A DNA stretch of 64,000 nucleotides from Pseudacidobacterium ailaaui (GTDB lineage: Bacteria; Acidobacteriota; Terriglobia; Terriglobales; Acidobacteriaceae): positions 899,001 through 963,000 of the forward strand of contig NZ_JIAL01000001.1 in assembly GCF_000688455.1 (NCBI RefSeq), in the 5' to 3' direction. The notes under the pieces are model-generated. The model was not told the origin of the DNA, made no database searches, and was given only the letters and a program-made list of their open reading frames with translations. The position numbers and the translations under genes were made by a program. Positions 1 to 64,000 of the stretch are shown piece after piece (within the stretch, counting starts at the first letter, position 1; each line of letters starts with the position of its first letter).

Positions 1-1665
1 CCGGCCCAGCGCATGTCCATTCAGCCAGACCTCTCCCTTGGTGAAGGCGCTGGTGTCCAGGAAGGTATCAGCAGGCTTTTCTACGTGGAAGGCGGCGCGG
101 TAAAAACAGGCCCCCGTACAGGGAGCGCTGCCGTAACGCAGGGCCCCTGGATTCGTCATGGGTAGAGAATAGATCTCCCAGCCGGTGAGTGGTTTGCCGG
201 CCAGCGTCACCTGCTTCGTGATGCCCTTGCGCTCCCCGCGCAACACTTTGGTGAAGTTCACCCGCCCAGTATTTTCAACCAGGATGTCCAGCTGCGCGCT
301 TGCTGCCGCGACCTTCAGCGGAAGCGAGTCCTGGTCCAGTCGACGGTCGAGCTTGCCCATGAGCTTTCCATCTAGATAAATCTGCGCGTAATCATGGAGC
401 TGGTCGAGCACCAGATCGCCGTTCACCGGGCCTTTCAGCCTTGTCCGATAAAGGATGTATCCGTATGCCTGCCCGATGTCTTCCATGGAAAGCGGCCCTT
501 GGCTTTGTACTGGCCGAGGAAGGTTCGCCCAAAGCGAGGCCGATTGTGCCAGATTAAAGGCCGGGACCTCCATCGGCGGGGCAAATGGAGGCACAGGAGG
601 AGGGGTCTTTCCAGTGGCTTTCGCGATGGTGTCACGAAAGAGAAAATATTTCGGTGTAGGCCGTCCGCTCTCATCGAGCGGTGCGTCGTAGTCGTAACTG
701 GTGACGTCCGGCTCATAATTTTTACCATTGGAATTGGCGCCATTCATCCATCCAAAACTGGTGCCGCCATGAAACATATACAGGCTGATGGAGTAGCCTT
801 GGCGCAGGGTCCAGTCCAGATCAGCATTCTGCTGCCGGGCGTCCGTGCGCGCATGTTTTGCTCCCCAATGGTCAAACCATCCGTCCCAGTATTCGCTATT
901 CATCCACGGCCCGTCAGGACGCAGCTTTTTGAGCGTGGCAAAACCCTTTTGCGACTCTCCCGGGCCAAAGTTGATGGCAGCGGGCAGCTCGGGCAGCGAA
1001 CCGTCCGGCACCTGCTCTGGTCCATCTGCGGTATAAAGCTGCGCACGGGTGAATCCGGCATCCACAAACATCTGGTGAATGTCTTCCATGTATTGATGGT
1101 CTTGACCAAAAGACCCGTACTCGTTTTCCACCTGGACCAGAATGATGGGACCGCCATTGCCGATCTGCAACGGGGCCAGCTCCTGTCCCAGACGCATCAT
1201 CCAGCGCCGCGCGGCGGCAAGAAATTTCGGATCGCGGGAACGGACCACCATATCGTGGTCTTTCAGCAGCCATGCCGGATAGCCGCCGAAGTCCCATTCC
1301 GCGCAGGCATAAGGACCAGGGCGAAGAATTAAATACAAACCTTCCTGCTGCGCTTCGCGAATAAATTCAGCCACATCCTTGTCTCCGGAAAAGTCATACA
1401 CTCCCGGGCTGGTCTCATGTATGTTCCAGAAAACATAGGTGGTAATGGTGTTCAGGCCCATGGCCTTGGCCATGCGCAGACGATCACGCCAATAAGCACG
1501 CGGAATACGCGCATAGTGCATCTCGCCGGAGATGACCTGGAAGGGTTGACCATCCAGCGTGAACTGGCCGTTTTCTGCCCGGAAAGAATGCGCGGCCGCA
1601 GCAGGGGACGGCGGGATGATGAAACCGGTTGCACAGAGAAGGACTACGACGAAGATACGTTTCAT
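1..1665 (-). CDS. Secreted beta-galactosidase, glycoside hydrolase family 35 (3' end cut by window edge)
   Basis: The protein reads leftwards from ATG at 1665 and is still open at base 1, giving 555 visible residues. A signal peptide (MKRIFVVVLLCATGFIIPPS, cleavage near the Ala run) is followed directly by the GH35 TIM barrel. It shows the family landmarks SGEMHYARIP (about 46-55), PGPYACAEWDFGGYP, VENEYGS with the acid/base Glu near residue 182, and NSEYWDGWFDHWG with the nucleophile Glu near 258. A beta-rich C-terminal region follows. Known family members release terminal beta-galactose from oligo- or polysaccharides; the signal peptide places this one in the periplasm or outside. It is divergent from the GH57 gene, and no sugar transporter adjoins it in the window. 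Fold and family are clear; the exact substrate is not. Confidence 0.93.
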   Translation of the reverse strand, partial: MKRIFVVVLLCATGFIIPPSPAAAAHSFRAENGQFTLDGQPFQVISGEMHYARIPRAYWRDRLRMAKAMGLNTITTYVFWNIHETSPGVYDFSGDKDVAEFIREAQQEGLYLILRPGPYACAEWDFGGYPAWLLKDHDMVVRSRDPKFLAAARRWMMRLGQELAPLQIGNGGPIILVQVENEYGSFGQDHQYMEDIHQMFVDAGFTRAQLYTADGPEQVPDGSLPELPAAINFGPGESQKGFATLKKLRPDGPWMNSEYWDGWFDHWGAKHARTDARQQNADLDWTLRQGYSISLYMFHGGTSFGWMNGANSNGKNYEPDVTSYDYDAPLDESGRPTPKYFLFRDTIAKATGKTPPPVPPFAPPMEVPAFNLAQSASLWANLPRPVQSQGPLSMEDIGQAYGYILYRTRLKGPVNGDLVLDQLHDYAQIYLDGKLMGKLDRRLDQDSLPLKVAAASAQLDILVENTGRVNFTKVLRGERKGITKQVTLAGKPLTGWEIYSLPMTNPGALRYGSAPCTGACFYRAAFHVEKPADTFLDTSAFTKGEVWLNGHALGR

Positions 1666-1807
1666 GCTTGCGGCTTCTCCTGACGGTGGCGAAAAGACAG
1701 TGTATCAGCGCAAGACGGACCATCTCGAAGGAACTGCAGAGTCACGGATCTAATGGCTCAAAGCAGGCAATCGGCCCATTCCTGCATCTGAGTGAGTAAA
1801 ACAGAGA

Positions 1808-1822
1808 ATGAGGGACCCTCAT
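1808..1822 (+). promoter_or_regulatory. Inverted repeat spanning the RBS and start codon of the GH57 gene
   Basis: ATGAGGG, one central A, then CCCTCAT form a perfect inverted repeat. The left arm contains the GAGGG Shine-Dalgarno (1810-1814), and the right arm runs into the ATG at 1821. In RNA a five-pair stem with a five-base loop would cover both. The symmetry is seen directly; a regulatory role is inference. Confidence 0.4.
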
Positions 1823-4307
1823 GCCGAATCCGACCCGTTTTGTCTGCGTCCATGGCCACTTCTATCAGCCTCCTCGGGAAAATCCCTGGCTGGAGCAGGT
1901 AGAAACGCAGGACTCCGCCGCCCCCTTCCATGACTGGAATGAGCGCATCACCTCAGAGTGCTATGCACCCAACGGCGCTTCACGCATCGTGGACCAGAAG
2001 GGTGAGATCATCCGCATCCTGAACAACTATGCCCACATCAGCTTCAATTTCGGGCCCACTCTGCTTTCCTGGCTGGAAGCCTTTGCCCCCCGCACATACC
2101 GCATGATTCTGGAGGCCGACCATGCCAGCCAGAGAAAATTCTCCGGTCATGGCTCAGCCATGGCCCAGGTCTATAACCACATCATCATGCCGCTGGCATC
2201 GCGGCGCGACCGGATTACTCAGATCCGTTGGGGCATCGCCGATTTCGAGCACCGCTTCGGACGCAAGCCCGAAGGCATGTGGCTGGCTGAAACTGCCGTG
2301 GATTCGGAAACCCTGGAGCTGCTGGCCGACCATGGCATTGCCTTTACCGTGCTGGCGCCGCACCAGTGCGCGCGGATGCGCCCTCTGGGAGAAGATGCGA
2401 ATGCTCCCTGGACAGAGTGCACTGGTACTCCCGTAGACACGCGGCATCCCTACCTGGTTCGCCTCAGGAACGGCAAAAGCATTGCCGTCTTTTTTTATGA
2501 TGGAGAACGTTCCCGCGCCGTGGCCTTTGAAGGTCTCTTAAACAGCGGCGAAACGTTTGCTTCACGCCTCCTGGGCGGATTCCAGGATACTTCGGAACCG
2601 CAACTGGTCCACATTGCCACCGATGGTGAGAGCTATGGCCACCACCACAAATATGGTGAAATGGCCCTGGCCTATGCTCTCAAGCTCATCGAAAGCTCGC
2701 CCGATGTGGCCCTCACAAATTACGGCGAGTTCCTCGAAAAATTTCCGCCGCAGTGGGAAGCGCAGATTGCAGAAAACACCTCCTGGAGCTGTGCGCACGG
2801 GGTCGAGCGCTGGCGGTCCAACTGCGGCTGCAATGCAGGCCATCCCGGATGGAACCAGGAATGGCGTGGGCCGCTGCGCGAGGCCCTGGACTGGCTCCGC
2901 GACGCTGTTGCCCCTCTTACCGAAGAGGCAGCGCGTCCCCTCTTTGCCGACATCTGGACCGCACGCGATGCTTATATTCAGGTGGTCCTGGACCGCACCG
3001 GTACCGACAGCTTCTTTAAGAAATACGGGACCCATGCCTTTAGCCCGGACGAGCGCATTCGGGCACTCAAACTGCTGGAGCTTCAGCGTCATGCTCTGCT
3101 GATGTATACCAGTTGCGGCTGGTTCTTTGATGAAATCTCTGGCATTGAAACGGTACAGGTCATTGCCTATGCCGCCCGCGTCCTGCAACTGGCGGCACAG
3201 CTCTTTGGCCCCAAAGGAGCGGCGCTGGAAGAGCCTTTCCTTGAGGTTCTGCGTCGGGCCAAGAGCAACCTGCCGCAGGAAGGCGATGGGGCCACGATCT
3301 ACCAGCGTAGGGCAAGCTCCATGAAGGTGGGTCTGGACCAGGTTGCCGCCCATTACGCCATCAGTTCCCTGTTCAGCAGCTACCCCGATGAGGCCAGCCT
3401 CTTCTGCTACCGGGTCAGCCGCATGGACTGGAACTCCATCAGTTCAGGAAAATCCCGTTTGCTCGTCGGCAAGGCCCGCATTACTTCAGAAATCACCGAA
3501 GAAAGCGTCACAGTGAACTTTGCCGCTGTCCACTTCGGCGACCAAAACATGAATGCGGCCGTGGAACGCTCGGGGGCCACGCAGGACAAGCAGTGCGCCG
3601 AGTTTACGGAGAAGGCCCGCATCGCCATGACCAATGCTGACCTGCCGGAGGTGGTACGCCTGCTCGACCGCACCTTCCCCGGCCCGCTCTATTCCATCCA
3701 GTCCCTGTTTAAAGACGAGCAGCGCCGCATTCTGGACATCATTTTGCAGCCCGCCGTGGCCGGGGTGGAATCCAGCCTAATCGCAATTTATGAAGACCAC
3801 TCCTCGCTGATGCACTTTCTCAGCAAGAATGGCTTCCCCAAGCCGCGCGCCCTGGAGCTGGCCGCTGACCACGCCGTGAATGCGGGGCTGCGCCGCGCCA
3901 TTGAAAGTGATCCGGTGGATGCCTTCCAGGTACGTACATGGCTGGAGATTGCCGCCGCAGACCAGATCCAACTGGATGCCAGCCTTCTCCGCTACATTGT
4001 GGACCTGAAGATGAAGCGCATGATGGTCGCGCTCCAGGCAGCACCGCAAAACATGGAGTTTCTGGATGCTGCACTGCTGACAGCAAAGACGGTCAGCGAG
4101 ATGCCCTTTGATCTCAATTTATGGCAAGCGCAAAACATTTGGTATGACGTGCTCCGTCTTACCGCTTCGCAGGAGATGCCGCCGGAGTGGAAAGAGAAAT
4201 TCCGTGAGCTGGGCACCCAGATGAAACTCCGTGTAGACGATCTCGTGGTCGAAGAAGAAGCGGCCAACAACACGCACCAGCAGCGGGTGGAAAGCGCCGT
4301 CTCCTGA
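1821..4307 (+). CDS. GH57 glycoside hydrolase with DUF3536 C-terminal region
   Basis: This 828-residue cytoplasmic protein has no signal peptide. The N-terminal GH57 catalytic part shows HGHFYQPPRENPW (11-23), GMWLAETAVD with the predicted nucleophile Glu157, and HIATDGESYGHHH with the predicted acid Asp268. The remaining 500 or so residues are helix-rich and match the DUF3536 type of GH57 protein. Family GH57 includes alpha-amylases, 4-alpha-glucanotransferases and branching enzymes; members with this C-terminal region are poorly characterised, so activity on alpha-glucan is only a family-level inference. The start follows GAGGG with good spacing, within an inverted repeat. The DUF2461 gene follows 40 bases later and may be cotranscribed. 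Confidence 0.9.
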   Translation: MPNPTRFVCVHGHFYQPPRENPWLEQVETQDSAAPFHDWNERITSECYAPNGASRIVDQKGEIIRILNNYAHISFNFGPTLLSWLEAFAPRTYRMILEADHASQRKFSGHGSAMAQVYNHIIMPLASRRDRITQIRWGIADFEHRFGRKPEGMWLAETAVDSETLELLADHGIAFTVLAPHQCARMRPLGEDANAPWTECTGTPVDTRHPYLVRLRNGKSIAVFFYDGERSRAVAFEGLLNSGETFASRLLGGFQDTSEPQLVHIATDGESYGHHHKYGEMALAYALKLIESSPDVALTNYGEFLEKFPPQWEAQIAENTSWSCAHGVERWRSNCGCNAGHPGWNQEWRGPLREALDWLRDAVAPLTEEAARPLFADIWTARDAYIQVVLDRTGTDSFFKKYGTHAFSPDERIRALKLLELQRHALLMYTSCGWFFDEISGIETVQVIAYAARVLQLAAQLFGPKGAALEEPFLEVLRRAKSNLPQEGDGATIYQRRASSMKVGLDQVAAHYAISSLFSSYPDEASLFCYRVSRMDWNSISSGKSRLLVGKARITSEITEESVTVNFAAVHFGDQNMNAAVERSGATQDKQCAEFTEKARIAMTNADLPEVVRLLDRTFPGPLYSIQSLFKDEQRRILDIILQPAVAGVESSLIAIYEDHSSLMHFLSKNGFPKPRALELAADHAVNAGLRRAIESDPVDAFQVRTWLEIAAADQIQLDASLLRYIVDLKMKRMMVALQAAPQNMEFLDAALLTAKTVSEMPFDLNLWQAQNIWYDVLRLTASQEMPPEWKEKFRELGTQMKLRVDDLVVEEEAANNTHQQRVESAVS

Positions 4308-4347
4308 AAAAGCGGCCAACCAGGGCGCCTCGCGATACATTGGATCC

Positions 4348-5067
4348 ATGCCGGAGAATCTGTATTTTGGCCCCGAGGCGCTGAAGTTCCTGCGCGCGCT
4401 CAAGCGCAATAACAACCGCGAATGGTTCCAGGCCCGCCGTGAAATCTATGAGCGCGAACTGAAGCGGCCTCTGCTGGCCATTGTTGCTGAAATCACCAAA
4501 GCAATGGACAGCTTTGCTCCAGACCATGTGCGTCCGCCGGAAAAATGCATCTTTCGCATTTATCGTGACACTCGCTTTTCGGCCGACAAAAGCCCCTACA
4601 AAACCCATGTGGCCGCATGGTGGGCACGTGCCGGCATGGAGAAGACTTCCGGGGCCGGATACTACTTCCATTTCTCTTCAACCGAGGTCATCATCGCCGC
4701 CGGAATCTATATGCCGCAGCGCGAACAGCTCCATGCGGTCCGTATGTATTTGCTGGACCACCATGAAGAGCTGCGCAAGATCCTGCAGGCCAGGAAATTG
4801 CGCAACGTGCTGGATCTGGACATGGAGGTGCGCTCGCTTTCGCGCCCGCCCAAGGGGTTCCCAGCAGACCACCCGGCCATAGACCTTATCAAGCAACAGC
4901 AGTGGGGCGTCTTTTCCCGCCTGCCTGCGGAAACCGCCCTGCAAAAAACCCTGGTCAGGGAGGTCCTTACCCGATTTCGCGCTGCCGCTCCATTGGTGGA
5001 TTTCCTCAATCGCCCCTTCACTCGTAATGAAGAAAGGAAGCGGCAGTATATTTTCAAACTCGTGTAA
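4348..5067 (+). CDS. DUF2461 / TIGR02453 family protein
   Basis: This is a 239-residue soluble protein. It opens with FGPEALKFLRALKRNNNREW, continues with the family's RIYRDTRFSADKSPYKTHVA segment (about 72-91) and a GYYFHFS strand, and ends with a basic KRQYIFKLV. These are hallmarks of the DUF2461 (TIGR02453) family, which is widespread and has no established biochemical role. The length is typical. The start ATG lacks a strong Shine-Dalgarno, and the gene lies 40 bases after the GH57 gene on the same strand, so coupled expression is plausible. I assign no function beyond the family. Confidence 0.85.
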   Translation: MPENLYFGPEALKFLRALKRNNNREWFQARREIYERELKRPLLAIVAEITKAMDSFAPDHVRPPEKCIFRIYRDTRFSADKSPYKTHVAAWWARAGMEKTSGAGYYFHFSSTEVIIAAGIYMPQREQLHAVRMYLLDHHEELRKILQARKLRNVLDLDMEVRSLSRPPKGFPADHPAIDLIKQQQWGVFSRLPAETALQKTLVREVLTRFRAAAPLVDFLNRPFTRNEERKRQYIFKLV

Positions 5068-5409
5068 ACAGGACTAAACTGTCCTTCATCTTCTGCGCAG
5101 AATGCGCCTTGCACGGGCTGCCGGCAAGGCTTTGCCTGCCTTGGGTTGGGGCCTGCGAAGCGCACAAAAATCCACAAAAATGGCCATTTTTCGGGCAAAA
5201 CCGGGAAAAACCCCGAAAAAACCTGTGGAAATACCGCTTTTGCCGTTGACAAAGCCTTTAAAAAGCCGCAAGGTAAACGGCGGAAGGTTTTTTTGAGACC
5301 CGCATGATTACTGGGTTTTCACGGAAAACCGAAGCTCAACGCATGACCAGCCGGAACAGGGTTCCAGGCCTTGGGAAAGCGGAAATCAGAACCAGGAGGA
5401 TTCAACAAT
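5068..5409 (+). promoter_or_regulatory. 342-base gap upstream of the HU gene, probable promoter/leader
   Basis: No gene is visible here. The left part has short hairpins (AGGAC/GTCCT at about 5071-5087 and GCGCA/TGCGC near 5095-5107) that could end the DUF2461 transcript but lack a T-tract. The middle is A-rich and holds the 16-bp perfect palindrome AAAAATGGCCATTTTT at 5176-5191. TTGACA at 5246-5251 is a possible -35 box, but I see no good -10 at the right distance. An AGGAGGA ribosome site sits at 5396-5402. Confidence 0.4.
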
Positions 5410-5706
5410 ATGGCAACTGGAATGACCAAGACAGCCCTTGTCCGCCACATGGCGGAAAAGCTGGAACTCACCAACAAGCAGGCCGCTGCCTTTCTTGACC
5501 TGCTTGCGGAAACGGCAATCAAGGAGACCAAGAAGAACGGCCTCTTTGTGATTCCCGGACTTGGACGCCTCGTCAAGGCAGAGCGCAAAGCCCGCATCGG
5601 CCGCAATCCGCAGACCGGCGAGCAGATCAAGATCAAGGCCAAGACTGTGGTGAAGTTCCGCGTGGCCAAGGCCGCCAAGGACGCCATCGCGCCGCAGAAG
5701 AAGTAG
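5410..5706 (+). CDS. hup: HU-family nucleoid DNA-binding protein
   Basis: This 98-residue protein starts at the ATG that follows a strong AGGAGGA site with 7-base spacing; an upstream in-frame start would add 13 unlikely residues. Two N-terminal helices (TKTALVRHMAEKLELTNKQA) are followed by GLFVIPGLGRL and the DNA-embracing beta arm, here RIGRNPQTGEQIKIKAKTVV with the RNP motif of HU/IHF proteins. The family binds and bends DNA without strong sequence specificity and organises the nucleoid. The length is slightly over the usual 90 residues. It is monocistronic: a terminator follows at once. The lysine-rich end (VAKAAKDAIAPQKK) is mildly extended. Confidence 0.95.
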   Translation: MATGMTKTALVRHMAEKLELTNKQAAAFLDLLAETAIKETKKNGLFVIPGLGRLVKAERKARIGRNPQTGEQIKIKAKTVVKFRVAKAAKDAIAPQKK

Positions 5707-5724
5707 TTTTCTTCGACAAAAAAC

Positions 5725-5762
5725 AAGAGGAAATGGCCTGCCCATTTCCTCTTTGCTTTTTC
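5725..5762 (+). terminator. Rho-independent terminator after HU
   Basis: A perfect 12-bp stem (AAGAGGAAATGG / CCATTTCCTCTT) with loop CCTGC is followed by TGCTTTTTC. It lies 19 bases after the HU stop. Confidence 0.85.
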
Positions 5763-5812
5763 TGGTCCGGTTTCTGGCCGGAAATCTTATTGACTGATTT
5801 TTCCTGGACCAG

Positions 5813-6796
5813 TCAGGCCCTCGGGCCAGGATGGATACCGCGCCTGGATCGGGGCAGCGGGGGCGCGTCACTGGGAAGCCATCCACTTTGAACTAACCAG
5901 TTCCGCAGCAGCAACGGCCAGGTGGAAAGCTCTGGAATATCTCCGCACAATCCGCAGCCGTGGTTGGCATAGTCGTACAGGTGCATTTCGACCGGAACAT
6001 GCGCACGCTCAAGTGTGCGGTAGAAGTCCAGACTGTTCTCTACCGGGACCACCGGATCTTTGGTCGTAGCGAACAGAAACGTCGGCGGGGTTTGTGCATT
6101 CGCCGTCAACTGGTTGGAGAGTTTCTGCGCCAGAGCGGGATCGGGATCTTTTCCCAGAAGGTTGTGCAGCGAGCCCGCATGGCTCTCTGGCAATTCCATG
6201 CTGATGACCGGATAGGAGAGGATCATGAAGTCCGGCCGGGCCTCGGTCTGGTTCAGTGGATCGTTGTCCGGGGCCGGGGCAGCATCATTTCCATGCACGC
6301 CGAGCGTGGACGCCAGATGTCCGCCTGCCGATGAACCCCAGACGCCAACCCGCTGCGGATCAATGCCATATTCGCTGGCGTGCGCACGAATATAACGCAT
6401 CGCCCGCATTCCATCCTGGATCTCGACGGGATAGGCATACGGGGCAACGCGGTAGTCCAGCACAAAGGCCGTCATTCCCTGGGCATTCAGCCACAGTGCA
6501 AACTGGAAGCCTTCATGGCCGATAGCAACGTGCTGATAGCCTCCGCCGGGAATGACCAGCACGGCCGCAGTCGTGGACTTTTTCTGTGGCACAAAGGGAT
6601 AGAGGCGCGGTTTGTCCGCCTCGGATTGCCCCAGGGCACCGGGAACGCCCTCAGGCCACAGGAAAATGGGCTGCGGCAATTGCCGAACAATCTCTGACGC
6701 AGAAGGGGCCGGGACAGGTGTCTGCGGAAAAGAAGGCAGAGCCTCCAGCAGAGCGCCCAGGAAAACAGCCGGAAACAGCAAATGCATTTTCTTCAT
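5813..6796 (-). CDS. Secreted alpha/beta-hydrolase, carbohydrate-esterase-like
   Basis: The start at 6796 gives 327 residues and a signal peptide (MKKMHLLFPAVFLGALLEAL); longer readings upstream look non-coding. Features of the fold are the oxyanion segment VIPGGGYQHVA (81-91), nucleophile Ser156 in GVWGSSAGGH, a late Asp in ATTKDPVVPVE and the catalytic His in YANHGCG. This resembles BD-FAE / acetylxylan-esterase-type hydrolases that deacylate plant polysaccharides, so extracytoplasmic ester removal is a reasonable inference; the exact substrate is unknown. It is divergent from the VWFA gene across 88 bases. The C-terminus ends in a basic stretch (PRSRRGIHPGPRA). Confidence 0.85.
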   Translation of the reverse strand: MKKMHLLFPAVFLGALLEALPSFPQTPVPAPSASEIVRQLPQPIFLWPEGVPGALGQSEADKPRLYPFVPQKKSTTAAVLVIPGGGYQHVAIGHEGFQFALWLNAQGMTAFVLDYRVAPYAYPVEIQDGMRAMRYIRAHASEYGIDPQRVGVWGSSAGGHLASTLGVHGNDAAPAPDNDPLNQTEARPDFMILSYPVISMELPESHAGSLHNLLGKDPDPALAQKLSNQLTANAQTPPTFLFATTKDPVVPVENSLDFYRTLERAHVPVEMHLYDYANHGCGLCGDIPELSTWPLLLRNWLVQSGWLPSDAPPLPRSRRGIHPGPRA

Positions 6797-6884
6797 CGTC
6801 TGAAAGTATATCGGGAACAAAGTCACCGCCCGGCCCGCGGGGAAAAATCCGTCGCCCTGTACCCTGAAGGCGCCGCTCTGTAAA

Positions 6885-7913
6885 ATGGCCTCAGCCACAA
6901 TGAAGACAGTCGTTTTCAGGAATTTTGCTCTTTGCGCCCTGGTTGCAGTTTCTTCTGTGTTCCTGGCCGTTGCGCAGTCAGCGCCCGCCACAACGCAGAC
7001 GCAGTCACCACAGCCTTCCACCGGCACGACACAGCCGCAGCCTTCTGCTCCCGGCGGCCAGCAGCCCCAGGACCAGGAATATACGATTACGACGTCTGCC
7101 AACGAAGTGAACCTGGTCTTTACCGTGACGGACAAGCACGGCCGATTTATTAAAGACCTGAAGCTGAGCGACTTTGCCCTGCTTGACGACCAGAAGGCCC
7201 CGGCGCAGGTCTTCAGTTTTACACAGCAGACCAACCTGCCTCTGCGCGTCGGCATTGTGATTGATACCAGTACCTCGATCCGCCAGCGCTTTCAGTTTGA
7301 GCAGCAATCGGCCAGCGAATTCCTGTTGCAGATCCTTCGTCCGAAGAGCGACAAAGCCTTTGTCATGGGCTTTGACGTGACCCCTGACTACAAGCAGGAC
7401 TGGACCAATAATCTTGATCTGCTGAACACAGGCATCAATGCTCTGCGGCCGGGCGGAGGCACAGCATTGTTTGATGCCGTTTACAGCGCCTGCCGCGACA
7501 AGATGCTCGACGCGGCCCGCGAGCGTGAACCGGTGCGCCGTGCCATGGTCCTGGTTTCGGATGGCAACGACAATCAGAGCCATGCCTATCTGGATGATGC
7601 CATCAAGATGTGCCAGCGCGCCCAGACCATCGTATACACCATCAGTACCAATACCAGTCCCAGCCGCGACCGGGGCGATGACGTGCTGGAGAAAATTGCG
7701 CTGGCCACGGGGGGACGGGCTTTTTTCCCAAAACGCATGGAAGACATGTATTCCAACTTCCAGGACATTGAGGACGAGCTGCGCAGCCAGTATTCGCTGG
7801 TTTACAAACCTGCCGATTTTATTGCCAACGGTGCCTTCCGCACGATTTATCTCTTCTGTTTGGACCGGCGCTACACCGTCCGCGCCAGCAAGGGATACTT
7901 CGCAACAAAATAG
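6885..7913 (+). CDS. Secreted VWFA-domain protein of the acidobacterial type (TIGR03436-like)
   Basis: A signal peptide (core FALCALVAVSSVFLAVAQ) and a Thr/Gln/Pro-rich linker (about 30-60) precede a beta strand segment (VNLVFTVTDKHGRFIKDL) and a von Willebrand A domain. The metal-ion site is VIDTSTSIRQ (DxSxS) near residue 125, with later VLVSDGNDNQSH and GGRAFFPKR strands. This is the domain architecture described for the acidobacterial VWFA-related family, whose ligands are unknown; adhesion or assembly scaffolding is inference. The first ATG is used; ATG at 6900 is equally possible and gives a neater signal peptide. It converges on the cytochrome gene with 14 bases between the stops. Confidence 0.9.
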   Translation: MASATMKTVVFRNFALCALVAVSSVFLAVAQSAPATTQTQSPQPSTGTTQPQPSAPGGQQPQDQEYTITTSANEVNLVFTVTDKHGRFIKDLKLSDFALLDDQKAPAQVFSFTQQTNLPLRVGIVIDTSTSIRQRFQFEQQSASEFLLQILRPKSDKAFVMGFDVTPDYKQDWTNNLDLLNTGINALRPGGGTALFDAVYSACRDKMLDAAREREPVRRAMVLVSDGNDNQSHAYLDDAIKMCQRAQTIVYTISTNTSPSRDRGDDVLEKIALATGGRAFFPKRMEDMYSNFQDIEDELRSQYSLVYKPADFIANGAFRTIYLFCLDRRYTVRASKGYFATK

Positions 7914-7927
7914 TCGGCCGCGCCAGA

Positions 7928-8500
7928 CTAAGGGACCGACGGCAGCGTCAAGCCCGGAGACGCCGGCGCGTCTGAGAACAAGGGTTGTTTGAGCAAGGTC
8001 AGGACATCGGCCGGCATGGGCTTATCGGCATTGGCCAGCAGAATCGTCACTTGCCACATCTGTGTCTCGTTCAGCACCTGATCAAATGCAGGCATTCCCG
8101 TAAGACGGATGCCGTTTTTCACCTTCCAGTAAGTTTCCCCCGGAGGATCGTCGCTCACTCCAACCACTCCGTTGCCATGCGGCGCCCACAATTGGGGAGC
8201 GCGAGGATACATGTGCGCAGCAAAATCGGAGGGGCGTCCATACAGGCCGTGGCAGGCGGCGCATTGCTGGCGGTAAATCTGTGCGCCAATCATCAGATTG
8301 GTTTCGCTGGGAGAAAGCGGCGCCCGTGCCGGCATCTCCCTGGCAATGCGTGCATGGAGGGGGCCACGCACAATCTGCCGCTCCAGCGGGAAGGGCGCAT
8401 CAGCCACGGCAACCGGCGTATGGCCGCTGCGGAAATAAAAGAAAGCTGCCAGCGGGACCGCCGCCAGCCCGATGATAAGTCCCAGGATGAATCCTTTCAT
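7928..8500 (-). CDS. Membrane-anchored monohaem cytochrome c
   Basis: This 190-residue protein has an uncleaved-looking N-terminal membrane anchor (about 4-23) and one class I cytochrome c domain. The haem site is CAACH (Cys80, Cys83, His84), and Met136 in RLTGMPAFD is the likely sixth ligand, within the usual 'GxMPxF' signature. It would carry electrons in the periplasm. No oxidase or dehydrogenase partner adjoins it: the flanking genes are a VWFA protein and a barrel-like protein. The C-terminal helix (QMWQVTILLANADKPMP) is the normal closing helix. Partner enzymes cannot be named from this window. Confidence 0.92.
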   Translation of the reverse strand: MKGFILGLIIGLAAVPLAAFFYFRSGHTPVAVADAPFPLERQIVRGPLHARIAREMPARAPLSPSETNLMIGAQIYRQQCAACHGLYGRPSDFAAHMYPRAPQLWAPHGNGVVGVSDDPPGETYWKVKNGIRLTGMPAFDQVLNETQMWQVTILLANADKPMPADVLTLLKQPLFSDAPASPGLTLPSVP

Positions 8501-8692
8501 GCATTCCCTCGCTCCACCAGAAGAACAGGCGCAGGCCCAATACGCAAGAGACTTCCGATTTCAATTTTCCCGCAAACCCGTCTAAGGCAATAGAATAGAG
8601 AAAGCTTTTGGCCCAGAAAACCGGTCTGCTTCTCTGAGAAGACAGGGTGGCCCGATTTTTGTTTTCGCCGTCTGTGGAGGCATTTGAGGTTC

Positions 8693-9445
8693 ATGTTTCG
8701 ATCCGTCCGTTTTTTCCCTGCTCTGACTTTTGCATTGGTTTCCTTTGCAGTCTTTCCATCAAGCGCACAGCAGGCGCCGATCGTAGACCAGCAGCCGGCC
8801 ACGCAGCAGCCTGCTCCGCAGCAGCAAAGCCAGCAGGAACGGGCTGAAGTGCTCCGTCAGGCACAGGAGCGCGTCCGCGCACGCCGCCACCTGCGCGACC
8901 AGCAGACCATCCGGGACACCTACAGCCACAAATATGAAGCCTATTTCGGAGGCGGTTATCTGCGCTTCCGGCCCGGCAATCTCCTGCAGCACATCAATGA
9001 GGCTGCATGGAACGTAGGCGTCACAGATTACGCTTATGGCAAGATCGGGATCACGGCCGACTTCCGCGGCTATTATGGGACAGCTTACACCGGACGCAAT
9101 GCCTATGGCGTCTATGAGCCGAGCATCAGCCAGTACACGTTTATGGCCGGCCCCACGGTCCGCTTTTTTGAAGGCGTCCACTGGGGTTGGACGGCACATG
9201 TCCTTGCCGGTGTAGGCCATGGCAACTTCGGCACCGGAACCGGAGGACTGCCCCCTACACTGATTAATCTTTACCCCGACGGCAACTCTTTCAATCTGGC
9301 CGCCGGCGCTTCTGTAGATTACAACCTCAGCCCTGCCCTTGCCCTGCGCCTCACCCCCAGCTATCTGATGACCCGTTACGGCAGCTCTACCCAGAACAAT
9401 CTGGGCTGGCAGGGAAGCGTGGTCTACCGCTGGGGCCGGCAGTAA
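8693..9445 (+). CDS. Probable outer-membrane beta-barrel protein
   Basis: The ATG at 8693 gives 250 residues; GGAGG lies 12 bases upstream, and a TTG at 8684 is the alternative start. A signal peptide (FFPALTFALVSFAVFPSSAQQ) precedes a Gln-rich and then Arg-rich stretch (RQAQERVRARRHLRDQQT). A region of alternating hydrophobic strands rich in Tyr, Gly and Phe follows (for example AYFGGGYLRF, MAGPTVRFF, GWTAHVLAGVGHG), ending GWQGSVVYRWGRQ. The aromatic strand pattern and short turns are those of a small eight-strand outer-membrane barrel such as the OmpA/OmpW-like group. No specific family is recognised. Confidence 0.7.
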   Translation: MFRSVRFFPALTFALVSFAVFPSSAQQAPIVDQQPATQQPAPQQQSQQERAEVLRQAQERVRARRHLRDQQTIRDTYSHKYEAYFGGGYLRFRPGNLLQHINEAAWNVGVTDYAYGKIGITADFRGYYGTAYTGRNAYGVYEPSISQYTFMAGPTVRFFEGVHWGWTAHVLAGVGHGNFGTGTGGLPPTLINLYPDGNSFNLAAGASVDYNLSPALALRLTPSYLMTRYGSSTQNNLGWQGSVVYRWGRQ

Positions 9446-9578
9446 ACCGATACATTGTCAGACAAAGAAGCGCATGCAATTCACAAGCAGGCCCTTTAGC
9501 AATTCGCCTGGCGGGCATAGACTGTGGACACCGGGGCTGGAAGCCTGAGCGAATCAGCCAAATAACGGGAACCTGGCA

Positions 9579-10091
9579 ATGTACCTGTTTAGCATGCGCG
9601 CTTTCCATGCAGAGCTCGACGCTCAAAGGCGTGCTCGCGGCCTGAGTTGGACACAACTCGCGGCGGAAATTAATCGGCCATTTGAATCCACACCATCAAT
9701 TCCAATCAACCCGGCCACGCTGCGAGACATGCTAAAAAAGCGGTCCGTCACGAGCGCAGTGGTACTACAGGTCCTTCGGTGGCTGGGCCGCACACCGGAG
9801 AGTTTTCTTTCCGGCCCTGTGCGCACTGCCGGGCTCGATGAACAACTGCCTGAGGCGGGGCAAGATAGAATCCTTCGTCTGGATACGCGCGCAATCTATG
9901 ATGCTCTTCAGCAGGAACGCCTCAGACGGGGCCTCACCTGGGAACAGATTGCAAATGAGCTGCCTGGCTTTACCCCGAGTATGCTCACCAACCTGGCAAG
10001 TGGACCGCTGATCGGATTTCCTAGAGTCATGACCCTGACGCAGTGGCTTGGCCGCCCGTTGGCCGCTTTCGTGAGGGCCAGGTCCCGATAA
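9579..10091 (+). CDS. Tandem helix-turn-helix (XRE-like) protein, unknown role
   Basis: This 170-residue protein consists of two similar copies of an XRE-like DNA-binding fold. Copy one has LDAQRRARGLSWTQLAAEIN (about 11-30) and copy two LQQERLRRGLTWEQIANELP (about 110-129). Each is followed by a Pro/Ser-rich recognition-helix region and a VLRWLGR or LTQWLGR helix. The copies share the RGLxWxQxAxE core, so an internal duplication is clear. A monomer with two recognition helices could bind an asymmetric site, which is inference. A second start, ATG at 9594, fits the repeat boundary equally well. The gene is isolated, with 130 bases before it and 246 after. I do not recognise a named family. 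Confidence 0.65.
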   Translation: MYLFSMRAFHAELDAQRRARGLSWTQLAAEINRPFESTPSIPINPATLRDMLKKRSVTSAVVLQVLRWLGRTPESFLSGPVRTAGLDEQLPEAGQDRILRLDTRAIYDALQQERLRRGLTWEQIANELPGFTPSMLTNLASGPLIGFPRVMTLTQWLGRPLAAFVRARSR

Positions 10092-10337
10092 TGCACTTGC
10101 TCCTGAGATTCTCCGGGACCCGGACTTGAAACAGACTCCCATCTTACAGTCTGCTCCCGGGCTGAACCTTAAAGCGCGCTTCCTCGTCAATTCGCCCACG
10201 AAACTCAGTTCGATCCCCCCAGCGACGGCCCGAGTTAAGGCCTTGGCTTGCCGCGGCCAAAAGGGCTGGGCATACGTTCGTGGAGGCCCATCCTCGTCTG
10301 GATTCGCATGCCCAAGAATGACACGCCCTTGGTCCTC

Positions 10338-11762
10338 TCAATCGCCGTCCCGTTTTTTTGCGGCTTGCAGCGGAGGGCGGGGTTCCGTCATGCGCACCGG
10401 GTCAAGGATCTCCGCAATCTCCTCCTCGCTGAGCAGTTTCTTCGCGCGCGCAAGTTCAATAATCGACTTCCCCGTAGCGATGGATTCCTTCACAATCTCT
10501 GCCGCCTTCGCATATCCGATGTAAGGATTGAGCGCTGTTGCCAGCGAGACCGTACTCTGCGCATAGAAGTTGCAGCGGTCCACATTCGCTGTAATTCCGG
10601 CCACACATCGCTCATTGAACTGGCGCAGCATGTTCGCCAGGATCGTCGTGCTTTGCAGAACGTTGTAGGCCATCGTCGGCATCATCACGTTCAGCTCAAG
10701 CTGTCCGGCCTGGACGGCATAGGCAACGGCCGTATCGTTACCGATGACCTGAAAGCTGACCATCGCAGCCAGTTCCGGCATGACGGGGTTGATCTTGCCT
10801 GGCATTATGGAGGAGCCCGGCTGCAGACCGGGCAGATGGATTTCGTTCAATCCTGTATTTGGCCCCGAAGACATCAGCCGCAAATCATTTGCGATGCGGA
10901 TGACCTCCAATGCAATGCTGCGCAGCGCAGCACTTACCTCTCCCATGCAGGCATTGGACTGCATCGCCCAGCGCATGTCCGCAGCAGGGACCAGCCGCTG
11001 CCCGGAGATGCGCGAGAGGTTTGCAACAGCCTTGGTCCGATACTCCGGGTGCGTATTCACGCCGGTGCCGACGGCGCTGCCGCCCAGGCCGAGCTCGCGC
11101 AATCCATCCGCGGCGCGGGCAAGGGTCCCTCGGCCTTTCGCGATGGCAACTGCATATGCCGCAAACTCCTGTCCCAGACGGATGGGCACTGCATCCTGCA
11201 TATGCGTGCGGCCCGACTTCATCACGCCATCAAATTCCCTGCCCTTGGCTGCAAAGGATGCCGCCAGCTGATCAAGCACTGGATACAGCGTTTCCAGATT
11301 CAAAAGCGTTGCCAGCCGCATTCCGGTGGGAAAGACATCATTGGTGGATTGGCCATAGTTCACATGGTCATTGGGATGTACCCATGCATATTCCCCGAGT
11401 CTGCCGCCCAGCAGTTCATTGGCGCGGTTGGCGATGACCTCATTCACGTTCATATGGAAGCTGACGCCTGCGCCTGCCTGAAAAACATCGACAACGAATT
11501 GATCGTTCCACTTGCCGTCGATGACTTCCTGCGCCGCCTGAATCACAGCGTCGGCGCGCTTTGCATCCAAAAGGCCCAGCTCTTGATTGGCTTCAGCAGT
11601 GGCCCGCTTGATCATGCCAAAGGCACGGATGAGCAGCGGATGCGCCCGCATTCCGGAGATGGGGTAGTTCTCAACCGCACGCGCCGTCTGCGCACCATAG
11701 TAGGCGCGCCGAGGGACCGTGACCCATCCAAGAGAATCTTTTTCCTGGCGTGTTTCCAGCAT
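10338..11762 (-). CDS. aspA: Aspartate ammonia-lyase (aspartase)
   Basis: This 474-residue member of the aspartase/fumarase II superfamily is full length. The catalytic loop reads GSSIMPGKINPVMPE. The 'NPVMPE' ending points to aspartase; class II fumarase usually has 'NPTQ' there. Other family segments are STNDVFPTG, KSGRTHMQDAVP and GSAVGTGVNTHPEY. It would deaminate aspartate reversibly to fumarate and ammonia in the cytoplasm. It sits 29 bases downstream of the class I fumarase gene on the same strand, so the pair likely forms an operon converting aspartate to malate. The aminotransferase gene is divergent from them. Confidence 0.93.
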   Translation of the reverse strand: MLETRQEKDSLGWVTVPRRAYYGAQTARAVENYPISGMRAHPLLIRAFGMIKRATAEANQELGLLDAKRADAVIQAAQEVIDGKWNDQFVVDVFQAGAGVSFHMNVNEVIANRANELLGGRLGEYAWVHPNDHVNYGQSTNDVFPTGMRLATLLNLETLYPVLDQLAASFAAKGREFDGVMKSGRTHMQDAVPIRLGQEFAAYAVAIAKGRGTLARAADGLRELGLGGSAVGTGVNTHPEYRTKAVANLSRISGQRLVPAADMRWAMQSNACMGEVSAALRSIALEVIRIANDLRLMSSGPNTGLNEIHLPGLQPGSSIMPGKINPVMPELAAMVSFQVIGNDTAVAYAVQAGQLELNVMMPTMAYNVLQSTTILANMLRQFNERCVAGITANVDRCNFYAQSTVSLATALNPYIGYAKAAEIVKESIATGKSIIELARAKKLLSEEEIAEILDPVRMTEPRPPLQAAKKRDGD

Positions 11763-11791
11763 CGCAGATCATTAGATGCCCGCAGACAGGT

Positions 11792-13315
11792 TCACGCAAG
11801 AATCGGCACGCCGGCAAGCTGCGATTGGATCTTTGCTCGCCATTGCTTCGGTCCGGTTTCGTGGACCGATGTGCCTCTGGAGTCCACCGCGACGGTCACC
11901 GGCATGTCTTTGACCTCGAACTCATAGATCGCCTCCATGCCGAGGTCCTCAAAAGCCAACACACGCGATGCCTGAATGGCCTTCGATACAAGATAGGCCG
12001 CTCCGCCCACCGCCATCAGGTAGACAGCGCGATGGTCCCGGATGGCCTCCACAGCAGCCGGACCGCGTTCGGCCTTGCCGACCATACCGAGAAGTCCGGT
12101 CTGCTCCAGCATCTGACGCGTGAACTTGTCCATACGCGTGGCCGTCGTAGGACCGGCCGGCCCCACGACCTCGTCCCGTACCGGGTCTACTGGTCCAACG
12201 TAATAGATGAAGCGGTTGGTAAAATCTACGGGAAGCTTTTCGCCGCGGTTGAGCATGTCCGTCATCCGCTTGTGCGCCGCATCACGCCCGGTCAGCAGTT
12301 TTCCGTTCAGCAACAGGACTTCGCCCGGCTTCCAGGAAGCCACCTCTTCTCGCGTGACCGTATCGAGATTCACCCGCCGCGCGGAAGAAGCATCGTAGGT
12401 GAGCTTGGGCCAGTCCTCAAGCGAAGGCGGCTTGAGGGCCACCGGTCCTGATCCGTCCAGCACAAAGTGCGCATGGCGTGTGGCCGCGCAGTTGGGAATC
12501 ATGGCCACGGGCAGGTTCGCAGCGTGTGTGGGATAGTCCCGGATCTTTACATCGAGCACGGTCGTCAGCCCGCCCAGGCCCTGCGCACCAATGCCCAGTT
12601 CGTTCACTTTCTGGTAAAGCTCCAGGCGCAACTCTTCGATGCGGTTCCTGGGCCCGCGGGCCATCAGGTCCTGAATATCAATCGGGTCCATCAGCGATTC
12701 CTTGGCCAGGACCATCGCTTTCTCTGCCGTACCGCCGATGCCGATGCCAAGAATTCCCGGCGGACACCATCCAGCGCCCATCGTCGGTACTGTTTTCAGC
12801 ACCCAGTCCACAATCGAATCCGACGGGTTGAGCATGACGAACTTCGATTTCGCCTCTGACCCGCCGCCCTTGGCCGCGACAATCACCTCCACCTGGCCAC
12901 CCTTCACCATTTCAATATTGACGACGGCAGGCGTGTTGTCGCGCGTGTTTTTCCTCGCTCCGGCGGGGTCTGCAAGAATCGAGGCACGCAGAACATTGTC
13001 TGGATGCAGATAGGCGCGGCGTACGCCTTCGTCTACCATCTCCTGAATGGTCAAGGTGGCGTCCCAGCGCACGTCCATGCCGATCTTCAGAAAGACGGTG
13101 ACGATGCCAGTGTCCTGGCAGATAGGCCGATGCCCCTCGGCGCACATGCGCGAATTGATGAGGATCTGCGCCATCGCGTCCTTGGCCGCAGGCGACTGCT
13201 CGCGCTCATAGGCCTGCGCCAGGTTTTTGATGTAATCCACCGGATGGTAATAGCTGATGTACTGCAGCGCATCTGCTACGCTCTGGATCAGGTCTTCCTG
13301 CTTGATGGTTGCCAT
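11792..13315 (-). CDS. fumA: Fumarate hydratase, class I (4Fe-4S type)
   Basis: The ATG at 13315 gives 507 residues, the normal class I length; readings starting further upstream look non-coding. Cluster-ligand cysteines are visible in RPICQDTGIV, GAGWCPPGILG and IPNCAATRHAHF. The C-terminal beta domain contains VNLDTV, LLLNGKLLTGRDAAHKRM, YYVGPVDPV and the GPTTATRMD signature. The enzyme hydrates fumarate to L-malate and is oxygen-sensitive in known members. It is the first gene of a probable fumA-aspA operon and shares a 128-base divergent promoter region with an aspartate-aminotransferase-like gene. All three enzymes act around aspartate, fumarate, malate and oxaloacetate. Confidence 0.94.
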   Translation of the reverse strand: MATIKQEDLIQSVADALQYISYYHPVDYIKNLAQAYEREQSPAAKDAMAQILINSRMCAEGHRPICQDTGIVTVFLKIGMDVRWDATLTIQEMVDEGVRRAYLHPDNVLRASILADPAGARKNTRDNTPAVVNIEMVKGGQVEVIVAAKGGGSEAKSKFVMLNPSDSIVDWVLKTVPTMGAGWCPPGILGIGIGGTAEKAMVLAKESLMDPIDIQDLMARGPRNRIEELRLELYQKVNELGIGAQGLGGLTTVLDVKIRDYPTHAANLPVAMIPNCAATRHAHFVLDGSGPVALKPPSLEDWPKLTYDASSARRVNLDTVTREEVASWKPGEVLLLNGKLLTGRDAAHKRMTDMLNRGEKLPVDFTNRFIYYVGPVDPVRDEVVGPAGPTTATRMDKFTRQMLEQTGLLGMVGKAERGPAAVEAIRDHRAVYLMAVGGAAYLVSKAIQASRVLAFEDLGMEAIYEFEVKDMPVTVAVDSRGTSVHETGPKQWRAKIQSQLAGVPILA

Positions 13316-13443
13316 AGAGAGTGCCCACTTGTTCTGACTCTTCAGTGTAACAATTTCAACCTTCTCTTCCGCACGCTGTCTCACCAGGCGCAACGCCAGA
13401 AAATTCCTCCCCTGCATCTTCTAAAATCTGAAAAAATAGAAAC

Positions 13444-14643
13444 ATGAGCACAGCCACAGGCACCCAGGCAAAGGTCTTTGCTGACCGTATTGGACGCATC
13501 GAGGTTTCGGCCACCATGGCCGTAACTGCGGAAGCCGCCAAGCTGCGCGCACAGGGCGCGAAGCTGGTGGACTTCGGAGCAGGCGAGCCGCACTTCGCCA
13601 CCCCGCGCCACATCAAGGACGCGGCCATCGAAGCCATCAACCAGAACTTCACCCGCTACACGATGGTTTCCGGCATTCCTGAAGTGCGCAAGGCCATTGT
13701 GGCCCGCCACGCCTGCGACTTCGGCTCCAACTACTCGCCTGATGAGGCCGTCTTTACCACCGGCGGAAAGCTCGCCATCTTCAATGCCATTCAGGTACTG
13801 GTGGACCATGGCGACGAGGTCATCCTGCCCGTCCCCTTCTGGGTCTCTTATAAAGACATCATCCAGTATGCAGGCGGCAAGGTGGTCTATCTTGAAACCG
13901 ACGAGGCGGAAAACTTCCGTGTGACGGCCGAAGCCGTGGAAAAGCTGATTACGCCGCGCACGAAGGCCATCATCCTGAACTCACCCTCGAACCCGGCCGG
14001 CTCAGTCATCGCCCCGGCAGACCTCGAACGTATCGTGAAGCTGGCGCATGAGCGAGGTATTTATCTGCTACTCGACGAGTGTTACGTTTATCTGCAATAT
14101 ACCGGGGCCCTGGTCAGCGGGGGTTCTTTCACCGACGCGAAAGAGCACGTCCTCATCCTCGGATCACTCTCGAAGACCTACGCCATGACCGGATGGCGCG
14201 CCGGATATGCGCTCGGCCCGAAGCCCATCATTGCGGCCATGAGCAAGCTGCAGAGTCAGTCCACCTCATCCACTGCGCACTTTGTGCAGAAGGCCACAAT
14301 CGCCGCGCTGAACAGCTCGCAGGAATGCGTCGTCGAGATGCGCGCCGATTACCTCAAGCTGCGCGACCAAATCCTCGCCCGTCTGGCCGAGATTCCCGGC
14401 ATCACCTGCACAAAACCAGAGGGCGCATTCTACGTATATCCGAATGTGTCAGCCTATCTGGGCAAGCCCGGAGCCAAGAATGCTCTGGAACTTGCCAACC
14501 GCCTCCTCCACGAGGCCCACGTCGTCACCGTTCCCGGCGAAGCCTTCGGCACGACGCAGCACATCCGTCTCTCTTACGCGGTGTCGCATGATGACATCGA
14601 AGAAGGACTCAAGCGGGTGAAAGAGTTCTTCGCAAAGCTGTAG
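13444..14643 (+). CDS. Class I PLP aminotransferase, probably aspartate aminotransferase
   Basis: This is a 399-residue fold-type I aminotransferase. Visible landmarks are the N-terminal GAGEPHFATP, the NSPSNPAG substrate-binding segment, DECYVYLQY with the PLP-pyridine Asp, and SLSKTYAMTGWRAGY with the Schiff-base lysine. An Arg near the C-terminus (HIRLSYAVSHDDI) would bind the substrate alpha-carboxylate. It resembles the Ib group of aspartate aminotransferases. It is divergent from fumA-aspA, which supports a role in aspartate/oxaloacetate exchange; substrate specificity is inferred. TAAAAT about 20 bases before the start could be a -10 box. Confidence 0.88.
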   Translation: MSTATGTQAKVFADRIGRIEVSATMAVTAEAAKLRAQGAKLVDFGAGEPHFATPRHIKDAAIEAINQNFTRYTMVSGIPEVRKAIVARHACDFGSNYSPDEAVFTTGGKLAIFNAIQVLVDHGDEVILPVPFWVSYKDIIQYAGGKVVYLETDEAENFRVTAEAVEKLITPRTKAIILNSPSNPAGSVIAPADLERIVKLAHERGIYLLLDECYVYLQYTGALVSGGSFTDAKEHVLILGSLSKTYAMTGWRAGYALGPKPIIAAMSKLQSQSTSSTAHFVQKATIAALNSSQECVVEMRADYLKLRDQILARLAEIPGITCTKPEGAFYVYPNVSAYLGKPGAKNALELANRLLHEAHVVTVPGEAFGTTQHIRLSYAVSHDDIEEGLKRVKEFFAKL

Positions 14644-14650
14644 AAATCCT

Positions 14651-14681
14651 GTGCGGCCCGTATCGGCAAAGCGGGCCGCGC
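14651..14681. terminator. Hairpin between convergent genes, possible terminator without T-tract
   Basis: GCGGCCCG (14653-14660) pairs perfectly with CGGGCCGC (14672-14679) across an 11-base loop, and one wobble plus one more pair extend it outward. It lies just after the aminotransferase stop and before the convergent isomerase stop. No T-run follows on either strand, so termination is uncertain. Confidence 0.45.
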
Positions 14682-14703
14682 ATGCCTGCCGGCAATCTCT
14701 TCC

Positions 14704-15546
14704 TCAAACATCACAGATGGTCATGGCCTGACGAAGAGAACGAAACGGGTCACCACGCGGCACAAATTCATGTGCCACATATCCGCTGAAATTGGATTCC
14801 ACAATGGCCTGCATCACTGCTGGGTATTGGATTTCCTGGGTTGCATCGATCTCATGCCGCCCTGGAACGCCACCAGTATGGAAGTGACCAATCACATCTT
14901 TGTTCTCACGGATGGTGGCAATCAGGTCACCTTCCATGATCTGCATGTGGTAAATATCATAGAGCAGTTTTACGCGCGGCGAATTTACCTCTCGCACCAC
15001 CCGTGCTCCCCACGCCGTATGGTCTGCCATGTAGTCCGGATGGTCGCGCTTGCTGTTCAGCAGCTCCAAACAGATGGTCACGCCCTGGTCTTCGGCAATC
15101 TTTTTCACCCGGTTCAGGCCCAGGATGGTGTTGCGGGCACCCTCGTCGTCGGACATTCCACGACGGTTGCCGGAAAAGGTAATTACGTTTGGCACCCCTG
15201 CCTTGGCTGCCAGCGGAATGTTCCTGCGGAAAGCGGCCTCGATCGCAGCATGGTTTTCCATGCGGTTCATGGCATCGGGAATTGTTCCTCCACCGGCATA
15301 GCCCATCGTGCAGACCAATCCGTAGCGGCGGGGAATGTCCCAGTCCTTGATCTCCAACAGATCAATTCCTTTCAGTCCGATCTGTGCTGCAAAGGTACAA
15401 AGACGGTCTAAAGGAACCTGCTGAAAGCACCACCGCGAGACCGATTGCTGGATGCGGCCTCTTGCCGGAGGCAGCGGCACGGAGGGCAACTGCACGGCTG
15501 CTGCGGCCGCCAGTCCTGACTGGAGAAACGCACGACGAGTGCTCAT
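14704..15546 (-). CDS. Tat-exported hydroxypyruvate-isomerase-like TIM-barrel protein
   Basis: The ATG at 15546 follows GGAGAGG and gives 280 residues. The N-terminus STRRAFLQSGLAAAAAVQL is a twin-arginine signal. The body matches the xylose-isomerase-like barrel, most closely hydroxypyruvate isomerase: VTICLELLNSK with the first metal Glu, LLYDIYHMQIMEGD, GHFHTGGVPGRHE and GYVAHEFVP supply the expected metal and substrate residues. Known hydroxypyruvate isomerases are cytoplasmic and interconvert hydroxypyruvate and tartronate semialdehyde; the Tat signal points to the periplasm here, so the substrate may differ. It converges on the aminotransferase gene and is divergent from the next gene. 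Confidence 0.82.
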   Translation of the reverse strand: MSTRRAFLQSGLAAAAAVQLPSVPLPPARGRIQQSVSRWCFQQVPLDRLCTFAAQIGLKGIDLLEIKDWDIPRRYGLVCTMGYAGGGTIPDAMNRMENHAAIEAAFRRNIPLAAKAGVPNVITFSGNRRGMSDDEGARNTILGLNRVKKIAEDQGVTICLELLNSKRDHPDYMADHTAWGARVVREVNSPRVKLLYDIYHMQIMEGDLIATIRENKDVIGHFHTGGVPGRHEIDATQEIQYPAVMQAIVESNFSGYVAHEFVPRGDPFRSLRQAMTICDV

Positions 15547-15722
15547 GCCTCTCCAGTATTTCTCAAAAGCGGCTTCTCCGGTAAAAGCAGAAGATGACCC
15601 CACGAACTCAGGAGAGGTCCCTCGGCAGCCTTGGGTCCGGTTTTCTGCGTAAATTGCTATTCTGGATAAGTAAGGCCCTGGGCTTCGGACCTTGGGTGCT
15701 GAAACCAGACCATGAAGACGCG

Positions 15723-15741
15723 ATGAGGGTGAGGCCCTCAT
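15723..15741. promoter_or_regulatory. Inverted repeat upstream of the winged-helix gene
   Basis: ATGAGGG and CCCTCAT flank TGAGG, giving a perfect 7-bp stem 25 bases before the TTG start at 15766. CGATG/CATCG (15721-15725 and 15745-15749) can extend it. The same ATGAGGG/CCCTCAT arms recur at the start of the GH57 gene (1808-1822). Confidence 0.35.
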
Positions 15742-15765
15742 TCACATCGAACTAAGGGACCCTCT

Positions 15766-16956
15766 TTGACAATCGAACAGCTACAGGCAGCGCGCGCTGA
15801 AAAATGGCGCCAGAAATCCAACCCCGTCCTCTCGCTGGAAGACGCAGCGCAGTGGACCCATGCCAATGGGATGTGCTTTTTCCTCCCGCGCAGGAACCAG
15901 TTCCCGGCGCCCCTTCCATCCTTCGTGGAGGCAGTCACCGGAAGCAGCAATCCTACGCCTTCCCCGGCGGCAATTCAGGACGCATTCTCGTTGGCCATTC
16001 GTCTCTTCGCCGCAAAGGCGGCTGCTCCTCTGAACCTGCTAGGCACAGTCTCAGAACGCCCCGACTTCATCGCTTCCCCAGAGGCACTTCCCCACATTTT
16101 TTCCCTTCGCGGAGACCATTCCTCCCGACGGGGGCCGGAAACGAAAGGGTCGCAGCTTGCAGCCGACATCTGGAAGCAGCTTCGTCAGGGAGGCGCGCTG
16201 ACCGCACCGGAGCTCCAGGAAAAGCTGGGCAGAGGTGTGAGTGAGTCGGCCGTGCTGCGCGCCCTCACGGAGCTTTGGAGCTCCCTGTATGTGTTGCCCA
16301 TCTATACGGAAGGGCAGCCCGCAGCATGGGCGCTCTTTGATTCCCAGTTCCCGGATGAGGTCCAGAGCGGCAGCAGGCTTGCACAATCAACGGCGCTGTC
16401 TGCATTAATTTCCCTTTACCTTGATTCCGTCATCGCTGCGTCGCCTGAAGAAGTTGAGGTGATTCTCTCCCCGCTTTCTTCCCGTTCCCGCATCCGGGAA
16501 GTGGCCCGCGGCCTGCTTGCCATGCGCCAGCTCAGTGTAATGTCTGTGGGACAGCAGACCCTGCTCTGTATTACCGGAGGCCTGCCGGAATTTCCCCCGT
16601 GCAAGAGGCCCCTGCGCCTGCGGCCGAAGGACCCATCGCGCAGGCCCCTCAACCACTTCGCAAACCCCAGATGGCCCGGCCGCCGCAGAAAAGGCCCCTT
16701 TCCGGCCGCACCTCAGGCGGCTGGAAGCGGCAGGGTCTATCGCCGCGGTCTGAACAAAGCCAAACGGAACGGAAGCGGAATCCACGCAGCGGACCTGGCC
16801 CTGCCAGAGGAAAATCGAACTGGAAACAGAAAAAGGCAGACCGCGTTCCCCCAGACAGTCAGAGGGCGGACAGAAAGTTCTCCTCCCGCAGACCAGAAAG
16901 AAAGGACAAACCCAGCCAGTGAGCCAGGACCATTGCCCACTTATTATCGCCATTGA
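15766..16956 (+). CDS. Winged-helix protein, possibly AlkZ/YcaQ-related, with apparent frameshift near 16594-16598
   Basis: The TTG start follows AAGGG and gives 396 residues as read. The first 275 residues look normal: a helical start (SLEDAAQWTHANGMCFFL) and a winged-helix segment (IWKQLRQGGALTAPELQEKL, then SESAVLRALTELWSSLYVLP). The layout is reminiscent of AlkZ/YcaQ-like proteins, but I am not sure. After the C5 run at 16594-16598 the frame turns into an Arg/Pro-rich tail that overlaps cmk by 38 bases. The -1 frame instead continues as a Gln/Pro/Arg/Lys tail ending at 16922, where TGA overlaps the cmk GTG by 4 bases. A one-base loss in the C-run, in the genome or in the assembly, is the simplest explanation. 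Confidence 0.55.
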   Translation: MTIEQLQAARAEKWRQKSNPVLSLEDAAQWTHANGMCFFLPRRNQFPAPLPSFVEAVTGSSNPTPSPAAIQDAFSLAIRLFAAKAAAPLNLLGTVSERPDFIASPEALPHIFSLRGDHSSRRGPETKGSQLAADIWKQLRQGGALTAPELQEKLGRGVSESAVLRALTELWSSLYVLPIYTEGQPAAWALFDSQFPDEVQSGSRLAQSTALSALISLYLDSVIAASPEEVEVILSPLSSRSRIREVARGLLAMRQLSVMSVGQQTLLCITGGLPEFPPCKRPLRLRPKDPSRRPLNHFANPRWPGRRRKGPFPAAPQAAGSGRVYRRGLNKAKRNGSGIHAADLALPEENRTGNRKRQTAFPQTVRGRTESSPPADQKERTNPASEPGPLPTYYRH

Positions 16957-17599
16957 CGGCCCAGCCGGGGCCGGAAAGAGCACCGTCGCCGCACGTCTGG
17001 CGGCGCGCTTTGGTCTGCTGAATCTTGAAACGGGCGCCATGTACCGCGCCTTTGCCCTGAAAGCGCTTACCCAGGGTCTGGATCCCGGCAATGCTGATGC
17101 ACTGGAACAACTGGCTGCCGGCACCCAGATTCAACTGCTGCCGACCCCTTCCGGTAACCGTGTCCTGCTGGATGGAGAGGACGTCACTGCACGCATCCGC
17201 CAGCCAGAGGTGACCTATGCTGCGTCGCAGGTAAGCGTGCACCCAGCCATCCGCCGCTGGATGGTGGATTTGCAACGCCAGCTTGGGGCAAAAGGGGGGA
17301 TTGTGATGGAAGGCAGGGACATCGGCACCGTGGTTTTTCCCCATGCTGACATCAAAATCTTTCTTGATGCTTCGCCAGAGGCCCGCAGCGAACGCCGTTA
17401 TGCTCAGAGTGGAGGCGCCGGATCGCAGCAGGCCGTTCTTCAGGAAATCCGCGAACGCGATGAGCGGGACCGCACCCGCGCGCAGTCGCCGCTAAGGCCC
17501 GCTGCCGATGCGGTCGTGATTGACTCCACCAGCCTTACTCTGGATGAAGTCGTGGCGAAAATTGAGGCCCTGATTACTGCTCGGATGGCCGCTCGTTAG
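16919..17599 (+). CDS. cmk: Cytidylate kinase
   Basis: This 226-residue P-loop kinase starts at GTG 16919. It shows the Walker A motif IDGPAGAGKSTVAARLAARF (about 12-31), the NMP-binding LLNLETGAMYRAFAL, the EGRDIGTVVFPHADIKIFLD segment and the lid region ERRYAQ...RDERDRTRAQSPL. All are typical of bacterial Cmk, which phosphorylates CMP and dCMP. The start overlaps by 4 bases (GTGA) with the shifted-frame end of the upstream gene, suggesting translational coupling. The 3' end overlaps the convergent DUF4097 gene by 26 bases. Confidence 0.95.
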   Translation: MSQDHCPLIIAIDGPAGAGKSTVAARLAARFGLLNLETGAMYRAFALKALTQGLDPGNADALEQLAAGTQIQLLPTPSGNRVLLDGEDVTARIRQPEVTYAASQVSVHPAIRRWMVDLQRQLGAKGGIVMEGRDIGTVVFPHADIKIFLDASPEARSERRYAQSGGAGSQQAVLQEIRERDERDRTRAQSPLRPAADAVVIDSTSLTLDEVVAKIEALITARMAAR

Positions 17600-19130
17600 C
17601 ACCGCGCGGGCCATGCAGATGCCTTACCGGTCCGGCGGGAGGGGCAGGAGGGGCGGGCGGCTTTGGCGCTGCTGAAACCACTGGCTCTCCGGGCCCACCC
17701 TTGCGCAGGACAATATCTCCGTGGCTGGTGGTCAGCTCTACACGCGGCCCGCCGTTTCCAATCTGGCCCAAGGCCGACTTATGCCCATCGGAGCCATTGA
17801 CGGTAATCGGAAAATCCGTGCTTAGTTCACCATCGCTGTTGGATGCAGTGACGGAAAAACCCGTGTTTTCCGGCAAAGTCACTGCGATATTGCCCGTGCG
17901 ATTGATGATCTGCACATTGCCCAGAGGAACAGCCGCGGTAAAGACGATATCACCATTGTTGTTCTCCACATGCACGTCCCCGGAAATCTGGGAAAGATCA
18001 AGGGTCTTGGAACGGGTAATCACGCGCATGGGGCCGACGGCTTGATTGACGCTCAGATTGCTGGAATCCATGGTCATGTCCCCGGCCAGCTTGGGGATCA
18101 GCAGGTCCGTGCGGCTGGAATGGAAGCGCACGGCCGAAGCCGCCTGCTCCACATGGGTATCGCCAAAGAAATCACCATCCAGGGTGATGTTGCCTTTGAT
18201 TTCCGACAGCGTTACGTCACCGGCACGTCCATCGACGGCCACATCGCCGGCAATCTGGTGGGCAGCAAAATCCCCGTGGTCCATGCGCGCATGGACATTC
18301 CCCCCCATGTTGTCGAATTTCACATCGCCATGACTGGAAGTCACATCCGATGTACCCTTCAGGCCTGCGATGGCCACGTCACCATGCCCGGCATTGACCA
18401 CCGTTGTGGCCCCTGCAGGCAGTTCTACAGTAAGGTCTACGCGAGCATTATTGCGGCCCTCTACGCTGAGGACGGCGCTGGTCCCGGAGACAATGAGCTT
18501 GGGCTTGACAGCGTCAAAGACCTTCTGGGCCTGGTCAATGGAGGAAGCATGAACCACCTGATGGGCGCGGACATGTGCCTGTCCATCGTTGGAGGCGGTG
18601 ATGGTCACATCGCCGCGCGGGTCCTGGATCTGGATGGAGGCAGCTGGATCCATGCTCTGGCTGATTTCGACATCATTATTGTGCTCCTCGCCCATCATGC
18701 TCCAGAAATCGTCGTTGCCGGAAAATTCATCACTCAGCGGCCCCCATACATGGGAAGCGTGGGTCCCCCATGCGGTCGAAAGGACCAAAACAATGAGCCA
18801 TCCGAAGCCGCCGAAGGTCCTGCGTCCGGCATAAGGATTGTTCCGGTCCAGAAAATATTCCATCAATAGAATGCAGCCGATGCCGATGAGGATGAGCGGC
18901 CACCACTGTGCATACCAGGCCCAGAAATGCGCTGCCTGGATACGGCCTGTTTCTATCAGCAGGGCCAAAACTCCCACTGTCAGTAGAAGAATCGGGCCAG
19001 CGATCGAAGGCCGCCGGTAATACCGCCAGTAGAAGCTGCGGGCCCGGGCCGCCTGTTTCTGCGCGCGGGCATAGTCCTTCCACTGCTGTTTGATTGTGCG
19101 CGGATCATAGGGAGGAGGCGCGGTAGCCAC
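17574..19130 (-). CDS. LiaI-type membrane segment fused to DUF4097 beta-repeat domain
   Basis: This 518-residue protein is the last gene of the five-gene ECF operon. After a basic cytoplasmic start come three membrane helices: IAGPILLLTVGVLALLI (about 43-59), WPLILIGIGCILLMEYF (about 76-92) and FGWLIVLVLSTAWGT. This is the LiaI/LiaF-like (DUF5668) arrangement. A long region of short alternating strands follows (SSHGDVKFDN, RAGDVTLSEIKGNITLDG, NNNGDIVFTAAVP, TSHGDIVLRKG), the repeated 'GDV/GDI' pattern of DUF4097, thought to form a beta-solenoid. It ends in a Pro-rich tail. Known relatives occur in envelope-stress regulons; a surface or periplasmic sensor or scaffold role is inferred. Its end overlaps cmk by 26 bases. 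Confidence 0.83.
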   Translation of the reverse strand: MATAPPPYDPRTIKQQWKDYARAQKQAARARSFYWRYYRRPSIAGPILLLTVGVLALLIETGRIQAAHFWAWYAQWWPLILIGIGCILLMEYFLDRNNPYAGRRTFGGFGWLIVLVLSTAWGTHASHVWGPLSDEFSGNDDFWSMMGEEHNNDVEISQSMDPAASIQIQDPRGDVTITASNDGQAHVRAHQVVHASSIDQAQKVFDAVKPKLIVSGTSAVLSVEGRNNARVDLTVELPAGATTVVNAGHGDVAIAGLKGTSDVTSSHGDVKFDNMGGNVHARMDHGDFAAHQIAGDVAVDGRAGDVTLSEIKGNITLDGDFFGDTHVEQAASAVRFHSSRTDLLIPKLAGDMTMDSSNLSVNQAVGPMRVITRSKTLDLSQISGDVHVENNNGDIVFTAAVPLGNVQIINRTGNIAVTLPENTGFSVTASNSDGELSTDFPITVNGSDGHKSALGQIGNGGPRVELTTSHGDIVLRKGGPGEPVVSAAPKPPAPPAPPAGPVRHLHGPRGANERPSEQ

Positions 19131-19132
19131 GG

Positions 19133-19411
19133 CTATCTCTCCTCCCCGGCATGGTTGTCAGCCGGCACGATCTGGACAGGCGCTGCTGTGGAGGGAGGTG
19201 CAGGCGGGGGATATGGAGGAGGATAGGCCGGCGGTTCGGCCTTGGCCAGGGCCGCCATCTGCGCCAGCTTGAGGACGCCAAGAACAATCAGGTAGAGGGG
19301 CCAGCTCTTTCCGTAGCTCAAAATCCCCCATTCGTCCAGCAGAGCGGTGATGCCGAAGGTAAGGATCATGGCCGGACCGGTAATGCGCTGCAAAAAGATG
19401 TACTGGTTCAT
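19133..19411 (-). CDS. Small LiaI/DUF5668-like membrane protein
   Basis: Starting at ATG 19411, with GGAGG seven bases upstream, the protein has 92 residues. Two membrane helices (ITGPAMILTFGITALLDEWG and SWPLYLIVLGVLKLAQMAAL) carry the 'WPLYLIVLG' signature shared with its two operon neighbours. The C-terminus is Pro-rich (YPPPYPPPAPP), then acidic. The start overlaps the upstream gene by 4 bases (ATGA), and the DUF4097 gene begins 2 bases after its stop, so the three are probably translationally coupled. Function is not established; a membrane partner in envelope sensing is inferred. Confidence 0.75.
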   Translation of the reverse strand: MNQYIFLQRITGPAMILTFGITALLDEWGILSYGKSWPLYLIVLGVLKLAQMAALAKAEPPAYPPPYPPPAPPSTAAPVQIVPADNHAGEER

Positions 19412-20235
19412 TGCGTACCTCCACTCTCGCGCATATGGCGAAACAGCAGCCATGCGCCGACCGCAATCACAATGATTGGCCATCCACGACCAACCCAGTC
19501 AAAGCGCAGGATACCCAGTGTGCTGAAGAGAAAGAGCATCCCCGCAGCAATCAGAACAATCGCGCCCACAGGCTCTGGACGGCGTCCCAGAGGACCGCAG
19601 CAGGACGGATCGCCAGGGACAGGAGGGATAGGAGGCACCGGCTCATATCCGGGCGGAGGCGGCACCGGAGGGACTACGCCAGCAGCCTGTGCCGCATCCG
19701 TGGAGGGAGATGCAGAGGGCGGCCAATTGCGGTTTGGGATGCCCATCTTCTGCCCAAGTTCGTTTAACCCGAAGGGGTCCGGCAGTGGTAATCCGTCGCG
19801 CCGCGCTTTGGCTGTCTGGTGGGCGTCGAAGACCTGATAGAAGACCCAGGCAGCAATAAATATGCCGAAAATGCCGTGTTCGCTGCTGATGCCAACCAGC
19901 ACGACAAAAACAAGAACATGAATCAGGGCCTTGATGAACTGCCCGTTGTACATGGCGCCTACGCCGGGAATAAAACCCAGCAGGGCCGCCAGTCCGGGGT
20001 TTGGCAGATCGGCCCCGGAAGCCGCTGGCGCCGTACCGCTGATGTTGTAGTTCACTCCCCCTGGCGCAGTCCCTGTAAAACTGTAATTCGTTCCGCCGAT
20101 GCCGAGCTTTGCCGCAAGGCACGGCTCACAATAAATCACACCGGAGACCTGGCGCACACAGGAGGAGCAAAGCGGCTTGCCGCAGTTCTGGCAATAGGCC
20201 GCTACCGGAATTTCAGGATGGTTTGCGCAGTTCAT
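19408..20235 (-). CDS. B-box-like zinc ribbon + TM2-like + LiaI-like membrane protein
   Basis: This 275-residue protein has three parts. Residues 1-40 form a Cys/His zinc module (Cys3, His6, Cys15, Cys18, Cys23, Cys26, Cys36, Cys39) of B-box-like spacing. Residues about 45-160 hold a Gly/Thr-rich linker and a TM2-like hairpin (NPGLAALLGFIPGVGAMYNGQFIKAL, then membrane helices and VFDAHQTAKARRDG), here quoted in pieces by its NPGLAALLGFIPGVG start. A Pro-rich linker follows, then two LiaI-like helices (GAIVLIAAGMLFLFSTLGIL, WPIIVIAVGAWLLF). It is the third gene of the ECF operon, with 4-base overlaps on both sides. A cytoplasmic zinc module tied to the membrane suggests a signalling adaptor; this is inference. 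Confidence 0.78.
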   Translation of the reverse strand: MNCANHPEIPVAAYCQNCGKPLCSSCVRQVSGVIYCEPCLAAKLGIGGTNYSFTGTAPGGVNYNISGTAPAASGADLPNPGLAALLGFIPGVGAMYNGQFIKALIHVLVFVVLVGISSEHGIFGIFIAAWVFYQVFDAHQTAKARRDGLPLPDPFGLNELGQKMGIPNRNWPPSASPSTDAAQAAGVVPPVPPPPGYEPVPPIPPVPGDPSCCGPLGRRPEPVGAIVLIAAGMLFLFSTLGILRFDWVGRGWPIIVIAVGAWLLFRHMRESGGTQ

Positions 20236-21200
20236 ACCAGGCTCCTTTCTGCCTGGGCTGCTATGTTTCTGACAGCCAATTCATTTCCCTCTGAAGTTTG
20301 ATGTCTTGCAGCGTACCGTGCCGTGGAATGAAGGAAATCGCCCTTCCCAGCAACGACAGCATCTTTCGTCGTCCTGGGCCAGGTGCAGACCCGCACCCGC
20401 ACACCCCATGCCCTGGGCGAAGGCGAGAAGTCAGCCTCTCTTCCGCGCGACAGGGTGTGAGACCACAAATGCATCCTGAGGCCCGCCAATACCTTTTGTC
20501 CACGCAGGACCTCTGTCGGAACAATCCCATTCTGCGGACCCTGCACTTTTCCGCCGTTTTTGTGGGACTGCTTCTCGTCCTTCTGGTCTTTCCGGGAAGG
20601 CTGCTGCTCGGTCTCCGCCTCGCGGCGTAGTTCGCGCATCCTTGATTCCAGCTCATAGACCAGCCGCAGGTTCTCGTAGTAGCTGACCATCTGCTTTTTG
20701 GCACCATAAAACTGACGTGCCACTGTAGTTTGGAGCGCCGATGGCTTTAAGTCCGCCAGCCGCACGCCTTTCAGGTTCACGCCTGCCAGATTGAGGGTCA
20801 ACGCGATAGAAAAGAATGCCATGGCCACCGTCATCAGCAGACGCGTATCGCGAAACGCCCGCCGCACCGCCATCTGGGCCAGATGCGGGACTGCCGGCTG
20901 GATGCTTCCGCCGGCGACAGCCAGCTGGGGCAGCATTGCGCCGCTGGTGCGACCGAGAATCTTCGTTACCAGGTCGGCCGGCGCCTGTGGCTCCTCATGC
21001 AGAAACCGCAGCCACTCCTGTCCCTGCTTTGCCTGCGCCAGCATCTCAGCGCAGGCCGCACAGTCCTGGGTATGGGTGGTGAACACCGCTTCGTCGTTGA
21101 CGGAAAGGACGCCATCCAGCGCATCGGCCAGAAGCGTCTCCCATGCTTCACAATCGAGCGGGCCTCCCGTGTTTTGCCGGAATGGATTACGCTCAGACAT
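20232..21200 (-). CDS. Zinc-finger anti-sigma factor, single-pass membrane protein
   Basis: This 322-residue protein begins immediately after the ECF sigma stop (TAGATG). The N-terminal part has the anti-sigma HxxxCxxC motif (HTQDCAAC, His43, Cys47, Cys50) within a helical ZAS-type domain, LLADALDGVLSVND. One membrane helix (TRLLMTVAMAFFSIALTLNL, about 118-137) separates it from a periplasmic coiled-coil-like, charged region (YYENLRLVYELESRMRELRR, then a Lys/Gln-rich stretch). The last 90 or so residues are rich in Trp, Arg and Pro with no evident fold, and may be a degraded or repeat-derived extension. Known ZAS proteins hold ECF sigma factors inactive at the membrane. Confidence 0.82.
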   Translation of the reverse strand: MSERNPFRQNTGGPLDCEAWETLLADALDGVLSVNDEAVFTTHTQDCAACAEMLAQAKQGQEWLRFLHEEPQAPADLVTKILGRTSGAMLPQLAVAGGSIQPAVPHLAQMAVRRAFRDTRLLMTVAMAFFSIALTLNLAGVNLKGVRLADLKPSALQTTVARQFYGAKKQMVSYYENLRLVYELESRMRELRREAETEQQPSRKDQKDEKQSHKNGGKVQGPQNGIVPTEVLRGQKVLAGLRMHLWSHTLSRGREADFSPSPRAWGVRVRVCTWPRTTKDAVVAGKGDFLHSTARYAARHQTSEGNELAVRNIAAQAERSLV

Positions 21201-21965
21201 CTAAACCACCTGCCTTCCACTACGTTCCAGAAGACGCGCCAGCTCCGCCCTTCCGCGGCTGATGCGCGACTTCACGGTCCCTTCAGGAATATGTAAAACC
21301 TGTGCGATTTCTTTGTAGTCCATGTCTTGCAGATCGCGCAGGATGACTGCTTCGCGCAGCTCCGGCGAGACTTTCGTCAATGCCTGCTGCACCATTTTTT
21401 CTAACTCTTTTTTTGCTGCCTGCTCATGTGGCGTCGGCCCTGGATCCGAGATCCGGTCTGACAGCGGACTGGCAGACTGCTCCTCGCCGCCGTCCCATCC
21501 GGCGTCCATAGAATCTGTGAGACGCTGCTGTTTGGTACGACGAAAATGGTCTACCAGAAGGTTCCGGGTCAGGGTCGTGATCCAGGTGGGAAAACTCCCT
21601 TTGGACAGATCAAACGCCGCCAGATTTCCGTAGATTTTAAGAAAAACTTCCTGGGTCAGGTCCTCTGCATCGTGCGACGACCCGGTAAAGCGATAGCAAA
21701 TGGCATAGACACGGCGATGGTGCGCCTTGACCAGCTCCGTCCAGGCCAGGGAATCTCCGTCCAGGCACCGCCGTACCACCAGTTGCCAATCTGCTTCCAA
21801 ATGCCTCTCTCCAGCCCTGCCTTGCAGACGGGGAGTTTCCCTGACAGCCGGCTGCCAGGGGCCTGTGGATTCCCGTCTTACCTCCACGGCCCTGGTTCCA
21901 GTCCCTGCGGCCTTTGCCCGCTGGGGTGGAAATCCATTCCACGTTATAGTGGCGGCTGCGCTCAT
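21201..21965 (-). CDS. ECF-family RNA polymerase sigma factor
   Basis: The full reading is 254 residues from ATG 21965. The sigma-2 region (AYSICYRF-like segment VYAICYRFTGSSHDAEDLTQ, then EVFLKIYGNL and FPTWITTLTRNLLVDHFRR) and the sigma-4 region (LREAVILRDLQDMDYKEIAQ, then IPEGTVKSRISRGRAEL) are intact. The first 55 residues have no sigma-like features. A TTG at 21800 preceded by GGAGAGAGG would give a conventional 199-residue protein and may be the real start. It heads the operon with anti-sigma, zinc-ribbon/TM2/LiaI, LiaI and LiaI/DUF4097 genes, which are its likely targets. Confidence 0.92.
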   Translation of the reverse strand: MSAAATITWNGFPPQRAKAAGTGTRAVEVRRESTGPWQPAVRETPRLQGRAGERHLEADWQLVVRRCLDGDSLAWTELVKAHHRRVYAICYRFTGSSHDAEDLTQEVFLKIYGNLAAFDLSKGSFPTWITTLTRNLLVDHFRRTKQQRLTDSMDAGWDGGEEQSASPLSDRISDPGPTPHEQAAKKELEKMVQQALTKVSPELREAVILRDLQDMDYKEIAQVLHIPEGTVKSRISRGRAELARLLERSGRQVV

Positions 21966-22031
21966 GCAACAAAATACGCAACCAGGGCGCTCCTGGTTCC
22001 GTTTTCCGCGGCGTCACGCGCAGCGTCTGTT

Positions 22032-23036
22032 TTATTTCGGCTCGCCTGCCGTTTTCGTCCCATATTGCTTCTGAGCAAGGGCAAATTCCTGCCGTGCACG
22101 GTCCTCCATCCCTGCCTTGCGCAGGGCCAGACCCAGTTCGTAGTGCAGATGGGCCTCCTCCGGTGCCAGCGCCACCGCCATTTCCAGGTGCTGGACCCCT
22201 TCGCCCAATCTGCCTGCGGCACTGAGTGCGCGCCCCAGCTTTTCCTGGCAGGACGCGCATTTGGGATTGATGGCCGCGGAGCGCTCAAGCAGTGGGACCG
22301 CCTCAGAAGGCCGCCCCTGGTCCAGAAGAAAGCCCCCGTAATTCAGATACGGCCACTCATCCGTATGGGGGTCCTTGTCGGCCAGCGCCACGGCTTTGCG
22401 GAACGTCTGCTCCGCCTCGGCCATGCGGTTTTCCATGCTATAGACCAGACCCAGATTTTCTGTGGCCCGCAGATGGCCTGGCTCCAGCATCAGCACCTGC
22501 TGGAAGGCGTGTTCGGCCTCTCGAAAGCGGCTCTGCGTATAATCCGCGCGGCCCAGTGCATACCATGCCTCGGCGTTCTTCCCGTCAAATTCCACCGCCT
22601 TCTCCAGCCAGTGGATGGCATCCGGATAATCATTGAGCAGCACATAGTCCAGCCCCACAATGCGCAGGTCCTCTGAGTTCGGGGTGCGCAGTTGTGCCGC
22701 ATGGGTCATCGTGAGCAAAGAATCTCTGGGGCGGTCCTCCCGCTGCTGTACCATCCCCAGGGTGTAAAGAGCATCGGGAGAGTCAGGATGGCGCACAAGG
22801 TAACGGCCAACGGCCTTTTCGGCCTCCTGGAGGCGGCCCAGCCGCAGCAGCGATCTGCTCTCCAGCAGCAGGGCATCCGTAGCGCCGGGGGAGTTCTGCT
22901 CGGCCTGCTCGAACAGAGCTGCGGCTTCGTCCCACTGCTGAGTATCATAGGCGGCCCTCGCTTTTGCATACAGAGTGTCCTGCGCACCGGCAGGCAAGCA
23001 CAGCAAAAACAGAGGAACAAGAAGAAGCACTCGCAT
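22032..23036 (-). CDS. Secreted tetratricopeptide-repeat protein
   Basis: The ATG at 23036 gives 334 residues with a signal peptide (MRVLLLVPLFLLCLPAGAQ). The rest is a run of about eight TPR units, such as AAALFEQAEQNSPGATDALL, PDALYTLGMVQQREDRPRDS, AEAWYALGRADYTQSRFREA and LRATENLGLVYSMENRMAEA. The canonical small and large residues sit at TPR positions 8, 20 and 27. TPR arrays bind partner proteins; this one would act in the periplasm. It lies 66 bases downstream of the ECF sigma gene's upstream end on the same strand, so it is transcribed ahead of that operon, and it is divergent from the LacI regulator. No specific role is assignable. Confidence 0.85.
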   Translation of the reverse strand: MRVLLLVPLFLLCLPAGAQDTLYAKARAAYDTQQWDEAAALFEQAEQNSPGATDALLLESRSLLRLGRLQEAEKAVGRYLVRHPDSPDALYTLGMVQQREDRPRDSLLTMTHAAQLRTPNSEDLRIVGLDYVLLNDYPDAIHWLEKAVEFDGKNAEAWYALGRADYTQSRFREAEHAFQQVLMLEPGHLRATENLGLVYSMENRMAEAEQTFRKAVALADKDPHTDEWPYLNYGGFLLDQGRPSEAVPLLERSAAINPKCASCQEKLGRALSAAGRLGEGVQHLEMAVALAPEEAHLHYELGLALRKAGMEDRARQEFALAQKQYGTKTAGEPK

Positions 23037-23124
23037 TCTGCGAGGATATTCTATTTGCCCGCCATTTCCCCGTGCCACCGGCACACGCGGCCGCCCGTGT
23101 TGACGGGCCACGGAAAGGAGTGCG

Positions 23125-23163
23125 ATGGTCATAGTTTATGGAACGAAAGCCCACCATGAATGA
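23125..23163 (+). other. Possible 12-codon upstream ORF overlapping the lacI-family start
   Basis: AAGGAG at 23115-23120 is spaced four bases from the ATG at 23125, which opens a 12-codon frame (MVIVYGTKAHHE) ending at TGA 23161-23163. The regulator's own ATG (23138) lies 17 bases from that ribosome site, in another frame. The short frame ends just inside the regulator gene, so it could couple or throttle its translation. Confidence 0.35.
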
Positions 23164-24151
23164 CGTTGCGCGGATCGCAGGCGTCGGGACCATGACCGTA
23201 TCGCGCGTATTGAATGGCTCGGCAAACGTTACCGAAGAAACGGCCCGCCGCGTCTATCACGCAATTGAAAAGCTCGGCTACCGTCCTAATGAAATGGCGC
23301 GCGCGCTGCGCAGTCTCAAATCGCGGACCATTGGCCTGATCGTTCCTTATCTTTATGACCAGTTTTTTGCCACCTGTGCCCATGCAGTCAACATGGTCGC
23401 GCGGGATCAGGGCTATTCTGTGATGCTTACCACTTCCAACAATGATCCTCATACCGAGTATGAGGAAGCACAGTCTATGGTGCAGCGCCACGTCGAAGGC
23501 ATGGTGATCATTCCGGCCGACATCCGTAAATCGCGCATCAATCAGTCAGACTTCAGCGGCACCCACATCGTTACCATGGACCGCCCCGTTCACGATAGTC
23601 GCATTGACTCCGTGCAGGTGCAGAACCAGCGCGGGGCCAGGCGCGCCGTGCAGCACCTCATCCAGCAGCACAAGCACAAGCGCATTGTCTTTCTTGGATA
23701 CAATCGCAACCTCTACACCGTACGGGCCCGCTTTGAGGGCTACCGCCGGGCCATGCTTGAAGCACGTCTGGAACCGGAGGCCACCTTCGAATGCTCATCG
23801 GAGGAAGTCACGGCAGAAATCCTGTCCACAATGCTGCAAGGCAAGGCCCCGGCAACGGCCTTCTTTACTGCAAACAATCTGACCACACGATATGCGCTTC
23901 ACGCGCTGGTGGACAGCGGCGTAAAAGTCCCGGACGAAGTGGCCCTGGTGGGCTTTGATGACTTTGAGCTGGCCGACATTTTGCATCCGACCCTCACTGT
24001 GGTACGCCAGCCCGCCGCAGAACTCGGCCGTGTGGCCGCAAATCTGCTCTTTGATCGCATCAAGCGCAGTGAATTTCCTGAAGAGGGCAGCCACGTCGTG
24101 CTTCCCGTCGAACTGGTGCTGCGGCGATCCTGCGGCTGCAAAGGTCGGTAA
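23138..24151 (+). CDS. LacI-family transcriptional regulator
   Basis: This 337-residue protein shows the LacI layout: an N-terminal helix-turn-helix (TMNDVARIAGVGTMTVSRVL), a hinge helix (RPNEMARALRSLKSRTIGLI) and a periplasmic-binding-protein-like ligand domain with VALVGFDDFELADILHPTLT. The start at 23138 places 'TMNDVA' at the same distance from the N-terminus as 'TLYDVA' in LacI, so it is preferred over the later ATG at 23156. The end RRSCGCKGR is cysteine-rich. It probably binds a sugar or nucleoside and acts as a repressor. It is divergent from the TPR gene, and GTGCC-ACC-GGCAC at about 23081-23093 is a weak operator candidate. No sugar operon adjoins it. Confidence 0.92.
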   Translation: MERKPTMNDVARIAGVGTMTVSRVLNGSANVTEETARRVYHAIEKLGYRPNEMARALRSLKSRTIGLIVPYLYDQFFATCAHAVNMVARDQGYSVMLTTSNNDPHTEYEEAQSMVQRHVEGMVIIPADIRKSRINQSDFSGTHIVTMDRPVHDSRIDSVQVQNQRGARRAVQHLIQQHKHKRIVFLGYNRNLYTVRARFEGYRRAMLEARLEPEATFECSSEEVTAEILSTMLQGKAPATAFFTANNLTTRYALHALVDSGVKVPDEVALVGFDDFELADILHPTLTVVRQPAAELGRVAANLLFDRIKRSEFPEEGSHVVLPVELVLRRSCGCKGR

Positions 24152-24200
24152 AGGAGCGGAAATCCAGGGCCGCATCCTTGCAGAAAGCCCCGGGAAAAAA

Positions 24201-24956
24201 TCACATCCCCTTCAGGATCGAGCCGACGATCCCGCCGACCACCCCGGCCTCGGTGGTTTCCCGGGCCTGTTCCTGGGGCATGTACTGCATCAACTGGTGC
24301 GCGAGCTTCGAGATCGGCAGGGTCTGCAGCCAGACCCGGCCCGGACCGGTAAGAGCAGCCAGAAAGATCCCATCGCCGCCAAAAATCATGTTCCGGATGC
24401 CAGATATGCGGGTAATCTGAAAGGACACTGTCCCCTGAAAGGCCCCAACATGGCCCGGATGCACACGCAGCATCTCTCCCGGAGCCAGGTCTTTCACAAT
24501 GAGCTCGCCGGAAAGCTCAAGCCATGCCATGCCTACGCCGCTGACCTTCTGCAAAATGAACCCGTCGCCGCCAAAGATGCCGGCGCCCAGCGATTGCTGA
24601 AAACCTACACCGAGCTGGATCTGCGGGGTAGCGCACAGGAAGCCATGCCGATGGATGTAATACTCATGCCCACCGCTGACCTCTACCGGAACGATGTGTC
24701 CGGGGACCTTCGTGGCAAAGGCGACCTCTCCCGCCGCACCGATGGCCCGATACTCGGTCATAAAGAGCGTGCCGCCCCCGATGACGCGCTTGAAAGCGCC
24801 GAAGATGCCCCCTCCTCCTGCCATCTGCGTATGGGTCGTCATCTGGATGGAGCTGCTCATCCAGGAGAGCTCGCCCGCCTCCGAGATGACAGACTCATTT
24901 GGCTCAAGCAGCAGCTCAAGCACCGGCATGGTAGTTCCCTGGATACGGCTTTGCAT
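24201..24956 (-). CDS. AIM24 / TIGR00266 family protein
   Basis: This 251-residue Gly-rich beta protein has the family pattern: an N-terminal LELLLEPNESVISEAGELSW, a Gly-rich segment (MAGGGGIFGAFKRVIGGGTL), then repeated strands with GGDGFILQKVSGVG, VHPGHVGAFQGTVSFQ, ISGIRNMIFGGDGIFLAAL and TGPGRVWLQTLP. It ends in the small-residue helix AGVVGGIVGSILKGM. The family is related to mitochondrial Aim24 and the tryptophan RNA-binding attenuator-like fold; its bacterial role is not established. It converges on the LacI regulator gene, and the lipoprotein gene lies upstream on the same strand, 41 bases away. Confidence 0.88.
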   Translation of the reverse strand: MQSRIQGTTMPVLELLLEPNESVISEAGELSWMSSSIQMTTHTQMAGGGGIFGAFKRVIGGGTLFMTEYRAIGAAGEVAFATKVPGHIVPVEVSGGHEYYIHRHGFLCATPQIQLGVGFQQSLGAGIFGGDGFILQKVSGVGMAWLELSGELIVKDLAPGEMLRVHPGHVGAFQGTVSFQITRISGIRNMIFGGDGIFLAALTGPGRVWLQTLPISKLAHQLMQYMPQEQARETTEAGVVGGIVGSILKGM

Positions 24957-24997
24957 AATCGATCCGGCTCCTGTAAGAACTATAGACTACCCATCCT

Positions 24998-25336
24998 TCA
25001 TCCCTGTGTATAGCCCCGGCGATATCCGCGCATGTAGGCCTCGCGATACTCAGACTGATACTGCCAGAAGGGTCCTCCCAGCTGCGGACTGTACCCGGGT
25101 GTATTGGCATAGCGTTCGCTGTAGGTCGGGCGAAAGCTGTGCCCTTCCAGACGATCGCGCTCCCCATTCCGCATTCCATCGGCAAAGCCATTCTGCCGCG
25201 CCACCTGGACGATCGGCGGAAGATAGGCCGCGGCTGGCGGAGGGGGCGGAGCCACATAGTAAGCGGGGCGATTTTCGCATCCGGCCAGCAGGGCAAGCGC
25301 GGCCAGGAGCAAAAGTCCGGCAGTGCTGAATCTCAT
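24998..25336 (-). CDS. Small lipoprotein of unknown function
   Basis: This 112-residue protein has a clear lipoprotein signal (MRFSTAGLLLLAALALLAGC, lipobox LAGC, acylated Cys20). A Pro-rich linker (YVAPPPPPAAAYLPP) follows, then a short charged and Tyr-rich domain. Two similar segments, NGFADGMRNGERDR and EAYMRGYRRGYTQG, suggest a small repeat. It would be anchored to the inner or outer membrane. A PadR-like or other regulator is absent; its neighbours are the AIM24 gene and the mutase gene on the same strand. I do not recognise the family. Confidence 0.75.
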   Translation of the reverse strand: MRFSTAGLLLLAALALLAGCENRPAYYVAPPPPPAAAYLPPIVQVARQNGFADGMRNGERDRLEGHSFRPTYSERYANTPGYSPQLGGPFWQYQSEYREAYMRGYRRGYTQG

Positions 25337-25529
25337 CGGTCTACCTCCGTGTCACATTGGCATGAACAGCACACAGAGGGGAAAAGTTTTCGGAGTCTTT
25401 TTCGCAGAAGCTGGGTTTGAAACTGGCTGGATTGAAACCAGGATTGTCCACTGCGGCAGGAAGAGCGCCTGCACATCTCCGCAGAGGGGCCTTGATGCCC
25501 AGTCGGCTGTGAAACCGCGCGATGCGGGC
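25337..25529. other. 193-base intergenic segment between mutase and lipoprotein genes
   Basis: This segment lies downstream of the mutase and upstream of the lipoprotein gene on the same strand. It contains GGTAGACC-like ribosome-site sequence close to the lipoprotein start and no strong terminator. I see no gene in it. Confidence 0.3.
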
Positions 25530-27098
25530 TTAAACCACAACGCTTTCCTGGTACTCGCCAAACACTTCTCGCATGGCCCCGGCAATCTCTCCTACGGTGG
25601 CGTAACTTTCCACCGCTTCGAGAATCGCTGGCATCAGGTTTTCTCCACTACGGGCGTGCTCCTTGACGCGCTCAAGGGCGGACTGCCAGCGGCCCCGGTC
25701 CCTTCGCATCCGCAAAGCTCGGACGCGCTCCACCTGCCTGCGCTCCAGCGCTTCATCCACGCGCTGCACCGGCACCGGAGGCTCCTCCTCACGGGTAAAC
25801 CGGTTCACGCCAACAACCACCGTCTCGCCCTGGTCTACAGCGCGCTGGTACTCATAGGCTGCGTTCTGGATCTCCTGCTGTACCCATCCCTGCTCGATCG
25901 CCGGCAGCATCCCTCCTCGCGCTTCAATGCGGTTGAGATAGGCCTTGACCTGCTGCTCCATCTCATAGGTCAGCGTTTCGATACAGAAAGATCCGGCGCA
26001 GGGGTCCACGGTCTGCGCCACGCCAGATTCACAGGCGAGTACCTGCTGGGTGCGCAGGGCAATGCGCGCGGCCTCTTCGGTGGGCAGAGCAAGGGCCTCG
26101 TCATATCCATTGGTGTGCAGCGACTGCGTCCCTCCCAGTACGGCAGAAAGGGCTTGGATGGCCACCCGGACAATGTTGTTCTCTGGCTGCTGCGCTGTTA
26201 GCGTAGATCCCGCCGTCTGCGTATGAAAACGCAGCATCCAGGAGCGGGGATTTCTGGCCCCGAAGCGGTCCCGCATGATATAGGCCCAAACGCGACGGGC
26301 GCAGCGGAACTTTGCCACTTCACGCAGAAAATCATGATGTGCATTGAAAAAGAAAGACAACCGCGGAGCAAACCGGTCTACATCCAGGCCGGCATCGATG
26401 GCAGCCTGCACATAGGTCATGCCGTTGGCCAAAGTAAAGGCGACCTCCTGTGCTGCCGTGCATCCGGCCTCGCGCATGTGATATCCGGAAATCGAGATGG
26501 TGTTCCACTCCGGCACTTCCTCCTGGGCCCAGGCAAACATGTCGGTAATGATGCGCATGGCGTGGCGGATGGGATAAATATAGGTCCCGCGTGCAATGTA
26601 TTCCTTCAGAATGTCGTTCTGCACAGTGCCGGAAAGCTTTCTGACATCCATGCCGTTGCGCCGGGCCACGGCAACATACAGGGCCAGCAGAATGCAGGCC
26701 GTAGCATTGATGGTCATCGAGGTCGAAATCCTGTCCAGCCGGATGCCGTCAAAGAGCCGCTCCATGTCCTCGATCGAGTCAATCGCTACACCCACTTTGC
26801 CGACCTCGCCCAGGGACATCGGATCATCGGAGTCATAGCCAATCTGCGTGGGCAGGTCAAACGCCACCGAGAGCCCGGCGGTGCCCTGTTCCAGAAGAAA
26901 TTTGTAGCGTCGGTTGCTCTCTTCGGCATCTCCCATGCCTGCGTACTGCCGCATGGTCCACAGCCGCCCTCGGTACATGGTCGGCTGGATGCCCCGCGTA
27001 AACGGGAACTCGCCCGGAAATCCCAGGTCACGGACAGGATCAAAGCCAATGGCTACAAGGTCTTCGCGTGTGTAAACGGGTTTCGTGCTGTCAGACAT
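25530..27098 (-). CDS. Methylmalonyl-CoA mutase-family large subunit, without B12-binding domain
   Basis: This 522-residue TIM-barrel subunit shows the substrate-channel segment [15 protein letters not shown], with the Tyr that marks methylmalonyl-CoA mutase rather than isobutyryl-CoA mutase. Also present are [35 protein letters not shown] and [18 protein letters not shown], and [20 protein letters not shown] near the end of the barrel. An Arg follows KEYIA as in methylmalonyl-CoA mutase, but the usual 'PPEPS' after it is replaced by 'PIRHA'. The cobalamin-binding domain is missing, so a separate small subunit must exist; neither it nor a MeaB-type chaperone is in the window. The exact acyl-CoA substrate is uncertain. 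It is divergent from the PHP gene. Confidence 0.88.
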
Positions 27099-27229
27099 GG
27101 TGAACAGAGGAGGATAGCAGAGCGGTTACGGAAATGGTGCCTGGTTACTGATATTGTTGGTCCTTTTTCTTCCCCGTAATGCCGCATTCATGGTGCAGAC
27201 CGGATACTGGCCGCAGCAAGGAGAAGCGT

Positions 27230-28390
27230 ATGACGGAGCTGCGGCGTATCTCGTACTTGTGGAAAGACCCCAACGTGGCCCAAGGCTATTCCACCGGAGT
27301 TTCACTGCACAGCCATACCAACCAATCCAAAGAAACACTCGATTTTCTGGCCAACCTGGGAGCACAGTACGGGTGGATGCGTCCTCTTCTGCGCGCCGGC
27401 GAACGGCGCTCCCGCAAGCACAATGTCTCTGTCAATTATGCGGCGGCATACTGGACGCCTCCTTTGACCCCGCGGCTGGCCTTTGAACTGGAAAACCGGC
27501 AGATTGAGAAGCTCGGCCTGATGCCGCTGGTCTCGCTCACCGACCATGACACCATCAGCGCCCCAATGCTGCTGCGCACCATTGCCTCTGCACGGCACAT
27601 TCCGGTTTCTGTGGAATGGAGCGCCCCAATTGGCGGAGACCAGTCGTTTCATCTCGGCATCCACAACCTGCCCAGCGATTCCGGCGCCTCGTGGATGAAG
27701 ATCTTTGAAGAGTACACGGCAAACCCGGATGAAAAAAAGCTGACCGAGATCCTGGCCGCCCTGCACAGCCTGCCCAACGTGCTGATTGTCTTCAATCATC
27801 CTATGTGGGACCTTTATCTGATTGGCGAGGCCCGGCACCAACTGCGCGTGCAGGAGTTTATGGAAGCCAACCACGAGTTCATCCATGCACTCGAACTCAA
27901 CGGGCTGCGCCACTGGCAGGAAAACCGTGCGGTGAAGAAAATGGCGCAGCAGTGGCGCAAGCTGCTCATCTCAGGTGGTGACCGCCACGGAACAGAGCCT
28001 AATGCAAATGTGAACCTGTCGCATGCGGCAACCTTCACCGACTTTGTCCATGAGGTGCGCTACGAGGGACGCAGCCACGTGCTGTTCATGCCGCAGTATG
28101 CACAACCCTGGAAACACCGCATCCTGGAATCCACACTCGATGCCATTCGTGATTACCCAGAATTCCCACAAGGATCACGCCGCTGGGACGAGCGGGTCTT
28201 CCACCCCGACTGCAACGGGGTCGTTCGTCCGCTGCGTGAACTATGGCCAGGCGGAGAAGCACCCTCCTATCTGGGCATGGCCATCAAGGCCGTGCGCCTG
28301 ATGGGCAGCCGTCCCGTCGCCGGAGGGTTGCGCATGGCATGGAACGAGTCCCGCGAACTGAAATTTGCCCTGGGGGAAGAAGTCGTTTAG
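27230..28390 (+). CDS. PHP-superfamily-like metal-dependent protein
   Basis: The ATG at 27230 follows AAGGAG with six-base spacing and gives 386 residues; an upstream frame at 27179 lacks such a site. Metal-binding motifs characteristic of the PHP fold are visible in order: SLHSHT (His27, His29), SLTDHDT (Asp105, His106), VFNHPMWD and SGGDRHGTEPN. PHP proteins include histidinol-phosphate phosphatase, trinucleotide phosphoesterases and the DNA polymerase III exonuclease domain; this one has extra C-terminal sequence and no recognised partner domain. There is no signal peptide, so it is cytoplasmic. A phosphoesterase activity is inferred, not shown. Confidence 0.75.
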   Translation: MTELRRISYLWKDPNVAQGYSTGVSLHSHTNQSKETLDFLANLGAQYGWMRPLLRAGERRSRKHNVSVNYAAAYWTPPLTPRLAFELENRQIEKLGLMPLVSLTDHDTISAPMLLRTIASARHIPVSVEWSAPIGGDQSFHLGIHNLPSDSGASWMKIFEEYTANPDEKKLTEILAALHSLPNVLIVFNHPMWDLYLIGEARHQLRVQEFMEANHEFIHALELNGLRHWQENRAVKKMAQQWRKLLISGGDRHGTEPNANVNLSHAATFTDFVHEVRYEGRSHVLFMPQYAQPWKHRILESTLDAIRDYPEFPQGSRRWDERVFHPDCNGVVRPLRELWPGGEAPSYLGMAIKAVRLMGSRPVAGGLRMAWNESRELKFALGEEVV

Positions 28391-28397
28391 CGGACGC

Positions 28398-28428
28398 GGT
28401 GGCCTGGCACATCTGGCACAGGGCCACC
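28398..28428. other. Hairpin in the convergent gap between PHP and lpxA genes
   Basis: GGTGGCC (28398-28404) and GGCCACC (28422-28428) form a 7-bp stem. The loop holds two copies of TGGCACA. No T-tract follows, so a terminator role is only possible. Confidence 0.3.
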
Positions 28429-28442
28429 GACGACCCGCCGGA

Positions 28443-29219
28443 CTACTTCACCACACCGCGCCCGGAGGACTCGATAAACTCGATCAGATAGGCCACATCT
28501 TCCGTGGCCACGCCTTCACTTTTCAGCTTTTCGAGTGCCTGCGTGGTGTTCATCTTTCCCGCCAGCAGATAGCGATAGGCATGTTGCAGCGCGCGCAGCC
28601 GCTCACGGTCAAACCCCCGTCGCTCCAGGCCCACTTTATTCAGCCCATAGGCATGGGTCTCGCGCTTGGCTGAGGTAAGAGAAAACGGAAGGACGTCCTG
28701 CACCACCGTGGTGCCTCCACCCGTGTAGGCATATTTGCCGATACGGCAGAACTGGTGCACCTGGTTAAGAGCGCCCACGGTGGCATAATCCTCAACAATC
28801 ACATGACCAGCCAGCGTTGCCGCATTGGCAAGAATGCAATGGCTGCCAATCACGCTGTCGTGGCCGATGTGCGAGTAGGCCATAATCAGGCAATGACTGC
28901 CGATCTGTGTCGTTCCGCCGCCACCTGCCGTGCCGCGAGAGATGGTCACGCACTCCCGCACCACATTGTCATCGCCCATCACGACGCCGGTCGGCTCCCC
29001 TTTGTACTTCAGGTCCTGCGGGGCCACGCCCACACAGGCAAAGGGATAGAACCGGTTCCGTGCACCAGCGCGCAGATGGCCGTCGAGCACTACATGCGAG
29101 ACCAGCTCGCACTCCTCTCCCAGCACCACGTCTGGGCCGATGGTGCAATAAGGGCCGACGGTGCAGGACTCCGGTATGACCGCCCCAGGGGAAATGATCG
29201 CTGTAGGATGGATGCTCAC
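28443..29219 (-). CDS. lpxA: Acyl-ACP:UDP-N-acetylglucosamine O-acyltransferase
   Basis: The GTG at 29219 gives 258 residues, close to the usual 262, and overlaps the fabZ stop by 4 bases (GTGA). The protein is a left-handed beta-helix of hexapeptide repeats (IHPTAIISPGAVIPESCTVG and similar) followed by a C-terminal helical part. The catalytic His lies in AYSHIGHDSVIGSH, and the conserved ATLAGHVIVED and QVHQFCRIGKYAYTGGG segments follow. It catalyses the first step of lipid A synthesis. The fabZ-lpxA pair is an old Gram-negative arrangement; lpxB and lpxD are not here. Confidence 0.95.
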   Translation of the reverse strand: MSIHPTAIISPGAVIPESCTVGPYCTIGPDVVLGEECELVSHVVLDGHLRAGARNRFYPFACVGVAPQDLKYKGEPTGVVMGDDNVVRECVTISRGTAGGGGTTQIGSHCLIMAYSHIGHDSVIGSHCILANAATLAGHVIVEDYATVGALNQVHQFCRIGKYAYTGGGTTVVQDVLPFSLTSAKRETHAYGLNKVGLERRGFDRERLRALQHAYRYLLAGKMNTTQALEKLKSEGVATEDVAYLIEFIESSGRGVVK

Positions 29220-29737
29220 TCTTCTGCCACCGCAGTCAGTGCCGGGGCCTCGCTCTGCGCTTCCTGCCTGCGCCGCGGGACAAGCTGGCACATGATGATC
29301 GCTTCACAGGCAAGCTTTCCGTCCACCATCACCAGTCCCTCCATGCGGACCGCGCGCGTCTTCCACTGCAGAACATTGATCTCGATGCGAAGCTGGTCGC
29401 CGGGGACCACCGGACGACGGAACTTGGCGCGCTCAATCCCGGTAAAGACCATCAGTTTGTTTTCGCGGTCAGGGACCTCAGTGAGCAGCAGTGCGCCTCC
29501 GGCCTGCGCCATGGCCTCGATGACAAGCACGCCCGGCATGATGGGATAACTGGGGAAGTGCCCCTGAAAAAACGGTTCATTGATGGTGACATTTTTGATG
29601 GCGACGATGCGCTTCCTGCGCTCCATCTCAACGACACGGTCAATCAGCAAAAAGGGGTAGCGATGGGGCAGAATCGCCATGATGTCCGTAATTTCCAGCA
29701 CCTGGCGCGCCTCCGGTGTGTGGGTGTGGTTCTCCAT
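29216..29737 (-). CDS. fabZ: 3-hydroxyacyl-ACP dehydratase FabZ
   Basis: This 173-residue hot-dog-fold enzyme shows ILPHRYPFLLIDRVVEME near the start, the catalytic His60 in NEPFFQGHFPSYPIMPG and the catalytic Glu74 in VLVIEAMAQAGG. It dehydrates 3-hydroxyacyl-ACP in fatty acid elongation and competes with LpxA for the hydroxyacyl-ACP pool, which fits its coupling to lpxA through a 4-base overlap. The C-terminal extension (RRRQEAQSEAPALTAVAEE) makes it longer than the usual 150 residues. It is the promoter-proximal gene of the pair. Confidence 0.95.
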   Translation of the reverse strand: MENHTHTPEARQVLEITDIMAILPHRYPFLLIDRVVEMERRKRIVAIKNVTINEPFFQGHFPSYPIMPGVLVIEAMAQAGGALLLTEVPDRENKLMVFTGIERAKFRRPVVPGDQLRIEINVLQWKTRAVRMEGLVMVDGKLACEAIIMCQLVPRRRQEAQSEAPALTAVAEE

Positions 29738-29827
29738 ATCTGCCAGAGGTCATTATACGTTCTGCGAAACAGATGCGGTGCTGTCTTCACTGCTCTTGCG
29801 GCCTGCGCTGAGAATGAAAATTCTGCT

Positions 29828-29865
29828 CAAAAGCACAAGGAGCGGCCTCAGCTCAGGCCGCTCCT
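29828..29865 (-). terminator. Rho-independent terminator after the Spy-like gene
   Basis: A perfect 11-bp stem (AGGAGCGGCCT at 29838-29848, AGGCCGCTCCT at 29855-29865) is followed on the minus strand by TGTGCTTTTG. It lies 9 bases after the stop at 29874. Confidence 0.75.
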
Positions 29866-29873
29866 CGTCTGGC

Positions 29874-30440
29874 TTACTGCGGAGGCTGGGGCGGGGCGCC
29901 CTGTCCGTCCTGAGGAGGCTGCGGAGACGGTCCATCGCCCCTGCGCCCGTCCGGACCGGGACCGAAGCGATGCATGAGGATGCGCCGGTCCTCGGGCTGA
30001 ATCGTCTTCAGCTTCTTCCACTGGTCCGGCGTCAGCACCTTGCGGATCTCCAGTAGCATTCGCGCATTGTTCTTTTCCAGCTCCGCCCGCGCCTGGGCAA
30101 TGGCATCAATCTGCGCCAGGATCTTGCCCTCATCCGGCTGCTCGGCCTCCATCAGAGGCTGCATAATCAGCTCCTGCTTCTGAACCGTCGCGCTCAGATC
30201 GACCAGCTTAAGGCGGTTCTGTTGAAAGATGTCGTCCATCTTCTTTTGCTGGTCGGCCGTCAGGCCAATCTGCTGCGCGATCCGTGGATTGTCCCACCAG
30301 CGCCCATGCAGCATCCTTCCTTCAAAGGCCCTTTCCATCGGTGGAGGCTGCATCAGCGGCCCCTGCGCCTGCGCGCGCGCCCCACAGAAGAGGGCAAACG
30401 ACAGTACCATTGCACCTGCATATTTGCTAATTTCTCGCAT
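29874..30440 (-). CDS. Spy/CpxP/ZraP-like (LTXXQ) periplasmic protein
   Basis: The ATG at 30440 gives 188 residues with a signal peptide (MREISKYAGAMVLSFALFCG). The mature part is helical with the two LTxxQ-type motifs of the family, GLTADQQKKMDDIF and VLTPDQWKKLKTIQ, and a long amphipathic helix between them. His and Met residues occur in the N-terminal part (MERAFEGRMLHGRWW), and the C-terminus is Gly/Pro/Gln-rich. Relatives include the chaperone Spy, the zinc sensor ZraP and the metal sensor CnrX. It is the last gene of a sigma/membrane-protein/Spy-like cassette and starts inside the preceding gene by 14 bases, so a sensor role for the sigma system is plausible. Confidence 0.85.
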   Translation of the reverse strand: MREISKYAGAMVLSFALFCGARAQAQGPLMQPPPMERAFEGRMLHGRWWDNPRIAQQIGLTADQQKKMDDIFQQNRLKLVDLSATVQKQELIMQPLMEAEQPDEGKILAQIDAIAQARAELEKNNARMLLEIRKVLTPDQWKKLKTIQPEDRRILMHRFGPGPDGRRGDGPSPQPPQDGQGAPPQPPQ

Positions 30441-30891
30441 TGTTCTTCTCCCGTTGTCCTGTTGCACTCTGATCACTTCCATACAGCGAATCCAACTCTG
30501 CCAGCGGACGCATCGCGTCCGGCACCGCCTCAGAAACCTCGTCGGCCACCTGGTCCAGCAACTCGGCATCTGCTTCGCGCTGCTTTAATGCCTGCTGTTG
30601 CTCTGCCATGCGTGCCATTTGCGCATGATGGCGGTAATGGCCTGCGGCCGGTAACAGCACCGCCACTCCAGCCAGAGCGGCAAAGGCCCATTCCAGCATG
30701 ATCCGTCGCTGCGCTGAACGCCTGCGCCGCGCGGCCTGCTCAAGCTGTATCAGCGTAGGCCGGGGGCCTTCCTGCTCGGCAATGTGCCATACCGCTGCCC
30801 GAAACTGCCGGATGGCATAGGCCATGTTCTCCAGGTCGCGCCGCGTTGCCGCATCGCTTTCCATCTGACGGATTGCCCGATTGCCTCTCAT
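30427..30891 (-). CDS. Single-pass membrane protein, likely anti-sigma partner
   Basis: The ATG at 30891 overlaps the sigma stop (ATGA) and gives 154 residues. A charged cytoplasmic N-terminal part of about 70 residues (RDLENMAYAIRQFRAAVWHI and RRRRSAQRR) precedes one membrane helix (LEWAFAALAGVAVLLPAAGH), then a helical periplasmic part ending PLAELDSLYGSDQSATGQRE. No zinc motif is present. Position and topology fit an anti-sigma factor for the adjacent ECF sigma, but there is no family match I can name. It overlaps the Spy-like gene by 14 bases. Confidence 0.7.
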   Translation of the reverse strand: MRGNRAIRQMESDAATRRDLENMAYAIRQFRAAVWHIAEQEGPRPTLIQLEQAARRRRSAQRRIMLEWAFAALAGVAVLLPAAGHYRHHAQMARMAEQQQALKQREADAELLDQVADEVSEAVPDAMRPLAELDSLYGSDQSATGQREKNNARN

Positions 30892-31466
30892 GCCATGCCT
30901 CCTGCCTTTGCCCTTACTGCTGCCAGCGCCCGGTACAGATGCGTCTTGACCGTGCTCTGGTTCATCCCCGTAACTTCTGCAATCTCTTTCAGTTCCATTT
31001 CCTCTACAAAGCGCAGCACAAAAACGCTGCGCTGTTTGGCGGGCAGCCGGTCGACTGCGTCCCATACCGCCCGGACCTGTGCCCGCGCGGTAAGGCTCTC
31101 CTCTGGAGAGCTGCGCTCATCCGGCAGCCAGTCACTGACGTCCATAGGGTCCAGGGCCGATTCTCGCGTCCTGGTCCAGAACCGCATCTTCCGGCTGCGC
31201 AGGTGGTCACGCAACAAGTTGGTGGCAATCTTCATCAGCCAGGTACTCAGGCTGCAATCGCCTCTGAAGCGATCCCGTGCCATGTAGGCGCGAAGAAAGC
31301 AGTCTTGCGTCAGGTTTTCCGCCGTGTCGCGGTCGCGCAGCGAGGCCAGCAGAAACCGAAAGATGCGTGGACGATACAGCCGCACGACCTCGTCGAAGTC
31401 CGCCAGCTCCAGCAGCGCCTGCTCTTCGGTCACCGGCGCCATCTCTGTCACAGCGATCTGTTCCAT
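30888..31466 (-). CDS. ECF-family RNA polymerase sigma factor
   Basis: The ATG at 31466 gives 192 residues, the usual ECF size; an upstream start at 31511 would add 15 residues. Sigma-2 is seen in FDEVVRLYRPRIFRFLLASL and ENLTQDCFLRAYMARDRFRG, and sigma-4 in LPAKQRSVFVLRFVEEMELK followed by TGMNQSTVKTHLYRALAAVR. It is promoter-proximal in a three-gene cassette with a membrane protein and a Spy/CpxP-like periplasmic protein, and is divergent from rodA. The gene order resembles the CnrYXH type of metal-responsive ECF systems, with the sensor at the distal end; this analogy is inferred. Confidence 0.93.
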   Translation of the reverse strand: MEQIAVTEMAPVTEEQALLELADFDEVVRLYRPRIFRFLLASLRDRDTAENLTQDCFLRAYMARDRFRGDCSLSTWLMKIATNLLRDHLRSRKMRFWTRTRESALDPMDVSDWLPDERSSPEESLTARAQVRAVWDAVDRLPAKQRSVFVLRFVEEMELKEIAEVTGMNQSTVKTHLYRALAAVRAKAGGMA

Positions 31467-31567
31467 GCACAGGAATAGACGGGAGGGGCAGATTGGGAGT
31501 TTACGCACCATCCATGAGCAAGCAGGTCCTGTCCGTGTTGACTTTGCGCGATAATGTTTCCTAGCAG

Positions 31568-32668
31568 ATGCGCCGCTTTCTTTCGTTCCGCGATTTTGAC
31601 TGGACCCTGCTCGGGTTCGTCCTGGTGCTTTCCATCATCAGCATCCTTGAAATCTACAGCGCTACGCTGCACACCAAGTTTGTTGGCTTCCACAAGATGC
31701 AGGTCCTGTGGCTGCTGGGCGGTCTGGCGGCCATGTTTGCGCTCTCCGTCATTGACTACCACCGCCTGCTGGACTGGATCCATTGGATTTATGGCTTTTG
31801 TATCGTCTCCCTGATTGCGGTGCTGGCCGTAGGGACCCGGGTCAACGGCGGAAAACGCTGGATCAAGCTGCCGGGTGGCATCCATTTCCAGCCTTCCGAA
31901 TGGGTCAAGCTGGTACTGATTGTGGCCGCAGCCCGATATTTTTCCAATCTGGCGGGAAAAGAGATTACCTGGACAGACATTTTCAAGGCCCTGGCCCTGG
32001 TCGGGGTGCCCATGTTGCTCGTGCTCAAACAGCCTGACCTGGGGACCGCCCTTACCTATTCTCCGGTGCTGATGATCGGCCTCTTTCTGGGAGGAATTGA
32101 CTGGAAGAAGGCCGGAATCATCATCCTGGTCTGCCTGCTGGGGGCCGGCATCATCTGGAAGAGCGGCAAGGTGTTGAAACCCTATCAGAAGGCTCGTCTC
32201 ACCAGCTTTCTGAACCCGGAAGAAGACCCGCGGGGTTCGGGCTACCAGATTTTGCAGTCAAAGATTGCCGTGGGTGATGGCGGCGTCTTTGGCCGCGGAG
32301 CCACCAAAGGGACGCAGACACAGGGTGACTTCCTGCCCATCCCATACACGGACTTTATTTTTGCCGCCTACTGTGAGGAACACGGGTTTATCGGCGCGAT
32401 TCTCGTCTTGCTGCTATACTTTTTAATATTGATGCGTTTGATTCAAAACGCTCAAACAGCCGCCGACCTGCCGGGTACGTTCATCGTGATGGGCGTAGTG
32501 GCCGTGTTGATCTTCCAGATCGCGGTCAACATCGGTATGGTGATCGGGCTGATGCCGGTTACCGGAATCCCTTTGCCATTAATGAGTTACGGAGGGTCTT
32601 CGGTGCTGTTCACGTTTCTGGCTCTGGGCATGGTGATGAACGTCCGCATGGGCCGCTTCGTGAACTGA
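31568..32668 (+). CDS. rodA: Rod-shape peptidoglycan polymerase RodA (SEDS family)
   Basis: This 366-residue integral membrane protein has about ten predicted helices and SEDS signatures: GGKRWIKLPGGIHFQPSEWV, LKQPDLGTAL with the catalytic-type Asp, EDPRGSGYQILQSKIAVGDG, FIFAAYCEEHGFIG and PVTGIPLPLMSYGGSS. These fit RodA rather than FtsW by length. RodA polymerises lipid II into glycan strands during cell elongation, working with a class B PBP that is not in this window. It is divergent from the ECF sigma gene and lies upstream of the RNase E/G gene with a long leader between. Confidence 0.95.
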   Translation: MRRFLSFRDFDWTLLGFVLVLSIISILEIYSATLHTKFVGFHKMQVLWLLGGLAAMFALSVIDYHRLLDWIHWIYGFCIVSLIAVLAVGTRVNGGKRWIKLPGGIHFQPSEWVKLVLIVAAARYFSNLAGKEITWTDIFKALALVGVPMLLVLKQPDLGTALTYSPVLMIGLFLGGIDWKKAGIIILVCLLGAGIIWKSGKVLKPYQKARLTSFLNPEEDPRGSGYQILQSKIAVGDGGVFGRGATKGTQTQGDFLPIPYTDFIFAAYCEEHGFIGAILVLLLYFLILMRLIQNAQTAADLPGTFIVMGVVAVLIFQIAVNIGMVIGLMPVTGIPLPLMSYGGSSVLFTFLALGMVMNVRMGRFVN

Positions 32669-33001
32669 AAGGCACGAGAGGTTTTTTGTTCCGGTTTGCG
32701 CTCTTTTTGGGCCCAAACCGGGAGGAAAGTTTTCAGGAATTTAATTATTAGCCGGCCTGAGGCGGATCGCCCTGCCGGTCAGGACCAAGGAATGAGCGCG
32801 CTGAGACGGGTAACGGCCCCGCCAAACAGATTGGCTGAAGCGGTCACAAAATCTCTGCGCCCAGATAGCCTTCCCGAAATCAACCAAAATTTTCATGGAC
32901 CACAACGGTCCCCTGGAGTCTGGTGGAATACGGCCATCTCATTGTCATCTCTGGTCTCGTCCGGTTTTCCGGTGTGATCTGCCTCGGCTGAAAGAGGCAG
33001 T
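32669..33001 (+). promoter_or_regulatory. 333-base region upstream of RNase E/G: structured leader
   Basis: No gene is visible. CCGGTTTG at about 32692-32699 and CAAACCGG (32715-32722) form an 8-bp hairpin that may end the rodA transcript. CTGCCTC (32979-32985) pairs with GAGGCAG (32994-33000) in a perfect 7-bp hairpin that ends one base before the ATG and encloses the AGAGG ribosome site. A long leader with a start-proximal hairpin resembles the autoregulated rne leader of Escherichia coli in layout, not in sequence. Confidence 0.45.
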
Positions 33002-35836
33002 ATGTCAAAAGAAATTTGCATCTCCAGCACGCCGCATGAGACGCGGCTTGCGATTTTAGAAAACGACCAGCTCGCCGAGATTTATTACGAGCGGGAAAAT
33101 GAATACACCCTGGCCGGTTCCATCTACAAAGGCCGCGTCACCCGGGTCCTGCCCGGAATGCAGTCGGCCTTCGTGGACATTGGACTCGAACGCGATGCCT
33201 TCCTCTATGTAACCGACTTTCTCGAAGAGCAGGAAGATTCAGCGGACTTTGAGCGCATCAGCGTCCCACCCGCCCCGAAGGCAGAGAAAGCAGAGGAGCA
33301 CGAAGAACAGCCATCCGCCGCGGAAGAACCGTCTGAGCAGGCCCCGGAAGGCACACGCCGCTGGCGTGGACGCCGTGGTCGCCGCGGCCGTGACACTCGC
33401 ACCGCGCAACAGGCGCAGGAAGAGAACGGACATCGTCCCGAAACGCCGGAGGCAGTAGTAGAAGAAAGTCCTGCCGCGGAACCAGCAACGGTCCCCGAGC
33501 AGGGCCTTCCAGCGCACCTTCCCATCCTGCTTCCCGGCGAATCTCTTTCAAAATATGGTGGCAGACCAGCATCCGAGCCGGAAAGTCCTGCTCTGTCCAG
33601 ACCGGTCTACACCACCTCCAAACCCTCTACTCTGGTAGAAGGCCCGATTGCATGGACAGGAGGAGATCTGCTTCCCGGTGAGTCGCGCGCCTGGCGTTCA
33701 GTCCGCTCCGAACAGGCAGCAGTCGACGGAGAAGCCGCAGCGGCCGTGGTCCCTGATCTGCCGGAAGTCCAGCCGGAGGAGGCCTCCGAGGCCTTTCCTG
33801 AGGCTGCCTCTCCTGAGGCATCGCCCACATCCCAAAGCGACGAAGACCAAAGCGCGACTGCAGAAGCACCGGTACCCGTCGAGGCCCCTGTCGCAGTCCA
33901 TGAAGCTGCGGCTCTAGAGCCGGAAGCGCCACTGGAAACCGTCGAAGAGGTCCAGGAGTACGAGCCAGAAAACGCCCAAGCTTCACACCGCGTTGACATT
34001 ACCTCTTCTCTTGAGTTCCGCGTCCCCGCCGCCGAGGAAAATGGACCCGCTGCTTCTTCCCTAGAGCCTGAGGAAGCCGCCGAAGTCAGCGAGGCTGTTG
34101 CCCCTCTGCAGGAACCTGCCGAAACCGCCGCCCAGCCGGCCTTTGAAGTGGAATATCAGGAAGAAGAGCAGCCGGCCCCAGCCGAGGAAATCCTCGAACA
34201 GGACGGTCAGCCGGCACACGAGTTCGCCCCGGGACCCGGCACCCTTGAAGAAGAAGTCATTGAAGAAGACGAATACGACTTTGAACCGCTGGCGGCCCAT
34301 GCCGATGAGCAGGACATCGAGGACCTCGAAGAAGAGGTGCTCGACCATGAGATAAACGGCGCAGACCTTGGCGCCATGGTCCGCGACCTGCACATCAATC
34401 AGCGCGTCCATTTTGGTCCGGAAGGCGCCTTGGTGGAAGAGGTCGATGAAGATCTTCCCTCGGAAACGGCGGAATCCGAAGCCGAGATGGAAGATGTTGA
34501 AGAGGCCGAAGAAGAAGTTGAGGAACAGCAGCAGGGACCTGACCAGGTCCAGCGCGAGCGCCGCCGCACCCGTGGACGCCATGGCCGCCGTCGCCACGGA
34601 GGAGTCCGCCGCGCCACGGCACAGGTGACCGACATGCCGGCCATTACCGAGCTGCTGAAGCCGGGGCAGGAGATCCTGGTCCAGATCGCAAAAGAGCCCA
34701 TCGCCAAGAAGGGCGCACGCATTACCAGCCACATTGCTCTGCCGGGACGCTTTCTGGTCTTCATGCCGACCGTCAACCATGTTGGCGTCTCACGCAAAAT
34801 CTCATCAGATGAGGAACGCTACCGCCTGAAGCGCATTCTCATCAGCGAAAAGGGCGCGGCTTCCGGCGGATTCATCGTCCGCACGGCTGCCGAAGGCGCC
34901 AGCGAAGAGGAGCTGCGCGCGGACCTGCGCTTCCTCATCAACCTGTGGAACGACATTAAGCACCGCTCGGACGAGGCCAAGGCCCCGGCCCTGATCTATC
35001 ACGACCTGAATCTGGTTGAGCGCGTGCTGCGCGACCAGGTCAGCGAGAGCTTCTCCACGATCTGGGTGGACAGCGAAGCAGAGTACGAGCGCGTGGTGCG
35101 CTTCCTGAACCGCTTCCAGCCCTCACTGGTCCGGCGCGTCAAGCTCTATACCAAGGAGACCCCGCTCTTTGAGCAGTTCGGTATTCAGGACGAAATCTCC
35201 AAGGCCCTCAAATCCAAGGTATGGCTGAAGTCTGGCGGTTCGATTGTCATCAACCAGACCGAGGCCCTGGTGGCCATTGACATCAACACCGGCAAATACG
35301 TGGGCAAGACGGCGCGGCTGGAAGACACCATCCTCAAGACGAACCTGGATGCCATTCCGGAGATCGTCCGTCAGATCCGTCTGCGCGACCTGGGCGGCAT
35401 TATCGTCATTGACTTCATTGACATGGACGAACGCAAGAACCGGCAGAAGGTCATGCAGGCGCTCGAAGAAGAGCTGAAGAATGACCGCGCTCCTTCCAAG
35501 GTGCTGCAATTCAATGACTTCGGACTGGTTGCCATCACGCGCAAGCGGGTAAAGCAGTCCCTGGAGCGTACCCTGAGCGTTCCCTGCTATATCTGCTCCG
35601 GCACAGGCATGGTGAAGAGCCCGGTGACCGTCTGCAATGAAATCTACATTGAGATGCGCAAGATGCAGAAGCACCTGGACCGCAATGATGTGCTGCTGCG
35701 CGTACATCCGGAAGTGGTCAAATCACTCAAAGCCAACAATGCGCGCTGGCTGAACGAAATGGAAGAGATGACGGGCAAGACCATCATCGTCAAGAGCGAT
35801 CCGACCATCCATCCGGAACAGTTCGACATTCACTGA
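33002..35836 (+). CDS. rng: Ribonuclease E/G family endoribonuclease with large low-complexity insert in the S1 domain
   Basis: The protein has 944 residues. Residues 1-80 are the first half of the S1 RNA-binding domain (AGSIYKGRVTRVLPGMQSAF, VDIGLERDAFLYV). Residues about 85-543 are an acidic Glu/Ala/Pro-rich insert bounded by Arg-rich patches (RRWRGRRGRRGRD near 118 and RERRRTRGRHGRRRHGGVRR near 518-537). S1 then resumes (LLKPGQEILVQIAKEPIAKK). The catalytic DNase I-like domain has the magnesium ligands Asp760 (VAIDINTG) and Asp804 (IVIDFIDMD), and the zinc-link cysteines 862 and 865. The enzyme cleaves mRNA and rRNA precursors. It ends without the C-terminal scaffold of E. coli RNase E. 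A strong terminator follows. Confidence 0.93.
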   Translation: MSKEICISSTPHETRLAILENDQLAEIYYERENEYTLAGSIYKGRVTRVLPGMQSAFVDIGLERDAFLYVTDFLEEQEDSADFERISVPPAPKAEKAEEHEEQPSAAEEPSEQAPEGTRRWRGRRGRRGRDTRTAQQAQEENGHRPETPEAVVEESPAAEPATVPEQGLPAHLPILLPGESLSKYGGRPASEPESPALSRPVYTTSKPSTLVEGPIAWTGGDLLPGESRAWRSVRSEQAAVDGEAAAAVVPDLPEVQPEEASEAFPEAASPEASPTSQSDEDQSATAEAPVPVEAPVAVHEAAALEPEAPLETVEEVQEYEPENAQASHRVDITSSLEFRVPAAEENGPAASSLEPEEAAEVSEAVAPLQEPAETAAQPAFEVEYQEEEQPAPAEEILEQDGQPAHEFAPGPGTLEEEVIEEDEYDFEPLAAHADEQDIEDLEEEVLDHEINGADLGAMVRDLHINQRVHFGPEGALVEEVDEDLPSETAESEAEMEDVEEAEEEVEEQQQGPDQVQRERRRTRGRHGRRRHGGVRRATAQVTDMPAITELLKPGQEILVQIAKEPIAKKGARITSHIALPGRFLVFMPTVNHVGVSRKISSDEERYRLKRILISEKGAASGGFIVRTAAEGASEEELRADLRFLINLWNDIKHRSDEAKAPALIYHDLNLVERVLRDQVSESFSTIWVDSEAEYERVVRFLNRFQPSLVRRVKLYTKETPLFEQFGIQDEISKALKSKVWLKSGGSIVINQTEALVAIDINTGKYVGKTARLEDTILKTNLDAIPEIVRQIRLRDLGGIIVIDFIDMDERKNRQKVMQALEEELKNDRAPSKVLQFNDFGLVAITRKRVKQSLERTLSVPCYICSGTGMVKSPVTVCNEIYIEMRKMQKHLDRNDVLLRVHPEVVKSLKANNARWLNEMEEMTGKTIIVKSDPTIHPEQFDIH

Positions 35837-35855
35837 CCCGCGGTCAGTCCCGGAC

Positions 35856-35890
35856 GCAAAAAGGCCCTGCATTTCGCAGGGCCTTTTTGC
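35856..35890. terminator. Strong bidirectional rho-independent terminator
   Basis: A perfect 15-bp inverted repeat (GCAAAAAGGCCCTGC / GCAGGGCCTTTTTGC) with loop ATTTC has A-runs and T-runs on both sides. It serves the RNase E/G gene on the plus strand and the histone-like gene on the minus strand. Confidence 0.92.
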
Positions 35891-35912
35891 TTGCCTTGAT
35901 GCAGCAGACGAC

Positions 35913-36497
35913 TTATTTTGCTGCTTTCTTTGTTGCCTTCTTGACTGCTTTCTTTGCGGGGGCTTTCTTGGCTGCCGCCTTCTTTGCAGGGGCCTTTTTC
36001 GCCGCCGCCTTCTTTGCAGGGGCCTTCTTGACCGCTGCCTTCTTTGCTGCTTTCTTTACTGCCAAATTAGTTTTACCTCGTTTGCTTGATTTTTTACTGC
36101 CGGCGCTCTTCTTTTTGGCCGCAGACTTCGCAGCCTTGCCGCCGCCACGAGCGCTGGACTTGGCGGCAGATTTCTTTACGGCCTTGCGGGAGGCCGGAAG
36201 CTTTTTCGCAGCCTTTTTGGCTGGCGCTTTCTTCGCTGTTTTCTTTGCAGCCTTGCGGGCTGCTTTTTTCGCAGGCGCTTTGGGCGCAGCCTCAATCTTT
36301 TCTTCGGCGACGGAAGAAGGTACTTGAGCCGACGGCCTCTCTTCCTCCTCATCTTCCAGATCATCGTCGTCCGAAGAGATCGAGATACTTACTTCCTCTT
36401 CTTCGTCATGGTCAAAACCATCATCCACTTCTTCGGATTCATGGTGGCTGTCAAACTCGCTATCGTCCTGCGCGAAAAGTTTGCGGTCATCCTGCAT
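35913..36497 (-). CDS. Histone H1-like lysine/alanine-rich protein with acidic N-terminus
   Basis: This 194-residue protein has two opposite halves. Residues 1-70 are very acidic (EEEEVSISISSDDDDLEDEE). Residues about 72-194 are Lys/Ala/Pro-rich, with SPKK-like and AKKAAK repeats, including three near-identical KKAPAKKAAA units close to the end. The basic half resembles bacterial histone H1-like proteins and AlgP, which bind DNA without strong sequence preference. The acidic half could neutralise or regulate the basic half, which is inference. A promoter lies at 36578-36608 and GGAGG precedes the start; a shared terminator ends it. Confidence 0.87.
   Translation of the reverse strand: MQDDRKLFAQDDSEFDSHHESEEVDDGFDHDEEEEVSISISSDDDDLEDEEEERPSAQVPSSVAEEKIEAAPKAPAKKAARKAAKKTAKKAPAKKAAKKLPASRKAVKKSAAKSSARGGGKAAKSAAKKKSAGSKKSSKRGKTNLAVKKAAKKAAVKKAPAKKAAAKKAPAKKAAAKKAPAKKAVKKATKKAAK
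35940..36033 (-). repeat. Tandem 30-base coding repeats in the histone-like gene
   Basis: Three near-identical 30-base units encode KKAPAKKAAA or close variants. They are imperfect at the DNA level in a few positions and lie in the C-terminal part of the gene. Such repeats are prone to copy-number change. Confidence 0.75.
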
Positions 36498-36577
36498 AAA
36501 ATGTCCTCCGGCTGCGGCACCTGATTTCAGTTTGAATCACAGAGGGCGCGCAAAGTATCCGCTTTCCCTGTGCGCGG

Positions 36578-36608
36578 ATTATAGCAACAGGATGCAATGC
36601 ATTTCCAA
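36578..36608 (-). promoter_or_regulatory. Promoter of the histone-like gene
   Basis: On the minus strand, TTGGAA (36608-36603) and a perfect TATAAT (36583-36578) are separated by 19 bases. Transcription would begin about 70 bases before the ATG at 36497. The -10 box is perfect; the -35 is a 4-of-6 match with long spacing. Confidence 0.6.
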
Positions 36609-36631
36609 TGAAAGCAAGTATTTCTTGCACT

Positions 36632-38347
36632 CTACCGCCCTGCTTTCGACCGGTGTGACGCGGTTGCCTTTGTCTGTGCATGCACCTGCTTTGCGCCCGC
36701 TGTTGTGTGGTGAGATGCGCTCTGGACACTTCGCGCCGTCTTTTTGCGCCGTGAGCGCGACGATGCAGAGATGCGCGCAGGTTCGGCCACATAAAGACGG
36801 CGCCCTGGAGCAAGCGTGCTTGTCTTCAGATGGTTCCAGCGACGCAACTGGTCCACAGTAACGCCAAAGCGGTCTGCAACCGTCACCAGCGTATCTCCGC
36901 GCTGCGTTTTGTACATGCTGTTGTGAAGCGAGGATGGTGCGGCGGCCGGAGCGACAGGAATGACCAGCGAATCAACTCCGCTCAGGTCACCGTCTGTGCC
37001 CAGCTGGTTCACAAATGCGATTTCTGAAGCGGACACGTGATACTGTCTGGCCACCGCATCAAGCGTCTCACCGGAAGCCAGTACATGGAACCGCCAATAC
37101 CGCCGCTTGTCCTCAGGAATCTCCGCAATGCGCTTCTCAAATAAATCCTTCGTCCCCGGAGGAAGATGCAGATCATATGGCTCATCCGGAGGGGTACTCA
37201 TGCGCAGAAGGCTTGGGTTGAGCGCAATGATCTCCTGCAGGGGAGCATTCACCACGTCAGCGACAAGACGCAGGTCCACAGCATAGTTGGTCGTGACCGT
37301 ATCATCCACCAGAGGAGGGTCAGGGGCCAGATCGGTCAGCCCATATTGTTTTGGGTTTTTTGCCATGATGGTCACGGCAAGAATGATCGGCACGTAGTTC
37401 TTGGTCTCAGCCGGAAGGTTGTTGCGACGGTAGAGCTCCCAGAAATCGGCATAGCCCGTTCGTTCCACGGCGCGCTGGATATTTCCCGCTCCCCAATCGT
37501 AGGCGGCCATGGCCAGATACCAGTCGCCAAGCTGGTCATAGAGCTGCTTGATCCAGCGAGCATAGGCGCGCGTGGCCTTCTCCGGATCAAAGCGCTCGTC
37601 GTACCATCCGGTGCGCGAAAGCCCATAGGGCCCGTAAGGCATAAACTGCCACATGCCGCCGGCCCCCGAACGCGGATTGACGGCCTGCGGACGGAACCCG
37701 GACTCGGCCACCGCCTGATAGATCAGGTCCTGGGGCACACCCTCCTCTTTGAGGATCTTCTGGATCATCTCCCGGTAGCGGCCTGCGCGAGTGAGCGCAC
37801 CCACAATGGTGTTGTGGCCTTTTGCAGTGTTGCTGAAAAAGTTGATGTAGCTGGCAACATAGTCATTGATGACCAGAGGCAGGTCAGACTGCGTGGTCTT
37901 CAACTCGGCTTCTGCCTGCGCGCGCACCTTTGGATCTACCGGAAAGGTCACATCATTGGCCACATCCACGGGAGCGTCTCCCTGGTGTTGCACGCCCTGC
38001 GGTCCGTTTTCGCGCAAGGCATCCATCTCCAGCGTATTGATGGCGTCCACGATGTGGTCAAATTCTTCGCTGATGACCGGATCGTTCTTAATATCAATGC
38101 CGCTGCGCAGAATCAGATCTACAGCGTAGTCAAAGTTGGAGCGGGCCGCGGCAAGCTGCCCATTGCGGTAATTGCTTAACCCCGCCTGATAGGCCTTCTC
38201 CACGCTGTCAATCAGCGTCTGGTCACGCTGTGAGATGGCCGGCAGCGAAGGCTGCGCTTTCTGCGCAGAAACACTCTGCTGCGCGAACGCGCCGCCGCTC
38301 AGAATGGCCGCGAGGAGCGCGGCAGATGAAGACCTGAAAACAACCAT
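36632..38347 (-). CDS. MltD-like membrane-bound lytic transglycosylase with two LysM domains
   Basis: This 571-residue secreted protein has a signal peptide (VVFRSSSAALLAAILSGGAF). A helical N-terminal region of about 150 residues precedes the goose-type lysozyme/SLT domain, with the catalytic Glu215 in YQAVAESGFRP and the SGAGGMWQFMPYGPYGLSRT and AMAAYDWGAGNIQRAVERTG segments. Two LysM modules follow (about 419-465 and 479-520), ending in a basic Ser/Lys/His-rich tail. The enzyme cleaves peptidoglycan glycan strands to anhydromuropeptides; the LysMs bind peptidoglycan. It is upstream of the histone-like gene on the same strand and downstream of the ADOP gene, with its own promoter not identified. 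Confidence 0.92.
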   Translation of the reverse strand: MVVFRSSSAALLAAILSGGAFAQQSVSAQKAQPSLPAISQRDQTLIDSVEKAYQAGLSNYRNGQLAAARSNFDYAVDLILRSGIDIKNDPVISEEFDHIVDAINTLEMDALRENGPQGVQHQGDAPVDVANDVTFPVDPKVRAQAEAELKTTQSDLPLVINDYVASYINFFSNTAKGHNTIVGALTRAGRYREMIQKILKEEGVPQDLIYQAVAESGFRPQAVNPRSGAGGMWQFMPYGPYGLSRTGWYDERFDPEKATRAYARWIKQLYDQLGDWYLAMAAYDWGAGNIQRAVERTGYADFWELYRRNNLPAETKNYVPIILAVTIMAKNPKQYGLTDLAPDPPLVDDTVTTNYAVDLRLVADVVNAPLQEIIALNPSLLRMSTPPDEPYDLHLPPGTKDLFEKRIAEIPEDKRRYWRFHVLASGETLDAVARQYHVSASEIAFVNQLGTDGDLSGVDSLVIPVAPAAAPSSLHNSMYKTQRGDTLVTVADRFGVTVDQLRRWNHLKTSTLAPGRRLYVAEPARISASSRSRRKKTARSVQSASHHTTAGAKQVHAQTKATASHRSKAGR

Positions 38348-38399
38348 GCCGATGTACTGCTTTATTGTAGTGGCTGCTGACGGGACGCGTCACATTCTT

Positions 38400-41138
38400 C
38401 TACTCACTGCGGAGCGCTTCTACCGGGTTGACCGATGCGGCTCGATGAGCAGGCAGCACCGCCGCCAGCGTCAGCATCAGCGCCGTAAGGCCCAGGGCAG
38501 ATGCCAGCGCGACGGGATCAAACGCAGTGACCCCAAAGAGCTGGCTGCGAAAGAGCCTGGCCAGCGCAATGGTCGCAGGGAGCGCCACGGCAGCAGCCAG
38601 CACCGTGATCCAGCCCATTTCCCGGACCACCATGAAGACCACCGCCCGTCGCTGCGCACCAAGAGCAAGCCGTACGCCAATCTCGCGAGTACGACTCTGC
38701 GCAGCGTAGGCCAGCACTCCATAAAGCCCGACGGCAGCCAGCATCATGGCCAGCACAGCAAAACTGATGGCCAGAATGGAAAGCGCGCGCTCATTCGAAG
38801 CACTGATGTCCACCTGCATGTCCATCGTGCGCAGGTCGCTGACAACAAGCGTCGGGTCAAGGTCGTGGACCGCGCGCCGGATTGAGGACTCTATCGCTTC
38901 CGGTGACTGCATGCTGCGGACATAGATCTCCACACCGCCCGGATGCGGGTTCTGAAAATATGGGCGATAGATCGTAGGGTCAGGCACCTGCTGGCGAAGG
39001 TCCTGGTGCTTCACATCTCCCACGACGCCAATGATCACGGTATCGAACGTCGGATGTTCATCCAGTGCTCCGAGCATGTGTCCCAGGGCCTTTTGCGGAG
39101 TGCCGAAGAATTGCTTTGCAAAGGCAGCATTCACAATCGCAACTTTGGGCGCGTTGCCTGCATCAGCAGGCGTAAAATCGCGCCCCGCCAGCAAAGGCTG
39201 CCTGAGAGTGGCAAAATACCCGGGCGTGGTCCAGGGTGACTCGAAATCATCCGGCTCGTTTTCACCCCGCTTGTGACCTTCAATGACAAAGCCGTTCACG
39301 GCATTGTTCCCGGTAAGCTCCGGATCGGTGGTGGCAGCAGCCATTTCTGCGCCGGGAATACGGCGCACTGCTTCCAGTGCTGCGCGGACCAGCTGCGAGG
39401 TCTGCGCTTCACTGTATCCTGATTCGGTTGGGTCCAATCCGAAGGTCACCAGATGCTTCGTCTCAAAGCCAACATTCTGGTGCCGCAGATGGTTCAGCGT
39501 GCGCACGAAAAGCCCCGCCCCGCCCAGCAGCAGAACACTGAGAGCAATCTGAACGCCAACAGCAATTTTGCGGAAAAGCTGCGAGCCTTTGCTCGCCGTT
39601 CCTGTGCTCTGTCGCAGAGCGTTGGCCAGCTCGGGCCGCACAAAATGCATTACTGGAGCGATGCTGAAGAGCAAACTTACCGCCAGCCCAAGCGCAAGCG
39701 TAAACAGCAGCACGCGCGTGTCGATGGCAGACGAATAAGGCTCGGCGCCGGGATCGGAATGGGTCAGGATTCTCACCAGGACCCGGGAAATCATCGGAGA
39801 CAAGACCAGGCCGGCTGCCGCTCCAAGAAGCCCGAGCAGTCCGCCCTCCATCAGCAATTGCGCAGCAATCCGCCCGAATCCCGCGCCTAAAGCATAGCGC
39901 ATGGACATCTCCCTTGCGCGCGCCGTGGCCCGGAGCAGCAGAAGCATGGCAACATTCAACGCGCACATTGCCGTCAGCAGCCCGGCCATGCTCAACAAAA
40001 TCACAAGCGGCATTTCCAGCTCCTCACGGTTGGGCGAAAAGCCAGTCGAGTCGTCTTTTACGAAGAGATGAGACTTTTCAACGAACCTGTCCTTGAACGT
40101 CGGCGACGGCAAGGTCTTATAGAGCAATAGTTCCTGGGCGCGCAGGGAGCGCCATAGCGGAGCAAGTCCAGCTTCAGCCTGCGGAATGGTGACACCCGGC
40201 TTCAATCGCGCGACGATCGTAAGCCAGATGGAGAGACGATTGTCGAGTTGATGATTCGGCGCCATGGAGGGAATGGCTTCATCCACCATCGTCACAGGCA
40301 AAAACACTCCCGGGCGATACCCACCGATCGCGCTGTGAAAACTCTCCGGCGCCACGCCAACGATCACAAAGGGATGGCCGTTGACAAGCACCCTTTGGCC
40401 TACGACATCCCGCGATGCAGCAAAGCGCGTACGCCAGTAGTCATAGCTCAGGACGGCGACCGGGTTTGCGTCCTTCTGGGTCTCATCAGCGGAAGTAAAC
40501 AGCCTGCCGAGCGCAGGCTTCAGTCCCAGCACCTCAAAATAATTGCCGCTCACCAGCTCCGCGTCTTTGTCCTCGGCCTGGTCGTGCCAGGAAACTCCCA
40601 GGCTGGTCCGGACCGCGGACAGCACGCCGCTGAAAACCTGATTGTGGTCGCGCAGGTCTTTGTACATCGGGTAGGAAAAGTAATCTCCCAGGTCGCCGCC
40701 AAATACCGAAGCGGAACCTGAGAATGACCCCTTCCAGCTCAGCCGCACCAGCTCTTTCGGGTGCTCGACCGGAAGCATGCGCAGCAGCACCTGATCAAAC
40801 AGGCTGAAGATGGCCGATGTCGCCCCGATACCCAGCGCCAGCGTGAGCACAGCCGTAATGGTGAATCCTGGCATTTTTGCAAGCTGACGGACCCCATAGC
40901 GAAAATCGCGCCAGAGGCTTTCCATCCCGAGAGAAAGGTCCATAGCAATCACGCGCTCCTTCGTAGCGGTTGGGTTTCCAAAGCACAGCAGGGCCTCGCG
41001 CCGCGCCTCTTCGGCAGACATGCCTGCGGCCATGTTGTCTTCCGTGCGCATTTCAATGTGCGACTGAAGCTCGGCCTGCGTCTCACGCTCGAATCGCGAG
41101 CGGAAGAAAAGATTGATCATGCGGCGAAGCAGCGGCAT
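38400..41138 (-). CDS. ADOP-type ABC transporter permease (MacB/FtsX-like)
   Basis: The ATG at 41138 follows GAGGTG with four-base spacing and gives 912 residues; the GTG at 41144 is an alternative. An N-terminal prefix domain (RSRFERETQAELQSHIEMRT and MSAEEARREALLCFGN) precedes two copies of the MacB/FtsX unit, each with a periplasmic MacB-PCD-like part and a membrane FtsX part. The conserved FTITAVLTLALGIGATSAIF opens the first unit, and VLAYAAQSRTREIGVRLALG lies in the last. It belongs to the acidobacterial duplicated orphan permease family, whose ATPase is encoded elsewhere. It is directly downstream of padR, whose product probably controls it. Confidence 0.9.
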   Translation of the reverse strand: MPLLRRMINLFFRSRFERETQAELQSHIEMRTEDNMAAGMSAEEARREALLCFGNPTATKERVIAMDLSLGMESLWRDFRYGVRQLAKMPGFTITAVLTLALGIGATSAIFSLFDQVLLRMLPVEHPKELVRLSWKGSFSGSASVFGGDLGDYFSYPMYKDLRDHNQVFSGVLSAVRTSLGVSWHDQAEDKDAELVSGNYFEVLGLKPALGRLFTSADETQKDANPVAVLSYDYWRTRFAASRDVVGQRVLVNGHPFVIVGVAPESFHSAIGGYRPGVFLPVTMVDEAIPSMAPNHQLDNRLSIWLTIVARLKPGVTIPQAEAGLAPLWRSLRAQELLLYKTLPSPTFKDRFVEKSHLFVKDDSTGFSPNREELEMPLVILLSMAGLLTAMCALNVAMLLLLRATARAREMSMRYALGAGFGRIAAQLLMEGGLLGLLGAAAGLVLSPMISRVLVRILTHSDPGAEPYSSAIDTRVLLFTLALGLAVSLLFSIAPVMHFVRPELANALRQSTGTASKGSQLFRKIAVGVQIALSVLLLGGAGLFVRTLNHLRHQNVGFETKHLVTFGLDPTESGYSEAQTSQLVRAALEAVRRIPGAEMAAATTDPELTGNNAVNGFVIEGHKRGENEPDDFESPWTTPGYFATLRQPLLAGRDFTPADAGNAPKVAIVNAAFAKQFFGTPQKALGHMLGALDEHPTFDTVIIGVVGDVKHQDLRQQVPDPTIYRPYFQNPHPGGVEIYVRSMQSPEAIESSIRRAVHDLDPTLVVSDLRTMDMQVDISASNERALSILAISFAVLAMMLAAVGLYGVLAYAAQSRTREIGVRLALGAQRRAVVFMVVREMGWITVLAAAVALPATIALARLFRSQLFGVTAFDPVALASALGLTALMLTLAAVLPAHRAASVNPVEALRSE

Positions 41139-41145
41139 CTTCACC

Positions 41146-41472
41146 TCACGCGTAGCGCAATACAGCGCGTACGCCCTTCACCAGTTGCTCAAAGCTTTTT
41201 TCTGCAGCATCCAACTGCTTCCGGCCCGCAGGAGTCAGGCGATAATATTTCGCCTTGCGGCCGGTTTCCGTAATCGCCCACTCGGAACGCAGCCACCCGT
41301 TCTGCTCCATGCGGTGCAGCGCCGGATACAGCGAGCCTTCTTCCACGTTGAGCAGCGCGTCTGAGGCCCGCTCGATGTGCAGCACGATGCCATATCCATG
41401 CAGCGGGCCTGCCTGAGACAGGGTCTTCAGCACCAGAAGATCCAGACTTCCCTGAAGATCGTGTTTCGCCAT
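41146..41472 (-). CDS. PadR-family transcriptional regulator
   Basis: This 108-residue winged-helix protein shows the PadR signature: LQGSLDLLVLKTLSQAGPLH, GYGIVLHIERAS, then VEEGSLYPALHRMEQNGWLR and the wing WAITETGRKAKYYRLTPAGR, with a C-terminal dimerisation helix. PadR proteins are usually repressors that sense phenolics, drugs or envelope stress and often autoregulate. Its stop lies inside the ribosome site of the ADOP gene, so the two are one operon. The upstream region holds a -35/-10 pair overlapped by nested inverted repeats. Confidence 0.93.
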   Translation of the reverse strand: MAKHDLQGSLDLLVLKTLSQAGPLHGYGIVLHIERASDALLNVEEGSLYPALHRMEQNGWLRSEWAITETGRKAKYYRLTPAGRKQLDAAEKSFEQLVKGVRAVLRYA

Positions 41473-41477
41473 TCCTG

Positions 41478-41533
41478 ATACCTATCTTTCTTGGTATGCA
41501 AGGAGCATACGCCTAGATATATAGGTATGTCAA
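41478..41533 (-). promoter_or_regulatory. padR promoter with nested inverted repeats, probable operator
   Basis: On the minus strand, TTGACA (41533-41528) and TATGCT (41509-41504) are spaced 18 bases. ATACCTAT (41478-41485) and ATAGGTAT (41521-41528) form an outer dyad, and GTATGC (41494-41499) with GCATAC (41505-41510) an inner dyad with almost the same centre. They cover the -10 box and spacer, so PadR autorepression is likely. Confidence 0.6.
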
Positions 41534-41659
41534 TCAATAGAAACATTCGCCGCAAGCATGCTTTTATGGTCCTGTTACAGAAAATTCAACAGGCATTCAT
41601 CACCGTCCTATATTTCTGTTGGCTGCCCTTCCCCTTCAGGAGCGGCAAGAGGAAAACCC

Positions 41660-43117
41660 ATGAAAAAATTTGCATTCACAGCACTTCTTGCATCTGCGTT
41701 CGTGTGCGCATCTGCCCAGGACGGGCATGTGCATTGGTTACGCAATGGCGCGCCCACAGAAGTAACCATTACCGGTGGCCCGTGGACACTCGAACAGTCC
41801 GGGGCGGCCGTCGGATTGAAATCAGCCGGATATTGCGATGCCAACGGGAACCAGATTGGAAATCCAGGCACAGAGCGGATGCAGCCTTACTATTTCCCGG
41901 TTGTGAGCGGACGCGGGAAGCACCTTCAGGGTTATTTTGACTGGCGCCCGAAAGACATCGACGAAGCGGTCGTCGCCGCCTACTCCAATGACGCAGGCCA
42001 GAGCTGGTACTTCCAGCAAAAAGCGCTTGAGCTGCGCACCACCTGCCCCGACCAGGTACAGAAATATCCTAACGGCCAGAAAGAGCCAGGCCCTGACCCG
42101 AACAATAGCGACAATGGGGATGACGACGGCCAGGGGCACCAGTTTGTCATCACGATTGGCGGTCACACCTATCTCTATACACTGGACCGCGCAAATAATC
42201 ACATTGATTCTGATGACCTGTATATCCACGAGCTGGACCCGCAGCCCGGCCTTCCGCTGAATGGAGCCCCTGCACTCGACGACGGCCCCACGGATGCAAC
42301 CAGTAGCGAGCCGGAGATCGCCACCCACACCACTGGACTGCTCAACCCGGACGGAATTCTTGGCGTCGTGCCGGGAAGCTGGCCGCTGAAAATCATCTAC
42401 GAGCAGAAAATCCTGAATGGAGACATCACAGGCAGCACTGCACTTCCCGCTTCCCAGCTTTGCAGCACCTGGTGGTCGGGCTACTACAACAGCAATCCTT
42501 TTGGAACAAAGACCAACGATGACATCACCTATCTGCGTCTGGCAGAAACCTCTGATGGCATCCACTTTAAAGACCTGGGCATTCTGCAGGGGCTGAACAA
42601 CCCCGGCGATGTAAGCCTGACGGGCACTCGCTGGTTGGCCACTGCAGGAACCATCCTCAAGCTTGACCGCGACCGCTATGGCCTCTTCTTTTCTGGCGGC
42701 GGCTGCGTAGATGGTGACTCAGACGCCTTCCACTACATTGGCTATGCGGAGTCCCACGACCTGCTGCACTGGACAGTCGTATATGGCATCAACAATCCGA
42801 TCCTGTCCACGGCCCCCATCACCATGACGGTGGGACCAAACGGCACGCCGCTGGCCTCGTCCGGACCTGGCACAACCGTCACGGTCCCGGCAAATCCTCC
42901 CGTTGCTGGAAACACGCTGGGCTTCTTTGCCGGTCGTGTCTATGCTCCGAGCGGCGCCATCTACAACCACGACACGCTGACGATCCTCTTTGCCGGATAC
43001 CATACCCAAAAGCCAAAGTATGGACTGGGTGATTATCGCACCATCGGACGTCTGAGCCTGCACGCATCACAGCCCCTTACGGATGATGATGACTGGCACC
43101 AGGACGACAATCACTAG
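41660..43117 (+). CDS. Secreted beta-propeller-like protein, glycoside-hydrolase-like
   Basis: The ATG at 41660 gives 485 residues with a signal peptide (MKKFAFTALLASAFVCASAQ). Repeated segments of the type AYSNDAGQSWYFQQKALEL, LRLAETSDGIHFKDLGIL and GYAESHDLLHWTVVYG are spaced as the blades of a five-bladed propeller, as in GH43, GH32 and GH117 enzymes. Acidic residues at blade starts cannot be assigned as catalytic with confidence. It is divergent from padR-ADOP by 187 bases. An Asn/Asp-rich loop (DPNNSDNGDDDGQG) may bind calcium. No specific substrate is inferred. Confidence 0.7.
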   Translation: MKKFAFTALLASAFVCASAQDGHVHWLRNGAPTEVTITGGPWTLEQSGAAVGLKSAGYCDANGNQIGNPGTERMQPYYFPVVSGRGKHLQGYFDWRPKDIDEAVVAAYSNDAGQSWYFQQKALELRTTCPDQVQKYPNGQKEPGPDPNNSDNGDDDGQGHQFVITIGGHTYLYTLDRANNHIDSDDLYIHELDPQPGLPLNGAPALDDGPTDATSSEPEIATHTTGLLNPDGILGVVPGSWPLKIIYEQKILNGDITGSTALPASQLCSTWWSGYYNSNPFGTKTNDDITYLRLAETSDGIHFKDLGILQGLNNPGDVSLTGTRWLATAGTILKLDRDRYGLFFSGGGCVDGDSDAFHYIGYAESHDLLHWTVVYGINNPILSTAPITMTVGPNGTPLASSGPGTTVTVPANPPVAGNTLGFFAGRVYAPSGAIYNHDTLTILFAGYHTQKPKYGLGDYRTIGRLSLHASQPLTDDDDWHQDDNH

Positions 43118-43133
43118 CTCTCAAATGCATTCC

Positions 43134-43166
43134 TTCCTGTTGCGCCGAAACCCGGCGCAGCAGGAA
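43134..43166. terminator. Bidirectional hairpin between convergent genes
   Basis: TTCCTGTTGCGCC (43134-43146) pairs with GGCGCAGCAGGAA (43154-43166), 13 pairs with one mismatch/wobble and a 7-base loop. It sits exactly between the propeller-like gene and the ribokinase stop. The T-tract is weak. Confidence 0.6.
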
Positions 43167-44114
43167 TCACAAAGGAAGATGCCCCTGCCTCTGTAGCAGC
43201 CGCTCTACCTCCTCCCGGGTCGGCATCGAGGGTTGTGCTCCGCGCCGCGTGACCGAGATGGCTGCTGCCGCCGCCGCAAAGCGCCCTGCCTCTTTCACGC
43301 TCCACCCAGAGGTCAGTCCCACGGCAAATCCACCATTCCATGTATCTCCCGCCGCGGTCGTATCCACGGCCTCCACCTCAAAGGCCGGCAACCTTTCCAT
43401 CGTTCCATCCTGGGTCGCCAGCACGACGCCCCGCGCCCCCAGCTTCAGCGCCACGCCCTTCATCCCCAGGGACAGCAGTCTCCGCGCCGCCTGCTCCGCA
43501 TCCGTGATCGTCTGTTCGCCCAAATAGAATGCCGCCTCCGTCTCATTGGGAGTAAACCAGAGCAGATGGCGGAAGACCTCTTCCGGCAGCCTCTGCGCGG
43601 GGGCCGGGTCCAGCACCAGCGGAACGCCATGTTGTCCGCAGAGCACTGCCAGATGTTCCACCGTGGCGATGGGCACTTCAAGCTGCACCAGCACCATCGC
43701 CGCACCCAGGACCGTTTCCCGATGAGCGTCCACAAATTCCGGGGTAAGGGCCGCATTCGCGCCCGGCACGACCACAATGCTGTTCTCTCCCTCCGGCTGG
43801 ACCGAGATCAATGCCACTCCCGTCGGGCCGTCTTCGCGAGCAACGCAGGCAAGGTCCACGCCTGTGTCCTGGAGCCTGGCCAGCAGCAGCTCCCCAGCCG
43901 CGTCCCTGCCCACCTTGCCCAGCATTCGCACCCGCCCGCCCAGACGCGCAGCGGCAACCGCCTGGTTGGCCCCCTTACCACCGGGATGCGTCTGAAAGCC
44001 CCAACCGCGGACCGTCTCGCCCGCAGCCGGAATCCGCTCCACGCTTGCCACCAGGTCCATATTGATGCTGCCCACCACGGCAATCCATCCGGTCTCTTCC
44101 TGCCCAAGGCTCAT
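43167..44114 (-). CDS. rbsK: Ribokinase-like PfkB carbohydrate kinase
   Basis: The ATG at 44114 follows GAGGAAAG and gives 315 residues. The PfkB landmarks are GSINMDLVASVERIPAAGET near the start, THPGGKGANQAVAAARLGG and the C-terminal VDTTAAGDTWNGGFAVGL with the catalytic Asp. The GGKGAN and NxDL signatures fit ribokinase, which phosphorylates ribose at O5. A ribose transporter is not nearby. A 700-base gap lies upstream. Ribokinase is more likely than fructokinase from the conserved motif spacing, but the sugar is not certain. Confidence 0.88.
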   Translation of the reverse strand: MSLGQEETGWIAVVGSINMDLVASVERIPAAGETVRGWGFQTHPGGKGANQAVAAARLGGRVRMLGKVGRDAAGELLLARLQDTGVDLACVAREDGPTGVALISVQPEGENSIVVVPGANAALTPEFVDAHRETVLGAAMVLVQLEVPIATVEHLAVLCGQHGVPLVLDPAPAQRLPEEVFRHLLWFTPNETEAAFYLGEQTITDAEQAARRLLSLGMKGVALKLGARGVVLATQDGTMERLPAFEVEAVDTTAAGDTWNGGFAVGLTSGWSVKEAGRFAAAAAAISVTRRGAQPSMPTREEVERLLQRQGHLPL

Positions 44115-44815
44115 CGCTTTCCTCGCACATCCATCCCCTTTCGGGAACCTTTGCACATCCAACAGTGCAACGGCCCTGGAGGCATGTCCGGTCCCGAAAC
44201 GCTGCTGCTGTTATATCAGGCGAAATCAGCGTCCGGGGCAGCACAGTTTTTGTAGCAAAAGGACGCCTTTTCCTTGAAGGATTCACATGCTTTCAACAGG
44301 CCCGATGCGCTGCATCTCCTAGAGCTGTGCGGAGAAATCAAAATCACGTGAATCGCCGGTAAAATTTTCATCTCTCTTTCGCTTCATCTTCCCCATTTAC
44401 ACGGCGCTCTGGGCTTCGTACTCTCGGAAAGCGTTCAGAAATCAGATGTGATTCTGAAACGCAACTTTCGCCGATATCACACAACTGAATGAGGGCCGGA
44501 GCGCGTGGAGCATGCGCGCTTGCAGCGGCTGGATTGCATCCGTGCCTGCTATCTTCCCGGGACGTATCCGGGAAACGCGCAGGCGGTGCAGAAGCTGCTC
44601 CCGTTGTTGCGCTGGCAACCATGTTCCCCCTTCGGCCCAACCGCACCCCGACTGAGGCGGGGACTGCGGCGCCGCGCAAGCGCGTGGAGGGTGTCCCATT
44701 TTTTTCGAACGGGACCTCCACGCCGCGCGGGTGCCCCCTCTTTGCCTTTTTCCGGTGCGGAAAACATGGAACCTTGCAGCCGCCTTCGCACTGCTTGCGA
44801 AGCTTTCAGGAAAAT
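44115..44815. other. 700-base gap between ribokinase and receiver genes
   Basis: No gene is supported here on either strand. The segment contains TGTGAT (44447-44452) and ATCACA (44476-44481) as an inverted repeat spaced 23 bases, a TTCCCGG/CCGGGAA hairpin near 44563-44583, and an imperfect hairpin GCGTGGAGG/CCTCCACGC at about 44682-44723 with a GTCCC/GGGAC inner stem. The GC is high in the last half. A non-coding RNA or a dispersed repeat cannot be excluded. Confidence 0.4.
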
Positions 44816-45244
44816 ATGAGGCCCAGAAAAGTAATTCTTTGCGTTGATGATAATGAACAGGCCCTGTCCGTTCGCAAATTTATGCTGGAAACACGTGGCT
44901 ATCGTGTTGTCACGGCGCTGAGTGCTGAGGAAGCGCTTGAGCTCTTCCGCGCCGGTGGAATTGACCTGGTGCTGAGCGACCTGATCATGCCGCAAATGGA
45001 CGGCAATGAGATGGTCCGGCGCATGAAAGACATCGCCCCTGAGGTTCCCATGGTGCTGCTGAGCGGCACCGTCAAGGCCTTCGACCGCGCCAGCCACGCC
45101 GACGCCTTCCTGCCCAAAGGCGCCTGCACGCCGCTGGAAATGCTGGAGCGCATTCGCATCATGATTGCGCGGAAGCGCGGTCCAAAGCGCGCCACGCCAC
45201 GGCCCTTCTATCAGCCGCAGACGGCCCTCTCCTCGATCGCATAA
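44816..45244 (+). CDS. Stand-alone response-regulator receiver protein
   Basis: The ATG at 44816 follows AGGA and gives 142 residues, a single receiver domain. [20 protein letters not shown] gives the acidic pair, [16 protein letters not shown] the phosphoacceptor Asp, VLLSGT the Thr/Ser switch and DAFLPKG the conserved Lys. A short basic tail ([18 protein letters not shown]) follows and no output domain. Such proteins relay phosphate or act through protein contact. No histidine kinase is nearby, so the partner is unknown. The LolD-like ATPase gene follows 94 bases later on the same strand. Confidence 0.9.
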
Positions 45245-45338
45245 TTCCGAAGCCCCGCCCCCGGCTAAAGGCACATGTCCTTATCTCTCCCGGGGGCGCA
45301 GAAAAAAGAGGCGCTCTCACCTCCTTTACAATCAAAGA

Positions 45339-46058
45339 GTGCAGCCGATCATTACCGCTGAAAATCTGTCTAAGACCTATCGCGTAGGCAAAATCGATGT
45401 TCCCGCCCTGCGCAAAGCCACGTTCCATGTGGAACGCGGAGAGTTTGTCAGCATTGTTGGCCCTTCAGGCAGCGGCAAATCTACTCTTTTTTACATCCTG
45501 GGTGGACTGACACAGCCTACCTCGGGCCGCGTGGTGATTGATGGCGTCGATTTCAGCGCGCTCAGCGACGCCGAACGGACCAGGATGCGCAAGTCTAAAA
45601 TCGGCTTCGTTTTTCAGCGCTTCAATCTGCTGCCTACGCTCAATGCACTGCAGAACATTGAAATTGCCTATGAGATCTCCGGGCGCAAAGAGCCGCTCGA
45701 CCGCAAGTATCTTGACCATCTTGCGGACCTGCTTGGTATCCGCGGCCGTCTGTCCCATCGTCCGGCCGAGCTTTCCGGCGGCGAACAGCAGCGTGTCGCC
45801 ATGGCGCGCGCTCTGATTACACACCCGTCCATCATCCTCGCCGATGAACCCACCGGCAACCTGGACAGCAAGAACTCTGAAGCGGTCCTGGACATGTTGA
45901 TGCGCTCCAATCGCGAGCTGAACCAGACCATCCTGATGATTACGCACAACCCTGAGGCCGCAGTCATCGCCGACCGCATCCTGCACATGAAAGATGGCGA
46001 AATCGTGAACATCGAAGCCGGCCGGGGAAAAGGCAAAGTCAGCTACGTGGGCGTTTAG
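45339..46058 (+). CDS. ABC transporter ATPase of the LolD/MacB type
   Basis: Starting at GTG 45339, the protein has 239 residues. The motifs are Walker [11 protein letters not shown], the signature [15 protein letters not shown], Walker [15 protein letters not shown] and the switch His in [11 protein letters not shown]. The family drives lipoprotein release (LolCDE), MacB-type efflux or FtsX; the ADOP permeases elsewhere in the window lack their own ATPase, so this could serve them, but its place just upstream of bamA and skp points to outer-membrane traffic. A permease does not adjoin it. The GTG lacks a strong ribosome site. Confidence 0.88.
45422..45435. other. parS-like 14-bp near-palindrome in the ATPase gene
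   Basis: GTTCCATGTGGAAC differs by one base from the parS core GTTCCACGTGGAAC. It lies in the coding sequence. A full 16-base comparison has three mismatches, so ParB binding is doubtful. Confidence 0.2.
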
Positions 46059-46464
46059 GACTATGCGATCGAGGCGCTCCTCCGGCCTCAGCACCAGCTG
46101 GTTACGACAACGCCCCGTGGCCTGGTCGAGGCCCTCGGTCCCCGGTCCATCTCCCCGGACGCCGATTCCAGTCCCCCAAAACCCCATCTATTCGATAGAC
46201 TAAGAACGGATTTCCAGTTCCAGACGCCGGCCAGGCAAAGCGGAAGGAAGCAGCAGGCCGGAATGCGGCGGTCCAGCAAGAGATACGGTTTGGCTGCAAA
46301 CCAAATCTCCTCTCGACCGTCGGAATGGTGATGGCTCCAGAATGACTGGGAAGGCGGTCCAAGATGCTCCGGGGTTGGGAACACCGCCTCCGGTCACTTA
46401 TAATCGCTTTTTCCTCAATCTTAGATCTGACTTTTGCAGTGAGGGTGTGCCTATTTTTCCCGTC
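46059..46464 (+). promoter_or_regulatory. 406-base gap upstream of bamA with a promoter at 46375-46404
   Basis: No gene is supported on either strand. TTGGGA (46375-46380) and a perfect TATAAT (46399-46404), spaced 18 bases, form a likely promoter with a leader of about 55 bases to the chosen bamA start. Upstream of that, I see a short TCTAT-TCG-ATAGA dyad near 46188-46200 and nothing else recognisable. Confidence 0.55.
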
Positions 46465-49320
46465 ATGCCAGAGAGCGCAGGCTCTCCAGTAAAAACCAGC
46501 AAGCTCCGCCGCATGTTGAAGCCATTGGCCTTCATTCTCCTTTGCTTCACCGTCTTCGATGTTTGGGCGCAGTCTTCCGAGACGATCACTCAGATCCGCG
46601 TGATCGGCAACCGCCGCATTCCTAAGGAGACCATCCTGGCCCGGCTGTTCAGCCACGAAGGCGAGCAGTTTGACCCCACCACGATCGAGCGCGACTTCAA
46701 TTCCCTGTGGAACACGGGATATTTTGAGGACGTCCGCATCGAGCGTGAGGACAATCCGAAAGGCGGCATCATTCTGGACATCTATGTCCGGGAAAAACCC
46801 ACCATCCGCGAAATCAACTATAAGGGCCTGAATTCGGTAACACAGTCGGACGTGCTGGACCGCTTTAAGAAGGAGAAGGTGGGCCTGTCGGTGGAAAGCC
46901 AGTATGACCCCACCCGCATTGCACGCGCCGAGACCGTCCTTAAGGAGTTGCTGGCCGAGCATGGCCGCCAGTTTGCCACCATCAAGGCCGATGTGAAGAC
47001 CATTCCTCCGGCTTCGGTACAGGTGAACTTCCTCATCAAAGAGGGCCCGAAGGTCAAGGTCGGCAATATCAGCTTCACTGGCAACCAGCACATTCCGGCG
47101 CGGGACCTGCGTCGCGCCATGAAAAATCTGCGGCCCATTGGTATTCCGCACTCCATCTTCTTTGAGGACCTGTTTGCCCGCACCTATGACGCCAGCAAGC
47201 TTGAAGAAGACGCCGAGCGGGTGCGCCAGGCCTACCGTGACAAGGGCTATTTCCGCGCCTCTACGGGAGAACCACTGACCCATCTGCGGAATGAAGGCGG
47301 CCTGTCCCTGTTTACCTTCCGCCCGCGCAAGGGCAAGCGGATTGATATCCGCATTCCCGTCGACGAAGGCGCGCGTTATCGCCTGGGCTACATTCACTTC
47401 ACCGGCAGCAAGATCCAGAACCTGAACGTAAATGCCTTGCGGGCACAGTTTCCGCTTAAAGATGGCGAGTGGTTCAACTTCACCGCCTTCGGCAAGGGCC
47501 TGCAAAATCTGCAGAAGGCCTACAGCACCCTGGGATACATTAACTTCACCGCTAACCCGGTCCCGAAGATTGATGACGACAAAAAGATCGTCTCCTTCGA
47601 TGTGGAGCTGGATGAAGGCAAGCAGTTCTATGTCTCGCGGATTGAGTTCCAGGGCAACACGGTGACACGCGACTTCGTCATCCGCCGCGAGTTGTATCTT
47701 GAGGAAGGCCAGGTCTACAACAGCCACCTGTGGGAATTGAGCCTGCTGCGACTCAACCAGCTTGATTACTTCGACCCTCTCAAGGTAGACCAGGACACCG
47801 AGATCCACCAGAACCCGGAAGCCGGGACCGTAGATCTCCTGCTGAAGGTGCACGAAAAGGGCAAGAACTCCATTGGTCTCAATGGCGGAGTCAGCGGCCT
47901 GTCGGGCACTTTCCTTGGTCTGAACTACCAGACGAACAACTTCCTGGGCCTGGGCGAAACCTTGAGCGTGCAGGCGAGCGCTGGCAACCTCTCGCGCAAC
48001 CTGCTGTTCAGCTTCAATGAGCCGTATATTCGCAATAAGCCGATCAATGCCGGCTTCTCGATTTACTCCAGCAAATACGACTACAACGCATCGAAGGCAT
48101 ATAACCTCTCCGGACTGGACACAAACACCAGCCAGGCAGTCAATTCACTGGTACAGAACTATAACCAGTCCACGACCGGATTTACCGTCTCCTTTGCCTA
48201 TCCTATTCGCCACTCGTTCAAGCGCCTGGGCTTTACCTACGCGCTCAACCGCTCTTCTGTGACGACCTTCAGCCAGGCGTCGCAGAACCTCTTCCAGACG
48301 CTGGCCTTCCGCACCGGCATCCAGGGACAGAATTCTCTGGAAGGCATCGTGAACAGCATGGCCTCCTTCAGTTTCTCGTGGAACAAGCTGGATTCGGTCT
48401 ACATGCCTCGTTCCGGGTCTGAGCTGAACGCCATCCTCCAGCTTTCCGGACTCTGGGGCAATGTGCGTTACATCAGCCCCATTGTCGAATACAAGCAGTT
48501 CAAGCCCATCAAGTGGTTCCACTTTAACAACGAAGGGCGCAATGTCTTCGGATACCGCATCCAGGCAAACTATATCCAGGGCTTCAGCGGCGACGTAGCA
48601 CCCCCCTTCAACCGCTTCTATGGCGGCGGCGAGGCCGATATTCGCGGGTTCGACATCCGGACGCTCTCTCCCTATGGGTTCGTCCCCACGCGCGTGCAAT
48701 TCAACCTCACCAATCCGGACGGCAACTGCGTTCCACAGGACCCGACCAATCCGCAGACCAACCAGTGCATCAAGGTGCCGATTCCTGTCTACGGAATCAG
48801 CTCCATTGGCGGCGACACACAGATTGTTGGCAACATGGAGTACCGCATCCCTCTGGTCGGCCGCACTGCCGCACTGGAGCTGTTTAACGACTTTGGAATG
48901 GTCATGGCGGTCAGCAGCGGCCAGTTGAAGCAAAGCCCGCAGGGTTATGACCAGCTCAATGCCCCTCTGTATGGCTGCCCGAATTACGTAAACGGGGCCT
49001 GCGTTGGCGGACAACAGATCCAGTTTGACCGCTACATCCGTCCAATCCCGGGCACAAATTATGTCCCGCGTGATTCCATCGGGGCGCAGATCTCCGTCAT
49101 GGTGCCCATCATCAACGCACCCTTCCGCATTTACTACGCCTACAACCCGCTGCGCCTGCACACGCAGTTCAATGGGGAAAACCTGATTACCCGCAGTATG
49201 TTCCCCGCTGGCGGCGCCGGCGACTACAGCTACGCCCAGGCCACCCAGCTGTACGGATCAACCTATCAGCTGCGGGAACCGACGAAGACCTTCCGCTTGA
49301 CCGTAAGTACTACGTTCTAA
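46465..49320 (+). CDS. bamA: Outer-membrane barrel assembly factor BamA
   Basis: From ATG 46465 the protein has 951 residues; ATG 46513 is an alternative. A signal peptide (LKPLAFILLCFTVFDVWAQ) precedes five POTRA domains (first ITQIRVIGNRRIPKETILAR; last KQFYVSRIEFQGNTVTRDFV), then the 16-strand barrel starting near GLNGGVSGLSGTFLGLNYQT. The VRGF-like motif of the lid loop appears as ADIRGFDIRTLSPYG, and the barrel closes with a terminal Phe (TFRLTVSTTF), the usual barrel signal. BamA inserts proteins into the outer membrane. The LolD-like ATPase lies upstream and the chaperone Skp downstream, consistent with an outer-membrane cluster. It is longer than the E. coli homologue (810). Confidence 0.96.
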   Translation: MPESAGSPVKTSKLRRMLKPLAFILLCFTVFDVWAQSSETITQIRVIGNRRIPKETILARLFSHEGEQFDPTTIERDFNSLWNTGYFEDVRIEREDNPKGGIILDIYVREKPTIREINYKGLNSVTQSDVLDRFKKEKVGLSVESQYDPTRIARAETVLKELLAEHGRQFATIKADVKTIPPASVQVNFLIKEGPKVKVGNISFTGNQHIPARDLRRAMKNLRPIGIPHSIFFEDLFARTYDASKLEEDAERVRQAYRDKGYFRASTGEPLTHLRNEGGLSLFTFRPRKGKRIDIRIPVDEGARYRLGYIHFTGSKIQNLNVNALRAQFPLKDGEWFNFTAFGKGLQNLQKAYSTLGYINFTANPVPKIDDDKKIVSFDVELDEGKQFYVSRIEFQGNTVTRDFVIRRELYLEEGQVYNSHLWELSLLRLNQLDYFDPLKVDQDTEIHQNPEAGTVDLLLKVHEKGKNSIGLNGGVSGLSGTFLGLNYQTNNFLGLGETLSVQASAGNLSRNLLFSFNEPYIRNKPINAGFSIYSSKYDYNASKAYNLSGLDTNTSQAVNSLVQNYNQSTTGFTVSFAYPIRHSFKRLGFTYALNRSSVTTFSQASQNLFQTLAFRTGIQGQNSLEGIVNSMASFSFSWNKLDSVYMPRSGSELNAILQLSGLWGNVRYISPIVEYKQFKPIKWFHFNNEGRNVFGYRIQANYIQGFSGDVAPPFNRFYGGGEADIRGFDIRTLSPYGFVPTRVQFNLTNPDGNCVPQDPTNPQTNQCIKVPIPVYGISSIGGDTQIVGNMEYRIPLVGRTAALELFNDFGMVMAVSSGQLKQSPQGYDQLNAPLYGCPNYVNGACVGGQQIQFDRYIRPIPGTNYVPRDSIGAQISVMVPIINAPFRIYYAYNPLRLHTQFNGENLITRSMFPAGGAGDYSYAQATQLYGSTYQLREPTKTFRLTVSTTF

Positions 49321-49334
49321 TGCGGTTCAACCCA

Positions 49335-49367
49335 GGCCCCGTCCCTCGGCGGATGGGGCCTTTTTCA
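49335..49367 (+). terminator. Rho-independent terminator after bamA
   Basis: GGCCCCGTCC and GGATGGGGCC (49335-49344, 49351-49360), one wobble pair, with a 6-base loop are followed by TTTTTCATTT. A second, T-less hairpin (GTCTCGGCG / CGCCGAGAC) lies at 49396-49418. Confidence 0.8.
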
Positions 49368-49458
49368 TTTGTCTGCAGCATCATCCAGTTCCCTTGTCTC
49401 GGCGTGCAACGCCGAGACCCGCGAACTGCAATTATTTTCATGGGATTTCTTCCGGAAT

Positions 49459-49489
49459 TTGACCGTTGCTCCCCGGATTTCTATATAAT
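49459..49489 (+). promoter_or_regulatory. Promoter of skp
   Basis: TTGACC (49459-49464) is followed 17 bases later by TATATA (49482-49487), with TATAAT overlapping at 49484-49489. Transcription would begin about 175 bases before the skp ATG. The leader contains a CCTTTCG/CGAAAGG hairpin near 49541-49558. Confidence 0.65.
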
Positions 49490-49671
49490 TCGCTTGAGTT
49501 CCTGAAAATGTCCGCTGTCCGTGTTTCTGTCTGTGCCGGCCTTTCGGAGACGAAAGGAAGTGGCACCCTGTATGAAACGCCTCAGCCCGGAAATGCAGGG
49601 AGCGAAAAACCATGCTTCCGCACAGAAATGCGGACGAAAACACCCAAGAACCAAAGGAGTTTCTGATTTCC

Positions 49672-50334
49672 ATGAAGCGTTCGTTAGCCCTCGTTTGCAT
49701 GCTTGCGTCCGGCCTCGGCTTTTCTGCACTGGCCCAGGCAGGCGCTACTGACCCCGCGCCCAGCGCCCCGGCTGCTGTTGCGCCTACAGGCGGCACAAAA
49801 ATCGCCATCATCGCATTTCAGCCCGCCGTCATGCAGACGAATGAGGGTCAGCGCAATTTTGCGGACCTGCAGAAAAAGTATGAACCGAAGCGCGAGCAAC
49901 TGAAACAGATGAGCGATGAGATTGATAACCTCAAAAAGCAGCTACAGGCCGCCGGGAACAACCTGAGCGATACTGAGCGCCAGAACCGCCTGCGCACCAT
50001 TGATGAAAAGGAAAAGGCCTATCAGCGCCTCGGCGAAGATACGCAGAACGACTTCCAGCAGGACCTGCAGAACACCTATCAGCAGATTGCTGAAAAGTTT
50101 TACAACGTCCTCCAGGGATATGCGCAACAGAATGGCTATTCGGTGGTAATTGATTCCAGCTCGCAGGCCAGCCCGGTTCTCTGGGCCAGCGAAGCGACCA
50201 ACATCACCAATGCAGTCATTCAGGCCTATAACCAGAAGTCTGGCGTTCCCGCACCGGCGGCAGGCAGCGCGGCAGCCCCCGCGGCTCCGACACCGCACAC
50301 CACCCGTCCGGCCGGAGCGGCCCCGAAGAACTAG
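49672..50334 (+). CDS. skp: OmpH/Skp-like periplasmic chaperone
   Basis: From ATG 49672, with AAAGGAG 12 bases upstream, the protein has 220 residues. A signal peptide (MKRSLALVCMLASGLGFSAL) leads to a beta strand (GTKIAIIAFQPAVMQTNEGQ) and long charged coiled coils (LQKKYEPKREQLKQMSDEID onward), then a VVIDSSSQ strand closing the Skp fold. The C-terminus is Ala/Pro-rich and longer than in E. coli. Skp holds unfolded outer-membrane proteins on the way to BamA. It has its own promoter after the bamA terminator. Confidence 0.92.
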   Translation: MKRSLALVCMLASGLGFSALAQAGATDPAPSAPAAVAPTGGTKIAIIAFQPAVMQTNEGQRNFADLQKKYEPKREQLKQMSDEIDNLKKQLQAAGNNLSDTERQNRLRTIDEKEKAYQRLGEDTQNDFQQDLQNTYQQIAEKFYNVLQGYAQQNGYSVVIDSSSQASPVLWASEATNITNAVIQAYNQKSGVPAPAAGSAAAPAAPTPHTTRPAGAAPKN

Positions 50335-50695
50335 TAACTTTTCACTCCATTTTTCAAAGCCCCGGTTACTTTCGGGGCTTTTCTGTTTTCCTTTTCCGCA
50401 CTCCTATCCTGTGGAAAAAATTGTGGAATATCTAGCTGCCTCTTCAAAGCAAATCTTCTGCCCGCTTCTCCGCATTGCTCGGTGGTACAGGATTTCGCCC
50501 TAAATGCTTTCTTTTCAATCAAGAAGCAATGAATGCCTGGACTGTTTTCTTGAAGAAGATACAGAAGTGCTTCTCAGGACAAGTCTCCTGCTTTCCACAG
50601 GCCAGGTTAAAAGAGTATGAAACCTTCGGAACTGCCCATGGTACCGTGGCCGACGTCGACCGGAGAAAAGTCCGGCCCATTCCGGCGGTCCGGGC
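50335..50695. other. 361-base gap after skp with one terminator
   Basis: The skp terminator lies at 50356-50383. The rest, about 310 bases, is downstream of both convergent genes. It contains TGTGGAAAA (50411-50419) and related loose DnaA-box-like words but no cluster of good boxes, and no gene. Confidence 0.4.
50356..50383 (+). terminator. Rho-independent terminator after skp
   Basis: AAAGCCCCG (50356-50364) and CGGGGCTTT (50373-50381) form a perfect 9-bp stem with an 8-base loop, followed by TTCTGTTTTCC. Confidence 0.8.
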
Positions 50696-52504
50696 CTAGC
50701 GGCTCTCTTCCCCTACCTTCAGCACGGCCAGGAAGGCTTCCTGCGGGATGTCCACCTTGCCGATACGCTTCATGCGCTTTTTGCCTTCTTTTTGTTTTTC
50801 AAGCAGCTTGCGCTTGCGGGAGATGTCGCCGCCATAGCATTTGGCCAGTACGTTCTTGCGTAGGGCAGAGACGGTTTCACGGGCAATGATCTTTGCCCCG
50901 ATGGCCGCCTGAATGGCCACCTCGAACTGCTGCCTCGGAATGAGCTCGCGCATTTTGGAGACCAGGGCCCGTCCGCGCTCATAGGCGTGGTCGCGGTGGA
51001 CGATGATCGAAAGCGCATCCACAGGCTCACCAGAAACCAGGATGTCCATCTTGACCATGGGCGATTCCCAGGTCCCGGAAAGGTGGTAGTCCAGAGAGGC
51101 GTATCCGCGAGAAACGGACTTCAACCGATCGTAGAAGTCGAGGACGATTTCGTTCAGCGGCAGCTCGTAGGTGAGCATGACGCGCGTTGGCGAAACGTAT
51201 TCGAAGTTCTTCTGCCGCCCACGCTTCTCTTCCACCAGCTTCAGGATCCCGCCGACATACTCCTCATTGGTCAGAATGGTTGCGGTAATAATCGGCTCTT
51301 CCACCTTCTCGATTTCACTTGGATCGGGCCAGCGCGAAGGGTTGTCCACTTCCAGCAGCGTACCGTCGGTCATCGTGACTTTATAGCGCACGCTCGGGGC
51401 CGTGGTGATGAGGTCCAGACTGAACTCCCGCTCCAGCCGCTCCTGAATAATCTCCATGTGCAGCAGACCGAGGAAGCCGCAGCGGAAGCCGAAGCCGAGG
51501 GCGGCCGAGCTTTCCGGCTCAAAAAAGAACGACGAGTCATTCAGCCGCAGCTTCTCCAGAGCATCACGCAGCAGCGTGTGCTCGTGCGAATCGACTGTAT
51601 ACAGGCCGGCAAAGACCATCGGCTTGATGTCTTCAAACCCTGGCAGCGGAGAGTCGGCGGGACGGTCCTCTTCCGTGACCGTGTCGCCAATTTTTGTGTC
51701 ACTGACGTTTTTGATCGTGGCCACAAAAAAGCCGACCTCGCCCGCAGAAAGCTCGTCAATCTCCACCGGCTTTGGCGTCAGTACGCCGAGTGACTCCACG
51801 GTAAAGACTTTGTTGTTGGACATCAGGCGGATCTTAGCGCCCTTGCGCAGCGTGCCGTTGACGACCCGGGCCAGCACAATCACACCGCGATACGCGTCAA
51901 ACCAGGAATCAAAAATCAGGGCCTGAAGCGGTGCCTCGGGGCTGCCCTTGGGCGGAGGCAGGCGGTGCACAATCGCCTCCAGAATCTCGGGCACGCCCTC
52001 TCCGGTTTTGGCGCTGACAGGGATCGCATCGTTGCCATCAAGACCAACCGCCTGCTCAATCATTTCCTTTGTGCGCGGAATGTCGGCGCTGGGCAGGTCA
52101 ATTTTGTTGATGACCGGAATGATCTCCAGTCCATGATTGATGGCCAGATAGGCATTGGCCAGCGTCTGCGCCTCCACACCCTGCGAGGCATCCACCACCA
52201 GCAGTGCGCCTTCACAGGAAGCGAGCGAGCGCGAAACCTCATAGGAAAAATCCACGTGTCCAGGCGTATCAATCAGGTTCAGTTGATAGGTCTGTCCGTC
52301 TCGGGCCGGATACATCATGCGCACGGCATGGGCCTTGATGGTGATGCCCCGCTCGCGTTCCAGGTCCATGGCGTCGAGCACCTGGGCCTGCATCTCGCGC
52401 GCAGAAAGCGCGCCGGTCAGCTCCAGCAGACGGTCTGAGAGCGTGCTCTTGCCATGATCAATGTGCGCAATGATCGCGAAATTGCGGATAAGCTTGCTGT
52501 CCAT
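50696..52504 (-). CDS. lepA: Elongation factor 4 (LepA)
   Basis: The ATG at 52504 gives 602 residues, the normal length; the frame extends 12 codons further upstream. The GTPase domain shows [10 protein letters not shown] (G1), a switch region [18 protein letters not shown] (G3), NKIDLP (G4) and the G5 SAKTGEG. The LepA-specific C-terminal domain with [13 protein letters not shown] closes the protein. EF4 acts on stalled or mistranslocated ribosomes and is conserved across bacteria. It lies downstream of the molybdoenzyme gene on the same strand, 135 bases away, and converges with skp. Confidence 0.97.
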
Positions 52505-52639
52505 GGGAAAACTAGTAAGGCGGAAGGGCAGGCAGCACACTCGACCACATTCTGCAGAGTGGACATCCTGCTTCTTTCAAAAGACTTTCCAAACCTGTGT
52601 CTTTATTATCGCAGAGAAACCAGCCCACCTCTGCCGTAA

Positions 52640-54757
52640 CTATGCTTTCCTTACTTCCACAAGTGTGGAGTAAAACGTGGGTCCACCGCCCAGGTCGGTG
52701 AGACGCTGCGAGGTGAGCAGGTTCACATTGTTGCCCTCCGGCGAAAGCTTGTTCCAGTTCAGCCGCCCGGCCACCACACCGCGGGGTACGCTGCTGCTGA
52801 CGCGGGCCCGCATATGCAATCGTCCGCGCCCATTGAAGATCTCCACCATGTCTCCGTCCCGGATGCCCCGCGTGGCTGCATCTTCCGCATGCATTTCGAG
52901 GAAGTTGGTGTAGGCGGCCTCCATCTTTTGGTGTCCGGCAAGGTTGGCAAAGGTCGAGTTCATATAGTTGTCCGCCTTGCGGGGCAGAAACTCCAGCGGG
53001 TACTCGGGCCCGGCAGAATGGCGCGATTCCACTGGAGGATGGAAGGTGGGTAGAGGATCGAGTCCTTTCGCCGCCAGCGTTTCAGAGAAGAACTCGATTT
53101 TGCCGCTTGGAGTTGGGAAGGGCCCACTGGCAAAAGGAAGAAATGGGCTGGAAAACTTTAACCGCTGGTGGCCGCCGGCCGCATTCAGGGTTTCAGCAGT
53201 CATTCCTGCCATCCACGGGTCCTGTTTTTCCGGCTGGTTTACGCGGAGCGCCTGGGCAATCAGGTCCTCGGCCGTGTCGCGGAAGCAGGGTTCGGGAAAG
53301 CCCATGCGCTGGGCAAGCTGAGAAAAAAGCCAGACATTCGAACGCGCCTCGCCCAGCGGCTCTATGGCCTGGTTGGAGATCTGCACGTAGTAGTGACCGT
53401 AGGCGCCTTGTACGTCCTGGTGTTCCAGAAAAGTGGTCGCAGGCAGCAGGACGTCCGCATAGTCGGCAGTGTCCGTAAAGAACTGCTCATGGACCACAGT
53501 AAACAGGTCTTCGCGTTTCATGCCGCGGAGCACCTGCGCCTGGTCTGGAGCAATTGCCGCAGGATTGGAGTTGTAGACGAAAAGGGCCTTGACCGGTGGC
53601 GCTTCCAGCTCCGTCAAAGCGTGACCGAGCTGCGTCATGTTGATGACGCGCGCCGGGCGCTGCAGCGGACTGGCCAGCATCAGGTCCGGCCGTTCCAGCG
53701 CGGTCCTGTCCCAGGTAAAGGCCCCGCTGGTGGAGAGCTGGAAGCCCCCACCGGGATGCTTCCAGGCACCGGTCAGCGCCGGAAGCATGGCAATCGCACG
53801 GGCCGCCGCCCCGCCGTTCTCATTCCGCTGCACGCCGTAGTTCATGCGGATGACCGCGGGAGGCGTGGTTGCGTATTCAATAGCCAGCCGTTCGATGTCC
53901 TCGGAGGAAAGGCCAGTCCAGGCGGCGACGCGCCCGGGGGTATAGCTGGCGACATGCTGCTTGAGCGCATCGAACCCATGAGTATTTTCAGCAATGTAAG
54001 CGCGGTCTTCGAGTCCTTCCCGCAGAATGACATGCATCATGCCCAGGGCCAGGGCCGTATCGGTCCCAGGATTCACGGCAACGTGCCAGTCCGCCAATCG
54101 GGCCGTCCTGGTTTTATAAGGATCAATGACCACCAGTTTTGCGCCCTTACGGCGTGCCTCCTCAATCATGGGCCAAAGATGAATGTTGTTACCGTGAACA
54201 TTTCCGCCCCACACCAGAATGTAGCGCGCCAGCGAAAACAGCTCCGGGTCGGTGCCCAGCTTGCGTCCGTAAACAGAGACCAGAGCGTCACCACCGGCCG
54301 TGGAACAGATCGTGCGGTCCAGTTGCGAGGCCCCCAGGCGATGAAAAAAACGGCGGTCCATCGACCCGTATCCGAGCACGCCGATGGTCCCGGCATAGGA
54401 ATAGGGCAGCACAGCCTCCGGCCCATACTCTGCGCTGATCTGCCGCAGCTTCTCCGTAATCTGGTCCAGTGCCTCGTCCCAACGGATGCGTTCAAATGCC
54501 TCTTTTTCCCGACCAAAAGGCAACGGTCCCTTGGGTACCCCGTTACGGCGGCGCATCGGATAGAGCAACCTGTCCGGCGAATAGACCCGGTCGAGATACC
54601 GGGCCACCTTGCCACAAAGAAAACCTCGCGTTACCGGGTGGTCCGGATCCCCCTGGATGCGCACTGCCCGGCCGGCCTCATCAACGGATACGAGGACGCC
54701 GCAGGAATCCGGACAGTCATGCGAGCAAACCGCGTGGACAGTCTTTGCAACGGACAT
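52640..54757 (-). CDS. Molybdopterin oxidoreductase (formate dehydrogenase/DMSO reductase family)
   Basis: This 705-residue protein has an N-terminal 4Fe-4S site (CSHDCPDSCGV with FLCGK, Cys11, Cys15, Cys19 and Cys48) and the molybdopterin domains: GSMDRRFFHRLGASQLDRTI, ARYILVWGGNVHGNN, VVIDPYKTRTA, and a C-terminal dinucleotide-binding part with SSSVPRGVVAGRLNW and NNVNLLTSQRLTDLGGG. The metal-ligand position appears in the TICSTAGGDAL region, likely Cys or Ser. There is no Tat signal, so it is cytoplasmic. Neighbours give no redox partner, and the substrate is unknown; formate dehydrogenase-like is a family guess. Confidence 0.87.
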   Translation of the reverse strand: MSVAKTVHAVCSHDCPDSCGVLVSVDEAGRAVRIQGDPDHPVTRGFLCGKVARYLDRVYSPDRLLYPMRRRNGVPKGPLPFGREKEAFERIRWDEALDQITEKLRQISAEYGPEAVLPYSYAGTIGVLGYGSMDRRFFHRLGASQLDRTICSTAGGDALVSVYGRKLGTDPELFSLARYILVWGGNVHGNNIHLWPMIEEARRKGAKLVVIDPYKTRTARLADWHVAVNPGTDTALALGMMHVILREGLEDRAYIAENTHGFDALKQHVASYTPGRVAAWTGLSSEDIERLAIEYATTPPAVIRMNYGVQRNENGGAAARAIAMLPALTGAWKHPGGGFQLSTSGAFTWDRTALERPDLMLASPLQRPARVINMTQLGHALTELEAPPVKALFVYNSNPAAIAPDQAQVLRGMKREDLFTVVHEQFFTDTADYADVLLPATTFLEHQDVQGAYGHYYVQISNQAIEPLGEARSNVWLFSQLAQRMGFPEPCFRDTAEDLIAQALRVNQPEKQDPWMAGMTAETLNAAGGHQRLKFSSPFLPFASGPFPTPSGKIEFFSETLAAKGLDPLPTFHPPVESRHSAGPEYPLEFLPRKADNYMNSTFANLAGHQKMEAAYTNFLEMHAEDAATRGIRDGDMVEIFNGRGRLHMRARVSSSVPRGVVAGRLNWNKLSPEGNNVNLLTSQRLTDLGGGPTFYSTLVEVRKA

Positions 54758-54840
54758 AATTCAATTGTAGGACGGTTTTCAGCACGCTTCGAGCAAACCT
54801 GCCCTGCAGAAAGGCGCAACATAAAGCTAGGATTGCAACC

Positions 54841-55704
54841 ATGAAGGTTTTTCTTCTGACGCTGGTCCCCCTTTTGCCTGTCCTGGTACTGGCACAATCC
54901 GCGCAGGCGCCCATGCCCGACGTTCCCACTCTGCTCAGGGAAGTCGAAGAGCACCAGCATGCGCTCGACCAGGTGCGGGAAAACTACACGTACCATGAGA
55001 CGACCATCACCCATGAACTGGACAAGAATGGAAAAATAAAGAAGTCCTCCAGCGAAGAGGCCGAAGTCTTCTTTGTAAATACGCATGAAATCAGGCGGAA
55101 AATCAAAAAAGACGGAAAGCCGCTCAGCTCCGATGAGCAGCAGAAGGAACAGCAGCGGGTACAGAAAGCAGTCGAGAAGGCCATCCAGGACCCGCCCGGC
55201 CAGTCGGCAAATAAAAATCAGGTGTCTGTCAGCCGCCTTTTGCAATTAATGAAAGTGTCCGCCCCTCGCCGGGAACAAATGGATGGACGCAGCGTCCTTG
55301 TGTTTGATTTCACTGGTGATCCACACGCCAAGACACACGGCGCTGAAGAGGCCGCGCTCAAAAAGATCTCCGGGACCGTATGGGTGGACGAGCAAGACCG
55401 GCAGGTGCGCCGCATGACGGCGACCTTTGATGACAACTTTCATCTGGGCTTTGGATTGTTCTCCGTCGGCAAGGGAAGCAGATTTACCTTTGATCAGAAA
55501 CTGATCAACAACGAACTATGGCTGCCTACCGGAGCACAGATCCATCTCGTGGCCCACGCGCTTGGCGTTTTGGGCTGGCGTGGCGACGTTCAGATTACAG
55601 ATGATGACTACCAGAAATTCCACGTCGATGCGTCGCAGCAGTCGGGGGCCACTGTTGTGCACGAAAGCGGCAGAAGGCCGCCGGAAAGGCGGCCTTCAGA
55701 ATAG
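54841..55704 (+). CDS. Secreted lipoprotein-carrier-like protein, unknown role
   Basis: The 287-residue protein has a signal peptide (MKVFLLTLVPLLPVLVLAQ). A helical stretch with charged and Gln-rich heptads (LSSDEQQKEQQRVQKAVEKA) precedes a beta-rich domain with GRSVLVFDFTGDPHAKTHGA, KKISGTVWVDEQDRQVRRMT, FGLFSVGKGSRFTFDQKLIN and WLPTGAQIHLVAHALGVLGW. The strand pattern recalls the LolA/LolB half-barrel and outer-membrane lipoprotein-sorting-like proteins. It is divergent from the molybdoenzyme gene by 83 bases and converges on the second Spy-like gene. An end-of-gene hairpin overlaps the stop region. Confidence 0.7.
   Translation: MKVFLLTLVPLLPVLVLAQSAQAPMPDVPTLLREVEEHQHALDQVRENYTYHETTITHELDKNGKIKKSSSEEAEVFFVNTHEIRRKIKKDGKPLSSDEQQKEQQRVQKAVEKAIQDPPGQSANKNQVSVSRLLQLMKVSAPRREQMDGRSVLVFDFTGDPHAKTHGAEEAALKKISGTVWVDEQDRQVRRMTATFDDNFHLGFGLFSVGKGSRFTFDQKLINNELWLPTGAQIHLVAHALGVLGWRGDVQITDDDYQKFHVDASQQSGATVVHESGRRPPERRPSE
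55673..55697. terminator. Hairpin inside the end of the coding sequence, between convergent genes
   Basis: GAAGGCCGCC and GGCGGCCTTC (55673-55682, 55688-55697) form a perfect 10-bp stem with loop GGAAA. It encodes the last codons of the lipoprotein-carrier-like gene. No T-run follows on the plus strand. It may end transcription from the convergent Spy-like gene. Confidence 0.5.
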
Positions 55705-55723
55705 ATTGATAGATTGGCTGCCG

Positions 55724-56182
55724 TTATTGCTGGGGCTGTGCCTGGGGCGGGGAGTCCGGCTGCGCCGCTCCGTTCTGCATGCCCTGACGGCGCTGCTGCA
55801 TCCTCTGTTGCATGGCTTCATACTTCTGCTTCTGCTGGTCGTTCAGCACAGCTTCAATTTTTCCCTTCGTGTCTTCATGGATGCTCTGGACCTTAGACAT
55901 CTTGTCCTGACGGGAAAGCGTGCTGTCCTGACGCACCTGCTGGATCTGCTGCTGCTGGCTTTCCAGCAGCGGCTTGATCTGTGTCTGCTGGTCTGACGTA
56001 AGGCCGAGAGCTTTGGTCAGATGCGCAAGCTGTGCATCCGGATTGCCCATCTGATGGCGCGGGCCATGCATCGGTGGAGCTTCCGTAGGGGCCTGCTGGG
56101 AAGCAGCGTCCTGCGCGAACGCAGCGGTCATGCCAAACCCCAACAGACCGGAGAGGGCTAACGTACAAACAAGTTTTCGCAT
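55724..56182 (-). CDS. Spy/LTXXQ-family periplasmic protein
   Basis: The ATG at 56182 follows GGAGG and gives 152 residues. A signal peptide (MRKLVCTLALSGLLGFGMTA) leads to a His/Met-bearing segment (APPMHGPRHQMGNP) and a helical body with GLTSDQQTQIKPLLESQQQQ and the second LTxxQ-like motif VLNDQQKQKYEAMQQ; the C-terminus is Gln/Pro-rich. Spy-like proteins are chaperones or metal-responsive proteins in the periplasm. This is the second such protein in the window, here without a sigma factor; its neighbours are the lipoprotein-carrier-like and a hypothetical gene. Confidence 0.85.
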   Translation of the reverse strand: MRKLVCTLALSGLLGFGMTAAFAQDAASQQAPTEAPPMHGPRHQMGNPDAQLAHLTKALGLTSDQQTQIKPLLESQQQQIQQVRQDSTLSRQDKMSKVQSIHEDTKGKIEAVLNDQQKQKYEAMQQRMQQRRQGMQNGAAQPDSPPQAQPQQ

Positions 56183-56317
56183 TGTGGATGGTTCCTCCAA
56201 CACTTAATCAGAACACTGTCTGCCGTGCCGGGTTGCGTGGGCGGCAGTCATTTTCCATTGCAGACAGACGCGCAGCAGCGCAGGAAAGATGACTACGGAT
56301 GAGGATTTTTCCTTTTC

Positions 56318-56932
56318 TTAATGTTTCTCGGCCGGCAGGGGCGGCATGACGACAGGCCCGGAGCGCAGACCGCAGGCAAGCAGTCCGGCCGCATGTTCCT
56401 GCGGGTGAGGCACATAGGCATAAGCAAAGACGGCGCGGTATTCATGCTCGCCGGGCCATTTGCACAGGGCACACCCAGGGCGATAGGCAAGGGCAGGATA
56501 TTCCTTCATACTTTCTGCCCATTCATAGGAGGAGTGCGGCCCCACGGTCAGATATTCCGGATGCTGGGGTGGACGCGTCGGCTGATAGGCAAAGACTTCG
56601 CCGCGTTCATTGTTCGCATCCACCAGGCTGCCTCCGGAACCGCTGGATGCGCGCCATAGCCACTTCTGCCCCACATGGGCATACCAGTGCGCACTGGTCG
56701 GTACAGGCTGGGCCAGGCGAATTTCTGCATTTGTATCGTTTTTGATTACAAATAAAAATCCCGGACCTTTTCCAGGCCCCGCCTCGGCTAGGTAGCTGGC
56801 GCTCAGAGTTACATGGGAGCAGAGCGGAACGGCGGTTCCCGGATGGTGCGTGACTGCATTCCCGGCCGAAAGTGCTACGACCACCGGAAGGAAAAGCGAT
56901 ACGCAACGGAAAAACAGTGTGGGCTTCAGCAT
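56318..56932 (-). CDS. Secreted protein of unknown function
   Basis: This 204-residue protein has a signal peptide (LKPTLFFRCVSLFLPVVVAL) and an Ig-like or beta-sandwich-like mature part with short strands (CSHVTLSASYLAEAG, FLFVIKNDTNAEIRLAQ, KWLWRASSGSGG, GPHSSYEWAESMKEY). Cysteine pairs occur in PGCALCKW and GLLACGL. I do not recognise a family. It lies upstream of the Spy-like gene on the same strand and is divergent from the second ADOP gene. Confidence 0.6.
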   Translation of the reverse strand: MLKPTLFFRCVSLFLPVVVALSAGNAVTHHPGTAVPLCSHVTLSASYLAEAGPGKGPGFLFVIKNDTNAEIRLAQPVPTSAHWYAHVGQKWLWRASSGSGGSLVDANNERGEVFAYQPTRPPQHPEYLTVGPHSSYEWAESMKEYPALAYRPGCALCKWPGEHEYRAVFAYAYVPHPQEHAAGLLACGLRSGPVVMPPLPAEKH

Positions 56933-57058
56933 CTACCTGTTTCCAGACTAACTTGCCAGAGAGGTTTTGAGGAAACCGGTGTCCGCTTCGCATGGTTTGG
57001 AACAGATTCCACTACGCCTGCGTAATACACTTTCATTGCCCGACAACAGGCGGCCTCT

Positions 57059-59467
57059 ATGGAAAACTTACTGCAGGACCTTCGCTACGCAGCGCGGCGG
57101 CTATGGAAACGTCCGGTGTTTACGGTGACAGCAGTCCTGACGCTCGCCCTGGGGATTGGCGCCAACACCGCCATCTTTACCGTTGTCCATTCTGTCTTGC
57201 TGGCCCCTTTGCCCTATCGCGATGCCGGCCGGATCATGGCGCTGGACACATCCTTCACAAACACCGGGAGGATTCACAGCCGTGTGACGGGGCCTGATGC
57301 AGTGGATGTAGGCAGGCAGGCACGCAGCCTGGAGGCCGTCAGTCTCTACAATGAAGGCTTGCTGGGCGTGCAGTTGCACGACCATGCCGTGTTTACTCCA
57401 GTCACCATCATTGATGCAGACTTTGCGCGCGTCTTCGGACTCGTTCCTGTTGCCGGACGCACTTTCACCGAGCAGGAGATCGGTCGCGCTGCTTTTGTAA
57501 GCGCACGGTTTGCCCGCGACCAGTTTGGCAGTGCTCAGGCCGCATTGGGACAAACCGTGCATTTCCAGAACCAGCCCTTGCAGATTACCGGGGTCCTGCC
57601 CGCGTCTTTTGATTTTCCCGCCAAGACACAGGTCTGGGTGACTTTCCCCTCCCATCCCGAAACGGAGGACCGCACGGCCTACAATTACAAGGCCGTCGCC
57701 AAGCTGCGCGCCGGCGTTTCTGTAGAAGCAGCGCGAGCGGACTTGAAGGCGATTTCGCAACATCTGGCTGCTGCTTATCCAGGCGCAAACAAAAACAAGC
57801 AGATGACGGTCGTGCCGCTGCGCGAACAGCTTACAGGTGAGGTCCGTCCTATGCTCGTGCTGCTGCTGGCCGCAGTTGGCATGGTCCTGCTCATCGCCTG
57901 CGCCAATGTAACGCATCTGATGCTGGCCCGCTCGATGGACCGCCAGCGCGAGCTTGCAGTTCGCACCGCACTTGGATCTTCGCAATGGAAGATGGGCCAG
58001 CTTGTTCTTGCCGAGGGCTTCCTTGTTTCGCTCGCTGGCGCTTTGCTGGGTGTCTTGCTTGCTGTTCCGGTCCTGCACGTCTTGCTTGCCATGGCGCCTG
58101 CAGACCTCCCTCGCGCAGCGGAAATCCATCTAAACGGATGGGTGCTGGCCTTCACGCTTGCGCTTTCCGCTCTCGCCACCGTATTGTCCTCTCTGTTCCC
58201 AGCGCGCAAGGCCGCAAAAATTGACCCTGCTGAGGCGCTCAAAGCTGACAGCTCGCGCGGGGCCTCTGCAAAAAGTGCGTCGGCCCTTCGCCATGGCCTG
58301 GTCGTGGCCGAAGTAGCGGCGACGTTTCTTCTGGCGGTCGGCGCGGCCCTGCTGCTGCGCACCATGATGACGCTCATGGAGCGCGACCTCGGCTATCAGC
58401 CGGGCAACCTGCTTGTGGTGAATGCTGAAGCTCCTGGCTTTGACCTGAAGGCGGGCCAGGAAATAGCGCGTCAATACGATGAGATCTTTGCACAGCTGCG
58501 GGCTCTGCCAGGGGTCGAAAATGTGGCGGGCATCGATGGGCTTCCCACAGCAAACAGCGGCTCGAATGGCAGCTACAGTGTGAAAGGTGTTCCAACAGAC
58601 AACGACCACATGCCGTGGGCATTTTTTAACGTTGTCACTCCCGGCTACTTTTCAACCATGAAGATTCCTCTGCTGCGGGGCCGCGACGTCAGCGCTGAGG
58701 ACACCTTGGGAAGCCAGAGGGTCGCAGTCATCAGCGAATCTGTGGCGAAGCAGAGCTTTGGCAATACTGACCCTGTCGGCAAGCAGATTCAACTGGGTCT
58801 TGATCTCGAAAGCCTGCACCAATGGATCACCATTGTCGGCGTTGTGGCCGATGTGCGTCAGGATTCGCCTGCACAACAGCCCGGCCCGGCCATCTATATG
58901 CCAATGGCGCAGCATCCATCGCGTGCGCCGGAAATCAATCTCGTTCTGCGGACCAAAGTCCCGCCGCTCACGCTGATGGACCCGGTGCGGACCACAATCC
59001 AGCACATCAATCCCGAGATTGCGATGCACTTCACCACAATGGACGCAATGGTCGGCGAGTCGATTGCCGCTGAGCGCTTCCGTACAGCATTGCTTTCTTC
59101 CTTTGCCGGAGCCGGATTGTTGCTGGCCATGCTCGGCGTGTATGGCACGATGGCCTATTCGGTGGCCCAGCGCAGATTTGAGATTGGCGTGCGCATGGCC
59201 TTCGGCGCAGAGCGCCAGACCGTGCTGCGGATGGTCCTGTGGCACGCAGCGAAACTGTCCTGCTGGGGTATCGTTGTGGGGATGGCTTTGAGTTTTGCTC
59301 TGACCCGCCTGATCTCCGGAATGCTGGTCGGGGTCCATGCAATGGACCCGCTGAGTCTGTCTGTCACAGCAGCACTGCTCTTCTTCTCCGCCACCGCGGC
59401 TGCCCTGGGCCCGGCCTGGCGGGCCGCCCGGGTAGACCCGATGCGCACCCTGCGTGCGGACCCCTAA
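57059..59467 (+). CDS. ADOP-type ABC transporter permease (MacB/FtsX-like)
   Basis: This 802-residue membrane protein has two MacB/FtsX units as in the other ADOP permease, but lacks the N-terminal prefix domain. RPVFTVTAVLTLALGIGANT opens it; QRELAVRTALGSSQWKMGQL and YSVAQRRFEIGVRMAFGAER are the two FtsX signatures. The ATPase is not adjacent. The ADOP family is expanded in Acidobacteriota and its substrates are unknown; MacB-like roles in exporting peptides or lipoproteins are inference. The gene is divergent from the hypothetical gene and is followed by the thioredoxin-like gene after 48 bases. Confidence 0.9.
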   Translation: MENLLQDLRYAARRLWKRPVFTVTAVLTLALGIGANTAIFTVVHSVLLAPLPYRDAGRIMALDTSFTNTGRIHSRVTGPDAVDVGRQARSLEAVSLYNEGLLGVQLHDHAVFTPVTIIDADFARVFGLVPVAGRTFTEQEIGRAAFVSARFARDQFGSAQAALGQTVHFQNQPLQITGVLPASFDFPAKTQVWVTFPSHPETEDRTAYNYKAVAKLRAGVSVEAARADLKAISQHLAAAYPGANKNKQMTVVPLREQLTGEVRPMLVLLLAAVGMVLLIACANVTHLMLARSMDRQRELAVRTALGSSQWKMGQLVLAEGFLVSLAGALLGVLLAVPVLHVLLAMAPADLPRAAEIHLNGWVLAFTLALSALATVLSSLFPARKAAKIDPAEALKADSSRGASAKSASALRHGLVVAEVAATFLLAVGAALLLRTMMTLMERDLGYQPGNLLVVNAEAPGFDLKAGQEIARQYDEIFAQLRALPGVENVAGIDGLPTANSGSNGSYSVKGVPTDNDHMPWAFFNVVTPGYFSTMKIPLLRGRDVSAEDTLGSQRVAVISESVAKQSFGNTDPVGKQIQLGLDLESLHQWITIVGVVADVRQDSPAQQPGPAIYMPMAQHPSRAPEINLVLRTKVPPLTLMDPVRTTIQHINPEIAMHFTTMDAMVGESIAAERFRTALLSSFAGAGLLLAMLGVYGTMAYSVAQRRFEIGVRMAFGAERQTVLRMVLWHAAKLSCWGIVVGMALSFALTRLISGMLVGVHAMDPLSLSVTAALLFFSATAAALGPAWRAARVDPMRTLRADP

Positions 59468-59515
59468 AGAAACTGGTCCCTGGGACGGCCTTGTGGCATC
59501 CTAAACAACAAAGCC

Positions 59516-59995
59516 ATGCACACTTCTGCCCGCAAAAACTGCCTCGCGCTGATTGCAACCCTCCTTTTCACGTGCCTAGCCGCTTCCGGGCAGGGACGTA
59601 CCATTTACTCTGACACCGCAGATGCGCACAAGGACATTGCGCAGGCTCTGGCCCAGGCAAGGCGCGAGCACAAGCGCGTCATTCTTGACTTTGGCGGAAA
59701 CTGGTGCGGAGACTGCCAGGTGCTGGACATTTACCTGCACCAGCAGCCGAACCTGGACCTGCTAAACCGGTACTTCGTCCTTGTCCACATCAACGTGGGC
59801 CGCTTTGACCGTAATACCGACATTGCCGAGAAGTATCAGGTGCCGCTCAAGAAGGGTGTGCCGGCCCTGGCCATACTGAGTGCAACGGGCAGACTGCTTT
59901 ACAGCCAGAAGAACGGCGAGTTTGAAGCCATGCGCCGGATGGACCCGGCGTCCGTCACGCAGTTTCTACAGCAATGGAAGCCCACAAAAAGTTGA
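59516..59995 (+). CDS. Secreted thioredoxin-like protein
   Basis: This 159-residue protein has a signal peptide (NCLALIATLLFTCLAASGQ) and a thioredoxin fold with the active site GGNWCGDCQVLDIYL. The motif WCGDC is the atypical but known variant of CXXC with Gly-Asp between the cysteines. The cis-Pro appears in LKKGVPALAILSATG. It would act in the periplasm in disulphide exchange or reduction. It lies downstream of the second ADOP gene and upstream of YihY by 70 bases on the same strand. Confidence 0.9.
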   Translation: MHTSARKNCLALIATLLFTCLAASGQGRTIYSDTADAHKDIAQALAQARREHKRVILDFGGNWCGDCQVLDIYLHQQPNLDLLNRYFVLVHINVGRFDRNTDIAEKYQVPLKKGVPALAILSATGRLLYSQKNGEFEAMRRMDPASVTQFLQQWKPTKS

Positions 59996-60065
59996 GCCAC
60001 GGGAGCACCTCACCGGTGATATCGCCTCTTTCCCCTATTGGCGACTTGGTATACCCTCGACACGT

Positions 60066-60947
60066 ATGTTGCGGCGGCTGTGGACATCTCTCCGAAGGGC
60101 GGCATGGAGCGCATTCAATCACGGCGCCTTTGGAATTGCCAAGGCGGCCGCATACTCCGCCATTCTGAGCCTATTTCCAGCCGTACTAGTAGGCACCACC
60201 GTACTGGCCATGGGGCCGGAGAGCGATACGCTGAATGACATCCGCTCGGCCTTTTATGACATTCTGCCGCCGGACACCATGGACCTGGTCCAGGCTTATT
60301 TTCAGATCAACCATGCGCGTTCCGTCCGGCTGGTATGGTCGGCGACCCTGGTGACCATCTTTGCCGCCTCCGGTTTTATGCTTTCCCTCATGGAGGGCTT
60401 CCGGCGCGCCTACCGGCTCCCGCGTGGCACCTGGAATTTCTGGCGTGAGCGAGCTGTGGCCTTCGGACTGATTCCCATCACTTTGCTGCCCATGCTCTTT
60501 GCCACCATGCTCATCGTCTTTGGCCACCAGATTGAGCGCTGGATGATTGACAATGCCGATCATGACTTCCAGACCTACGTTCTTTTCCTGTGGCGGCTGG
60601 TGCGCTGGGGAATTGCCATGCTGACCAGCGTGGCGGTGCTGGCAGTCATCTATCACTTTGGCACGCCCCGCACACAGGACTGGCGACGCGTTGTGCCCGG
60701 GGCACTGCTGGCCACGGTCACCTGGTTTCTTACCACGCTGCTCTACGGCCTTTACGTCACGCGCTTTGCTGACTACTCCGTTGTCTATGGCTCCTTAAGC
60801 GCCGCTGTGGCCACACTGGTCTGGTTGTATATGGTTTCCATGAGCATTCTGGTCGGCGCTGAATTTAATGCGCAAGTCTTTCCTGTCTGCGGCCCGCATG
60901 AAGAGTTTGAAAGTTCCATGACAAAAGCGAAGCAAACGATGGTCTGA
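60066..60947 (+). CDS. YihY/BrkB-family inner-membrane protein
   Basis: The ATG at 60066 gives 293 residues; a longer frame reaches back into the thioredoxin gene. Six predicted helices carry family features: AKAAAYSAILSLFPAVLVGT, WSATLVTIFAASGFMLSLME, AVAFGLIPITLLPMLFATML, GALLATVTWFLTTLLYGLYV, then YSVVYGSLSAAVATLVWLYM and SMSILVGAEFNAQ. The family is sometimes annotated as ribonuclease BN from an old misassignment; its role is unknown. No signal peptide beyond the first helix. Confidence 0.88.
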   Translation: MLRRLWTSLRRAAWSAFNHGAFGIAKAAAYSAILSLFPAVLVGTTVLAMGPESDTLNDIRSAFYDILPPDTMDLVQAYFQINHARSVRLVWSATLVTIFAASGFMLSLMEGFRRAYRLPRGTWNFWRERAVAFGLIPITLLPMLFATMLIVFGHQIERWMIDNADHDFQTYVLFLWRLVRWGIAMLTSVAVLAVIYHFGTPRTQDWRRVVPGALLATVTWFLTTLLYGLYVTRFADYSVVYGSLSAAVATLVWLYMVSMSILVGAEFNAQVFPVCGPHEEFESSMTKAKQTMV

Positions 60948-61037
60948 CCCCGTGAATGCGCCATGCGGCAGGTTAGAATAAAGATGATTTCACGCTACAA
61001 CTCATTTCTTGAGTCGTAACCATTGTTTGGGGGATGG

Positions 61038-62597
61038 ATGAACGTTACATCTGCCGGCCCTTCCGTTTTGCGCCGCGCAAAGATTGTCGGGACACTGGGT
61101 CCGGCATCAAACCATGAATCAACTTTCCGCGAACTGGTCCGCGCAGGACTCGATGTTGCCCGCCTGAACTTTTCTCATGGGACCCACCCGGAAAAGCTTA
61201 AGCTCATTGAGATGGTGCGCAAGGTGTCGCGCGAGGAAAACAAGCCCATCTGTATTCTGGGCGACCTGCAGGGACCGAAGATCCGCACAGGGCGCCTGAA
61301 AAACCGCATTCCCGTACAGTTGAAGGCAGGACAGAAGCTCACCATCACGCCACGCGATGTCCCCGGTACCGCAACCCTCATCAGCACCACCTTTCCCACA
61401 CTGGCAGAAAATCTTGAACCCGGCGCCCGCATCCTGCTCTCCGATGGCCTGATTGAGCTGCGCGTACTGGATGTTCCGGGCGAAGACGTGGAATGTGAGG
61501 TCATCAACGGCGGAATGCTGGGCGAAAATAAAGGCATCAATCTTCCCGGCATTCCGGTGCGCGTCCCCTCGCTGACGGAGAAAGATGAACGCGACCTGGA
61601 GTTTGCAGTCAAGAATGGCGTGGACGCCATTGCTGTCTCCTTTGTACGGACGGCGGAAGACATCCGGCTGGTCAAGTACCGGATTGCCGCGCTTGGCACC
61701 GATACATGGGTCATCGCCAAGCTGGAAAAACCGCAGGCGATCGACAATCTGGAGAGCATTCTTGAGGTCTCTGACGGCGTCATGGTGGCACGTGGCGACC
61801 TGGGGGTGGAAGTCCCCCCGGAAAAGGTCCCGGCCATCCAGAAATATGTCATCCGCTGCGCGGGAGAACATCGCAAGCCAGTCATTACCGCCACGCAGAT
61901 GCTGGAATCCATGATTGAAAATCCGCGCCCCACCCGGGCCGAAGCCAGCGACGTGGCCAATGCCGTCTACGACGGCACAGACGCGGTGATGCTCTCAGCT
62001 GAGAGCGCGGCCGGCAAATATCCGGTCGAGGCCGTGAAAATGATGGCCAAGATCGTGGCTGAAACCGAATCTCAGACGCTGGTGCCGGCCACCCCGGCGC
62101 TGCGCCCCAGCCATACCCGGCTTTCCATCGCAGAAACCATCTGCGAGTCGATGGCGCACGCGGCTGAGGACCTGGACATTGCCGGCATCGCCGTATTTAC
62201 GGAAACCGGCACCACGGCCCGGCAGCTTTCCAAATACCGCCCCAAGGCCCCGATCTATGCCCTCTCCAGCATCGGACCCGTCATCAACCGGATGAACCTA
62301 CTGTGGGGCGTGCAGCCGGTCCAGTGCTCTAAAGCACACACCACCGAGCAGATGGTCGACATGGCCGAGGAGCTTCTCGAAAAAAACGGCTACGCCCATC
62401 CCCAGGACATTGTGGGTATCGTCGCCGGCACACGGACCAAGTCCGGCTCAACCAACTTCCTCCGGTTGCACGTGCTGGGAGACAGAATTACAGAATCCGT
62501 CAAAAAGAGTATGCCTGCGGTCAAAAAGACAACCGCAAAAAAGACAACCGCAAAAACACCTGCCAAGGCAAAGAGCAAGGCCAAAAAAGGCCGGTAG
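61038..62597 (+). CDS. pyk: Pyruvate kinase with lysine/alanine-rich C-terminal tail
   Basis: The ATG at 61038 gives 519 residues. The barrel shows RRAKIVGTLGPASNHESTFR, RLNFSHG, LQGPKIRTG and the signature VITATQMLESM followed by TRAEASDVANAVYDGTDAVM. The C-terminal allosteric domain is present through FTETGTTARQLSKYRPKAPI and NFLRLHVLGDR. A tail of about 30 residues follows, rich in Lys, Thr, Ala and Pro (KKTTAKKTTAKTPAKAKSKA), like a histone H1 tail and not part of the usual enzyme. The enzyme makes pyruvate and ATP from phosphoenolpyruvate. A terminator follows. Confidence 0.95.
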   Translation: MNVTSAGPSVLRRAKIVGTLGPASNHESTFRELVRAGLDVARLNFSHGTHPEKLKLIEMVRKVSREENKPICILGDLQGPKIRTGRLKNRIPVQLKAGQKLTITPRDVPGTATLISTTFPTLAENLEPGARILLSDGLIELRVLDVPGEDVECEVINGGMLGENKGINLPGIPVRVPSLTEKDERDLEFAVKNGVDAIAVSFVRTAEDIRLVKYRIAALGTDTWVIAKLEKPQAIDNLESILEVSDGVMVARGDLGVEVPPEKVPAIQKYVIRCAGEHRKPVITATQMLESMIENPRPTRAEASDVANAVYDGTDAVMLSAESAAGKYPVEAVKMMAKIVAETESQTLVPATPALRPSHTRLSIAETICESMAHAAEDLDIAGIAVFTETGTTARQLSKYRPKAPIYALSSIGPVINRMNLLWGVQPVQCSKAHTTEQMVDMAEELLEKNGYAHPQDIVGIVAGTRTKSGSTNFLRLHVLGDRITESVKKSMPAVKKTTAKKTTAKTPAKAKSKAKKGR

Positions 62598-62635
62598 CAG
62601 GACCCCTCCGCTCCTGCCCGGCCGTATGGGCGGGC

Positions 62636-62668
62636 CACAGGCGGCCGCTTGGCCGCCTGTGTTCTTTT
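62636..62668 (+). terminator. Rho-independent terminator after pyruvate kinase
   Basis: CACAGGCGGCC (62636-62646) and GGCCGCCTGTG (62651-62661) form a perfect 11-bp stem with loop GCTT, followed by TTCTTTTGC. Confidence 0.8.
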
Positions 62669-62720
62669 GCACACAAGCACCGGACTTTTCTTCACTGCTG
62701 ACCTGCTAAGGTGGAAGGAA

Positions 62721-64000
62721 ATGGGCCGAATCCGCATTCTCACTGACCAGGTGGCCAATCAAATCGCCGCGGGCGAAGTCGTGGACCGTCCTGCGTCGGT
62801 CGTAAAAGAGCTGCTGGAAAACGCGCTGGATGCGGGGGCCACGCGCATCCGCGTAGAGGTGGAGGCCGGCGGACGCAGGCTCATCCGCATCTCTGACAAT
62901 GGCCACGGAATGGGCCGCGACGATGCTCTGCTGGCCTTTGAGCGCCATGCGACTTCCAAAATCCGCTCCAGCGATGACCTGCTCTCGATAGCCACATTAG
63001 GGTTTCGCGGCGAAGCGCTGCCCTCAATTGCTTCCATCAGCCGTGTTGTTATGGAAACGCGGGCAGAAGGCGAGGACGCAGGCACCCGGGTGGAGATCGC
63101 CGGGGGCAAGGTCCTCCGGGTGGAGGAGGCAAGTGTTCCACGTGGAACACTTTTCATCATCCGCGACCTGTTCTTCAATACTCCGGCGCGGCGTAAATTT
63201 CTCAAGTCTGAAACGACAGAACTCTCTCATATCACGGCACTTGTCACGCATTATGCGCTGGCGCACCCGGACAAGCACTTTGAGCTTCATGCAGCCACCC
63301 ATGCCTTGCTCCTGGCACCGCCCGTCCACCAGCCGGCAGAACGCATCTTCCAGATTTTCGGCAAAGATACCCTGGACCAGCTTCTTCCTTTGGCTGCGGA
63401 AAGGCCCTTTGACCGCGCCGGCGTGCCGGAACCGCCTCCCTGGAAGCGGGACGAGGAGTACCAGCCCCCGGATCCGGGCTTTCTGCGCATCCGCGGCTTT
63501 GTCTCCAAGCCGGAGCTGCAAAAGCTGAACCGCAATTCCATCTATGTGTTTGTGAACCGCAGGCTTATCCGCGACCGGCTGATTCTGCACGCCGTCAGTG
63601 AGGCCTACCGCAACGTCATTCCTCCGGCCTCTTTCCCGGTGGTGCTGCTTTTTCTTGAGATGCCGCCCCACGAAGTGGACGTGAATGTACATCCGGCCAA
63701 AACAGAGGTCCGCTTTCGCCAGCAGACCCTGGTGCATGATTTTGTTCGCGATGCCATCCGCAACACTCTGGTCCACTCACGGCCTGCAGCCGGCTTTCTG
63801 GCGGCCCTCAACAGCCATCCCCATGCGACGCCTTCGCTGATGCCCAGCGTTTCCCCGCTGCCTGCGCAGTCTGATCCGCCTCCGCAGGCCGAAGATACGA
63901 CGGCCTTCACGCTGACACCTCCCCAACCGCCGCCGCAGGAGGTGCACCTGCCCTTTGCCGAGCAGGGTCTTCCCTCAGCGGTACCGGATCGCTGCAGCCA
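62721..64000 (+). CDS. mutL: DNA mismatch repair protein MutL (3' end cut by window edge)
   Basis: The gene starts at ATG 62721 after AAGGAA and is open at base 64000, with 426 complete codons visible. The GHL ATPase motifs are LTDQVANQIAAGEVVDRPAS (motif I with the catalytic Glu), ISDNGHGMGRDD (motif II), ATLGFRGEALPSIASIS (motif III) and RGTLFIIRDLFFNTPARRKF. The transducer domain continues with SIYVFVNRRLIRDRLI and VDVNVHPAKTEVRF, and the Pro-rich linker begins at the edge. MutL couples MutS to the downstream repair step. The parS palindrome lies inside the N-terminal domain. Confidence 0.95.
   Translation, partial: MGRIRILTDQVANQIAAGEVVDRPASVVKELLENALDAGATRIRVEVEAGGRRLIRISDNGHGMGRDDALLAFERHATSKIRSSDDLLSIATLGFRGEALPSIASISRVVMETRAEGEDAGTRVEIAGGKVLRVEEASVPRGTLFIIRDLFFNTPARRKFLKSETTELSHITALVTHYALAHPDKHFELHAATHALLLAPPVHQPAERIFQIFGKDTLDQLLPLAAERPFDRAGVPEPPPWKRDEEYQPPDPGFLRIRGFVSKPELQKLNRNSIYVFVNRRLIRDRLILHAVSEAYRNVIPPASFPVVLLFLEMPPHEVDVNVHPAKTEVRFRQQTLVHDFVRDAIRNTLVHSRPAAGFLAALNSHPHATPSLMPSVSPLPAQSDPPPQAEDTTAFTLTPPQPPPQEVHLPFAEQGLPSAVPDRCS
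63134..63149. promoter_or_regulatory. Perfect parS centromere site within mutL
   Basis: TGTTCCACGTGGAACA is the symmetric variant of the bacterial chromosomal parS consensus (TGTTTCACGTGAAACA) and forms the centre of a 22-bp perfect palindrome, 63131-63152. It codes for SVPRGTL in mutL. ParB binds such sites near the replication origin to load SMC and segregate chromosomes. ParB and ParA genes are not in the window. Confidence 0.78.

Follow-up and report, generated by a model that had tools for sequence, protein, structure and literature searches.

A predicted sigma factor, shortened anti-sigma factor and Spy-like protein cassette in Pseudacidobacterium ailaaui and other Acidobacteriota

By analogy of layout, the closest precedent for the three-gene cassette examined here is the CirY-CirZ-Spy system of Phocaeicola vulgatus, not CnrYXH. 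When the anti-sigma gene of P. vulgatus is deleted, the genes whose expression rises most are cirY, spy and two that lie downstream (PMC13114119). As in our cassette, genes for an ECF sigma factor, an anti-sigma factor and a Spy-like protein follow one another in that order, the order and overlaps being read here from the genes themselves. The sigma factor also raises its own operon and has a small regulon, as described for P. vulgatus (PMC13114119) and predicted for the cassette. A further likeness is that insertions were reportedly not underrepresented under the inducing condition (PMC13114119). In contrast to the cassette, the P. vulgatus system belongs to Bacteroidota and includes two extra peptidoglycan-related target genes, and the two are likened by layout, not sequence. 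The same holds for an operon of the alphaproteobacterium Azospirillum brasilense, which encodes RpoE8, a hypothetical protein and a 'periplasmic heavy metal sensor' in the same three-gene layout and is likewise compared by layout, not sequence (PMC12826043).

The CnrYXH and NccYXH systems of Cupriavidus metallidurans resemble the cassette in combining an ECF sigma factor, a single-pass anti-sigma factor and a third, periplasmic protein whose fold is probably related. The gene order of CnrYXH differs from that of the cassette, and the metal-ligand set of CnrX includes a conserved His. The two-helix cytoplasmic part of CnrY resembles the predicted shape of P0002, the membrane protein of the cassette, and this is a resemblance only. 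CnrYXH controls efflux genes, whereas the cassette adjoins fabZ/lpxA. CnrX is described as membrane-anchored, with Met123 as a metal ligand (PMC7689651), whereas P0003, the LTXXQ protein of the cassette, looks secreted. CnrY is a class II anti-sigma factor (PMC7406223, PMC4598750), whereas the zinc forms of the cassette's middle gene match class I.

SigW-RsiW provides the closest solved sequences for the sigma factor P0001 (SigW, 3.4e-22) and for the zinc-form anti-sigma factors (RsiW, 7.7e-6). Unlike RsiW, P0002 is without HxxxCxxC and helices 1-2, and we know of no Spy-like partner of RsiW. Escherichia coli CpxP and Spy share the LTXXQ family and probably the fold with P0003; the WW motif (W48, W49) of the P0003 family is missing from their aligned stretches. 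In addition, Spy expression in E. coli is under two-component systems (PMC13114119), unlike the sigma control predicted here. We found no description in the literature of a sigma/anti-sigma/Spy-like cassette in Acidobacteriota.

Gene layout, conservation and promoter

The locus lies in a 64-kb window (the whole stretch of DNA analysed, 64,000 nucleotides) of the P. ailaaui genome, which is 3.69 Mb on one contig. Three genes on the minus strand encode, in order, an ECF sigma factor, a membrane protein and an LTXXQ protein. The original prediction had the three overlapping by 4 nt (ATGA, P0001/P0002) and 14 nt (P0002/P0003), and both overlaps and the coordinates agree with the sequence of the minus strand. 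The features are as follows.

31478..31504, minus: predicted ECF-type promoter GTAAAC-N17-CGTC (motif match), 11 nt before the sigma ATG; -35 at 31499-31504, -10 CGTCTA at 31476-31481
30888..31466, minus: ECF sigma factor P0001, 192 aa (Pfam Sigma70_r2 3e-15, Sigma70_r4_2 5e-18)
30898..30903, minus: AGGAGG, ribosome-binding-site-like, 5' of the P0002 ATG (read from sequence)
30427..30891, minus: predicted membrane anti-sigma factor P0002, 154 aa, no Cys (ATGA overlap with the sigma gene; class I zinc anti-sigma domain in homologous cassettes)
30703..30891, minus: cytoplasmic part of P0002, residues 1-63, a shortened anti-sigma domain with helix 5-40 and the start of helix 47-122 (hhalign, AlphaFold2)
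30646..30702, minus: transmembrane segment of P0002, residues 64-82 (hydropathy and charge)
30499..30570, minus: periplasmic motif of P0002, D-x2-LL-x2-V-x3-VS-x2-VP-x2-M-x-PL, residues 108-131 (alignments; kept in most homologues)
29874..30440, minus: Spy/CpxP-superfamily periplasmic protein P0003, 188 aa (Pfam; CpxP/Spy profile; AlphaFold2 and fold search)
29840..29863, minus: perfect 9-bp inverted repeat right after the P0003 stop, a possible operon terminator (RNA fold -31.5 kcal/mol, z -4.3)

A terminator pattern scan gave no call at the inverted repeat of 29840-29863. Downstream of the cassette are fabZ and lpxA, and a RodA/FtsW-family gene (FTSW_RODA_SPOVE) begins divergently at 31568. 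None of the neighbours tested with Pfam (fabZ, lpxA, the rodA-type gene and RNase E/G) encodes a metal exporter or efflux pump. Elsewhere in the window are a second ECF sigma gene (21201-21965, minus, Sigma70_r2 2.9e-23) and a 519-aa ORF (41558-43117, plus) with no Pfam match at 1e-5.

A search with P0002 gave matches in 10 of 61 genomes, its own included, and 8 of the 9 others carried the full trio. The LTXXQ proteins of these loci were made into a profile (A1), and at E <= 1e-6 this found matches in 179 of the 299 class-mate genomes. We took all 150 A1 places among the matches listed (30 loci and 120 regions); together with the earlier loci, 160 were examined, of which 159 had an LTXXQ ORF and 140 an ECF sigma gene upstream on the same strand. 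Removal of duplicates left, among the matches listed, 153 distinct LTXXQ loci, nearly all in class-mate genomes. Of these 153, 134 have a sigma gene upstream in the same orientation and 132 have the middle gene, a linkage rate that is biased upward, since cassette members had gone into A1 and the best matches were listed first. A separate scan of named genomes yielded 53 loci, all titled Acidobacteriota, with the sigma gene at 50 and the middle gene at 51, although this set may share organisms with the 153. The trio is apparently widespread in Acidobacteriota. Among the matches listed, the -3 start offset of the ATGA overlap recurs in 108 of the 132 homologous cassettes and this, with the sigma gene upstream at so many loci, argues that the arrangement is not due to chance. 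Judging from the genes, P0001, P0002 and P0003 most likely form a conserved unit and an operon.

Nineteen of the 153 loci among the matches listed are without a sigma gene. In two of these (L113, L143), each of which runs out at the edge of its contig, the middle gene is retained. Neither gene is seen at the remaining 17, two of which (L088, L103) are likewise cut by contig ends. At L121 and L091 the sigma gene is present and the middle gene went undetected by the HMM. L008, which has no LTXXQ, was rejected as a chance match. WW-type LTXXQ genes with no sigma/anti-sigma pair in the flank were seen at L070, L097-L099, L102, L105, L108, L110, L111, L115-L117, L120 and L127, and may be orphan paralogues or recruited chaperones. 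At L031 (G327) the sigma ORF ends 176 nt before the anti-sigma start, unlike in close relatives, and a frameshift or truncation is possible.

P0001 has 13 matches in its own genome, itself included, the next best at 34% identity; a plasmid search returned generic ECF matches only, all below 60%. The promoter pattern GTAAAC-N15-18-CGTC occurs a single time in the 64-kb window (0.10 expected). It lies upstream of the sigma gene in 55 of the 132 cassettes among the matches listed, the exact string being absent from the remaining 77, and an in-frame start follows 5-20 nt past CGTC in 42 of the 55. In 20 control base shuffles, 0.1 cassettes on average carried the pattern, and never more than one. 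With the C of GTC set as -10, as is done for sigmaE (PMC4598750), the predicted start of transcription falls about 2 nt upstream of the sigma ATG, and the mRNA would be almost leaderless.

A stricter pattern, GTAAACT-N15-16-CGTCTA, occurs once per genome in eight genomes with cassettes in P0002's clade, and in seven of the eight it lies at the sigma gene; the sole match in G252 is not at its cassette. This distribution implies autoregulation and a tiny regulon. Genome-wide, a relaxed pattern gave 12 matches against 27 for a reversed control, which is no enrichment, and inspection of the 12 yielded no convincing second target. A wider regulon was accordingly set aside as unsupported. The best-supported target of the sigma factor would be its own operon, with its predicted, conserved ECF-type promoter.

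In a sister species of the same genus (G001), what remains is the promoter with about 13 sigma codons, joined out of frame to the end of P0003 (from residue 120) to form an ORF of 26 aa. The deletion scar is at L163:1387-1712 with fabZ and lpxA still downstream, and no close sigma gene was found elsewhere in G001 (best 36%). Because about 1.3 kb of the unit is missing relative to the P. ailaaui window, the cassette is dispensable in G001.

The periplasmic and membrane proteins

P0003 has a signal-like N-terminus with A-x-A/Q, a helical core (residues 50-158) and a Pro-rich tail. A25 and Q26 are conserved in 71% and 75%, respectively, of the 132 family proteins among the matches listed, which suggests a cleavable signal, and P0003 looks secreted. 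Pfam places it in Metal_resist (PF13801, 1.8e-14, 54.4 bits, cut-off 29.2) and LTXXQ (PF07813, 2e-5, 25.6 bits, cut-off 24.3), and it scores under the CpxP and Spy equivalog cut-offs. Against solved sequences, the family profile found CpxP (4.9e-6), Spy (1.5e-5) and ZraP (0.25); CnrX was unlisted up to E 1, which by itself is weak evidence. The AlphaFold2 model, with a pLDDT of 78.7 that reaches about 90 or more in the helical core, retrieved CpxP first in Foldseek (4.2e-3), then ZraP, then CnrX and Spy at 0.15. VIA Z scores were 10.2 for ZraP, 9.3 for CpxP, 8.7 for CnrX and 8.6 for NccX, and since these tie with unrelated coiled coils the fold match alone is weak. Conservation across the 132 family proteins among the matches listed is highest at W49 and R118 (100% to two decimals), R133, Q64 and Q140 (99%) and W48 (95%), and Met128 is kept in 77%. 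No second strong match to P0003 was found in its own genome. We infer that P0003 is a CpxP/Spy-like periplasmic chaperone.

As originally predicted, P0002 carries no recognised anti-sigma motif: neither Pfam nor NCBIfam gave a match that passed the cut-off. Its charge distribution (7 K/R in the 20 residues before the transmembrane segment, 2 in the 20 after) points to an N-in orientation. AlphaFold2 predicted helices at 5-40, 47-122 (crossing the membrane) and 125-149, with a pLDDT of 82 and a pTM of 0.34. In the periplasmic motif P124 is invariant, and L111 and P129 are present in at least 90% of 42 sequences.

The ancestry of P0002 is seen in its homologues. HxxxCxxC, the zinc anti-sigma signature (PMC7406223, PMC4598750), is present in the middle gene of 94 of the 132 cassettes among the matches listed; about 44% of class I anti-sigma domains (ASDs) are described as being without it (PMC7406223). 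The N-termini of 22 zinc forms, used as a profile against the PDB, retrieved RsiW (with the value given above), ChrR (0.021) and others, and 5 of the 22 matched zf-HC2 weakly. Profile A6 lists RsiW (0.0027), and CnrY is unlisted up to E 10. With hhalign, 21 short forms, represented by their cytoplasmic part, aligned by profile to 75 zinc forms over about 35 columns (90.6%, E 1.3e-6), against a best of 1.57% in 199 column shuffles. The alignment runs from the second Cys onward only, so ASD helices 1-2 and the zinc ligands are gone from P0002. As to class I membership, P0002 lacks both HxxxCxxC and helix 1, and its remaining helices, taken together, are homologous to those of the zinc forms. Helix 1 is described as contacting sigma4 (PMC7406223). 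The most fitting reading of P0002 is a class I anti-sigma factor that has undergone erosion, and as a predicted anti-sigma factor it probably restrains P0001.

The unusual feature of the cassette is repeated shortening of the anti-sigma domain. Among the matches listed, 38 of the 132 middle genes are without HxxxCxxC, and by our own reading of the aligned N-termini these divide into 10 full-length, ligand-less forms and 28 short forms. The first residues of the short forms (P0002 and 27 others) correspond to helix 3. A median of 82.5 residues precedes the membrane helix in zinc forms and 63.5 in the others. ATGA coupling is kept in 24 of the 28 short forms, and the helix-3 motif and tail are kept across 21 short forms of two larger groups. 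In a quick sigma tree, P0002's cassette falls within a clade (95*) whose eight rows are all short forms. On this tree, computed before the AU result, parsimony gave 13 changes of zinc status and 8 of shortness, with starred branches forcing at least 6 and 4. A single clade of all 28 short rows was rejected (AU p = 0.0003), whereas the 8-row group and a 13-row group were compatible with one clade (AU p 0.62). The number of shortening events is therefore uncertain: parsimony gives 8, at least 4 are forced, and the two larger groups may unite but all 28 do not.

In P0002's lineage the anti-sigma factor has apparently lost the zinc motif and about half of the sigma-binding domain; the direction is taken as loss rather than gain because zinc forms sit on deep branches. 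Tentatively, and with more doubt than confidence, we suggest that class I zinc ASDs were repeatedly cut to a two-helix, zinc-free anti-sigma factor working like the class II CnrY, and that P0002 is one end point, bypassing the otherwise conserved contact of helix 1 with sigma4.

Proposed regulation and its alternatives

The explanation that we consider best, and reasonably probable, is an autoregulated envelope-stress operon in which P0002 holds the sigma factor, while the chief product of the response is P0003, probably a feedback component too. P0002, a single-pass protein with its N-terminus inside, would tether the sigma factor at the membrane through its shortened class I domain, with helices 3-4 kept. 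Envelope protein-folding stress would cause P0002 to release the sigma factor, which would then transcribe the whole operon from the promoter at 31478-31504, giving more P0003, sigma factor and P0002. As the main output, P0003 would be a Spy-like chaperone protecting the periplasm, and it would probably close the loop through the conserved periplasmic tail of P0002, in the manner of CpxP- or RseB-like feedback. In this scheme we infer the sigma binding, the stress signal, the release mechanism, the chaperone activity and the feedback role of P0003. In its favour are the conservation of the trio, the homology of P0002 to the zinc forms, the conserved promoter, the affinity of P0003 to CpxP and Spy, the loss of the unit as a whole from G001 and the P. 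vulgatus precedent. Against it count the fragile coevolution signal described next, the 77 of 132 cassettes without the exact promoter string, the unenriched relaxed pattern and the pTM of 0.34 for P0002.

Coevolution was considered as support for two interfaces of P0002. Over all 132 cassettes among the matches listed, partial Mantel coefficients were 0.51 for the P0002 tail with P0003 and 0.29-0.32 for the P0002 head with the sigma factor, and this pattern survived removal of 22 divergent rows. When a further clade of 21 rows was removed, the values were 0.17 for tail and P0003, 0.02 for head and sigma factor, and 0.25 for head and P0003. The argument was dropped, as the signal vanished without that one clade. 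The clade that alone drives the signal (L104, L107, L114, L123, L126, L128, L129, L131, L132, L137, L139, L140, L142, L144-L146, L149, L150, L154, L155 and L157) has anti-sigma tails mostly without VPxxMxPL and DNxLMxxID-like instead.

The original prediction proposed a CnrYXH-like cassette acting as a periplasmic metal or misfolding sensor. The resemblance in layout stands and a misfolding sensor is favoured, but kinship with CnrYXH is not borne out (gene order differs, the domains are class I and no efflux pump lies downstream), and metal sensing fares no better. If P0003 bound periplasmic metal and relayed this to P0002, freeing the sigma factor, one could account for Metal_resist being its best Pfam family, for the superposition of its model on CnrX and NccX, and for the prevalence of Met128, CnrX being described as using a conserved Met (PMC7689651). 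However, no His/Cys column exceeds 28% of the 132 P0003-family proteins among the matches listed, CnrX is unlisted by sequence up to E 1, and the Z scores for CnrX and NccX are matched by unrelated coiled coils. Nor does any of the neighbours tested encode a metal exporter, and CnrX is described as transmembrane (PMC7689651) whereas P0003 looks secreted. With CpxP and Spy as the closest sequence relatives of P0003, no conserved His or Cys, and a class I ancestry for P0002, CnrX-like metal sensing is unsupported and we regard such a switch as unlikely.

Two other readings concern P0002. P0003 could be output only, with P0002 sensing the signal itself or being cut by a protease, and with no contact between P0002 and P0003. 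In P. vulgatus, spy is described as an output that is transcribed together with the other genes (PMC13114119), the coevolution signal is not robust, and LTXXQ genes exist without the cassette, 17 of the 19 no-sigma loci among the matches listed also being without the middle gene. On the other hand, the tail motif of P0002 is conserved and the trio is seldom broken, and we hold this reading to be possible, though on the less probable side. It is improbable that P0002 is a relic that no longer inhibits the sigma factor, leaving control to transcription alone. Such decay would agree with the loss of HxxxCxxC and helices 1-2 and with the disappearance of the whole unit from G001, but it fits poorly with an open frame, ATGA coupling in most short forms, and the retained helix-3 motif and tail.

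Acidobacteriota are abundant, little-studied soil bacteria, and the autoregulated operon proposed here would be a candidate envelope-stress switch of this phylum, one whose promoter is predicted and whose circuit is small. If the suggested path from class I domains is correct, the cassette shows a natural route between anti-sigma classes. Because zinc, zinc-free and truncated anti-sigma factors form a series within one orthologous cassette, the extent of the anti-sigma domain that is needed becomes directly testable, a question that matters since a conserved dual interface is described in which helix 1 makes up one of the two halves (PMC7406223).

Follow-up and report, generated by a model that had tools for sequence, protein, structure and literature searches.

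A predicted disordered insert inside the S1 domain of Terriglobia RNase E/G carries a near-invariant, class-specific short motif

To our knowledge, RNase E scaffolds have been studied almost wholly as C-terminal tails, and in Proteobacteria. The RNase E/G gene of Pseudacidobacterium ailaaui raises the question of what purpose may be served by a long non-catalytic region that is placed inside the RNA-binding domain of the enzyme. The gene lies in a stretch of 64,000 nucleotides (contig NZ_JIAL01000001.1, positions 899,001 to 963,000; hereafter the window). A sequence-only reading of this DNA had placed a large low-complexity insert in the S1 domain, at 33254-34630. Alignment with phmmer bore out the split and refined its limits to residues 79-545 (33236-34636). 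The relevant features are as follows (coordinates in the window):

33002..35836, + strand: RNase E/G gene, 944 aa, one continuous ORF; sole RNase E/G of the genome
33002..33235, + strand: residues 1-78, N-terminal strands and first S1 half (phmmer to 2bx2 residues 11-83; N-part HMM)
33236..34636, + strand: S1 insert, residues 79-545 (~467 aa), acidic, Glu/Ala/Pro-rich, predicted disordered
33356..33400, + strand: N-side Arg-rich patch RRWRGRRGRRGRDTR (119-133), most family columns of 119-128 at 77-100%
33530..33556, + strand: motif copy 1, LPGESLSKY (177-185), conserved in the family, pLDDT >50
33671..33685, + strand: motif copy 2, LPGES (224-228), degenerate past the core (LPGESRAW)
34223..34279, + strand: conserved acidic stretch FAPGPGTLEEEVIEEDEYD (408-426), G413 and E416-418 at 87-90% in the family
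34355..34408, + strand: predicted helix NGADLGAMVRDLHINQRV (452-469), pLDDT ~65, identical in the congener
34553..34612, + strand: C-side Arg-rich patch RERRRTRGRHGRRRHGGVRR (518-537), seen in the family alignment, adjoining the returning S1
34637..35833, + strand: residues 546-944, remainder of S1, 5' sensor, catalytic residues, Zn-link and small domain

The complete 3.69-Mb genome contains one RNase E/G gene, and its product appears to be an active enzyme, judging by its intact catalytic residues. The Pfam domain RNase_E_G (PF10150) matches residues 580-850 (4.3e-104). In an alignment of 51 sequences the 5' sensor (R627, T628) and the catalytic D760, N762 and D804 are invariant, and the CxxC of the Zn-link (C862, C865) is nearly so; the catalytic Asp pair, 5' sensor and Zn-link cysteines of the RNase E/G family are thus all present. 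The protein passes the curated cut-off of TIGR00757 (Rne/Rng family). It stays below those of NF008689 (RNase G; 494 of 594 bits) and NF008074 (RNase E; 264 of 908 bits), and its top-scoring NCBIfam alignment is that to RNase G. The core HMM stops one residue short of the C-terminus, which leaves no C-terminal scaffold. The adjoining ORF (35913-36497, - strand, 194 aa) encodes a histone H1-like protein with an acidic start and a lysine-rich tail of the AKKAPAKK type.

Each half of the S1 domain has its counterpart in E. coli RNase E: residues 5-76 align with its residues 11-83 and residues 545-881 with its residues 94-430, with about 468 residues between the halves in the window enzyme versus about 10 in E. 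coli. In the phmmer alignment, the insertion falls after the third strand region of S1 and before the fourth. The insert consists of 19.7% E, 14.3% A, 10.3% P and 6.6% R and has a net charge of -80, in agreement with the acidic, Glu/Ala/Pro-rich composition described earlier. Disorder prediction, proposed at that time as a check, gave a FoldIndex of -0.21 and AlphaFold pLDDT values mostly below 50 across residues 72-549. Above this disordered baseline, values over 50 were found around residues 175-185 (LPGESLSKY), and helices were predicted at 436-446 and 453-469. Neither the motif, nor the helices, nor the acidic part is docked onto the catalytic core in the AlphaFold model. The second S1 half is itself poorly folded there (pLDDT 37-44 at 551-580), and the assignment of an S1 fold with an insert therefore rests on the sequence alignment. 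Foldseek searches with the predicted model returned RNase E matches only; their TM-scores were poor, as the model suffers from the long disordered arm.

The family alignment revealed conserved islands amid fast-changing sequence. In order, these are the N-side Arg-rich patch, LPGESLSKY, its partial repeat, the acidic EEE stretch and the C-side Arg-rich patch. The description of the insert as low-complexity thus holds for its Glu/Ala/Pro-rich composition but not uniformly, as there are conserved motifs within it. Likewise, of the Arg-rich patches originally placed at both edges, the second does stand beside S1, but the first lies about 40 residues inside the insert. In several members of the class (L058, L061, L066, L068), the patches are less pronounced or could not be recognised.

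Comparison across the Acidobacteriota, suggested by the sequence-only reading, found the insert in 47 of 47 Terriglobia sequences recovered with both ends, at lengths of 301-868 aa and always with a FoldIndex below 0. It is also present in named Acidobacteriaceae, Granulicella, Edaphobacter, Ca. Korobacter, Bryobacter and bins of gp1, gp3 and gp13, relatives that place the window within Terriglobia, in or near the family Acidobacteriaceae. Insert-free close relatives, which would have spoken against the original proposal, were not found among the Terriglobia sequences sampled; insert-free enzymes, with loops of 18-44 aa, occur only in other classes of the phylum. Between the window enzyme and that of its congener (G001), the reading frame of the insert is preserved despite many indels. 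Identity is 65% in the insert and 97% in the core, and dN/dS is 0.18 and 0.01, respectively, showing that the insert is under purifying selection. The nearest relative (L032, G001:C30) has a frame change in the first S1 half, representing either a draft error or a real break.

A near-invariant element of the insert, not noted in the sequence-only reading, is the short linear motif LPGES-[LI]-x-K-Y, which occurs in one to three copies. The pattern LPGE-x-[LIFMV]-x-K-[YF] matched 46 of the 47 class inserts (mean of 0.0 in composition-preserving shuffles), and the 47th reads LPGESLARF. Over 75 LPGE copies in these inserts, P, G and E are invariant. Inserts first scored as lacking the motif carry the variants LPGERLAKY, LPGEKLAKY and LPGEFIAKY, and LPGES is retained in four named relatives that do not match the pattern completely. 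At the DNA level, the motif pattern was found in 221 of the 249 genomes of the class and its backwards control in 2; that the match lies in an RNase E/G insert was confirmed for the scanned insert sequences and not for all 221 matching genomes. In a sample of the whole phylum, it matched 35 of 38 class genomes versus 2 of 259 others, and these two matches read FPGESLRKF and LPGESMTKF. The motif is therefore near-invariant and class-specific. A pattern search of this genome, including relaxed patterns, yielded no other convincing protein with the LPGES motif. The relaxed patterns matched no more than PGETIAEY of a universal-stress-like protein and two other chance sites, and we rejected the idea that the motif is widespread among the proteins of this genome.

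These observations are best explained, with a probability of roughly 0.6, by a disordered RNA-binding scaffold inserted into S1, in which LPGES docks a Terriglobia-specific partner within a degradosome-like, possibly clustering assembly. The recruitment region would thus be sited in the loop between the third and fourth S1 strands rather than at either end of the protein, and the insert would form a long disordered arm on the RNA-entry face of the tetramer. Its Arg-rich patches, among them the N-side one, may hold RNA, by analogy with the Arg-rich short linear motifs (SLiMs) of Pseudomonas aeruginosa RNase E (PMC11964227), and the acidic middle may keep the arm soluble and extended. The one to three copies of LPGES-[LI]-x-K-Y would dock a protein partner confined to Terriglobia, and the holding of RNA together with partner docking would produce the assembly. 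The idea of a degradosome scaffold, already put forward in the sequence-only reading, is not proven, but it gains support because a near-invariant, sometimes duplicated motif and Arg patches have been retained amid fast change.

Other explanations were also considered. A false fusion of two genes through an assembly or annotation error, named at the outset as a possible refutation, has a negligible chance of being correct, and nothing was found in its favour: the frame is single and contiguous, it includes both S1 halves, and the arrangement recurs in many independent genomes, with dozens of independent assemblies in agreement; we therefore rejected it. It is improbable that the insert is a tolerated low-complexity expansion of little function, accumulating Glu, Ala and Pro codons in a permissive S1 loop of GC-rich genomes. 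Such an expansion would account for the rapid change in length and sequence, as seen in the divergence between the congeners, but not for an insert that is never lost in the class sampled, has a dN/dS of 0.18 and keeps P-G-E unchanged in every copy.

Two further explanations grant the insert a function of another kind. The conserved motif could serve cis regulation instead of recruitment: the acidic insert would lie as a flap over the RNA channel, mimic RNA and inhibit or gate cleavage, with LPGES latching onto the surface of its own enzyme. The smaller S1 insert of Caulobacter occupies the RNA path and deletion of the Arabidopsis insert lowers activity (PMC4245959), and the window insert, with its strong negative charge, sits in the equivalent loop. 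We nevertheless consider a flap unlikely, since the AlphaFold model docks neither the motif nor the acidic part on the core, the acidic part is flanked by basic patches, and a fixed latch needs no variation in length from 301 to 868 aa or in motif number from one to three. The insert might, alternatively, act mainly as a phase-separation element whose alternating acidic and Arg-rich blocks drive the formation of RNase E bodies, LPGES being secondary. Arg patches do surround the acidic blocks, and charge-patterned disordered regions of RNase E are required for the BR-bodies of Sinorhizobium meliloti (PMC12691583). Charge patterning, however, needs no invariant LPGES, and a sequence-specific motif kept throughout the class points to specific recognition, which makes this a poor candidate for the main role.

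If the insert is a docking scaffold, PNPase, one of the two partners named in the sequence-only reading, and RNase J are candidate partners by their presence in this genome; RNase Y was not found above the cut-off. The C-terminal tail of the PNPase (L218, G000) is acidic and then Arg/Gly-rich (EDIDDFDDEAEEGEE...RRRRGRRRPGGGGNRR). The helicase partner suggested in the sequence-only reading has fared less well. Judged by score and frame length, none of the 12 DEAD-domain hits in the complete genome is a canonical DEAD-box RNA helicase of about 450 aa; those that could be named are Lhr-type (two), Mfd, RecG, PriA, Cas3g and RadD-like. Many of 61 class genomes do have a canonical DEAD-box RNA helicase (150-180 bits), but one of about 450 aa is also absent from the hits of G009 and G053, both of which keep the motif. 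A helicase dock is thus disfavoured by three genomes (G000, G009, G053), and since the canonical enzyme does not appear among the hits of these motif-bearing genomes, a DEAD-box RNA helicase is unlikely as the obligate partner of a class-wide motif. The genome also has a type I-G CRISPR Cas3 gene (L229, G000:C1:3680730-3681266).

The history of the insert was examined in an enzyme tree of 105 rows, built with the insert removed and without inferring a root. All inserts of at least 120 aa fell into one group of 65 rows (SH-aLRT 93), which has one member with a 108-aa insert. This suggests a single expansion, in a tree that is unrooted and does not settle gain versus loss. Extensions at the N-terminus (Holophagales, Thermoanaerobaculales) and those at the C-terminus lie elsewhere on the tree. 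The former, in Thermoanaerobaculales, Holophagales and others, span 364-973 residues in enzymes without an S1 insert (L209, L213, L215, L200, L084, L087, L097), measured as open frame ahead of S1, so that true starts may make them shorter. The latter, of 129-244 residues and mostly with Arg runs, mark a distinct RNase E/G clade (L079, L085, L096, L101, L103, L104, L105, L110, L124). Many genomes in the phylum survey have two RNase E/G genes.

In the sister group (Blastocatellia, Pyrinomonadaceae and allies), the inserts carry not LPGES but FERVxDD repeats, [FY][EQ]R[VI]xD[DE], plus a helix-like KDAxxQxxI stretch. Inserts of this type occur in L107, L108, L109, L115, L118, L122, L171, L186, L202 and their kin. 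No strong motif emerged from a search of the remaining insert groups, those with neither LPGE nor FERV. We tentatively suggest, as a possibility that falls short of being probable, that Acidobacteriota built degradosome-like assemblies independently on an S1 scaffold, with class-specific motifs (LPGES-[LI]-x-K-Y in Terriglobia; FERVxDD repeats and the helix in Blastocatellia and allies) on one ancestral insert, each recruiting a partner unknown in the degradosomes of E. coli or Caulobacter.

A literature search of papers available without subscription found none on Acidobacteriota degradosomes and none linking LPGES with RNase E. A 2011 survey listed the RNase E/G of the Acidobacteria group at 511 aa, with no predicted degradosome (PMC3071783). 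The closest precedent in location is the RNase E of Alphaproteobacteria and plants (Caulobacter, PDB 4OXP; Arabidopsis), in which the same S1 loop bears a charged, predicted disordered and variable insert. Those inserts measure 50-150 aa and are consistent only in location, charge and disorder, and that of Caulobacter partly folds over the RNA path (PMC4245959). In contrast, the Terriglobia insert is several-fold longer (467 aa in the window, 301-868 aa in the class) and has a class-wide invariant motif and Arg-rich patches. The window enzyme, with its one-residue tail, also lacks the C-terminal scaffold, for which the insert may stand in.

The closest precedent in composition is the RNase E of E. 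coli and Pseudomonas, where a disordered region likewise makes up half the protein and combines Arg-rich segments with short recognition motifs (PMC11964227, PMC4435900). In P. aeruginosa, Arg-rich SLiMs bind RNA and drive foci and other SLiMs bind partners, and known SLiM sequences are too divergent for partner prediction (PMC11964227). The disordered region is C-terminal in those enzymes and lies within S1 here, a sequence relationship between the two is not shown, and no RhlB, enolase or PNPase site was recognised in the window insert. E. coli RNase G and the insert-free Acidobacteriota enzymes share the catalytic core with the window enzyme, but their 18-44-aa loops have no motif. The Blastocatellia, Holophagales/Thermoanaerobaculales and C-terminal Arg-rich types also have long non-catalytic extensions, differing in motif or position.

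Within the literature searched, S1-loop inserts were thus already known, and what is new is the length, the class-wide motif and the lack of a C-terminal scaffold, whose place the insert may take. A whole class of soil bacteria bears a predicted disordered region within the RNA-binding domain of this enzyme together with one near-invariant motif, so conserved and class-specific that it offers a ready bait for the proposed partner. With insert-free, S1-insert, N-terminal and C-terminal forms in one phylum, the effects of scaffold position can be compared.
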